Positions 1-36,695 of a DNA stretch of 36,695 nucleotides are shown here, one piece after another (the stretch's first letter is position 1; every line of letters begins with the position of its first letter). The position numbers and the translations under genes were made by a program. The notes beneath the pieces are model-generated. The model did not search any database. It had not been told where the DNA came from and saw only the letters and a program-made list of their open reading frames with translations. Origin of the DNA: Spirochaetales bacterium (GTDB taxonomy: Bacteria > Spirochaetota > Spirochaetia > DSM-2461); assembly GCA_028532905.1 (NCBI GenBank), contig JAQQAM010000010.1:1-36695 (forward strand), given 5' to 3'.

Positions 1-556
1 GGGTCTCCAGATGCCAGTAGGTTCCAGTTTCCCAGAGACCTTTCGGATGTTCTCCCAGAAAGCGGGCATGAAAATGGGCCAGCCAGCTGAGACAGGCCTG
101 CAGTTCGGCATCTGTAACAGAGCTCCTCCGTCCGGGAAAACCCGATGCATCCAGATCTTCCAGCACCATAATCACATCATCTTCTGAGCTTTCCAGTCCA
201 AAACAGACGGGAACCCGGCACTCACTGGAACACCGGGCACTCCAGTCCCTGTACCAGGCAGTCTCCACCTGATAGGAATGAAGTTTTCTCCTGTGGGAAA
301 GATCCGTATCCCAACCCCTGGGATGATCACCGCCCTCCCGGAACCGCACATGCTTGACAATAACGGTTCCCGCCGGTCCGGCCATATCCTGCCCGGCTGT
401 GTTCTGTCCGAAGAGCTGATAACGGATAATGCTGCCGTAACCGCTCCACAGACTCTGAATGGTTTCCAATTCCCTGATTCTCTGGGCTCCTGTACATTTC
501 TGTACGATCTCTTCAACACTCATATAAAAATCCGGATAAAACTGCCGGGGGAGCAT
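1..556 (-). CDS. Small-molecule phosphotransferase, ecdysteroid/choline-kinase-like (5' part only)
   Basis: The gene runs off the left edge of the window, so only about the first 185 residues are present and no stop is seen. The visible part has the N-lobe of an aminoglycoside-phosphotransferase/EcKinase-type fold. It includes a GTVIVKHVRF strand with the probable ATP-binding lysine, and further on VIMVLEDLD followed by a helix with LSWLAHFHARF, typical of this family. The catalytic HxD/DxxN region lies outside the window. The start could be the ATG at 556 (weak GGAA site 7 bases upstream) or the ATG at 523; I chose 556 because it gives the usual short N-terminal arm of the family. Members phosphorylate hydroxyls of small molecules, and the substrate cannot be predicted. 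It diverges from the lipoprotein gene that begins at 741. Confidence 0.72.
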   Translation of the reverse strand, partial: MLPRQFYPDFYMSVEEIVQKCTGAQRIRELETIQSLWSGYGSIIRYQLFGQNTAGQDMAGPAGTVIVKHVRFREGGDHPRGWDTDLSHRRKLHSYQVETAWYRDWSARCSSECRVPVCFGLESSEDDVIMVLEDLDASGFPGRRSSVTDAELQACLSWLAHFHARFLGEHPKGLWETGTYWHLET

Positions 557-740
557 AGCAGAATTCCGGTATACCTCACATAACTTCAAATATGAACAGG
601 ATCATATCATATTCCCTATGATTTTCTACAGTCCCTCCTCTGTCTCTGGATTTCCAAAGCTCCCTGAACAGGAGCGCCTCTTTAAAAAACTAAAAGAAAA
701 CTATTGTAGGCGTAATGCTAATTACCATATATTTAATTCT

Positions 741-1814
741 ATGAGACAGAAAATGATTAAATCCCGGATCTATGCCGGAACCATACTGATGACGGTGGTC
801 ATGGTGCTTTCCTGCAATAATCCCTATGCGGGGATTGGAGAAAAACTGGACAGTTCCAGCTGGATCGATATTAACGGGGATGGAGGCATTCCCTTTATCC
901 GCTCCTTTGACGATGGAGAGGCGGTTGAACTCCTTATTATGGAAGGAGAGGTTCTGGAAGGGGCTGATTTTGGAACCCTTTCCATGATACGGGTAACTAA
1001 TGCCGATCTTTCAGAAGAATTTGAGCCCCGTCAGGATATTCAGATTCTGCAGGGAGCCTATACCATAACAGGGTCGGCAATTGGTTTCGACTTGAAGAAA
1101 ATGTATTCCCTCTCTTTTCAGAGTGCCGGAGGCAGTCTGATCACCAGCAGTTCCCAGAAAGAAGAAGATCTGGATGAAACCCTCAGCTTTACCGGTCTGA
1201 CTCTGGATAATGGGGCTGCCGAAAAGACGATTACCTTTACCGATGGAGATGGTACTGACTTTACCTATAAGAGAATGGATCTTGTCATTGACGCTCTTAT
1301 GGCAGATACAGATGCATCTGTAAGGGCAGCCAATATTCATAAACTGTATCAGATAACGGCTGTATTTGCTCCCCAGTGCCGGGTACCGGGTTTCGGAGGA
1401 ACAGATATGCTGAAATATACAACAAAAACCGATTTCAGCAGCCTTATGAACACCGAAGCTGTTGAACATTATATGTCCATACAGATGAGACAGACATTGA
1501 AAGCCACCACAACCTTCAGCTTTACCGAAGCCTGCGATCTGAAACCCTTCCGTGTGAACGGCGAGTATGTGAGCGTTGCCAATTTCTACGGCAGCGGCCC
1601 TCTGACAGGAGTGATCGATTTCACAGTTCAGGGCAGCACGGAAATGTGGAACTGCCGTCTGGATTATAACGAGCTGTATGTTGAGTATACCGTAGCCGCC
1701 TCGGGAGAGTACCTTCTTTCTGTTGACCAGGGGGACTGGGTCCCTGTCCCCTTTGACAATACGAATCCCGGCGTTCTTAATTTTTCAACAATCCCCGATA
1801 TTCCTGCAAACTAG
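741..1814 (+). CDS. Predicted outer-membrane or periplasmic lipoprotein, unknown function
   Basis: The protein has 357 residues. It begins with a basic stretch and hydrophobic segment ending in the lipobox VLSC, with lipidated Cys at about residue 25, so it should be exported and anchored by lipid. An earlier in-frame start at 618 would put 41 unlikely residues before the signal, so the ATG at 741 (or 753) is preferred. The mature part is rich in beta-prone and acidic segments and has no motif I recognise. It is followed after 10 bases by two outer-membrane protein genes on the same strand, which suggests a three-gene envelope operon in which this lipoprotein works with the barrels. Function is unknown. 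Confidence 0.75.
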   Translation: MRQKMIKSRIYAGTILMTVVMVLSCNNPYAGIGEKLDSSSWIDINGDGGIPFIRSFDDGEAVELLIMEGEVLEGADFGTLSMIRVTNADLSEEFEPRQDIQILQGAYTITGSAIGFDLKKMYSLSFQSAGGSLITSSSQKEEDLDETLSFTGLTLDNGAAEKTITFTDGDGTDFTYKRMDLVIDALMADTDASVRAANIHKLYQITAVFAPQCRVPGFGGTDMLKYTTKTDFSSLMNTEAVEHYMSIQMRQTLKATTTFSFTEACDLKPFRVNGEYVSVANFYGSGPLTGVIDFTVQGSTEMWNCRLDYNELYVEYTVAASGEYLLSVDQGDWVPVPFDNTNPGVLNFSTIPDIPAN

Positions 1815-1824
1815 TGAGGTCCGA

Positions 1825-2469
1825 ATGATAAAAATACGAAATCTTATGCCATCCGCCCGGATGCTGATGTTTATGATATCAGTCCTGTCTCTTATTCCTC
1901 TACATAAGGGAAGAGCCTCTGATCAGTTCTCCATCAGCCCTGTCTATCTTCAGGATTATTTTAAAAACAATGAGGACAGATACTACAGATTCCACGGTCC
2001 GGCATTAAATGTCTCATTTTACAGAGACGGTGCATTGCCTCTCCTCTTCTCACTGAGTGCCGGCACCCCCATAGGTCTTGTGGAAGACGGCAGTAAACAC
2101 ACATCCTATGAATACTACAGTTCCCCTGCCTCTCTTAATCTGCTGGCAGGCCCTGTGTGGTCATTTCCGTTGGGTGATGTCATGGTATTTGAACCATCCC
2201 TGGGACTTCAGGCCGGTTTTATCAATCTGAAGGGGACCGGTTACACGACTGTCCGCTTTGCCCCCCTGGGACTGGGAACAGATCTGAACCTGAAAGCCAG
2301 GGTGAATCCGGAAGTGATTCTGGGGATTCATACAGGAGTCAGCTGGCATATTATCGATTTACAGCATTATTCCGAACATTCCACTGGATACAGCGTCAAG
2401 GCCGGAATCAGTATAGGATTTGCCTTTGATGCGGGAAGATCAGAACGGAAGAAGGGGAACAGAGAATGA
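1825..2469 (+). CDS. Predicted small outer-membrane beta-barrel protein, unknown function
   Basis: The protein has 214 residues. The start at 1825 is chosen because a GAGG ribosome site sits just upstream (about 1816-1819) and the N-terminus then reads as a signal peptide: basic residues, a hydrophobic core around LMFMISVLSLIPL, and a small-residue cleavage region near residue 30. The mature sequence alternates hydrophobic and polar residues with many Gly, Tyr and Phe, as in 8-stranded outer-membrane barrels; the last strand reads VKAGISIGFAFD. It overlaps the next gene by ATGA (2466-2469), so the two are probably translationally coupled. No family name can be given. Confidence 0.7.
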   Translation: MIKIRNLMPSARMLMFMISVLSLIPLHKGRASDQFSISPVYLQDYFKNNEDRYYRFHGPALNVSFYRDGALPLLFSLSAGTPIGLVEDGSKHTSYEYYSSPASLNLLAGPVWSFPLGDVMVFEPSLGLQAGFINLKGTGYTTVRFAPLGLGTDLNLKARVNPEVILGIHTGVSWHIIDLQHYSEHSTGYSVKAGISIGFAFDAGRSERKKGNRE

Positions 2470-3614
2470 TGAAGGCCCCCATAAAGTATATTGCATTAAC
2501 AGTTTTTCTGCTTATCACCCAGGCTCTCACAGCCATGGAATCACCCTTTGATTTCAAAGTTAAATTCAGCGATACCGTAAAGTTCAAAGACTGGCAGCTG
2601 GATCAGAATATAATTGATACATTCGAGTTTGAAGGATGGGTACATTGGACCGAGAATACAGAGCTCTACGCACGGTTGAAACTGGACAATTTCTCAGAAT
2701 CCTTCGGAGGAATTCTATTCGGTTCCACTCTGGACCAGCGCTACGGAATGTCCAACGACCAGTTACTGGATAAAAGCTATGTCCGCACCAATCTCCTGAA
2801 AGAAACGGGAAGGGAGTCTGCTCCTGATCTACTGCTTCTGGCCGGATATAATGCAGGAGGAGTTCTTCATGAAGAGTGGACGGCATTTGATTTTGAAAAC
2901 TATCGTCTGGGGGGCATACAGGGAGTCGTCCTGCAGGGTGACTATCAAATCTGGCAACAGCTCTATATAACAGGAGCTTTCAATCCGGCACTGGGCAGTT
3001 CTAACCTGGTCTGGACAGGAATCAACGATGCCAAAAGCTCTTACCCCGACATTTTGACTGCCTTTTCCTGGCGTACAGAAGCAGGATGGGCCGAGCTCTA
3101 CTGGGACAGTTATGCCAACAGTAATGCCAGTTTTCAGGGATCTGATCTTCAGGTACTGGGGGGAGCATCCTACTATGAACTGGATTTTCCCGGTTCAGTA
3201 CAGATCAGAATCAGTGACAGGCTGGAATACGGATTCAACAGATCCGCAAGCAGAAAAGATCATATGCGGCTGGCCATGGCAGGCGGGGTACAACTGCCAC
3301 TTCTGTACGGACTGAGCAGCAATCTCTCTTTCAACGGATTTTATCTGGACAGACATGAGATGAATCTGGGAATGGACAATGAACTGATGGTCACAGAAAC
3401 CCTTGGAACATTTCTGGCTTTGGGAGGGATCAGGCTGGGTGATGACCCGGACTTTGTCTACGAAGCCGGGCTTTCAGGTCATTTTAATTTTCTAAGCCTG
3501 TACATCGGTTACTCTGATCATAAGGGAGGGAATGAAGGATGGTTCTCCGGAGCATTTGACACGACCCGGGAATCAGAAGCCAGTTTCTTCTTCAGGCTGG
3601 ATGTGGAATACTAA
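2466..3614 (+). CDS. Predicted outer-membrane beta-barrel protein, unknown function
   Basis: The protein has 382 residues with a clear signal peptide (hydrophobic core IALTVFLLITQALTA, cleavage near residue 23). It starts at the ATG at 2466 or 2469, downstream of an AAGGGG-type ribosome site. Repeated amphipathic beta-strand patterns with many aromatic residues fill the mature chain, and it ends in FRLDVEY. A terminal strand with a closing aromatic residue is typical of proteins inserted by the BAM machinery. It is the third gene of the lipoprotein/barrel set and ends 6 bases before the convergent sensor kinase gene. The transported or bound molecule is unknown. Confidence 0.72.
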   Translation: MMKAPIKYIALTVFLLITQALTAMESPFDFKVKFSDTVKFKDWQLDQNIIDTFEFEGWVHWTENTELYARLKLDNFSESFGGILFGSTLDQRYGMSNDQLLDKSYVRTNLLKETGRESAPDLLLLAGYNAGGVLHEEWTAFDFENYRLGGIQGVVLQGDYQIWQQLYITGAFNPALGSSNLVWTGINDAKSSYPDILTAFSWRTEAGWAELYWDSYANSNASFQGSDLQVLGGASYYELDFPGSVQIRISDRLEYGFNRSASRKDHMRLAMAGGVQLPLLYGLSSNLSFNGFYLDRHEMNLGMDNELMVTETLGTFLALGGIRLGDDPDFVYEAGLSGHFNFLSLYIGYSDHKGGNEGWFSGAFDTTRESEASFFFRLDVEY

Positions 3615-3620
3615 AGCTCC

Positions 3621-6431
3621 TTAAAGAAGTCCGGATACCTTTTCCAGAATCTCCAGCCGGGTAAAAGGTTTGTTGAGCACAGCATCAACAACTCTGCTTT
3701 TTCCCTTGTCATGAAGCTGATCGGTTGAGCCGGAACAGAGAATGACCGGAAGATCCGGATTAATCTCCTTGACCAGCTCAGCCAGTTTGTCCCCTTTTAA
3801 TTCGGGCATGGTCATATCAAAAACAGCGAGACTGTAACTGTCAGGATCGCTGCTGAATGCCTCAAGAGCCTCCCGGGCACTGCTGAAACCGCTCACAGTA
3901 TATCCTTCTTTTTCCAGAGAAACTTTCAGTAGTTTCAAAATCATGGGCTCATCATCCACGACCAGCAGTTTTGAAGGTTTCGAACTGATTTCAGGGGGTT
4001 CCGTCTGTGCCTCGAGCTGAATTTCATAATCGAGTATGGGAAGATAGAGAAACACATCAGTACCCTTTCCGGGACTGCTCTCAATAGAAATCCTTCCGCC
4101 CCACTGCTGAACCAGTCCATGGACAACAGCCAGGCCCATGCCGCTGCCTTCACCGGTTTTTCTGGTGGTAAAATAGGGATCAAAAGCCCTCATTTTCACT
4201 TCATCACTCATGCCGGCTCCCGTATCATGCACCAGAACCTCCATGCAGCGGCGTCCGTCAAAACCGGAGAGCTTACGCTGGATAACACTCTCATCCAGCT
4301 CCCTGACAGAGAGTCTCAGTTCTCCCCCGTCGGGCATAGCCATCCGGGCATTTGTACACAGATTCATAATCACCCGGTGTACCTGCCCTTCATCGGCCAT
4401 AATAAAGGAATTATTCTCAATATTCGGAACGACTTTGACCGTATCGGACAGAGAGGCTTCCATAAGAGCGGCGACTTCTCTGATGATAGACGAGACCTGA
4501 ACCGGTTTACTGCCGGCAATCTTGTTCATGGAAAAATCAAGAATCTGCTCTGTCAGATGGGCTCCTCTGATGGACGCCTGATTGATTGTATCAAAAAGGG
4601 AAACAGTATCTTCATCCAGATTGTCTTTAGTTTTTCCCATCTCAGAGAATCCCTTGATAATGGCCAGAATATTATTGAAATCATGTGCAATGCCGCCGGC
4701 CAGAACACCCAGGGATGAGAGTTTCTGTTTCTGTGCCAGCCGCTCTTTCATCCTCTTCTGTTCTGTGACATCCCTGAAATTACCCCTTATTCCGAGGCTT
4801 CTGGAATCAGTATCCAGAATACGCCGGCACTGCTGATGAATCCAGACAACAGAGCCGTCCTTTTTAATCAACCGCAGTTCCAGTTCCTTTTCTCCGGTAC
4901 TGTCCTGAAGGGAACAGCTACTGAAGTTCTTTTCCCAAACGCCCCTGTCATCGGGATGAATGATCCTGCCCAGGAGAGTGCTGTCCTGTTGAAACTCATC
5001 CGGGGTATAGCCGGAAATCCGCTCACAGGATGGAGAATTGTAAATAAACTCCCCTTCGTCGTTGATCCAGAATTCCCAGTCATAATTGTAATCTGCAATT
5101 GTACTGTATTTCTGCTCGATAGCAGACAGAGCCGAATTGAGCTGCTCTCTTTCACTCAAGTCCCGGGACATGGAAAGGATATATCTGTTGCCCTTCTGTT
5201 CAAAGATCCGGCTGGAAACCTGAATGGGCAGAGTGCCTCCCTGTTTAAGGGGTATTTCCGTTTCAACAAGGGAGATTTCCTCATCATCAAGGAGATCCTT
5301 TCCGTTCTGAAATGCTTTTTTATATTCACTGCTGATAAACTCTTCCACATCCATTTTGAGAAGCTCTTCTGCAGAAAACCCTGTTTTTTCACAGAATGCA
5401 TGATTCACATCCATAAATCTCCAGGTCTTATCATCCGAGTAACCTATGACGGAGATAAGATCGGGTGCAGCATGAAAAAGACGTTTGTACCCTGCTTCAC
5501 TTTCCTGAAGCCGGGCACTGATCTGTTTTATTTTGTATTGGAGAATCAAAAGAAAAAGAGACACAACAAAAATGATCAGACCGGCAGAGACCAGTGCAGG
5601 AATCAGCCAGAAGGGTACGACTTCAACAGCTTCATTTCCGGCCAGTATCCTCAGTTCTCCGGCATATACAGATGCATCGTCCTGTTTCATTTCCTTAAGA
5701 GCCTTGTCAATGGAATCCAGAAGATGGACAGGGCCCCCTTTGCGGACAGCAATATAAGACTGAGTCGGACTGAACATGATACTCGAAGCCTTAAGCCTCT
5801 CCTCCGACAGAGCATGATTGCTGAAGGAGACCATTCCTGCCACTTCGCCGGCAAGAACAGCCTCTGCCATCACATCAAAATTCCTGAAATAAACAGCCTG
5901 AAAAGGAATGTCAAAGCTGTTCATCAACTGGACAAAGTTTTTACCATTCTGCCCGCCCTCCATGAGGGCTATTTTTCTGTTCTTAAGATCCAGAATATTT
6001 TCCACTGAATGATCGGGATGAATAAAGAGCAGACTCCAGCTCACAAGGAAAACTTCCTCATTGAACTCAAAAAGCTCCTGTCTTTCCGGAGTTCTAATGA
6101 GAGCCGGCATTAAATCAATTTCACCGGTAAGAACCCTCTGGTAGGCTTCTTTGAAAGAGAGCCCTGATACAAAACGGACGGACTCCCCCTGCTGCCGGAA
6201 GATTTCCTCCAGAACACGGAGATAGATTCCCGCCGGATTCCCGTCCTCATCCATATAGGCGACGGGAGCTGCTCCTTCAAAAACAGCGACACTGACATCC
6301 GCTGTCAGACTGAAAGAGGCAAAAAGCCACAGTATCAGGGACAGGAAGAGAGTTTTTGACCTGTACTTAACACAGAGGGAAAACACAATTCCAATTCTAG
6401 CACAGGTTCCTGCCGGAAGAAGGGATTTCAT
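3621..6431 (-). CDS. Hybrid sensor histidine kinase with periplasmic solute-binding domain
   Basis: The protein has 936 residues. Order of parts: N-terminal membrane segment or signal (about 27-43); extracytoplasmic SBP_bac_3-type binding domain (about 46-262); membrane span (about 272-297); PAS domain (about 312-425); second PAS/PAC (about 440-557); HisKA with phospho-accepting His583 in IAHDFNN; HATPase_c with N-box near 694, DTGAG at 736-740 and a SGMGLAVVHG G-box near 763; C-terminal receiver domain with acceptor Asp872 (VFDMTMP) and Lys921. The layout is that of BvgS/EvgS-like sensors, which bind an amino acid or other small ligand outside the cell. No separate output regulator is adjacent. 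The ATG at 6431 lacks a strong ribosome site; an in-frame GTG near 6389 is an alternative. It is divergent from a chemotaxis receptor. Confidence 0.93.
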   Translation of the reverse strand: MKSLLPAGTCARIGIVFSLCVKYRSKTLFLSLILWLFASFSLTADVSVAVFEGAAPVAYMDEDGNPAGIYLRVLEEIFRQQGESVRFVSGLSFKEAYQRVLTGEIDLMPALIRTPERQELFEFNEEVFLVSWSLLFIHPDHSVENILDLKNRKIALMEGGQNGKNFVQLMNSFDIPFQAVYFRNFDVMAEAVLAGEVAGMVSFSNHALSEERLKASSIMFSPTQSYIAVRKGGPVHLLDSIDKALKEMKQDDASVYAGELRILAGNEAVEVVPFWLIPALVSAGLIIFVVSLFLLILQYKIKQISARLQESEAGYKRLFHAAPDLISVIGYSDDKTWRFMDVNHAFCEKTGFSAEELLKMDVEEFISSEYKKAFQNGKDLLDDEEISLVETEIPLKQGGTLPIQVSSRIFEQKGNRYILSMSRDLSEREQLNSALSAIEQKYSTIADYNYDWEFWINDEGEFIYNSPSCERISGYTPDEFQQDSTLLGRIIHPDDRGVWEKNFSSCSLQDSTGEKELELRLIKKDGSVVWIHQQCRRILDTDSRSLGIRGNFRDVTEQKRMKERLAQKQKLSSLGVLAGGIAHDFNNILAIIKGFSEMGKTKDNLDEDTVSLFDTINQASIRGAHLTEQILDFSMNKIAGSKPVQVSSIIREVAALMEASLSDTVKVVPNIENNSFIMADEGQVHRVIMNLCTNARMAMPDGGELRLSVRELDESVIQRKLSGFDGRRCMEVLVHDTGAGMSDEVKMRAFDPYFTTRKTGEGSGMGLAVVHGLVQQWGGRISIESSPGKGTDVFLYLPILDYEIQLEAQTEPPEISSKPSKLLVVDDEPMILKLLKVSLEKEGYTVSGFSSAREALEAFSSDPDSYSLAVFDMTMPELKGDKLAELVKEINPDLPVILCSGSTDQLHDKGKSRVVDAVLNKPFTRLEILEKVSGLL

Positions 6432-6445
6432 CCGGTAAAACCCGG

Positions 6446-6475
6446 TGTAACGGTTACATCTAAAGTGAAACTTTA
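6446..6475. promoter_or_regulatory. Two adjacent inverted repeats between divergent kinase and chemoreceptor genes
   Basis: Within the 108-base divergent promoter region are TGTAAC-G-GTTACA (6446-6458) and TAAAGT-GAA-ACTTTA (6461-6475), each with perfect 6-base arms. A possible -10 hexamer TATACA (6493-6498) for the receptor gene lies just downstream. The repeats are seen directly. That they bind a regulator is inference. Confidence 0.45.
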
Positions 6476-6539
6476 AAAACAGTCATTCATTTTATACAAT
6501 CGGAAAAATCAGAAATCAAACTTCATCCGGAGGTTCTAT

Positions 6540-8594
6540 ATGGCAAGAAAAATGAAAGTCCGTACACAGCTGATTGGCAGTTTTACTCTATTGATACTCT
6601 TTACTGTCATAGTCGGTTTCATGGGGATTCGTGGCATAAATCAGATTAATTATCAGAACAGGATCAGTGCTCTGGCAAGCAGATGCCTTATAGATGCACA
6701 GGATGCTCAGGCAGCATCCCTCCGGTTTATAATCTATAAGGATTCATCCTATATGGATACAGCCAAAGAAGAGGCAGACAATGTAATCAGTCAGGCGCAG
6801 CAGGCCGAAAACCTGATGCTCAGTGAAGAAAATAAGCTTCATACTCAGGAACTGATTCAATCCATGGAAGCCTATGAACAGTTGAATCAGGACTATTACG
6901 CTGTCCAGAAAAGAATTGACAATGCCGGAGAGGTACGGGCTGCCGCCGCAGGGCAGGTTCTGGACAATGTGAAACAGATCATCAGCTTTGCAGAAGACAA
7001 TCTCCGTAAAAAACAGATTTCGGGAATGGTACCGGCCTCTGATGTGGAGGGAATCTGGACTCTGCAGGAAATCAGAAATGCCACTAACCGTTTCAGAATC
7101 AATGCACAGAAGTATCAGCTTGCCGTTACAGATTCGGAAAAAGAAAGCTTTGCCCGTTCATGGGATCAGGAAATCGGGGAGGTGGAATCCCTTCTTCTCA
7201 AAGCCAAAAGCAATTTTTCCGACGACCGAATGACGGATTACCTGGACAGCAGCCTGAAAAGCATTGAGGAATACAGAGAAAATGTGGAAGTCTTCCGTAC
7301 TCTGGAAGATCAGCAGAATAGGATTCAGGCTGAACAGCGTACCGAAGCAGCTTCTGTTATGAGCCATGCCAGGGAAGTCAGAGACGGTGTTATAGAAGTG
7401 ATAGATGCCGTTACCAGACAGAATACTCTGTTGGCCATGCTATTCGCCATACTGGCAGCAGCAACAGGAGCTTTGATTGCAGTTATTCTGACCAGATCCA
7501 TCAGCCGCCAGCTTGGCGGAGAACCATGGGAAATCGTAGAAATCTGCAACAAAGTGTCCCAGGGAGACCTGACAATGGAATTTCCTGATCGAAAACTGAC
7601 GGGTGTCTATAAGACCATGAGAGAAATGACGGAACGGCTCACAGAAATTGTCAATGATATTCTCACTGCTGCCGATCAGGTTCAGACCGGAAGTGAGCAG
7701 GTATCCCTCACATCCCAGGAAATCTCTTCAGGAACCAGTGAACAGGCCTCCAATATGGAGGAAGTCAGTGCCTCCATGGAAGAACTGAGTTCCAATATTC
7801 AGCAGAATATGGATAATGCCCAGCAGTCCAATACAATGGTGAAGCAGGTTTCAGAAGAATCCAGAGAAGGGAGCCATGCTGTGTCCGAAACTGTAGATGC
7901 CATGAAGGAAATTGCTGAAAAGATCAATATTATTGAAGAAATTGCCCGCAGCACCAACATGCTTGCCCTGAATGCCGCCATCGAAGCAGCACGGGCCGGA
8001 GATGCGGGAAAGGGCTTCGCTGTTGTGGCCTCTGAAGTTCGCAAACTGGCCGAATCAAGCGGCGCCGCCGCCAAGGAGATCACAGAGATTTCAAACGGGA
8101 GTGTACACAGAGCTGTGGCGGCTCAAGAAAAGATTCAGGGAATCGTTCCCTCCATGCGGAAGACAGCCGATCTGGTAGAAGAAATATCCATGGCCAGCAA
8201 AGAGCAGAACCAGGGCGCAGAACAGATCAATATGTCTGTTGTCCAGCTGGAAACCGTGGTTCAGCAGAATGCATCATCCAGTGAAGAGCTTGCCTCCATG
8301 GCAGAGGAACTGCTCTCTCAGGCGACGTCCATGAAATCGACGATAAACTATTTCAAAGTCAGAAGTTCTGATACGACAACATCAGAGACCAAAGCAAAGA
8401 AATACATCGAATACACACCCGAAGCTCAATCCTCTCCTCTTAAAACGGAAGAGGCTGCATCAGCACAGAAAACCAGTGCGGACAGGATTCCCTCCTTGCC
8501 TGTCCGCCCGGAACCACCGGTTGCTCAGGCTGTTCAGCCAGTCCTGAAAATTGAAGAACCGGATATGTCCAATGCCGATTTTGAGGAATTTTAA
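6540..8594 (+). CDS. Methyl-accepting chemotaxis protein
   Basis: The protein has 684 residues and a strong GGAGG ribosome site 7 bases before the ATG. TM1 spans about 11-30, followed by a long mostly helical extracytoplasmic sensor (about 31-295, probably a double four-helix bundle), TM2 at about 297-318, HAMP (about 319-372), then the cytoplasmic coiled-coil signalling domain. The hairpin tip carries the family hallmark around [20 protein letters not shown] followed by [13 protein letters not shown], which contacts CheA and CheW. A Pro-rich linker leads to a tail ending NADFEEF, which could be a CheR/CheB tether of the aromatic-x-x-aromatic type (inference). It should sense a small molecule or ion and steer motility. 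It is monocistronic: an intrinsic terminator follows. Confidence 0.96.
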
Positions 8595-8629
8595 TCCTTC
8601 CTGACGGGATCGGCAGAAAATTTGCTCCG

Positions 8630-8660
8630 CCCCGGGTCTGGTGAGATCCGGGGTTTTTTT
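8630..8660 (+). terminator. Intrinsic terminator after chemoreceptor gene
   Basis: A 10-bp stem (CCCCGGGTCT pairing with AGATCCGGGG, one G-T pair) with loop GGTG is followed by seven T residues. It lies 35 bases after the chemoreceptor stop and 6 bases before the end of the convergent kelch gene. The T run is on the plus side only. Confidence 0.9.
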
Positions 8661-8665
8661 CCAAA

Positions 8666-9616
8666 TTACCGAAGAGAATACCTTTCAGACAGATCACTGG
8701 TATAATCCTCATCCTTAACAATATTTCCACCGAAAACATAAATTGTATCCTCCACCGCAGCACAGGCAAAATTCATTCTGGGATTCATCATTACCGGACC
8801 TTCTTGCCATGTCTTTTCCTTCGGGTTGAAAAGAAGAAAATTATTATAATTTTCAGCCCCTTCAAGGGACTGTCCGCCAATAACTGCTATATGACTTCCA
8901 AATGGCTCTGCCTCATGAAACCGGACCGGACGGGGAAGAGTGCCGGCAACAGTCCAGCTGTCTGATTCCGGATTATATTCCAGAACACTCATATCAATTT
9001 CTCCGCCCTTAATATTCTGACCTCCGAAAACATATATTCTGCCATCCAGTACGGCTGTATCATGGAGATAACGCGGAATATCCATTGATTTCTTCTCGTG
9101 CCATGAATCCCGGGCCGGATCATATTCCAGAGTATAGGGAACCGGTTCATTGGGAAAAGGAGTTTTTCCGCCAATAACATAAATCTTACCGTTGACGACC
9201 TCGGCAGCCGGAAAATCCAGTCTGTAGGGAAGAGACTTTCGTTCCGTCCATTCTCCCGTAGCAGGATTATAGCTGATTACAGAATCAGTAACAAAGGGAA
9301 TCCCCAGTCCTCCAATGAGCCAGATTTCTCCCTCTAAAACGACCTGGGCATGACCAGCACGAGATTCCTCGGGAAGTGTTAATCTATCCACATAGGTTTG
9401 ACTCCGGATATCGAAAACATCCACATAGGGCCGGGCAGTCAATCCCTTTGAGACACCGCCGGTTATATAGATTTTCCCATTAAGACAGGACCCTGCAGGA
9501 TAGGCTCTGGACTCGGACAGCGGAGGCAGCTCCTCCCATATACCTTTGAGTCTGTTATCCCTGCATCCGGCAGAGATCAGAATGATCAGGAATAAAAACA
9601 GAGACATTTTCTTCAT
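8666..9616 (-). CDS. Kelch-repeat beta-propeller lipoprotein
   Basis: The protein has 316 residues. A short signal ends in the lipobox ISAGC (Cys18), so it is a lipid-anchored envelope protein. Six kelch units can be counted by their turn motifs: GKIYITGG, GEIWLIGG, GKIYVIGG, GRIYVFGG, SHIAVIGG and DTIYVFGG, each followed by the usual Tyr/Trp-spaced strand. This is enough for one complete six-bladed propeller. Kelch propellers can be binding scaffolds or enzymes (for example the NanM sialic acid mutarotase); nothing here proves catalysis. A strong AGGGGG ribosome site precedes the ATG, and the gene has its own promoter-like sequence (9697-9726). Confidence 0.9.
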   Translation of the reverse strand: MKKMSLFLFLIILISAGCRDNRLKGIWEELPPLSESRAYPAGSCLNGKIYITGGVSKGLTARPYVDVFDIRSQTYVDRLTLPEESRAGHAQVVLEGEIWLIGGLGIPFVTDSVISYNPATGEWTERKSLPYRLDFPAAEVVNGKIYVIGGKTPFPNEPVPYTLEYDPARDSWHEKKSMDIPRYLHDTAVLDGRIYVFGGQNIKGGEIDMSVLEYNPESDSWTVAGTLPRPVRFHEAEPFGSHIAVIGGQSLEGAENYNNFLLFNPKEKTWQEGPVMMNPRMNFACAAVEDTIYVFGGNIVKDEDYTSDLSERYSLR

Positions 9617-9696
9617 AAACTCCCCCTCCAGGCTGCCTTTTACTTTGATTGAGGGGGCATGAACATTAAGGGAGACAGCCTGTTCATTTCAAATTA

Positions 9697-9726
9697 AGTA
9701 TAGTGCACTGAGAAAGGAGAAGCCAA
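9697..9726 (-). promoter_or_regulatory. Sigma-70-type promoter for the kelch gene
   Basis: On the minus strand a TTGGCT -35 element (9721-9726) and a perfect TATACT -10 element (9697-9702) are separated by 18 bases, about 80 bases upstream of the kelch start. Position and sequence fit a housekeeping promoter. The start point is not proven. Confidence 0.6.
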
Positions 9727-9737
9727 AGATCAGGGCA

Positions 9738-10499
9738 TTAAAATCCCCATAAAGAGAGGTCCAGATCACCCTCCAGAGCCTCTTCCATTTCATCAGGCAG
9801 CAAAGGGAAAAAATCAATTCCCGTCAGGTCTTCGGCTTCATCAATGGTCAGGGCATACTCCTGAAGAGCCCCTTCCCGGCGTCTGTTGGGCAGAATAAAG
9901 GCAATTCCCTTCCGTTCCGGCTCTGTGTAATCCAGAACGACCTTGAAATAATAATCCGGTACGGCAACCTCATTGACTCCGATTACAGGATACTCATCCT
10001 CTGTCAGCACCGGCCCCGTCACAACATAGACAGCCCCGTATTCTGAAGCCCAGTCCCTCACTTTCCCTTCCAGCTCTTTCCAGATTCCTCTGTTCAGTCC
10101 GGGACTCTGGGGACTCATATTACTCATATAAAATGAGTCGGCCATGGATTCGGGAGACATTTTCATGTCTGCGGCAGGAGCCAGATGCCCTCTGTCATAT
10201 CCGGAGCCTTTATAATCCTTCAGGGTCGCTGAACCTGTAACAATATCCGGATCCGACCGGAAGGAATCTTTCCTGGGGGTTGTCCCTTCCAGTTCTTCCC
10301 GGGTCAGCTCATAAGCCACCCAGTCGGCCTGTTCAAACTGCTCATTGTACTGGAGGGTGTAATACGCTCTGGCCAGCACAGCATCCGGCCTGGTGACCGC
10401 AGGAATCTCCAGGGATTCGCTGAAAGCAGACAGAGGGACCATTGAGATGAAAAGCAGGGCAAAGGTGATTATCCGGGTAAATCTTGATTTCATATTCAC
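9738..10499 (-). CDS. Secreted DNA/RNA non-specific endonuclease (NUC1/DRGH family)
   Basis: The protein has 253 residues with a signal peptide (about 1-27, ending SAFS). The active-site signature is YDRGHLAPAADM, with catalytic His105, followed by the metal-ligand region SNMSPQSPGLNRGIWKELE, whose Asn near 136 should coordinate Mg2+. These are hallmarks of the beta-beta-alpha-metal nucleases such as Serratia nuclease and mitochondrial EndoG. The size is normal for secreted members. It probably digests extracellular or periplasmic nucleic acid for nutrients. The first codon is probably GTG at 10499 (GGGG site about 7 bases upstream); ATG at 10493 is the alternative. It is divergent from the J-domain gene. 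Confidence 0.92.
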   Translation of the reverse strand: MNMKSRFTRIITFALLFISMVPLSAFSESLEIPAVTRPDAVLARAYYTLQYNEQFEQADWVAYELTREELEGTTPRKDSFRSDPDIVTGSATLKDYKGSGYDRGHLAPAADMKMSPESMADSFYMSNMSPQSPGLNRGIWKELEGKVRDWASEYGAVYVVTGPVLTEDEYPVIGVNEVAVPDYYFKVVLDYTEPERKGIAFILPNRRREGALQEYALTIDEAEDLTGIDFFPLLPDEMEEALEGDLDLSLWGF

Positions 10500-10571
10500 A
10501 AAAATACCCCGAATCCCGTGTTTTTCAACAGTCCCTTTATTTTTCAGAGAAAAGAGGGCTACATTGAAACA

Positions 10572-11360
10572 ATGGAAACCCGTAGAACCCGCAGATACCG
10601 GAGAGCCTATGGAGGAAAAAAGAACCTCACCCTGCAGCGGCTTCTGGAAAGACAGCCGGCGGCATTAGCCGGATACTCCGGATACGAACTGATGATAAGC
10701 CACTACCGCTCGTCGGAAAAACTCAGGAATCTGAAAATGAACAGACAATGCTACCGGCTGTTGGATAAAGCCATAATCAGGCCGGAACATCTTCCCAATC
10801 TCTACAGAACCTACAGGCTGCCGGATGATCCTTTCTTCCCTCTGTTCCTCTCCATTAAAACCGATTACCTGAGGCAGAGACTAAGAATAAAAGAGGAACG
10901 GGATATCTATATACTGAATCAGATGAAACTGCTGCCCCGGGAGAAAAGGAAAATGATCCGTTTTCTGGCTGAACTGGAAGAGAGTATCAGTGCCGGTTCC
11001 GTAAGACATTGCTGGGATAAAAACATCTATCCCGGAAGTAAGAAAAGAGCCGGCGCCATGAGAAAGATGACTGAAAAGGAATGGACCCGGCTTGTGGACA
11101 GTCATTTTAGGGACCTTACAGGCACATATCATCGAAAAGCAGAAGATCTGAACAGAATAAGAGCCTGTCTCTTCCTGGGAATACTTCCGGAACTCTCACC
11201 CTTCTATCTGCCTGATGCCGACAGAATAAACCGGGCCTACAGAAAAAAGAGCCGGACCTGCCATCCCGATTCAGGAGGAGAAGAAGACCTGTTTATCAGA
11301 CTTCAGCAGGAAAGGGATCTGCTTCTCTCACTGGCTGCAAAGGATTCCCTTAAAAGCTGA
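10572..11360 (+). CDS. Protein with C-terminal J-domain-like segment
   Basis: The protein has 262 residues and is strongly basic, with an N-terminus full of Arg. The last 45 residues resemble a J-domain: a helix RINRAYRKKSRTC, then the HPD motif (His231-Asp233) in CHPDSGG, then a final helix. HPD is the loop by which J-proteins stimulate DnaK ATPase. No Gly/Phe or zinc-finger region of classical DnaJ is present. The N-terminal about 200 residues are helical and unrecognised, and may bind a client. The ATG at 10572 is preferred to a GTG at 10518, which has no ribosome site. It overlaps the convergent transferase-like gene by 11 bases. Confidence 0.75.
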   Translation: METRRTRRYRRAYGGKKNLTLQRLLERQPAALAGYSGYELMISHYRSSEKLRNLKMNRQCYRLLDKAIIRPEHLPNLYRTYRLPDDPFFPLFLSIKTDYLRQRLRIKEERDIYILNQMKLLPREKRKMIRFLAELEESISAGSVRHCWDKNIYPGSKKRAGAMRKMTEKEWTRLVDSHFRDLTGTYHRKAEDLNRIRACLFLGILPELSPFYLPDADRINRAYRKKSRTCHPDSGGEEDLFIRLQQERDLLLSLAAKDSLKS

Positions 11361-12066
11361 GATCCCGCCCTGTTTTCCAGCGCTTCAGAAAATCTTCTCT
11401 TGTTAGATTCCGGGCACCGAACCTTTCCTTGTATTCCATATGAGGATGGCCCAGATTCCAGAAGGAGTATCCCTCGTTTTCCAGGTATCCGGCCAGAAGG
11501 ACCATCTGGAGAGTACCACAGCCCGCAGGTCCCCGTTCTCTGTCGGTGAAGCCGCTGAGGCTGGTATAGATCCGTCCGATTCTGTATCCCAGTTCTCCGG
11601 CGATGAGCTCTCCTTTATCATTGAACAGCTCTACCGACAGAACCCGGCAGGCATAGGGATTGTCACTCCTGTTGAGGACTCTCAGAATGCCGCCGTAGGC
11701 GGATGTCATCCAGCAGGGGTCATGCCAGGTTCTGATATTCTCAAGTACAGCCTCAAAGTTCCGGTTCAGCCCCAGAGTGAACTCCCCCCTTTCCACTCGG
11801 GAAAGAAGTCTGGAGACCTGTCTGGAGATATGAAGATTTTCCCAGTCCAGGACAGCATAGGCCCTCTGCATTTCAGGCAGAAGAACAAAACTGCCGTCTT
11901 CCCGTGGATAGGTAGTGGAGATCAGCCCCTCATAGGCCAGGCGGCTGTAAAAGGAGGGAGACCAGTCATCACTCCAGTACAGATGGGATTCCTCCCGGTT
12001 CTGGATGAAATCAAGAACTCCTGCCGTATCCAGATCGGCGGCATCCAGTTTAAAAATCTGTGACAT
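11350..12066 (-). CDS. Leucyl/phenylalanyl-tRNA-protein transferase-like protein
   Basis: The protein has 238 residues. The C-terminal two-thirds resemble the acetyltransferase-like fold of Aat: IAGELGYRIGRIYTSLSGF, then GTLQMVLLAGYLE and FWNLGHPHMEYKERFGA, matching the order of the family motifs (a GE(S/L)-type strand, a helix, then a D/N-x-G-H motif and a short terminal segment). Aat attaches Leu or Phe to the N-terminal Arg or Lys of proteins to mark them for ClpAP degradation. The sequence is divergent from the standard enzyme, so substrate and even activity are uncertain. The ribosome site is GAGAGGAAT directly before the ATG. Its 3' end overlaps the J-domain gene tail to tail. Confidence 0.7.
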   Translation of the reverse strand: MSQIFKLDAADLDTAGVLDFIQNREESHLYWSDDWSPSFYSRLAYEGLISTTYPREDGSFVLLPEMQRAYAVLDWENLHISRQVSRLLSRVERGEFTLGLNRNFEAVLENIRTWHDPCWMTSAYGGILRVLNRSDNPYACRVLSVELFNDKGELIAGELGYRIGRIYTSLSGFTDRERGPAGCGTLQMVLLAGYLENEGYSFWNLGHPHMEYKERFGARNLTREDFLKRWKTGRDLSF

Positions 12067-12220
12067 ATTCCTCTCTCAGCCGGCCTTTGTTAATGGCAAC
12101 ATCTTATATAAAAAAACTTCCGGGAATCCCGGTTGAGCAGATTAGACCCTAAAAAAAAGAAACCCGTCCCGGACAAAAGGCTTTTTATTCTCTCCTTTCC
12201 GGAGTACAATTCAAAATATC

Positions 12221-12547
12221 ATGAGCAATGTAATAGATCTCCTTCTGGAAACAGAGCAGAAAGCCAGAAACATAGTGGACAGCGCCAGGGACAAGGTCAG
12301 AGATATTCAGCAGGATGCTGATAAGAAAGCTGATGAGATAGTTAAAAATGCCCGTCAGGAAGCTCTCACTCTGCAAAGAGAGTCTGCCGAACAGACCAGA
12401 GCAGAACTGGAAGAGGATCAGAAGGCAGTCATTGCCGGTCTGGAAGAGAAACAGAAGAATCTTCTCACAGAAAAATCCGGGCTCCTTGATCAGGCGGCAG
12501 AGGATGTCTACCGCTTTCTGATCACAGCCGAATTCAATAGAGAATGA
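12221..12547 (+). CDS. V/A-type ATPase peripheral-stalk coiled-coil subunit (G/H-like)
   Basis: The protein has 108 residues and is nearly all charged alpha-helix with Ala-rich heptads (for example ARDKVRDIQQDADKKADEIV). This is the pattern of the small subunit that pairs with E to make the peripheral stalk (NtpF in Enterococcus, H in archaea, G in eukaryotes). Its place as first gene of the ATPase operon supports the call more than its sequence does. The start ATG has no strong ribosome site; GGAG lies about 17 bases upstream. A TACAAT element close to the start may be a -10 box, but no convincing -35 was found. Confidence 0.75.
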   Translation: MSNVIDLLLETEQKARNIVDSARDKVRDIQQDADKKADEIVKNARQEALTLQRESAEQTRAELEEDQKAVIAGLEEKQKNLLTEKSGLLDQAAEDVYRFLITAEFNRE

Positions 12548-12557
12548 GTCCCCGGTC

Positions 12558-13610
12558 ATGTCAAAAGCCCTTACGCGCTACAGTTTCATAAACGCCAAAC
12601 TCAAAACCAGAATGGATTTTCTATTAAAAGAGAATTTCTATAAAAAACTGGAAGACCGGCCTAATCTGAATGAAGCCATGCTGATGCTCAAACCTTCATC
12701 CTACGGTCTGATGGAGAAGATCTACGAGCAGACCGGTGATCTGAAAATGGCAGAGAAAGAACTGCGGGAAAAAGAAATCGGCTTCTACAAAGAACTGAAA
12801 AGACATACGGATGAACTGCTTTCCGGCTTTCTGGATGTACTGCTGGTGAAATACGACATTGAGATTCTGAAGGACTGGATCAGGCTCTGGTTTGACAGCC
12901 GGATCAGAAAAAGGGATATCTCAGCCCTCACCCCCTATATGATCCGCATGAAAGTTATCACTCCCCTTGACCCTGATGCTCTAATGGCCTGCGGTAGCGA
13001 GGAGGAACTCTATGCTTTTATCAGTACATATGACCTGTACAGGGATGTTTTTGAACAATACAGGGAGCAAAAAAAAGCTCTGAATAACCTGTATGATCTG
13101 GAAAGAGATCTGGACCGGCTCCGGTTCCAAAAAATACGGGAAGCCGCCGCAAATTTTCCGGACAAGGACAAAGAGATCATCTTGAAACTGACGGGTATGG
13201 AAATCGATTTTGAAAACATGCTGCATCTGCTGCGGATGATCCCCCTCATGCCTCTGGAGCAGATTCTGGAAGACATGATTCCGGGAGGCAGATCCTCTGC
13301 CGGAGAACTGGGCAGGGGAAAACTCAGTGAGAAGAGCATACTGGAAAAATCCCTCTCCCCCTACGGCAGCATGGGAACTCTTCTGTTGAGGGATGAAGGA
13401 AACCCCCGGCAGAAAATGGAGATGATCGAAGCTGTTTTCGACGAGATAAAAACAAGGGAAACCGCAAAAATCTTAAGAAGGGACCCCTTTACAATTGGCA
13501 TAATGCTGATCTATTTTATCCGGAAATCAGGAGAATGCCGCCGGCTTGTCAGTATTCTCAACAAAGTACAGTATAAATCCCAGATTATGGGAACGGGAGG
13601 ATTAACGTGA
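12558..13610 (+). CDS. V/A-type ATPase subunit C (d-like)
   Basis: The protein has 350 residues, all-helical, matching the C/AC39 family (also called d) that caps the rotor ring and joins it to the central stalk. Visible features are the N-terminal RYSFINAKLKTRM motif and the repeated LLVKYDIEILKDWIRLWFD-type helical units; the length is usual for bacterial NtpC. It begins 10 bases after the stalk subunit gene and overlaps the start of the I gene (GTGA at 13607-13610), so coupled translation is likely. Confidence 0.88.
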   Translation: MSKALTRYSFINAKLKTRMDFLLKENFYKKLEDRPNLNEAMLMLKPSSYGLMEKIYEQTGDLKMAEKELREKEIGFYKELKRHTDELLSGFLDVLLVKYDIEILKDWIRLWFDSRIRKRDISALTPYMIRMKVITPLDPDALMACGSEEELYAFISTYDLYRDVFEQYREQKKALNNLYDLERDLDRLRFQKIREAAANFPDKDKEIILKLTGMEIDFENMLHLLRMIPLMPLEQILEDMIPGGRSSAGELGRGKLSEKSILEKSLSPYGSMGTLLLRDEGNPRQKMEMIEAVFDEIKTRETAKILRRDPFTIGIMLIYFIRKSGECRRLVSILNKVQYKSQIMGTGGLT

Positions 13611-15655
13611 TTCTGAGCTCCAAGATGAACCACCTGACAGCCGTGGTAACCCGTACTCACCTGGAAAGCGTGACAGAAATACTCCTGCAGACCGGAGTCA
13701 TGGACTTTATAAAAACAGAGGAGATCCCCTTTTTGCGGGATCAGAGACTGCAGAGTCTGGAGATCAGTGAGTCCGCAGCCAGAATGGCCGAAAGCCGCCT
13801 TCGGATTGAAACCCTTCTCCGGACAGCAGACCTTCTTCCGGTAATGAGTGATGAGCTGACAGCCAACGATACTCTGGACAAGATAGAAAAGATGCTGGAT
13901 GCCCTGTCAGGGGAACAGCAGAGATTCCGGGACAGCCAGCAGGACCTGCAGTCCGAAATAAACAGGCTGCTGGATCTAAAAAGGCAGATGGAGCTGTTCG
14001 GTGATGAAAAAGCCCTTCTGGAGAGGGCGCAGCAGGGAATGTCGGGATACTCCTTTCTTTTTATGGAAACCGGCAGCATAGAAAGCCGAATGCTTCCGGG
14101 TCTGGAGGAGAGTCTGGGCACTCTCACAACCATAGTGATTGAAGCAGTGAGTATAGGCAAATTGAGCCACTGCATCATAATGGGAATGAAAAAAGATCAG
14201 AATGAAATCAGAAGACGGCTGGAATCGGCATCCTGGCAGCAGGGTCCCCTTCCCCCAGAAGCCGCTGCCGGTCTGAGCAGCGGCAACGGCAACAGCAGAG
14301 CTGCCGGCGATATTGATGAGAAAGTAAAAGGTCTGAGAGAGAAGCAGAACAAAATAAAAGAAGAGTCCCGTGACTATATCTCCGGAAAAATGGAATGGCT
14401 CCAGTCCACCTGGAATGATCTGAGAATCAGAGAACTTCATCTGAAAATACAGTCCTACTTCTCTGCCTCCGAAAGCTGTCTCCTGTTTAACGGATGGGTT
14501 CCCCAGGAACATAGAGAAGCCCTGGATACAGGGATTAAGAAAGCGGCGCAGGGTCACTGTCTGCTGGAATGGCACGATACCCGCTGGGTTGAGAAAACCA
14601 CCGAGGGGAAACTCACTCCCCCGGTGGAAATGAAAAATCCGGGTGCCCTGAGACCCTTTGAAATGCTGGTCAAAAATTTCGGAACCCCCGCCTACGGCAC
14701 CATTGACCCCACTCCCCTGGTGGCTCTCAGCTATCTGACCATGTTCGGTCTGATGTTCGGTGATGCGGGGCATGGTCTGGTCCTGATGCTGGCAGGTTTT
14801 CTACTGTTCTTCCGGGACAGAAAAAAGGGAAAAGAACCAAAGTATCTCTACACCCTGATTATCTACTGCGGCGGAGCGGCGGTGATAGCGGGGATTCTCT
14901 TCGGCTCCTGGTTCGGTTACGGCTGGTTTCCGCCCCTCTGGTTCAACTTTCATGCGGTTGTGGAGGGACACTCCAGCGGCCGGGAGGCCATCAGCAGTAT
15001 TTACGACATCCTGCTGATCACCATATGGTTCGGTATCATTGTCCTGGCTCTGGGAATTCTCCTTAATATTGTCAATTCCATCCGCAAGAGAGACTGGATC
15101 AGCCTTGTTTTCAGTAAATCAGGAATTCTGGGGGGATGGATGTACGCCGCCGGAATCCATACGGCCTTTGTTTTTGCCGGAAGCTCCTACAAGACCATGC
15201 CTTCTGCACCGGTTCTGCTTCTGGGACTGGGCCTGCCGGCACTGCTCCTTCTGCTTAAAGAACCTGTGGAACAGGCTCTGGAGGGACACAGCTTTTCTCT
15301 GAAACCCTCTTCTGTGATGAATTTGTTTATGGAGTGGATTGTAGAGCTGCTGGAAATTTTCTCAGGGTATCTGGCCAATACCCTCTCTTTTATGAGAGTG
15401 GCGGGGCTGGGAATTGCCCATGTGAGCCTGATGACCGCCTTTTTCCAGATGGCTGATATGGCTCCTCCGGCAGGGGGATTTATCATCCTCCTTCTGGGTA
15501 ATGCACTGGTAATAGCACTTGAAGGACTGTCTGCAGGTATTCAGTCTCTCAGGTTGAATTATTATGAATTCTTTTCCAAATATTTTAATGGAACGGGACG
15601 GGCCTATGAGCCTGTATCTTTAAAAACCCGTCTAGGAGGAAATAGTGAATCTTAA
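13607..15655 (+). CDS. V/A-type ATPase membrane subunit I (a-like)
   Basis: The protein has 682 residues. The first about 350 form the cytoplasmic stalk-binding part with long coiled coils. From about 365 onward there are seven or eight membrane spans with the family motifs YLTMFGLMFGDAGHG and, near the end, NTLSFMRVAGLGIAHVSL. The latter carries the Arg that exchanges ions with the rotor carboxylate. The start is GTG with a GGGAGGA ribosome site, overlapping the previous stop. It forms the static ion half-channels next to the K ring. Confidence 0.95.
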   Translation: MILSSKMNHLTAVVTRTHLESVTEILLQTGVMDFIKTEEIPFLRDQRLQSLEISESAARMAESRLRIETLLRTADLLPVMSDELTANDTLDKIEKMLDALSGEQQRFRDSQQDLQSEINRLLDLKRQMELFGDEKALLERAQQGMSGYSFLFMETGSIESRMLPGLEESLGTLTTIVIEAVSIGKLSHCIIMGMKKDQNEIRRRLESASWQQGPLPPEAAAGLSSGNGNSRAAGDIDEKVKGLREKQNKIKEESRDYISGKMEWLQSTWNDLRIRELHLKIQSYFSASESCLLFNGWVPQEHREALDTGIKKAAQGHCLLEWHDTRWVEKTTEGKLTPPVEMKNPGALRPFEMLVKNFGTPAYGTIDPTPLVALSYLTMFGLMFGDAGHGLVLMLAGFLLFFRDRKKGKEPKYLYTLIIYCGGAAVIAGILFGSWFGYGWFPPLWFNFHAVVEGHSSGREAISSIYDILLITIWFGIIVLALGILLNIVNSIRKRDWISLVFSKSGILGGWMYAAGIHTAFVFAGSSYKTMPSAPVLLLGLGLPALLLLLKEPVEQALEGHSFSLKPSSVMNLFMEWIVELLEIFSGYLANTLSFMRVAGLGIAHVSLMTAFFQMADMAPPAGGFIILLLGNALVIALEGLSAGIQSLRLNYYEFFSKYFNGTGRAYEPVSLKTRLGGNSES

Positions 15656-16004
15656 ACAGAAATTGTCTCTCCATCTCTCTGTCCGTGTACTTGTCCTGAC
15701 AGCCATGATCATCGTACTGGGACTGGCCGGAGTTCAGAACCTGAGTGCCGAAGAGGCTCATGCCACTGAGGTAACGGCGGAAGTCGCCCGTGTTCAGACC
15801 TTCGGACTTCTGGCAGCAGCACTGGCCTTTGCCGCGGCTGCCATCGGTGCAGGTATTGCCATCAGCCATGTGGGTTCCGCCGCCATGGGTGCCATTGGTG
15901 AAAAACCGGAAATAGCAGGGCAGGCCCTTATCTTTATAGCCCTGGCCGAAGGGATAGTGGTGTTCGGATTCATTACGGCCCTGATGATACTGGGTAAGAT
16001 CTGA
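15645..16004 (+). CDS. V/A-type ATPase rotor ring subunit K (c-like)
   Basis: The protein has 119 residues. An N-terminal signal-like hydrophobic stretch (about 14-30, then NLSAEEAHA) is followed by a single hairpin of two spans (about 52-75 and 93-116) with the ion-binding Glu102 in ALAEGIVVFGF. This is the short, single-hairpin, signal-bearing type seen also in Thermus, not the doubled 16-kDa type. The residue after Glu102 is Gly and the fifth after it is Phe107, so the Ser/Thr and Tyr of the sodium signature are absent. The start is GTG, preceded by AGGAGGA, inside the last 11 bases of the I gene. Confidence 0.92.
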   Translation: MNLKQKLSLHLSVRVLVLTAMIIVLGLAGVQNLSAEEAHATEVTAEVARVQTFGLLAAALAFAAAAIGAGIAISHVGSAAMGAIGEKPEIAGQALIFIALAEGIVVFGFITALMILGKI

Positions 16005-16027
16005 CAGGTTAAGAATTTTTAAGACGT

Positions 16028-16333
16028 ATGAAGTATTTCGTTATCGGTGATGAAGATACGGTTCTCGGATTCGGCATGGTCGGTGTCAGGGGCAGGCAGG
16101 CTGCTTCGGCACAGGAGGCGGAACAGGCTCTCACAGATGCCATGGAGAATGCGGATATCGGGATTATACTCATCAACGAAAGACTGGCGGAATTGATTAG
16201 ACCCCTGGTAGACCGCTTTGTGTTCACCAGGCAGTTTCCCCTGATTCTGGAGATACCGGACCGCATGGGCCGGCTGGAGGGGAAGCCATCCTTGAAAGAA
16301 CTTGTAAATGAAGCAATCGGAATCAAGCTCTGA
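16028..16333 (+). CDS. V/A-type ATPase central-stalk subunit F
   Basis: The protein has 101 residues with an alpha/beta Rossmann-like fold. The opening KYFVIGDEDTVLGFGMVGV strand-loop matches ATP-synthase F subunits (NtpG), as do the IILINERLAE and QFPLILEIPD segments. It binds the D rotor shaft and may regulate hydrolysis. Its 3' end overlaps the E gene by 26 bases in another frame, a tight overlap consistent with coupling. Confidence 0.92.
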   Translation: MKYFVIGDEDTVLGFGMVGVRGRQAASAQEAEQALTDAMENADIGIILINERLAELIRPLVDRFVFTRQFPLILEIPDRMGRLEGKPSLKELVNEAIGIKL

Positions 16334-17006
16334 ACTTCTGAATAACATTCTGCAGACTGCTGAGGAAGAGGCACGCACCATTCTGGAAACAGCCGGAGCC
16401 AGGGCTGAAGAAACTCTGGACAGCGCCCGGGAAAAAGCAGCCCGGATTCTGAATGAAGCAGAACAGAAAGCCCGTTCCCACAGAAAGGAAGTGAAGAAGA
16501 ACAGCGGCTCCAGTCTCAGTCTTCTGCAGAGCAGACAGGAACTGAAAAACTCTCAGAGGCTCTACTCTGAAGTGCACAGCAGGGTAAAACAGAAACTCAG
16601 AGAACTCAGTGAATCAGAAGACTATAAGGACATCCTTAAAGATTTTATTCTGGAAGGCGCCCTGGGGCTCTGCGGTGATGGGGCAGAAGAAGATTTTTCA
16701 GTCAACGGCGGCAGTATTGAGAGAAAACTCATGACCCCTTCCTTTCTGAAAGATGTTGAAAAGGAAGTTCAGAAGCTGAGCGGCCTTGATCAGGGACTGA
16801 AACTCAGCGATGCCCCTCCCCTGCCCCTGCAGGGAATTGAAATCACAGATGCCGGGGGCAGAAGAGCCTTCCGCAACAGTTTTGACGCCCGGCTGAGCCG
16901 CTACGAAGATTCTGTAAGAGAAATAATCGATTCCCGGCTTCAGAGCGTCGATACGGAAACACCTGATGCAGGGGCAGACAATACCGATCCCGAGGAGCAG
17001 TCATGA
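16308..17006 (+). CDS. V/A-type ATPase peripheral-stalk subunit E
   Basis: The protein has 232 residues: a long N-terminal coiled coil (about 10-110, Ala/Glu/Arg-rich) and a compact C-terminal alpha/beta domain, the usual shape of subunit E, which forms the peripheral stalk with the 108-residue coiled-coil protein. It starts inside the F gene and ends in ATGA overlap with the A gene (17003-17006). It carries an extra acidic C-terminal tail of about 20 residues. Confidence 0.85.
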   Translation: MKQSESSSELLNNILQTAEEEARTILETAGARAEETLDSAREKAARILNEAEQKARSHRKEVKKNSGSSLSLLQSRQELKNSQRLYSEVHSRVKQKLRELSESEDYKDILKDFILEGALGLCGDGAEEDFSVNGGSIERKLMTPSFLKDVEKEVQKLSGLDQGLKLSDAPPLPLQGIEITDAGGRRAFRNSFDARLSRYEDSVREIIDSRLQSVDTETPDAGADNTDPEEQS

Positions 17007-18781
17007 ACGAACGCATAGCCGGAACGGTCAAACGGGTTAACGGCCCGGTCATTGAAGCCTCCCGGATTGACGATGCCCTGATGATGGAAATGATCTTTGT
17101 GGGAGAACAGAGACTGGTTGGGGAAGTGATCAAACTGAAGGGAGAGGAAGCGGTTATTCAGGTATACGAAGATACCACAGGCGTGGCTCCCGGAGACAAT
17201 ATCTACGGCTCGGGTGAAGCCCTCAGTGTCAGCCTGGGCCCCGGATTAATCGGAACGATTTACGACGGCATTCAGCGCCCTCTGGAATCTCTGTTTGACC
17301 AGTCCGGAGAGTTTATCGAAAAAGGGCTGAGCTTCCAGGCTCTGGATCAGGAAAAAAAATGGGATTTTACCCCTCTGGTGAAGAAAGGAGACTTTGTCTC
17401 TTCCGGAGACATAATTGCCACGGTTCAGGAGACACAGCGGATTGAACACCGGATTATGGTGCCCCCCGGAAGGGAAGGACAGATCAAAAGCATAGCTTGT
17501 GAGGGCAGCTACACCCTCCGGGAAACCATCCTGACTCTGGATAGCACTGTCCCCGGCACCGGGGATATAGAGCTGACCATGGCTCAGAACTGGCCTATCC
17601 GGAAGCCCCGCCCCACGGCGGACCGCAGGCCCCTGAACATTCCCCTTATTACAGGACAGCGGGTAATCGACACCCTCTTCCCCCTGGCCAAGGGGGGAAC
17701 CGTTGCCATCCCCGGAGGCTTCGGCACAGGGAAAACCATGACCCAGCATGCCATAGCCAAATGGTGTGATGCGGATATTATCGTCTATATCGGCTGCGGA
17801 GAACGGGGCAATGAGATGACCGATGTTCTCAATGAATTCCCCGAACTCATAGACCCCTCCACCGGCAGAAGTCTTATGGAGCGGACCATCCTTATTGCCA
17901 ACACATCCAATATGCCCGTTTCCGCCCGGGAAGCCAGCATCTATACAGGTATAACCATAGCCGAGTACTACCGGGACCAGGGCTATCATGTGGCCATTAT
18001 GGCCGACTCCACATCCCGCTGGGCTGAGGCCTTGAGAGAACTTTCGGGCCGTATGGAAGAGATGCCCGCCGAAGAAGGCTTTCCCGCCTACCTGCCCACC
18101 CGGATTGCCGAGTTCTATGAACGGGCCGGTTATATGGAGACCCTTTCGGGAAAAGAGGGCTCGGTGTCCATCATCGGCGCCGTCTCGCCTCCGGGAGGGG
18201 ACTTTTCCGAGCCTGTCACCCAGCACACCAGACGCTTTGTCCGCTGTTTCTGGGGACTGGACCGGCAGCTGGCCAATGCCCGCCACTATCCCGCCATCGG
18301 CTGGCTGGACAGCTACAGCGAATACCTGAACGACATCAGCCCCTGGTGGGAAGAGAGGGTGGGCCCTGCCTGGGCAGAGGACCGCAGAGAGATTCTGGAA
18401 CTTCTCCAGAAAGAGGTCCGTCTTCAGCAGATTGTCAAACTGGTAGGCCCCGATGCCCTGCCCGACAGCCAGAGATTTATCATCGAGGTGTGTACGGTCT
18501 TCAAGAATGCCTTTCTGCAGCAGAATGCCTTTGACGACATAGACCGCTACTCCACCGCCGAAAAACAAATGCGCATGCTGGCCATTATTCTCCTGTACTG
18601 GAGACGGGGCAATGAAGCCATCCGCCGGGGGGTGACCATAGTCAAACTCAGACGGATGAAAGTTCTGCAGGAGATCATAAAGATGAAACTGACCATTGCC
18701 AACGATAAAGTGGAACGCTTTGACCGCCTGGAGGCCAAACTGGAACGGTCACTGGACCGCCTGGGGGCCATCTATGGATAA
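17003..18781 (+). CDS. atpA: V/A-type ATPase catalytic subunit A
   Basis: The protein has 592 residues, normal for the family. The P-loop PGGFGTGKT is at 237-245 with Lys244. The catalytic glutamate lies in IGCGERGNEMTDVL just after it, and the non-homologous insert typical of V/A subunit A (about 115-195, before the P-loop) is present. ADSTSRWAEALRE is the conserved Walker-B-region stretch. It hydrolyses or makes ATP in the A3B3 head. The gene overlaps E by ATGA and ends 8 bases inside the B gene. Confidence 0.97.
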   Translation: MNERIAGTVKRVNGPVIEASRIDDALMMEMIFVGEQRLVGEVIKLKGEEAVIQVYEDTTGVAPGDNIYGSGEALSVSLGPGLIGTIYDGIQRPLESLFDQSGEFIEKGLSFQALDQEKKWDFTPLVKKGDFVSSGDIIATVQETQRIEHRIMVPPGREGQIKSIACEGSYTLRETILTLDSTVPGTGDIELTMAQNWPIRKPRPTADRRPLNIPLITGQRVIDTLFPLAKGGTVAIPGGFGTGKTMTQHAIAKWCDADIIVYIGCGERGNEMTDVLNEFPELIDPSTGRSLMERTILIANTSNMPVSAREASIYTGITIAEYYRDQGYHVAIMADSTSRWAEALRELSGRMEEMPAEEGFPAYLPTRIAEFYERAGYMETLSGKEGSVSIIGAVSPPGGDFSEPVTQHTRRFVRCFWGLDRQLANARHYPAIGWLDSYSEYLNDISPWWEERVGPAWAEDRREILELLQKEVRLQQIVKLVGPDALPDSQRFIIEVCTVFKNAFLQQNAFDDIDRYSTAEKQMRMLAIILLYWRRGNEAIRRGVTIVKLRRMKVLQEIIKMKLTIANDKVERFDRLEAKLERSLDRLGAIYG

Positions 18782-20204
18782 GGATCTGAAAAAAAGGCTT
18801 CTCAGTGCCAGAGAATATGTGGGTGTGGATCAGATTGAAGGCCCCCTTGTGTTTGTCAAAAACACCCATCCCGTTGGGTACAGGGAGCTGGTGGAATGCC
18901 GTGACCGGAAGGGAAATATCCGGCTGGGTACCGTTATGGATACCTCTGCCGATGTGGCGGTGGTCCAGGTGTTTGAAGGAACATCGGGACTCAACATGCC
19001 CGAAACCAGAGTCAGCTTCAAAGGAGAGCCCCAGACTCTGGGGGTGACCAAAAAGATGCTGGGCCGGGTATTCAACGGACTCGGACAGCCCCGGGACGGA
19101 GGAGCAGCCCCCCGGGCGGTACGGCACATTGATGTGAACGGCCGGCCCGTCAATCCGGTGGCCCGGGAGTATCCCCGGGATTTTATCCAGACCGGCATCT
19201 CCGTCATTGACGGCATGAACACCCTGATCCGGGGACAGAAGCTCCCCATCTTTTCAGGGAACGGCCTGCCCCACAACGAACTGGCTGCCCAGATAACCCG
19301 GCAGGCCAAGGTCAAGGGACAGGACACCGACTTTGCCGTGGTCTTTGCCGCCATGGGAGTCAAGCACGATGTAGCCCGCTACTTTATCGACTCCTTCGAG
19401 AAATCGGGAGTTCTGGAAAAGGTGGCCCTCTTTCTTTCTCTGGCCGATGACCCCTCCATTGAAAGGATCATCACCCCCCGGAGCGCTCTCACTCTGGCCG
19501 AGCATCTGGCTTTTGACGAAGGGATGCATGTTCTGGTTGTCATGACCGACATGTCCAATTACTGTGAATCCCTCAGGGAGATTTCCACCCTACGGGGCGA
19601 GATTCCCTCCCGGAAGGGCTATCCCGGCTACCTCTACTCCGATCTGGCCGAACTGTATGAACGCTCGGGCATGCTCAAAGGGTTCAAGGGCTCCATAACC
19701 CAGCTCCCCATTCTGACCATGCCCAACGATGATATTTCCCACCCCATCCCCGACCTGTCGGGATACATCACAGAAGGGCAGATTGTTTTCGAACGGGATA
19801 TGCATGCCCGGGGACTCTATCCCCCTGTAGCGGGACTCCCCTCTCTCTCCCGTCTGATGAAAGACGGCATCGGAGAAGGGATGACCAGGGCGGATCATCC
19901 CCATCTGGCCAGTCAGCTCTTTGCCGCCTACAGCTATGTGAAGGATGTACGGAACCTGGCCTCGGTTATAGGAGAAGAAGAACTGACCCCTCTGGACCAT
20001 CAGTATATGGAGTTCGGGGAACACTTCGAGAAAAAGTTCATCAACCAGAGAGCCGATGAAGACAGAAGCATTGAAGAGACCCTGGACAGGGGCTGGGAGG
20101 CCTTAAGCCTCCTGCCGGCGGAAGAACTCCACAGGGTCACAGAAGATGAGATTGATGAATACTACGGCACCGTGGCCGTCCGAAAACCGGAGGCCGGACT
20201 CTAG
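18774..20204 (+). CDS. atpB: V/A-type ATPase regulatory subunit B
   Basis: The protein has 476 residues. The start at 18774 overlaps the A gene stop (ATGGATAA) and yields the standard N-terminus with EYVGVDQIEGPLVFV. An earlier in-frame ATG at 18696 lies inside A and is rejected. Family motifs include IQTGISVIDGMNTLIRGQKLP, FSGNGLPHNELAAQI (a degenerate P-loop, as expected for non-catalytic B) and MTDMSNYCESLREIS. It alternates with A in the soluble head. Confidence 0.97.
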   Translation: MDKDLKKRLLSAREYVGVDQIEGPLVFVKNTHPVGYRELVECRDRKGNIRLGTVMDTSADVAVVQVFEGTSGLNMPETRVSFKGEPQTLGVTKKMLGRVFNGLGQPRDGGAAPRAVRHIDVNGRPVNPVAREYPRDFIQTGISVIDGMNTLIRGQKLPIFSGNGLPHNELAAQITRQAKVKGQDTDFAVVFAAMGVKHDVARYFIDSFEKSGVLEKVALFLSLADDPSIERIITPRSALTLAEHLAFDEGMHVLVVMTDMSNYCESLREISTLRGEIPSRKGYPGYLYSDLAELYERSGMLKGFKGSITQLPILTMPNDDISHPIPDLSGYITEGQIVFERDMHARGLYPPVAGLPSLSRLMKDGIGEGMTRADHPHLASQLFAAYSYVKDVRNLASVIGEEELTPLDHQYMEFGEHFEKKFINQRADEDRSIEETLDRGWEALSLLPAEELHRVTEDEIDEYYGTVAVRKPEAGL

Positions 20205-20837
20205 ATGAGAAAGAACACAGCCCCCACCAAGACCAATCTCATATCCCTCCGGAATGAGCTGAAGTTCGCCACTCTGGGACACGAGCTGCTGGACCAGAAA
20301 CGGAATATTCTGGTGATGGAGCTTCTGAACCTGGTGGATCAGGCTGTGGATTTTCAGGAGAAAGCGGATGCCACCCTGAGCACCGCCTTCGGTTCCCTGG
20401 AAGATGCGGCTCTGGACATGGGCAAGAGAAACCTCCTCACCCTCTCCAGTGCCATCCGGGTGGAATCGGAAGTGAAGCTGACCCAGAGAAAGGTCATGGG
20501 AGTTCCCCTGCCCGTTGTCCAGACCGAATACAGCGGCCAGGCACCCTGGTACTCCACCACCGGCAACAGCTACCACGTGGATACGGCGGTGGAAGACTTC
20601 CGAAAGGCTCTGGAAATGGCCGGCAAACTGGCAGAACTAAAAATCTCCATCATGCGGCTGGCCCGGGAAGTGAAAAAGACAATCCGCAAGGTTAATGCCC
20701 TTGAAAAGATTGCCATCCCCGAGCTGGAAGAGACAGTGGCCCACATCCAGAACAGACTGGAAGAGAATGAACGGGATATGCTTATTCTTATGAAGCGAGT
20801 TAAGAGTAGGCTTGAAAGTAAAAGGATGAACCCTTAA
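20205..20837 (+). CDS. atpD: V/A-type ATPase central-stalk subunit D
   Basis: The protein has 210 residues and is mostly two long antiparallel helices with a middle globular part. The APTKTNLISLRNEL start and the C-terminal RRVNALE/IPxLEETV-type segment (here KVNALEKIAIPELEETVAHI) are signatures of subunit D, the rotor shaft. The ATG follows the B stop without a gap. It completes a set of nine subunits. Confidence 0.95.
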   Translation: MRKNTAPTKTNLISLRNELKFATLGHELLDQKRNILVMELLNLVDQAVDFQEKADATLSTAFGSLEDAALDMGKRNLLTLSSAIRVESEVKLTQRKVMGVPLPVVQTEYSGQAPWYSTTGNSYHVDTAVEDFRKALEMAGKLAELKISIMRLAREVKKTIRKVNALEKIAIPELEETVAHIQNRLEENERDMLILMKRVKSRLESKRMNP

Positions 20838-20858
20838 TCTAGGGAAAGGACAAAAGAA

Positions 20859-21347
20859 ATGGCAGGACCAATACAGAACATTCTGGTTTACATCGACGGC
20901 AGTGAAGAATCGGTCACAGCAGCGGAATACGCCGTATGCCTGGCTAAAAGCACGGGAGCCGAACTGAGCGCCCTCTATGTTGTCAACACCAGAGCCCTGA
21001 ACGACCTGGTAAAATCCAGGATCTTTATTGCCTCGGAAGAGCAGGAGTATCAGGAAGATCTTGAGAATGATGCCCAGAAGTATCTGGACCACGTCAAAGA
21101 GCTGGCTCACAAAAAGGCGCAGCCCATTGAACTGTACCAGAAAAACGGCGCCATCCATTCTGAGATCAAACACCTTGTGGAAGATCTGGATATCGATCTG
21201 CTGATTATCGGAGAACTCTCCAAGATCCAGAGCCGGAGGGATGAATTCTACAACGAAGTGGAGCGGGCCATGCGCTCTGTTCCCTGTTCCGTACTGATTG
21301 CCAAGGACGAGGATCTGGTCTGGTCCCATTATGAATCCCTGGCCTGA
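20859..21347 (+). CDS. Universal stress protein (UspA family), ATP-loop altered
   Basis: The protein has 162 residues with one Usp domain: NILVYIDGSEESVTAAEYAVCLAKSTGA, and a C-terminal SVPCSVLIAKD strand. The ATP-binding members have GxxG-x9-G(S/T) after the LLIIG strand; here the loop is GELSKIQSRRDEFYNEVERAM, which lacks those glycines, so it may be a non-ATP-binding member. It lies 21 bases after the D subunit gene with its own GGAAAGGA ribosome site, and may be read through from the ATPase operon. Confidence 0.9.
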   Translation: MAGPIQNILVYIDGSEESVTAAEYAVCLAKSTGAELSALYVVNTRALNDLVKSRIFIASEEQEYQEDLENDAQKYLDHVKELAHKKAQPIELYQKNGAIHSEIKHLVEDLDIDLLIIGELSKIQSRRDEFYNEVERAMRSVPCSVLIAKDEDLVWSHYESLA

Positions 21348-21391
21348 CCCTTGCTGATAAAATAAAATACAGGATAAAAGAAGGAAAACAA

Positions 21392-21838
21392 ATGAGTATA
21401 CTGGATTTAGTTACAGAAGACTGCATCAAAGTTCCCCTTGAAAGCACAAGAAAAAACGATCTGCTCCATGAAATGATAGACCTCCTCAAGGAGGCCGGTA
21501 AAATTTCAGATCCCGATGCCATCTACCAGGTGGTGCGGGCCAGAGAAGATCAGGGCAGCACCGGACTGGGAGAAGGCATTGCCATACCCCACGCCAAAAC
21601 CGACGCCGTTACAGATATAACCCTGGCCATAGGCATCTCACCACAGGGAATAGATTTTGAATCCCTCGACGGCGAAGACGCCAAGGTGTTCTTTATGATC
21701 CTGGCTCCCCCTGATAAATCGGGACTCCATATTGAAGCCCTCTCGGAAGTCGCCAGACTGACCCGGTCCGCCGCCTTTATGCGGACACTGATTCATTCCG
21801 AAACTCCCGCTGAAGTGGTGGAACTTTTTCAGGAGTAG
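21392..21838 (+). CDS. PTS EIIA domain protein (fructose/nitrogen type)
   Basis: The protein has 148 residues and is a single EIIA-2-type domain. The phospho-acceptor His67 is in IAIPHAKTDAV, the normal motif. There are no EIIB or EIIC domains, as in PtsN-like regulatory proteins, which are phosphorylated by NPr/HPr and control other proteins rather than sugar import. AAGGA precedes the ATG. It sits 44 bases after the Usp gene; the next gene is on the other strand and overlaps its last 62 bases. Regulation of the ATPase or of sigma-54-linked processes is possible but unproven. Confidence 0.9.
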   Translation: MSILDLVTEDCIKVPLESTRKNDLLHEMIDLLKEAGKISDPDAIYQVVRAREDQGSTGLGEGIAIPHAKTDAVTDITLAIGISPQGIDFESLDGEDAKVFFMILAPPDKSGLHIEALSEVARLTRSAAFMRTLIHSETPAEVVELFQE

Positions 21839-22046
21839 TAAGGCAGTTCCCCTTCTCCGGGGTTACAGACAGCTCCGGAGAACTCACAAAAGCAATGGAT
21901 TCAGCCTCGTATAAAAAAGACATCAGACTCAACGCCGCCAGCCCGGCCTGAAGCCTTCCGGGATTCCGGTCTTTTCCCATGGCTCCATCGCTATCATTCC
22001 GGGTATCACTGACCGTGACCGGTTCACTCAATCGGGGATTTTTCAT
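21777..22046 (-). CDS. Small protein of unknown function behind a sigma-54 promoter
   Basis: The ORF has 89 codons and begins at ATG 22046, with GGAAAGGA placed 6 to 8 bases upstream; a second ATG (22052) is too close to that site. The product is polar with one weakly hydrophobic stretch (GLAALSLMSFLY) and Pro/Glu-rich later parts; I recognise no family. Its last 62 bases are antisense to the EIIA gene, so its C-terminus could be partly an artefact of that overlap. The excellent promoter and ribosome site are the main reasons to call it real; the sequence itself gives little support. Confidence 0.45.
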   Translation of the reverse strand: MKNPRLSEPVTVSDTRNDSDGAMGKDRNPGRLQAGLAALSLMSFLYEAESIAFVSSPELSVTPEKGNCLTTPEKVPPLQREFRNESVSA

Positions 22047-22082
22047 GTTCATTCCTTTCCAATAATCTCAAAGGAACATATT

Positions 22083-22097
22083 GCAAAGGCTGTGCCA
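22083..22097 (-). promoter_or_regulatory. Sigma-54 (RpoN) promoter
   Basis: On the minus strand the sequence TTGGCAC-AGCCT-TTGCA places the invariant GG at 22096-22095 and GC at 22084-22083, with the required spacing. It fits the consensus TGGCAC-N5-TTGCW exactly. The transcript should start near 22071, 25 bases before the ATG at 22046. Sigma-54 promoters need an enhancer-binding activator, and none is encoded nearby. Confidence 0.75.
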
Positions 22098-22160
22098 AAT
22101 AATAAATAATCCCTAAAATCTGTTTCTTTTTGAACAGGCAAGGTTCTCCGGCTGTTATTT

Positions 22161-22400
22161 TCACCCCTGATCGGCGTAATACACCTCGGGAGCATCAAAG
22201 TTCAGGGGATAGTATAGCTCCATTGATTGGGCGGCCTCCCCGTCTTTATGAACAATACCCAGAGGCCGGGCTCTCAACCGGGAGTGCAATACTTCATCAA
22301 TTCTCATCTCCTGCCTCTGAATAATCAGGATCAGCAAAACGGCGCAGGCGGCGGTCATAACAGAGTAGACACTCAGGGTTAATACAAGATTGTAGATCAT
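22161..22400 (-). CDS. Small single-span membrane protein, unknown function
   Basis: The protein has 79 residues. Start ATG 22400 is chosen because AAGGAG lies 9 bases upstream; a longer in-frame form from 22448 has no ribosome site. A membrane span covers about residues 3-23 (LVLTLSVYSVMTAACAVLLIL), followed by a basic then acidic soluble tail ending YYPLNFDAPEVYYADQG. The likely orientation is C-terminus in the cytoplasm, by the positive charges after the span (inference). The gene lies between the sigma-54 gene and a site-2-type protease on the same strand, with a hairpin-rich stretch upstream. No family is recognised; membrane-anchored regulators and leader peptides can look like this. 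Confidence 0.65.
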   Translation of the reverse strand: MIYNLVLTLSVYSVMTAACAVLLILIIQRQEMRIDEVLHSRLRARPLGIVHKDGEAAQSMELYYPLNFDAPEVYYADQG

Positions 22401-22435
22401 GGCTTTTGTTCTCCTTACAGGAAGCAGAATACAAA

Positions 22436-22460
22436 ACACATGTGTCACTTCATGACATAT
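22436..22460. promoter_or_regulatory. Overlapping palindromes upstream of the small membrane protein gene
   Basis: ACACATGTGT (22436-22445) is a perfect 10-base palindrome, and TGTCA-CTTCA-TGACA (22443-22457) is an inverted repeat with 5-base arms, extended on both sides with one mismatch (ATGTGTCA against TGACATAT). They lie 36-60 bases before the start codon, where an operator could act. Confidence 0.4.
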
Positions 22461-22490
22461 ATTTAAACTTTATTGAGATTTTTTTGTTCA

Positions 22491-22606
22491 CCCCCCGGAA
22501 CCGGGGGGACAGGCTTTCCGCTCTACCTGCTAACGGGCAGAATTCTTTCCTGCTTCCTCCGGTCCGCAGGTTCTGCCCGGCAGGGTGCCGCTGAAATCCT
22601 TTTCAG
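22491..22606 (-). other. Hairpin-rich intergenic stretch, candidate structured RNA
   Basis: Three perfect stem-loops occur in 116 bases. The first is CCCCCCGG-AA-CCGGGGGG (22491-22508). The second is a nested one with outer 9-bp stem CGGGCAGAA/TTCTGCCCG (22534-22542 with 22571-22579) and inner 5-bp stem CCTGC/GCAGG (22549-22553 with 22566-22570). The third is CTGAAA-TCCT-TTTCAG (22591-22606). It is not a standard terminator: the minus strand reads A-rich after the last hairpin. No coding frame is apparent. The minus strand is preferred because it allows one further stem with a G-U pair, but the strand is not certain. It does not match a riboswitch class I know. Confidence 0.5.
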
Positions 22607-22611
22607 GGATA

Positions 22612-23265
22612 TTATGCACTGAGCTCCGGAATAATCAAAGCAAACATAAACCTTAAAACACCCCCCATCATCCGGCTGATAGGAATAATCTCCACATCCA
22701 GAGCCCGGTTGATCAGCAGAATGGCCAGCAGAATATACACACCCCAGCGGTTATAGGAGCTGATAAACGCGGTGTTCCGATTGAATAACGCTGTCACCAC
22801 CCGGGAGCCGTCCAGAGGGGGAATGGGAATCAGATTAAACAGAAATAGGAGGATATTGATTATGAGCACATACTGAATCACAGTCACCACAGCTTCTGTC
22901 CTCATAAAAGCCAGTGCGTCGCTCAGAAAAACAAAGCGGAGCAGAACTGTAAAGAGCAGGGCAATCAGCAGATTGGAAAAGGGTCCGGCCAGAGAGGTCA
23001 GAACCAGGCCGGGATATCTGTTTTTATAGCTGTCTATATCGATGCGTACCGGCTTGGCCCAACCGAATCCGGCGGTCAGGAGCATCAGAGTTCCCCACAA
23101 ATCCAGATGCTTCAGGGGGTTCAGGGTCAGTCTCCCCTCCAGCCGGGGAACGGGATCACCCTGCAGAGACGACACCCAGCCGTGGAAAAACTCATGAACC
23201 GACAGGCTCATCAACAGAATGGGAACTAGGAATATAAGCTCCTGAACAGACAGACTGAACAGCAT
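22612..23265 (-). CDS. Site-2-type membrane zinc metalloprotease (M50 family)
   Basis: The protein has 217 residues and is nearly all membrane, with about five spans. The zinc motif HEFFH (His24-His28) lies in the first span and the third ligand is Asp152 in IPPLDGS, matching M50B proteases. There is no PDZ or CBS domain, so it is the short form typical of many bacterial genomes. Such enzymes cut substrate proteins inside the membrane; the substrate is unknown here. The ribosome site is GCGAGG six to seven bases before the ATG, with a TATAAT -10 element upstream (23290-23295). The next gene downstream on this strand is the small membrane protein. Confidence 0.92.
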   Translation of the reverse strand: MLFSLSVQELIFLVPILLMSLSVHEFFHGWVSSLQGDPVPRLEGRLTLNPLKHLDLWGTLMLLTAGFGWAKPVRIDIDSYKNRYPGLVLTSLAGPFSNLLIALLFTVLLRFVFLSDALAFMRTEAVVTVIQYVLIINILLFLFNLIPIPPLDGSRVVTALFNRNTAFISSYNRWGVYILLAILLINRALDVEIIPISRMMGGVLRFMFALIIPELSA

Positions 23266-23289
23266 AAAACACCTCGCTTAATTCTTATG

Positions 23290-23295
23290 ATTATA
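23290..23295 (-). promoter_or_regulatory. TATAAT -10 element for the site-2 protease gene
   Basis: A perfect TATAAT on the minus strand lies 24 bases before the start codon. The -35 position reads TTCCCC, a poor match, so the promoter may need an activator or may not be used. Confidence 0.4.
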
Positions 23296-23368
23296 TCAGG
23301 TTTAAGCGGGAGGGGAATCCTTACTGTCCAAAGAATCCCCTACTGGATCAGAATAACTGCTGACTCTC

Positions 23369-24310
23369 TCAGAAATCAAACTCAGAGCAGATTCTGATTC
23401 TTTCCTCCACTGAGTATTCCCTCTCTCCAAGGTTTTCCACATATCTGAGACGGTCCAGGAGTCCTGCGCCGTTGGCTACCTGTATAGCCAGACCCGGACG
23501 GGCATTCAGTTCCAGCAGTAAAGGCCCTTTGTCCTTGTCCAGAACCATGTCGGCTCCCAGATATCCCAGGCCGGTCATTTCATAACAGCCTGAGGCCAGG
23601 GTCAGCAGAGTATCCCACTGGGGAACCGCCAGAGTGCTCAGCGGAACCCCTGTATCGGGATGTTCCTCTATGATTTTACCATGCTGAACAGCCCGCAGAG
23701 CCCGGCCTGTACCGATATCCAGCCCCACACCAACGGCTCCCTGATGGAGGTTGGCCTTACCGTCGGATTCGGCAGTCGAAAGTCGCATCATGGCCATCAC
23801 CGGAAAGCCCTTGAATATAATGACCCGGATATCCGGTACCCCTTCATAGGAGAAATCATCAAAAACCCTGTCCGGATTGATCAGTGTCTCAATGATTGCC
23901 GTATCCGGCTTTCCGCCGAGGGAGTAGAGTCCGGCCAGTATATTGGCACAGTGTCTCTTCATGTCTTTCATGGAAACCGCTTCCCCCGAGGGTTTGAAGA
24001 ACTGATCCCCTTCCCTCTTGAGGATAACCAGTATTCCCTTGCCCCCCGAACCTTTAGCCGGTTTGACGGCAAACCCGTTATGCCCTTCCAGATATGAATC
24101 CAGATGTTTCAGCTGATAGTTGCTGTCCATTTCTGCAATAAGATCCGGAACGGTTATCCCCGCCTCCAGGGCAATGCTTTTGGTTTTCAGCTTGTCATCC
24201 ACCAGGGGATAGAGCTTCCGGTTATTATACCGTCCGATATAATGACCGTTCCTCATATTCATACCCATTATGCCCCGTTTCTTCAGGGCTCCGGGACGTA
24301 CTGCTCTCAT
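23369..24310 (-). CDS. RimK-like ATP-grasp amino-acid/peptide ligase
   Basis: The protein has 313 residues. Signature stretches of the alpha-L-glutamate-ligase-like family are an early NRKLYPLVDDKLKTK, the KPAKGSGGKGILV nucleotide loop, and LGYLGADMVLDKDKGPLLLELNARPG, carrying Mg2+ ligands (Asp, Glu, Asn). ATP-grasp enzymes activate a carboxylate with ATP and join it to an amine. The start ATG 24310 overlaps the upstream stop (ATGA); internal ATGs at 24268 and 24262 are alternatives. It is the last gene of the three-gene cassette with the transglutaminase-like membrane protein and the retropepsin-like protein. The ligated substrates are unknown. Confidence 0.92.
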   Translation of the reverse strand: MRAVRPGALKKRGIMGMNMRNGHYIGRYNNRKLYPLVDDKLKTKSIALEAGITVPDLIAEMDSNYQLKHLDSYLEGHNGFAVKPAKGSGGKGILVILKREGDQFFKPSGEAVSMKDMKRHCANILAGLYSLGGKPDTAIIETLINPDRVFDDFSYEGVPDIRVIIFKGFPVMAMMRLSTAESDGKANLHQGAVGVGLDIGTGRALRAVQHGKIIEEHPDTGVPLSTLAVPQWDTLLTLASGCYEMTGLGYLGADMVLDKDKGPLLLELNARPGLAIQVANGAGLLDRLRYVENLGEREYSVEERIRICSEFDF

Positions 24311-25845
24311 GACTGCTCCTCTACCAGAGGACTGAAGCGTCTCAGCTCAGAGAGGCGGTATCCTGTATAGCTTCCTAGCAGCAGAGTCACTGCCATAAAA
24401 ATCAGCTGGGCACCCAGAAAGTTGAAAACAAAGTAACGGAGGAAGTTGCTGTTCATAAAAAGAAAAACCACAACCGCCACCAGGAGGCTGCTTCCCCCCT
24501 GAATCACAACTTCTTTGGAGCCCTCTTCCTCCCAGAGAATGGACATTCTTTCTATGGTCCAGGAGAGGATGATAATAGGAAAATAAGTAATTTTCAGTCC
24601 TTCAGTAAGACCGAGTTTATAGGAGGATACAGTAAAAACAGTGATGATACAGATAACTGAGATAATAACAGCCGAAATACGGGCCACAAGCAGAAGGTTC
24701 AGCCGGGAGAGATACGAACGGATCACAAGCCCAGTTCCCACAACCAGCAGGAATCCCAAAAGGCCTGTAATCAGAGTGGTCTCCATGAAGGACATGGCCA
24801 GGAGAACCGGCATAAAGGTTCCCGATGTCCGGACTCCCACCAGAACCCGGAGCATAACTACAATAAGAACTCCCAGAGGGATCAGAAGCATGGTTTTAAA
24901 GATGGACTGCTCCGCCAGAGGCAGGTCATATATGGAAAAACTCAAGATAGACAGATCCTCTTTGAAAGAATCCAGAATTCCTCCCAGGGGCATGACCTGC
25001 TGCACCATGGCAAACCGGACACCCGAATCGGAACCGCCGAAAACATCCAGAGAACTGCCGCTGGTATCATTCCAGATGATAAAATCTTCAGGAAGCCCCA
25101 GTTTGAAACTCCGCATATCATAGTACTGAACACTGCCGTCTTCCAGATAGACTTTAAGAAACTGAACCAGCCTCTGATTCCTTCGGCCGTCTTCCAGAAA
25201 AAGACCGTTCACCGGGTGGGCGGGAATGCCCTTATAGTTGAGCAGTTTTGTAAACAGTTCAGTATCCGAATACACGGAACGCAGCAGCTGGAGGTTCTGG
25301 TCCACCTGGCCGCTCCGGGCAAAAATACTGCTCAGCTCCCGGGCAAAAGAGCTGTAATCAGCACTCAGGGCATAGACCTGATCGGCAAGTGCCCGGGCTG
25401 CCGTTCTGTCTGAAGCACGCCAGACAACCTCCGGAACGGGAGGAGCAACATGGTTCTCTTCAACAGAGAAGGTTTTCTGCTCCAGAATATTCACCTTATA
25501 ATGGAGAACCTGGTTTCCTTCGGCTTCTCTCCGGGTCCATTCGGCAACAGGCTCCCCTCCCGAACCGCTGACATAGGAGAGACCGAATCCGGAAGACGCT
25601 GTAGACTGATCCAGAACCTGATATCCATCCTGGTCCTGGGGGAGATTCAGCCTCACTGTCAGAGGTCTGTCCGGCAGAGCCTTGAAATCCACCTGCCCTT
25701 CTATGCTCCAGATTCTGGCTTTCTCACCAGGAAACCAGGGCTGATGATCCACATAATGTCTGTAGAGGATGGAAGCTATCCCTGAAACGAGAAGGATGGC
25801 TATTATTATATAGAAAGCGATTTTCGATGTATCAGTCTTTTTCAT
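24307..25845 (-). CDS. Inactive transglutaminase fused to 7TM domain
   Basis: The protein has 512 residues. There is one N-terminal span (about 10-27), an extracytoplasmic domain with a degenerate transglutaminase core (region LLNYKGIPAHPVNGL near 210; the catalytic Cys position reads as Ser/Asp/Thr), then about seven spans in residues 300-500. This is the known inactive-transglutaminase/7TM architecture that accompanies RimK-like ligases in many proteobacteria. It probably presents or binds a peptide substrate at the membrane for its partners (inference). It starts in the TGATG overlap with the retropepsin gene stop (25845) and ends in overlap with the ligase gene. Confidence 0.9.
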   Translation of the reverse strand: MKKTDTSKIAFYIIIAILLVSGIASILYRHYVDHQPWFPGEKARIWSIEGQVDFKALPDRPLTVRLNLPQDQDGYQVLDQSTASSGFGLSYVSGSGGEPVAEWTRREAEGNQVLHYKVNILEQKTFSVEENHVAPPVPEVVWRASDRTAARALADQVYALSADYSSFARELSSIFARSGQVDQNLQLLRSVYSDTELFTKLLNYKGIPAHPVNGLFLEDGRRNQRLVQFLKVYLEDGSVQYYDMRSFKLGLPEDFIIWNDTSGSSLDVFGGSDSGVRFAMVQQVMPLGGILDSFKEDLSILSFSIYDLPLAEQSIFKTMLLIPLGVLIVVMLRVLVGVRTSGTFMPVLLAMSFMETTLITGLLGFLLVVGTGLVIRSYLSRLNLLLVARISAVIISVICIITVFTVSSYKLGLTEGLKITYFPIIILSWTIERMSILWEEEGSKEVVIQGGSSLLVAVVVFLFMNSNFLRYFVFNFLGAQLIFMAVTLLLGSYTGYRLSELRRFSPLVEEQS

Positions 25846-26516
25846 CAGTTATTCTCCGGAGCACCATGGAGAAACTCGTGAGCCACATCCACAATCATCA
25901 GGTCGCGGATCAGGGTCCTTCCGATCAGAACAGGATAGGTCATATGACTTCTGTCTGCCAGGGTGAACTCGGTTTCAGTTTCTACTCCGCCCAGTACGGT
26001 ATTCAGTTTGATAACAGCACGGTCCACTGGTTCGGGAGAGCTGCTCTGACGTATTGTCTTGATTTCCTGCACCGGCTTTTCCATGATCCTGTCTACTCCG
26101 TCATGATCCATATTGAAACGGACCCACTTTTTGCCGTCCCGTTCAAACCACTGAATATCCGATCCGTGGATGGAGGATGTGGCAGCTCCTGTATCGATGC
26201 GGGCGATAACACTGATTCCCGGAGGGTTGATATAGATCATCTCCTGTTCGCCCACTATGATCTTGTCGCCGAGTTCATACTGTTTGATGATTGTCTGATT
26301 CTGTACAACGGGCTGTTCAGCCGGCTCCTCTGCAGGCTGTTCATCTACAGTCTCGCCGTCCTCTGTCTGTTTCAGCCGGGATATATTATGATCAATCTGA
26401 TTCAGGGTCTCATTCTGAGCCTGAATCATCTCTTCCAGTTTCTCCAGTTTTTCCTGCGGTACTGTGGCGCACGATCCCAGCAGAACCGCAAGCAATATAA
26501 TAATTGATTTTTTCAA
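25845..26516 (-). CDS. Retropepsin-like aspartic protease lipoprotein (cassette member)
   Basis: The protein has 223 residues. The start codon is TTG at 26516, preceded by AAGGAG at 8-9 bases. The signal ends in lipobox LLGSC (Cys16), so it is membrane-anchored outside the cytoplasm. A coiled-coil/Pro-Glu linker (about 20-85) leads to a one-domain aspartic protease fold with active-site DTGAATSS (Asp108) and the later hydrophobic YPVLIGRTLI strand. Databases often call this family ATP-dependent zinc protease, but the visible motif is that of an aspartyl protease. In related cassettes it is thought to trim or remove what the ligase adds. Confidence 0.9.
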   Translation of the reverse strand: MKKSIIILLAVLLGSCATVPQEKLEKLEEMIQAQNETLNQIDHNISRLKQTEDGETVDEQPAEEPAEQPVVQNQTIIKQYELGDKIIVGEQEMIYINPPGISVIARIDTGAATSSIHGSDIQWFERDGKKWVRFNMDHDGVDRIMEKPVQEIKTIRQSSSPEPVDRAVIKLNTVLGGVETETEFTLADRSHMTYPVLIGRTLIRDLMIVDVAHEFLHGAPENN

Positions 26517-26544
26517 CGTCTATCTCCTTTCTGATGCTGAGTCT

Positions 26545-26574
26545 ATCATAATAAAAAGACATTTATTAAGTAAA
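26545..26574 (-). promoter_or_regulatory. Sigma-70-type promoter for the ligase/protease cassette
   Basis: On the minus strand, -35 TTTACT (26569-26574), an 18-base spacer and -10 TATGAT (26545-26550) lie 29 bases before the TTG start. It would drive all three cassette genes. Confidence 0.5.
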
Positions 26575-26863
26575 CAGCCGTATTTTGGATAAATGTGAAG
26601 ATTATGAGGTCGGCAGATTAAGACCGGATAGACTGTAAAGCTGTCCTTAGGCCTGGTAAAAATGACCATACCGCCCCTATTCCCCTACTGTAAAGAGATT
26701 TATACCGGTCCTCTCTTATCCCCGGGGGCGGAAAAAACAAATACTGAGAATTCACAAAACCCCCATATATCTTCACTTAACAGATATTTTCTCTTAAAAA
26801 CAGCAACAAACTGAAGTTTTAGTTTTCAATCAAGCAAAAATAAATCTAGAAACGAGGTTTTAC
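26575..26863. other. 289-base intergenic stretch upstream of porin gene
   Basis: No ORF, tRNA or terminator was recognised. There are short potential stems, for example GGATAG pairing with CTGTCC around 26634-26656, with a G-T pair, and AT-rich sequence before the porin ribosome site (GAGG). No convincing -35/-10 pair was found for the porin. It could hold a regulatory 5' leader, which is common for porins, but nothing specific is visible. Confidence 0.3.
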
Positions 26864-28126
26864 ATGAAAAAGATTTCTGTTGTCATGCTGATTTTAATGA
26901 TTCCTTTCTTCGCTTTTGCAGAAGAAACCGCACTGCCTGAGGGTGTTCCTGAAGAGGGATTCTCCTACTCCGGTTATGCCAGAGGGGGAGTTGCCGGTAA
27001 TGCCCAGGGCGAAGCCGTGGGAAGCGCCAACTCTTTCACTGCAAATGGAGCCTTCAACCAGGCCAGATTCGGAAACGAAGGAAACTACAGTGAGCACCTT
27101 CTGAGCTACACCGGTCATGGAGATTCCATGTGGTGGTCTGTTAATACAAGAGTCGCCTTTGATATTCCCGGTTTTGGTGAAGGCTGGAACAACATCAGCG
27201 GAATGGACTACGGTACGATCCTCCCCGAAGCCTATCTTAGAATGGGATGGATGGACAGCGGTATTTCCATCTGGGCCGGTAACAGATACAACGATTCTCT
27301 TGCTATCGATATGTATGATTACTACATCAACGATCTGTCCAATGCCCATGGTACAGGTATTGACGGGATCTCCCTTGGCAACTCCACATGGAGTCTGGCC
27401 TACCTGATGGCTTATGAGAACTCTGAAGATCTGGATGCAGACGGCAACCCCACTGTATCAAGAGACGGAACTATCCACTCCTTTGTTGTAAGACCCCACT
27501 TTGACCTGGGTCACGGGACTCTCTCTTTCAAAGCTGTTCCCACAATCGCAACAGGTTTTGACGGCGCCCGCTACGGAGCCATCCTGGAAGCCTCCTACGC
27601 CTTTAACAGCTTCTTCGGTCTGACAGAAGGTTCTACAGAGCTTTTCGGTTACTATGACTTCGGAACCGGTGTTAACGATGTAAAATACAACTACTACAAA
27701 GCCGATGCTTTCAGAACCGGTGGTGGTGTGCAGGCCGGTGCCATTCTGAACGACAGATGGAGCATGCAGACAACTCTTATGACTGAAGCCAGAGGAAACC
27801 AGGAGATCGACACTGACGGTACATGGACAACCTTTGCCGTCAGACCCTACTACGCTGTAACCGAATCTTTCGGTCTTATGGCTGAATACGACTTTGATCA
27901 CTTTGCCTTTGCCAACAGCAGCAAAAACTCCATTGTAAACAGAGTCACTGTAGCACCTACATTCACACTGGATACAAACAGCACTGTTTTCAGCAGCCCC
28001 AGAATTCAGTTCTACATGAGCTATGCCGTGGGTGACCTGGATCACAGCGATGCCCAGGATGTCTTTATCGACGGTACAGACGATATGGGATTCAAATACG
28101 GTGTAAACTTTACAGTCAGCTGGTAG
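26864..28126 (+). CDS. Maltoporin-like outer-membrane carbohydrate porin
   Basis: The protein has 420 residues with a signal peptide (core VVMLILMIPFFAFA, cleavage about 19). The mature chain shows LamB-family features: ARFGNEGNYSEHLLSY, SIWAGNRY followed by IDMYDYYINDLSN and GTGIDGISLGN, all in the maltoporin order. It ends FTVSW, with the terminal aromatic residue used for membrane insertion. It should form a trimeric channel for oligosaccharides or other polyols. GAGG lies 10 bases before the ATG. It converges on the sugar ABC operon, with a terminator hairpin between, and probably supplies the substrate. Confidence 0.85.
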   Translation: MKKISVVMLILMIPFFAFAEETALPEGVPEEGFSYSGYARGGVAGNAQGEAVGSANSFTANGAFNQARFGNEGNYSEHLLSYTGHGDSMWWSVNTRVAFDIPGFGEGWNNISGMDYGTILPEAYLRMGWMDSGISIWAGNRYNDSLAIDMYDYYINDLSNAHGTGIDGISLGNSTWSLAYLMAYENSEDLDADGNPTVSRDGTIHSFVVRPHFDLGHGTLSFKAVPTIATGFDGARYGAILEASYAFNSFFGLTEGSTELFGYYDFGTGVNDVKYNYYKADAFRTGGGVQAGAILNDRWSMQTTLMTEARGNQEIDTDGTWTTFAVRPYYAVTESFGLMAEYDFDHFAFANSSKNSIVNRVTVAPTFTLDTNSTVFSSPRIQFYMSYAVGDLDHSDAQDVFIDGTDDMGFKYGVNFTVSW

Positions 28127-28150
28127 TTTTCAATCACTATCATAAACTGT

Positions 28151-28195
28151 AAATAAAAAGAGACCGCTGCAAAGGTTTTGCTCTGCAGCGGTCTC
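28151..28195 (-). terminator. Intrinsic terminator after the sugar ABC operon
   Basis: A perfect 12-bp stem (GAGACCGCTGCA, 28160-28171, pairing with TGCAGCGGTCTC, 28184-28195) with a 12-base loop is followed on the minus strand by TTTTT-A-TTT. It lies just downstream of the permease stop. The stem could also slow plus-strand transcription from the porin, but no T run follows on that side. Confidence 0.9.
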
Positions 28196-28215
28196 AGCAT
28201 AAAAAGGAGAAGGTC

Positions 28216-29223
28216 TTATGAATCAGCTTTATCTTTTTTTTCTGTTATATTTCCCAGTTTTTTAAGATCCCGTTTTGATTTGGATCGGATGTCATATATA
28301 ACCGCCAGGGCGATAATAGCACCCCGGACAATCTGCTGCAGATAGCTGTTTACATTGGCCAGGTTCATAATATTATTCAGAAACCCGACAATAAAGGCAC
28401 CCGCAACGGTTCCGCCTGCCGTACCCACACCACCGGAGAAGCTAGTCCCCCCGATGATGGATGATGTCAGGGCGTGGAACTCATAATTGATGGCGCCGTT
28501 GGGCAGTCCTGAATTGACTCGGGACATAAACAGTACACCCGCTATTCCCACAAGAACACCGTTTACCACAAAAGCCAGAACCTTGTTCCGGTTTACATTG
28601 ATTCCGGAGGCGATCGCCGCTTCTTCATTACCCCCTATGGCAAACAGGGAACGCCCGAAACGGGTATGGTTCAATATATACCAGGTGGCGACAAACAGAA
28701 TGATCAGAAACACAACGGGAGTGGGTATAAACCCGATAAATCCCTGCCCGAAAACTGTATACTCTTCGATCTGATAGATATTCTGACCCTTTGTGTACAA
28801 CAGGGCTGCTCCCCGGGCCATGGCCTGCATTGCCAGTGTGGCAATAAAGGGGGGAGCCTTGAAGCGTGTCACCATAAGGGCATTGATCAGGTTGCAGAAA
28901 ACGGCTACAAAAATGGCAGTAAAAAACGCCAGGGGCAGTGAACCGGTCATTTTAAAAACCGATACCGACAGGACTCCTGAAAGAGACAGAACGGAACCGG
29001 ATGACAGGTCCAGCATACCACAGATAATCAGAATGGTTTCACCAAAAGCCAGGATGGTGGTCACAGCAATCTGCCGGGATACGTTGGACATATTAGCCCC
29101 GGTCAGAAAGTTGGGGTTGATCAGGGTCGATACGGCAATCAGGAAGACCAGTACGAGCAGAATGCTGTATTTATTTTTTATTGTATTCCAGCTGTGATTC
29201 AGCTTTTCCGAATTCAGTTTCAT
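28216..29223 (-). CDS. Sugar ABC transporter permease (RbsC-like)
   Basis: The protein has 335 residues and about 9-10 membrane spans. Family stretches are LDLSSGSVLSLSGVLSV near 71, GGNEEAAIASGINVNRNK (the coupling loop to the ATPase) and the glycine-rich SIIGGTSFSGGVGTAGGTVAGA. The ABC-2-type monosaccharide permeases of the ribose/galactose/xylose group share these. It overlaps the ATPase gene by ATGA (29220-29223). Its ATPase and binding protein partners are adjacent upstream. Confidence 0.95.
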   Translation of the reverse strand: MKLNSEKLNHSWNTIKNKYSILLVLVFLIAVSTLINPNFLTGANMSNVSRQIAVTTILAFGETILIICGMLDLSSGSVLSLSGVLSVSVFKMTGSLPLAFFTAIFVAVFCNLINALMVTRFKAPPFIATLAMQAMARGAALLYTKGQNIYQIEEYTVFGQGFIGFIPTPVVFLIILFVATWYILNHTRFGRSLFAIGGNEEAAIASGINVNRNKVLAFVVNGVLVGIAGVLFMSRVNSGLPNGAINYEFHALTSSIIGGTSFSGGVGTAGGTVAGAFIVGFLNNIMNLANVNSYLQQIVRGAIIALAVIYDIRSKSKRDLKKLGNITEKKDKADS

Positions 29224-30731
29224 TTAAGGGACTCCTCTTTTTTCATGACTCCGGTGGCCATTTTCATAATTGTTTCCTGAGAAAACTCATCGCGGGTCAG
29301 GCAGCCCTGGAGAACTCCCTTGGACATGACGTAAATACGGTCACACATACCTATAAGTTCAGGAAGCTCGGACGAGACCATTATGATGGCTTTGTTTTTC
29401 TTTACAAATGAGGTCATAAGCTTGTAGATCTCATACTTGGCACCGATATCAATCCCCCTTGTGGGTTCATCCATAATCATGACATCAGGATCATTGATCA
29501 TCCATTTTGCCAGAACAACTTTCTGCTGGTTACCGCCGCTTAATGAGTCGATGGAAGTTTCAAGAGTGGGGGTTTTCACATTCATCTGAGAGCAGATGTC
29601 CTGAACCTCAGTAATTTCCTCTCGGGTGTGTAGACGGGCCTTATAGAAAAACTTCCTGAGATTGGCCAGAGAAACATTTTCCCGTACACCTCGGACAGGT
29701 ATAATACCGTAACGCCGGCGGTCTTCTGAAAGCATAACGACACCGTTATTGATACTCTTTTCCACTGTGCTGTTATCAACAACCTTTCCGTCTTTTTTAA
29801 TCACACCTTCTGTGAATGAATCGAGTCCGAAGACAGCCCGCATTATCTCGGTCCTGCCCGCCCCCATAAGCCCGGCGAATCCTACGATTTCACCGTCATG
29901 AAGATTGAAGCTGATATCCTCAAAGTTTCCAGGGCTGGTCAGCCCTTCCACTTCAAGCACGGGAGCTCCTGTTTGTATTATCTCTTTGGGATACTCACTG
30001 GACAGTTCCCGCCCTACCATCAGGGTGATCACTTCATCAATGGTAATATCCTCTTTCTTTCTGGTGTCTACCACTGTTCCGTCTCTCAGAACAGTAATGT
30101 CATCGGCAATTTTAAATATCTCATCCATTTTGTGGGAGATGTAGATAATACTGACATTGTTGCTTTTCAGTTTATCTATTTTTTCAAACAGAAGGGCTAC
30201 TTCCTTGTCTGTGATGGCCGATGTGGGTTCATCCATAATGACAATATCCGATTTCCAGGATATGGCCTTCAGGATTTCCAGCATCTGTATGTCAGACACT
30301 GACAGATCTTTAATCAATGTAGTGGGTGAATACGGCAGATGCTCCTGTTCGAGAAGCTCAATTGTCTTTTGCCGTATGGTTTTCCAGTCCACTTTTCCGA
30401 ACTTGCCAACAGGAAGACGTCCTACAAAAAGACTCTCTTCCACTGTCATTTCCGGAATATAGTTCAGCTCCTGGAATATCATGGAAATTCCGTGATGCCT
30501 CGCCTGGATCGGATTCTTGATATCCACCACCTCACCATCAATTTCTATACTGCCTGCATCTGGTTTATACACACCGTTGATGATTTTCATCAGTGTTGAT
30601 TTACCGGCTCCATTCTCACCGCACAGAACATGAACTGTTCCTCTGCGGACGGAAAAATTGATGTTATCCAGAGCTTTGACCCCGGGGAACGATTTTTCAA
30701 TATTGGAAACCTTTAATTTGATTTCTTCCAT
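29220..30731 (-). CDS. Sugar ABC transporter ATP-binding protein, two ABC domains (RbsA/MglA-like)
   Basis: The protein has 503 residues and two tandem ABC domains. Domain 1 has Walker A GENGAGKST (38-46), a LSVSDIQ signature and Walker B DIVIMDEPTSA. Domain 2 has a degenerate Walker A GLMGAGRTE, a normal LSGGNQQK signature and DVMIMDEPTRG. The weakened second site is usual for this family. It is separated from the binding-protein gene by 65 bases holding an intrinsic-terminator-like hairpin, so it is probably expressed at a lower level. Confidence 0.96.
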   Translation of the reverse strand: MEEIKLKVSNIEKSFPGVKALDNINFSVRRGTVHVLCGENGAGKSTLMKIINGVYKPDAGSIEIDGEVVDIKNPIQARHHGISMIFQELNYIPEMTVEESLFVGRLPVGKFGKVDWKTIRQKTIELLEQEHLPYSPTTLIKDLSVSDIQMLEILKAISWKSDIVIMDEPTSAITDKEVALLFEKIDKLKSNNVSIIYISHKMDEIFKIADDITVLRDGTVVDTRKKEDITIDEVITLMVGRELSSEYPKEIIQTGAPVLEVEGLTSPGNFEDISFNLHDGEIVGFAGLMGAGRTEIMRAVFGLDSFTEGVIKKDGKVVDNSTVEKSINNGVVMLSEDRRRYGIIPVRGVRENVSLANLRKFFYKARLHTREEITEVQDICSQMNVKTPTLETSIDSLSGGNQQKVVLAKWMINDPDVMIMDEPTRGIDIGAKYEIYKLMTSFVKKNKAIIMVSSELPELIGMCDRIYVMSKGVLQGCLTRDEFSQETIMKMATGVMKKEESLK

Positions 30732-30752
30732 TCCTCTTCCTACTGATTCAAC

Positions 30753-30783
30753 AAAAAAATCCCCGACCCCAGTGGATCGGGGA
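30753..30783 (-). terminator. Terminator-like hairpin between binding protein and ATPase genes
   Basis: On the minus strand a 7-bp perfect stem (TCCCCGA with TCGGGGA, at 30777-30783 and 30760-30766) is followed by seven T. Placed inside the operon, it probably lets most transcripts stop after the abundant binding protein, with partial read-through. Confidence 0.8.
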
Positions 30784-30796
30784 TATTTAAACCTTA

Positions 30797-31753
30797 TTAG
30801 AGAGCACCGGCTCTTTTGTGCATTTCGATGTACTCGTCAACGTTTTCCATATTAACAAGGGGACAGTCGATGTCAATGTCAATCTGAGATTCCGCCCCGG
30901 TCAGCAGTTTATGGCTGGTGGAAAGAAGATTTTCAGCAAGGGCATAGGCACTCTGCAGACAGGTGGATGTCATCAGTCCGTCTTTGATCAGAAGTGTCGC
31001 TTCAGCTGTTCCGTCCACTCCATAGGCCAGGATTCCGTCAAACTTGGCATTGTCTTTTACAACTTCCAGAGCTCCGGCACACATATTGTCGTTCATGGCA
31101 ATAATGGCATCGATTCTGTCATTGGACTGTACCCAGTCTTCCATAAGAGCCATGGCTTCATCCTTGTTCCAGTTGGCAATCTGCTCACCTACAATGGTAA
31201 CATCAGGTCTTTTGGCGAAAAACTCTTTTTCCCAGCTCACACGGCGCTCGTCTGCATGGAAGTTTCCGGGAGGGCCTTTCAGAACGACAACATTTGCATT
31301 TTCGGGAATCTGCTGGATCGCTACACGGGCATTTACGGCTGCCTGCTCATAGGGATCAGCATCCACCGAAGAGGCTCCGGGGATTCCGGCGATTCTTGCA
31401 TTGGTTGTAATACAGATAATACCGGCATCGACAACTTTTTCAGCATAGGGTCTCTGGGACTCACCGTTATTGGGCTGAATGATGATGGCGTCGAACTTGT
31501 TGACTATGGCATTCTCAATCAGCGAATTCACTCTGTCGTCAGAAGCCTGTCCGTCAAAAACCTTAACACTGATGTCATCATACTTATCAGCTTCTTCCAT
31601 AACCGCATTTGCCAGCCATGCTGCAAATGAGTCCGCCTGGGCCCGGGCAATGTAGGCAACTTTGTAGGTACCGTCATCTTCCGCCTGGCCGTTTGCAAAT
31701 GCAGGGACGCACATCAGTGACAAAGCCAGTAATGCCAACATAATTTTCTTCAT
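30797..31753 (-). CDS. Periplasmic sugar-binding protein (Peripla_BP_4, RbsB-like)
   Basis: The protein has 318 residues. The start ATG 31753 is chosen because AAGGAG lies upstream and the N-terminus is then a signal peptide (core MLALLALSLMCVPAFA). An N-terminal extension from 31786 has no ribosome site. The mature chain has the two-lobed fold: YKVAYIARAQADSFAAWL, then DAIIIQPNNGESQ, and IDAIIAMNDNMCAGAL with GVDGTAEA. The Asn and Asp residues in these loops usually contact sugar hydroxyls. A Cys near the signal (LMCVP) is not in a good lipobox, so a soluble protein is more likely. It delivers ligand to the adjacent permease. Confidence 0.93.
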   Translation of the reverse strand: MKKIMLALLALSLMCVPAFANGQAEDDGTYKVAYIARAQADSFAAWLANAVMEEADKYDDISVKVFDGQASDDRVNSLIENAIVNKFDAIIIQPNNGESQRPYAEKVVDAGIICITTNARIAGIPGASSVDADPYEQAAVNARVAIQQIPENANVVVLKGPPGNFHADERRVSWEKEFFAKRPDVTIVGEQIANWNKDEAMALMEDWVQSNDRIDAIIAMNDNMCAGALEVVKDNAKFDGILAYGVDGTAEATLLIKDGLMTSTCLQSAYALAENLLSTSHKLLTGAESQIDIDIDCPLVNMENVDEYIEMHKRAGAL

Positions 31754-31798
31754 ACATAAACTCCTTATATCTATGGCCGCAGCCACGTTTACAATTTT

Positions 31799-32839
31799 CT
31801 AAAACCCTGTGTCAATCATAATTTTGATTTCATTCCCCGGCAGTGTGGCGGCATATTCAAAAGCCTCCAGAGATTGGTTGAAATCATACACTTTAGTCAC
31901 AAGGGGTAAGACATTCATCTTTCCCGAGGCAATCATGCCGATTACCCGGGGATATATATTCACATAACGGAAAATACTCTTTAATTCAATTTCCTTCACC
32001 TGAACAGCGACAACATCAATGGGAACCGGAGCGTTGGGCATTCCAATCAGAACAATGGTGCCCTGGGGGGTCATGCAGTCGGTTATCCCTTCAAAGGCTT
32101 TTTCACTGCCGCTGGCTTCGAACACGATTTCCACCTGCTCTACTCCGGCATTTTTCAGGGTATCAGTCACAGTTTCGGAACTGAGATCAATGGCTGTAAT
32201 TTTATCGCCGTAATGCTCTTTTACAAAATCCAGTTTTTCTTTTTTAACATCTGCGATAAACACATTGGCACAACCCGATGCTTCGGCAGCCAGAGCTGTT
32301 ACTATGCCGATGGTTCCGGCACCGAGGACAAGAGCATTGTCTCCGGTAGAGATGGCAGCCTTCTTAGCGGCATAAACACCAATTGCCAGGGGTTCAACCA
32401 GTGCCCCCTCATGAAAACTGACATTGTCAGGGAGTTTGAATGTCAATCCTGCAGGGTGAACAAAGGATTCTCTCAGACATCCCTGTACAGGAGGCGTGGC
32501 CCAGAATTGAACATCCGGGTCCAGGTTATACATTCCCTGCAGGGTTTCTTTGCTTTTAAAATTGGGAATCCCCGGTTCCATGCAGACCCGGTCGCCGGGT
32601 TTCAGATTCTTAACATTCTCTCCGGCTTCCAGAACAATACCGCTGGCCTCATGCCCCAGAATCATCGGTTCTCTGACCACAAATTCTCCAATATTCCCTT
32701 CCCGGTAGTAATGGACGTCGCTGCCGCAGATTCCCACAGCAACGGGTTTGATCCGAACATCATCAGGACCAAGGCTTTCTGTTATATCAAAGTCTCTCAG
32801 ACTGATTTTTCCTTTCTCTTCAAGTACGAGGGCTTGCAT
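31799..32839 (-). CDS. Zinc-dependent polyol dehydrogenase, sorbitol/xylitol type
   Basis: The protein has 346 residues, of the medium-chain dehydrogenase family. Catalytic zinc ligands fit Cys38 (GICGSDVHYY), His63 (GHEASG) and Glu149 (LVEPLA), the set used by sorbitol and xylitol dehydrogenases. The NAD-binding loop is VLGAGTIGIV (about 171-180). The usual structural-zinc lobe with four Cys is absent: the region after MEPG reads IPNFKSKETLQGMYN with no cysteines. AGGAAGG precedes the ATG. It is first in the ABC operon, so it probably oxidises the imported polyol or converts a sugar. Confidence 0.92.
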   Translation of the reverse strand: MQALVLEEKGKISLRDFDITESLGPDDVRIKPVAVGICGSDVHYYREGNIGEFVVREPMILGHEASGIVLEAGENVKNLKPGDRVCMEPGIPNFKSKETLQGMYNLDPDVQFWATPPVQGCLRESFVHPAGLTFKLPDNVSFHEGALVEPLAIGVYAAKKAAISTGDNALVLGAGTIGIVTALAAEASGCANVFIADVKKEKLDFVKEHYGDKITAIDLSSETVTDTLKNAGVEQVEIVFEASGSEKAFEGITDCMTPQGTIVLIGMPNAPVPIDVVAVQVKEIELKSIFRYVNIYPRVIGMIASGKMNVLPLVTKVYDFNQSLEAFEYAATLPGNEIKIMIDTGF

Positions 32840-32900
32840 TCTTAAACCTTCCTGTTAATCAACTATGGTTCTTCAGATTTCTCTGCCGAACCTGAAATCA

Positions 32901-32928
32901 TTATTACCCCACATTTTGCGCACGTCAA
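32901..32928 (-). promoter_or_regulatory. Promoter of the sugar ABC operon
   Basis: On the minus strand, TTGACG (32923-32928) and TAATAA (32901-32906) are separated by 16 bases; AATAAT at 17 bases is the alternative -10. The operator-like TGCGCAAAA lies within the spacer. Confidence 0.65.
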
Positions 32929-32945
32929 TCTTTTTTTTGCGCAAA
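32915..32945. promoter_or_regulatory. Pair of candidate LacI-family operators
   Basis: TTTGCGCAAA (32936-32945) is a perfect CG-centred palindrome, the type usual for LacI-family regulators. A second copy, TTTGCGCA (32915-32922), starts 21 bases away, two helical turns, on the same face of DNA. One sits in the spacer of the ABC promoter and the other just upstream of its -35 box, so binding would block it. They lie next to the divergent LacI-type gene. Further TTTGCGCA copies occur inside that gene at 33724 and 33797. Confidence 0.6.
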
Positions 32946-33005
32946 TTTTACGATATTTTTTTATTGAATGTTGATCAATTGGATTTGCTGTGTTTAAATG
33001 TTGGT

Positions 33006-33992
33006 ATGAAGCACAAGAATATTACCATGAAAACCATCGCCGAAAAAGCCGGTGTTTCCATCACAACAGTATCCCATGTCATCAACAAGACCAGACGGGT
33101 CAATCAGGATACTAAGGAAGCGGTTTTGCGGATCATGGAGGAGTTGAACTACAGAGGATATAACTCCAAGAAGGTAAACAAAATAGAATATGTGGGCGTT
33201 ATCATTGCAGACATCCGGGAAGACTATTACGTGGCCACGACAAAAGCCATTGAAACTGTGGCTTCCGATATGGGAATATCCATCATATTCTGTGACTCCC
33301 AGGATGATCCGGAGAAAGAAGAAAAAAACATTAAAATGCTGCTGGACAAGAATATCAGCGGTCTGATCCTGGCTCCCATTGAGGCTCAGAAAATGCCTGA
33401 ATCTCTGGCGGATATTGACATTCCAGTTGTTCTGATTGACCGTCAATATGAAAATCATGACTTTCTTTTCATAGGCATCAACAACTTCTACAGCAGCTAT
33501 CTGGGTGCAAAACACCTGAATAACAAAGGGGCTGACCGCATCGGTTTTATAGGGTACAGCGAAAGTGTATCCACCATTAAACAGAGGATACTGGGATATA
33601 AATCTTTCCTGATGGAACAGGAAAAAGAAACAGGAAATGCTGTATTATCTCTCAGTTATCACACAGAAGACTCTGTCCCCTTAATCAAAAACTTTATAAA
33701 AGATAAGCAAATTAACGGAGTAATTTGCGCAACATCCGCTATCTGTTATGAGGTCTTAAGTGCTTTAAGCGATATGGATCAGGAGTATCAGGACAATTTG
33801 CGCATCATAACCTATGATGACAACCGCTGGTTTGATTTTCTGAAAGTACCTGTTTCTGTCATTTCACAGCCCACAGCCGAAATTGGAACAGCAGCCATAG
33901 AAAACCTCATATCCTTTATTGAACAGCAGAGTCACAAGGATACCCTGAAAAGAGAACTCTTTTTTGATGTGAGTATAATCGACAGACTCTGA
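33006..33992 (+). CDS. LacI-family transcriptional regulator
   Basis: The protein has 328 residues. An N-terminal LacI helix-turn-helix has MKTIAEKAGVSITTVSHVIN and the hinge RVNQDTKEAVLRIMEELNYRG, followed by the periplasmic-binding-protein-like effector domain (about 60-328). The start at 33006 gives the usual short arm; an ATG at 33027 (MKTIAEKAG) is equally usual in the family. The ORF extends upstream to 32865, but those residues are atypical. It is divergent from the ABC operon and probably represses it until the polyol or sugar binds. The effector is unknown. Confidence 0.95.
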   Translation: MKHKNITMKTIAEKAGVSITTVSHVINKTRRVNQDTKEAVLRIMEELNYRGYNSKKVNKIEYVGVIIADIREDYYVATTKAIETVASDMGISIIFCDSQDDPEKEEKNIKMLLDKNISGLILAPIEAQKMPESLADIDIPVVLIDRQYENHDFLFIGINNFYSSYLGAKHLNNKGADRIGFIGYSESVSTIKQRILGYKSFLMEQEKETGNAVLSLSYHTEDSVPLIKNFIKDKQINGVICATSAICYEVLSALSDMDQEYQDNLRIITYDDNRWFDFLKVPVSVISQPTAEIGTAAIENLISFIEQQSHKDTLKRELFFDVSIIDRL

Positions 33993-34003
33993 TATTCCTT
34001 ACT

Positions 34004-34025
34004 GATTCAGAGAATCCGGTTTTTT
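34004..34025 (+). terminator. Weak terminator-like hairpin after the regulator gene
   Basis: A 5-bp stem, GATTC-AGA-GAATC, is followed by CGGT and five more T. It is short and may be inefficient. It lies between the regulator gene and the convergent small gene. Confidence 0.4.
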
Positions 34026-34051
34026 CTACCCGGCAGACCGGCGTAAGACAG

Positions 34052-34270
34052 CTACTTGATATTAAAAGGCGCTCTGAATCTCATATTGACTTCCGCCAGT
34101 TCCATCTCTCCGTCAATATAGGGCTGATACATTCTCATCACTGAACCACTGCCGAATACACCGCAGCCGGAACAGAACTCACAGCTCCCTTCCGAACCGC
34201 AGCTCAGAGATTTCAGTACAATAGCCAGCCTCTCTTCCCTTGTTGTATTGGCCACTGATAACTTGTCCAT
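34052..34270 (-). CDS. Small cysteine-rich protein, unknown function
   Basis: The protein has 72 residues with GGGAGG seven bases before the ATG. Four Cys lie together in the pattern C-x5-C-x2-C-x2-C (SCGSEGSCEFCSGCG), then a conserved-looking tail with MYQPYIDGEMELAEVNMRF. There is no signal peptide. The spacing suggests metal or iron-sulfur binding, or disulfides, but it fits no family I know. The gene stands alone on its strand with an AT-rich promoter region that carries an 18-base inverted repeat. Confidence 0.7.
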   Translation of the reverse strand: MDKLSVANTTREERLAIVLKSLSCGSEGSCEFCSGCGVFGSGSVMRMYQPYIDGEMELAEVNMRFRAPFNIK

Positions 34271-34288
34271 CTGATACCTCCCGGCTTA

Positions 34289-34306
34289 TACAATACTTAT
34301 ATTGTA
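34289..34306. promoter_or_regulatory. Inverted repeat upstream of the cysteine-rich protein gene
   Basis: TACAATA-CTTA-TATTGTA has perfect 7-base arms with a 4-base spacer, 19-36 bases before the start codon, within the expected promoter. It looks like a dimer-binding operator, loosely like Fur/PerR-type boxes. The regulator is not known. Confidence 0.5.
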
Positions 34307-34351
34307 ATATATAATTCTCAAGAAAACCCGGCCGGCTTTATAGTTTCCGGT

Positions 34352-35254
34352 TCAGGTTGATGTTCCGGTTCCGCTGCCGGTGCTGTAGTTGTAGGCCGAC
34401 CCGAAGAGGCTGTGGGGTATAAGGTATATAAGAATGGTTAAAATTCCGGCAAAGGCTATAGAACGGGAAGACCAGGGGCTCCCCTTTCTCTTCCCTGTGT
34501 TGCAATAGACTGCCACCAGCCAGACTATCAGTTCCAGAACCACTTTATTATCCGTCAGATCCCAACCCAGAGGTATTCCGCTCCATAAAACACCGAAGGC
34601 ATAGTACTGCATTAAGGGGCCGAACACAAAACCTCCCAGAATAAGGGTCACTATTGTGAACCACATAAGAGGAATAGCATCACCGGAGCGGCTGAGAACT
34701 TCCAGAGCCGCTCTGACCCCCAGGAGCATGGAGAGCATAATAAACAGAATATGGGGTATCAGAACCCATGCGGGGACACTGCCTCTGTAGCGGCTGATCA
34801 GGGGGTTGCCTTTTCTGTCGGTAATAACCAGAGACTCTCCCCTGTTATCCAGATGAATCAGATACATATATTTTCCGGCCATCTTATCCAGAGAGGGAAG
34901 ACTGGCTGCGAGCATTTCCTTTCCGGCTTCACGGCTCTTTCCTCCATGTCCTGCCGGCTTAAGGATACGCCGATCCATTTGCACTGTTGTCCATTGGTCA
35001 TCTGAATCAACTCGTCGGTACTCAACATACCCTGTAACGGAAGCGGCCGTATCCAGTGCGATGACCAGATCCCGGCCAATGACTTTGCTTCTGATCAGCT
35101 CACCTGTAACAGTGCTGCCGTCAGAAAAAGATTGCTCCACCTTCAGGGGGTCATAGGGATCATTCTCGTACACCACATAGAGCCCTGTAATCAGAATGGC
35201 GCAGATCCAGAGAAAAAGAGACTTCATAACGCCGGTTTGTCCTTTCCTGCCCAT
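34352..35254 (-). CDS. Membrane protein of unknown function
   Basis: The protein has 300 residues and a strong GGGAGGA ribosome site. An N-terminal span (about 11-28) leads into an extracytoplasmic domain with a small beta-rich part (about 45-155: GELIRSKVIGRDLVIALD and VTGYVEYRRV), then four or five spans (about 161-180, 196-225, 238-252, 266-286). The C-terminus is Ser/Gly/Thr rich. It does not resemble a family I know. It is on the same strand as its FAH neighbour, 62 bases downstream of that gene, so it may be cotranscribed with it. Confidence 0.7.
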   Translation of the reverse strand: MGRKGQTGVMKSLFLWICAILITGLYVVYENDPYDPLKVEQSFSDGSTVTGELIRSKVIGRDLVIALDTAASVTGYVEYRRVDSDDQWTTVQMDRRILKPAGHGGKSREAGKEMLAASLPSLDKMAGKYMYLIHLDNRGESLVITDRKGNPLISRYRGSVPAWVLIPHILFIMLSMLLGVRAALEVLSRSGDAIPLMWFTIVTLILGGFVFGPLMQYYAFGVLWSGIPLGWDLTDNKVVLELIVWLVAVYCNTGKRKGSPWSSRSIAFAGILTILIYLIPHSLFGSAYNYSTGSGTGTST

Positions 35255-35316
35255 ATTACATCCTCCCGTCCAGATCTATTATGAGGGGGAAAATATTCCG
35301 GCGTCCATTCTTTTTC

Positions 35317-36027
35317 TTAAAGAGTCTCTGAAACAACCTGATTTTTCAGACAGCCGATATTCTCTATCTCCACCTCTATGACGTCGCCGGGAGTCAGGGG
35401 ACCCACACCGCTGGGGGTTCCCGTAGCAATGATATCTCCCGCCTTGAGGCTGAAATTGCGGGAGATAAAGGCAATCAGCCTCTTGAGGGAAAAGATCATC
35501 TGTTCCGTATTTCCCTGCTGAACAACCTTTCCGTTCAGTCTGGTTTCCAGAGACAGGGCCTGGGGGTCACCGATTTTTTCGATAGGAGTCACCGAAGGAC
35601 CTACAGGGGCGAAGGTGTCAAAGGATTTTCCCCGGAACCAACCGGAACGGTCTCCATTCTGAATATTCCTCTGACTGATATCCAGAAGGCAGGTGAATCC
35701 GAAAATAACGGAATACGCCTCTTTCTCAGAGACATGTTTACAGTCTTTCCCGATAATGACGGCCAGCTCCCCCTCGTAATCGGTTCGGGGCTCAAAATCA
35801 TAATCCCCGATGACAACGGGCAGCTGAATATCGCCTCCGGGGGGAAGAAGAGCATTGGGAAACTTGGGAAAAAGCATGGGCTCAGCGGGAATCTCTATCA
35901 CCTCATCCTTGCCATGAATCTGAGTTCCCTCTTTAACATGCTCCAGATAATTTCGTCCTACACAGATAATTTTAGACGGATTGATTTCATACAGCTCCTG
36001 GCTGTCTGTAAGGGGCAGTGAAAACAT
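35317..36027 (-). CDS. Fumarylacetoacetate-hydrolase-family enzyme (acylpyruvase type)
   Basis: The protein has 236 residues. The start ATG 36027 is chosen for its AGGAG 6-7 bases upstream; an ATG at 36045 is in frame but lacks one. Motifs are KIICVGRNYLEH, then YEGELAVIIGK with metal-binding Glu, FGFTCLLDISQRNIQ with the metal-ligand Asp, and IATGTPSGVGPL at the end. These are the FAH signature; length and order match FAHD1-like acylpyruvases, which cleave C-C bonds of 2,4-diketo acids. Its exact substrate is unknown. Confidence 0.92.
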   Translation of the reverse strand: MFSLPLTDSQELYEINPSKIICVGRNYLEHVKEGTQIHGKDEVIEIPAEPMLFPKFPNALLPPGGDIQLPVVIGDYDFEPRTDYEGELAVIIGKDCKHVSEKEAYSVIFGFTCLLDISQRNIQNGDRSGWFRGKSFDTFAPVGPSVTPIEKIGDPQALSLETRLNGKVVQQGNTEQMIFSLKRLIAFISRNFSLKAGDIIATGTPSGVGPLTPGDVIEVEIENIGCLKNQVVSETL

Positions 36028-36064
36028 GGCAGACTCCTGAATCATTATAGTTTTATGGATCTCT

Positions 36065-36070
36065 ATTATA
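36065..36070 (-). promoter_or_regulatory. TATAAT -10 element for the FAH-family gene
   Basis: A perfect TATAAT on the minus strand lies 37 bases before the ATG, in the gap after the DUF1848 gene. The -35 region (TGTTTT at 16 bases) is weak. The gene may therefore have its own start as well as read-through. Confidence 0.4.
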
Positions 36071-36084
36071 TAAAACCGGAATAA

Positions 36085-36695
36085 TTAAAACAGCCCCAGC
36101 TGTTTGTCGGCATAGCTCTTCTGCCGGGGGACACTAATTTCATCTTCAGACCCCGGATGACCAATCAGCAGGGGTGATTCAGGATCATGATTCCGGAAAT
36201 TAAGGGCCACTTTCCCGGGGCTGGTATTGGCATAGCAGTACAGACAGCCGTGGGGGCAGGAATTATAGGCTCCTATCTCATTCTCCAGAAGACATTCACA
36301 AGCCTCTCGCTTGGACTTTCTTCCGGGTATAGTATACTCCCGGCCCGTCAGGTCTTCCAGATCCTGTTTCATGATACAACCTCTGCTGTCGATGCCGTAC
36401 CGGTCCAGTTCCCGGCTCTCGGCGCAGCTTTTCAGTCTCATTCCATGGTCAGAAGCTATGGCGGCAAAGGCTGCAGCCAACTCATGCTGATCTTCCGGGC
36501 TGACCTCCTGTACATCAGGAAAATTGCGGAGGGTTTTTCTGTAAAGATCCACGAAGCTGAAGATACAGACCTGCGTATATCCCTCCAGATGAGCAGCGAT
36601 CTTTCGGGAACTCCGGATATGAACAGACTTGTCATATCCCCTGCCCAGAAAAACCGGATCAAAACGCCAGACCAGGGCTTTCTGACCCAGGCGGC
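36085..36695 (-). CDS. DUF1848 iron-sulfur protein (C-terminal part)
   Basis: The gene is cut by the right edge of the window, so its start is not seen; about 203 C-terminal residues are present. The reading frame goes on to the window end with ALVWRFDPVFLGRGY, then FVDLYRKTLRNF, as in DUF1848 proteins. The signature is YNSCPHGCLYCYAN, with a C-x3-C-x2-C cluster-type cysteine motif like that of radical-SAM-related proteins, plus further Cys (EACECLL). Function in this family is not established. It lies 57 bases upstream of the FAH gene on the same strand. Confidence 0.85.
   Translation of the reverse strand, partial: RLGQKALVWRFDPVFLGRGYDKSVHIRSSRKIAAHLEGYTQVCIFSFVDLYRKTLRNFPDVQEVSPEDQHELAAAFAAIASDHGMRLKSCAESRELDRYGIDSRGCIMKQDLEDLTGREYTIPGRKSKREACECLLENEIGAYNSCPHGCLYCYANTSPGKVALNFRNHDPESPLLIGHPGSEDEISVPRQKSYADKQLGLF

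Follow-up and report, generated by a model that had tools for sequence, protein, structure and literature searches.

The locus considered here lies in a window of 36,695 nucleotides (the whole stretch of DNA that was analysed, from a Spirochaetales bacterium), in which a predicted sigma-54 promoter reads towards the end of a convergent PTS EIIA gene. The question that it raises is what this promoter transcribes: a gene encoding a small protein, a non-coding RNA, an antisense regulator of EIIA, or nothing with a function. The window and its genome (G000) were compared with the two nearest relatives, G004 and G001 (Spirochaeta sp. UBA5339), with the congeners G002 and G003, and with G005; a literature search found no sigma-54 papers on this lineage.

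An exact sigma-54 promoter sequence in front of a probable small gene

Both the −24 GG and the −12 GC elements of the sigma-54 promoter consensus are present at the locus, and TGGCACAGCCTTTGC, within 22097–22082 on the minus strand, presented no mismatch to that consensus, in agreement with a preliminary description of this DNA, which had reported an exact RpoN match (TGGCAC-N5-TTGCA). No other sigma-54 site with fewer than two mismatches is present in the window, and a pattern search of the 4.98 Mb genome identified nine exact TGGCACN5TTGCW sites versus none for the reversed-pattern control. The predicted transcription start (Table 1) precedes the ATG at 22046 with the geometry previously claimed. 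Judging from its sequence, this is very probably the sigma-54 promoter of the small gene. A search for activator sites revealed a TTTACC-N9-GGTAAA repeat approximately 50–70 bases upstream of the −24 element in G004 only, and no motif common to the small-gene and pspA promoter regions was seen when these were compared by eye.

Table 1. Features of the locus, with positions in the window
Feature	Position	Strand	Basis
Sigma-54 (−24/−12) promoter, TGGCAC-AGCCT-TTGCA	22082..22097	−	Exact consensus; kept at the locus in G004 and G001
Predicted transcription start	22071	−	12 nt downstream of the −12 GC; inferred from sigma-54 geometry
Ribosome-binding site, GAAAGGA	22053..22059	−	Sequence; 6 bases upstream of ATG 22046
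Small ORF, 89 aa	21777..22046	−	Ribosome site and ORFs at the matching place in relatives
Single hydrophobic helix, residues 29–54 of the 89-aa protein	21885..21962	−	Kyte-Doolittle maximum LAALSLMSFLYEAESIAFV; AlphaFold
ORF tail antisense to EIIA, not conserved	21777..21838	−	Relatives' ORFs end earlier
Convergent PTS EIIA gene, fructose-type	21392..21838	+	PF00359, TIGR00848
79-aa orphan protein with N-terminal hydrophobic segment (MIYNLVLTLSVYSV...)	22161..22400	−	Conserved in G004 and G001

The 89-codon ORF described earlier behind an ATG with a ribosome site was recovered as such (22046–21777, GAAAGGA); an alternative ATG at 22052 would give 91 aa but lies directly on the ribosome site. 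The description of this ORF as belonging to no recognised family holds as well, as no Pfam or NCBIfam match was found, and none above cut-off to PspG or another known Psp effector family. In the AlphaFold model of its product, the helix is the sole fairly confident part, with low confidence elsewhere, and a model with a single helix was too weak for a fold search. Because hydrophobicity is moderate (19-residue Kyte-Doolittle means of 1.5–1.9), insertion into the membrane is uncertain.

Sigma-54, its activators and other sites in the genome

The genome encodes rpoN (PF04552 match, G000:C118, E = 4e-57), the absence of which had been named beforehand as a refuting result, and about 19 clear PF00158 proteins, i.e., enhancer-binding activators of sigma-54. 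Seven of the eight other exact sites sit before a plausible gene start, suggesting that the motif predicts sigma-54 promoters well in this genome. The genes behind these seven sites encode PspA (TIGR02977 score just over the cut-off), Hsp20, a Dps-like ferritin, an OEP/TolC outer-membrane efflux protein, an amino-acid-type binding protein (SBP_bac_3), an ABC ATPase, and an HMGL-like enzyme similar to homocitrate synthase; for the eighth site (L059), no ORF of at least 30 codons was reported downstream. A near-identical sequence bearing TGGCACGGAAGTTGC is found in G000 and G003 (L059 and L179). It is not followed by a clear long ORF and is possibly a repeated element or an RNA gene.

The pspA gene is located behind sigma-54 promoters in G000, G002, G001, and G004 (L061, L066, L079, and L187), and in G000 it is arranged divergently with a PF00158 activator gene (G000:C235); this appears to be a spirochaete Psp system. 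In G001 and G005, a gene encoding a sigma-70-family factor is located directly behind a sigma-54 promoter (L069:1543–2379 and L088:626–1507, respectively), an arrangement that recalls the RpoN-RpoS cascade of Borrelia.

Conservation of the promoter and the ORF

A syntenic block consisting of EIIA on the plus strand and the small gene, the 79-aa gene, and an M50 protease gene on the minus strand is common to the window, G004, and G001. At this locus, 11/11 promoter core bases are kept in G004 and 10/11 in G001; identity over the 16 bases of the promoter is 94% and 69% in the two relatives, compared with 27–43% just upstream and 34–37% just downstream. The promoter is thus a conservation island amid diverged DNA. 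This conservation of position and sequence across three genomes argues against a promoter-like sequence without function, an explanation that we regard as very improbable.

Downstream of the promoter, the ORFs encode 89 aa in the window, 63 aa in G004 (62 from its ATG), and 54 aa in G001; each is preceded by a ribosome site, and their distances from the promoter are nearly equal. Conservation of promoter and ORF in related genomes, which had been suggested as a further check, was therefore found in both G004 and G001. In dinucleotide shuffles, an ORF of at least 50 codons with a ribosome site arose there by chance with a probability of 0.05 (window), 0.01 (G004), and 0.03 (G001), which, if these are independent, gives a joint probability of approximately 1e-5. 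The window and G004 proteins resemble each other (p ~0.001 against shuffles) and have the residues RL..G.AAL.L.S....A.S...V..P..S in common; the similarity of the G001 protein is marginal (p ~0.04 with the window protein and ~0.2 with that of G004), and the predicted protein of each relative, like that of the window, has one hydrophobic segment. DNA identity over the ORF is 29–35%, below that of the neighbouring genes. The presence of an ORF with a ribosome site in all three genomes, the similarity between the window and G004 proteins, and the helix support a real, fast-evolving small protein.

The same data bear on the alternative that the transcript is a small non-coding RNA, comparable to GlmY of enterobacteria, with the ORFs being incidental. 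Sigma-54-driven sRNA genes exist, with glmY listed as transcribed by sigma-54 (PMC4591121); like GlmY, the predicted sigma-54 transcript would be short and would come from an intergenic region, and the retention of the promoter while the ORF sequence diverges fast is consistent with such a gene. Unlike a GlmY-type sRNA, however, the window gene has a ribosome site and an open frame, both kept in all three genomes, and its predicted RNA structure does not go beyond chance, with folding no better than that of shuffles in the three genomes (z = −0.66, 0.44, and −1.35); nor was the gene covered by any match in Rfam. A structured RNA was rejected on these near-zero z-scores and the lack of an Rfam match, and a small non-coding RNA seems rather unlikely.

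No convincing homologue of the small ORF was found beyond the three genomes, either by a homology search in 40 relatives or by a profile search in the family. In G002 and G003, EIIA and the protease are distant from each other or on separate contigs, and the searches found neither the sigma-54 ORF nor the 79-aa gene; in G005, there was no match to the protease. As these three genomes lack the arrangement, the small-gene unit appears to be lineage-restricted. Apart from Spirochaeta sp. UBA5339, the matches listed in a contig scan with EIIA included no additional close relative, as judged by EIIA identity.

The 79-aa protein encoded upstream shows stronger conservation than the sigma-54 small gene (46–47% identity in G004 and G001) and is absent from the remaining family members. 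Upstream of its gene is a partly conserved dyad (22400–22470, minus strand; TGTCA-N5-TGACA in the window), which is possibly a regulator site. A sub-threshold Rfam match to Flavo-1 RNA (22503–22614, minus strand; 25 bits versus a gathering threshold of 42, E = 0.026) covers a stretch that is largely without counterpart in the relatives.

The EIIA gene and the antisense overlap

Between 12558 and 21838, the plus strand of the window carries genes for a V-type ATPase and, after these, a universal stress protein gene and the PTS EIIA gene; the pairing of the latter two is found in G004 and G001 as well. The preliminary description, pointing to the link between EIIA-Ntr proteins and sigma-54 regulons elsewhere, had suggested that sigma-54-driven antisense transcription through this EIIA gene might be a feedback device. 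Among the NCBIfam models, however, this EIIA passed the fructose EIIA model TIGR00848 (108.6; cut-off 103.5) and scored far under the cut-off of the PtsN model TIGR01419 (78.2; cut-off 138.7), and its identity as PtsN (EIIA-Ntr) was rejected on these scores. With EIIA being of the fructose type, the feedback idea is left without its main premise. The ORF does run 62 bases into EIIA, as had been noted (ORF end at 21777, end of the EIIA stop codon at 21838), but the ORFs of G004 and G001 terminate short of the EIIA stop codon, by 34 and 3 bases, respectively, indicating that the coding overlap is peculiar to the window lineage. As in the relatives, the core of the ancestral ORF probably did not reach 21838, and the most likely origin of the overlap is the loss, in the window lineage, of a stop codon that the relatives have upstream of EIIA; an assembly matter is less likely than such an extension, and the overlap looks incidental. 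Of the earlier reading, a conserved and very probably sigma-54-driven small gene in a genome with rpoN thus stands, while the EIIA-Ntr premise does not, nor is the overlap kept in relatives.

No intrinsic terminator was predicted at the junction of EIIA and the small gene in any of the three genomes; transcripts may therefore overlap, making antisense read-through possible, and sigma-54 antisense feedback on EIIA is, from the gene layout, a possible outcome. The sigma-54 transcript might then act mainly as a 3′-overlapping antisense regulator, with read-through lowering EIIA when sigma-54 is active. The tail-to-tail genes, which are 34 and 3 bases apart or overlap by 62 and have no predicted intrinsic terminator between them, resemble an excludon; overlapping transcription is common in bacteria and can be functional (PMC7154746), and antisense roles have been proposed for sigma-54 transcripts (PMC4591121). 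However, the window pair differs from an excludon in that its coding overlap is not conserved; in addition, the ORF with its ribosome site is kept in all three genomes, EIIA is not PtsN-type, and termination may be Rho-dependent. We consider a mainly antisense role unlikely. A dual function, in which the mRNA of the small gene would encode a membrane peptide and also silence EIIA through terminator-less read-through of the convergent pair, is very improbable.

A probable accessory protein of the sigma-54 regulon

On balance, we consider it fairly likely that the locus represents a genuine, lineage-restricted sigma-54 transcription unit encoding a small, fast-evolving, and probably membrane or envelope accessory protein. 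An active enhancer-binding protein would allow RNA polymerase with sigma-54 to start at approximately 22071 on the minus strand, and the resulting short mRNA would be translated into a rapidly evolving small protein of 54–89 aa, whose N-terminus is polar, whose single short hydrophobic helix is probably membrane-inserted, and whose tail is variable; most likely, this protein would serve as a membrane or envelope accessory of the sigma-54 regulon.

PspG, a phage-shock effector, is a short hydrophobic protein encoded by a stand-alone small gene. In E. coli, it is a member of the PspF/sigma-54-dependent regulon (PMC2763126). The small gene of the window likewise stands alone behind its own sigma-54 promoter and encodes a short product with a hydrophobic segment, and pspA of the same genome also has a sigma-54 promoter; however, the small ORF matches no family and its product has one helix only.

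Should the mRNA indeed have the dual function considered above, envelope or nutrient signals would be coupled to the regulation of sugar transport in spirochaetes. As a sigma-54 transcription unit, the locus would extend the sigma-54 regulon of free-living spirochaetes by a conserved small gene that lacks annotation. Stress and envelope genes (pspA, hsp20, dps, and tolC) are among those located behind the exact sites that were sampled in the genus. The locus also suggests that a promoter, being better conserved, can mark a small gene better than the protein that the gene encodes.
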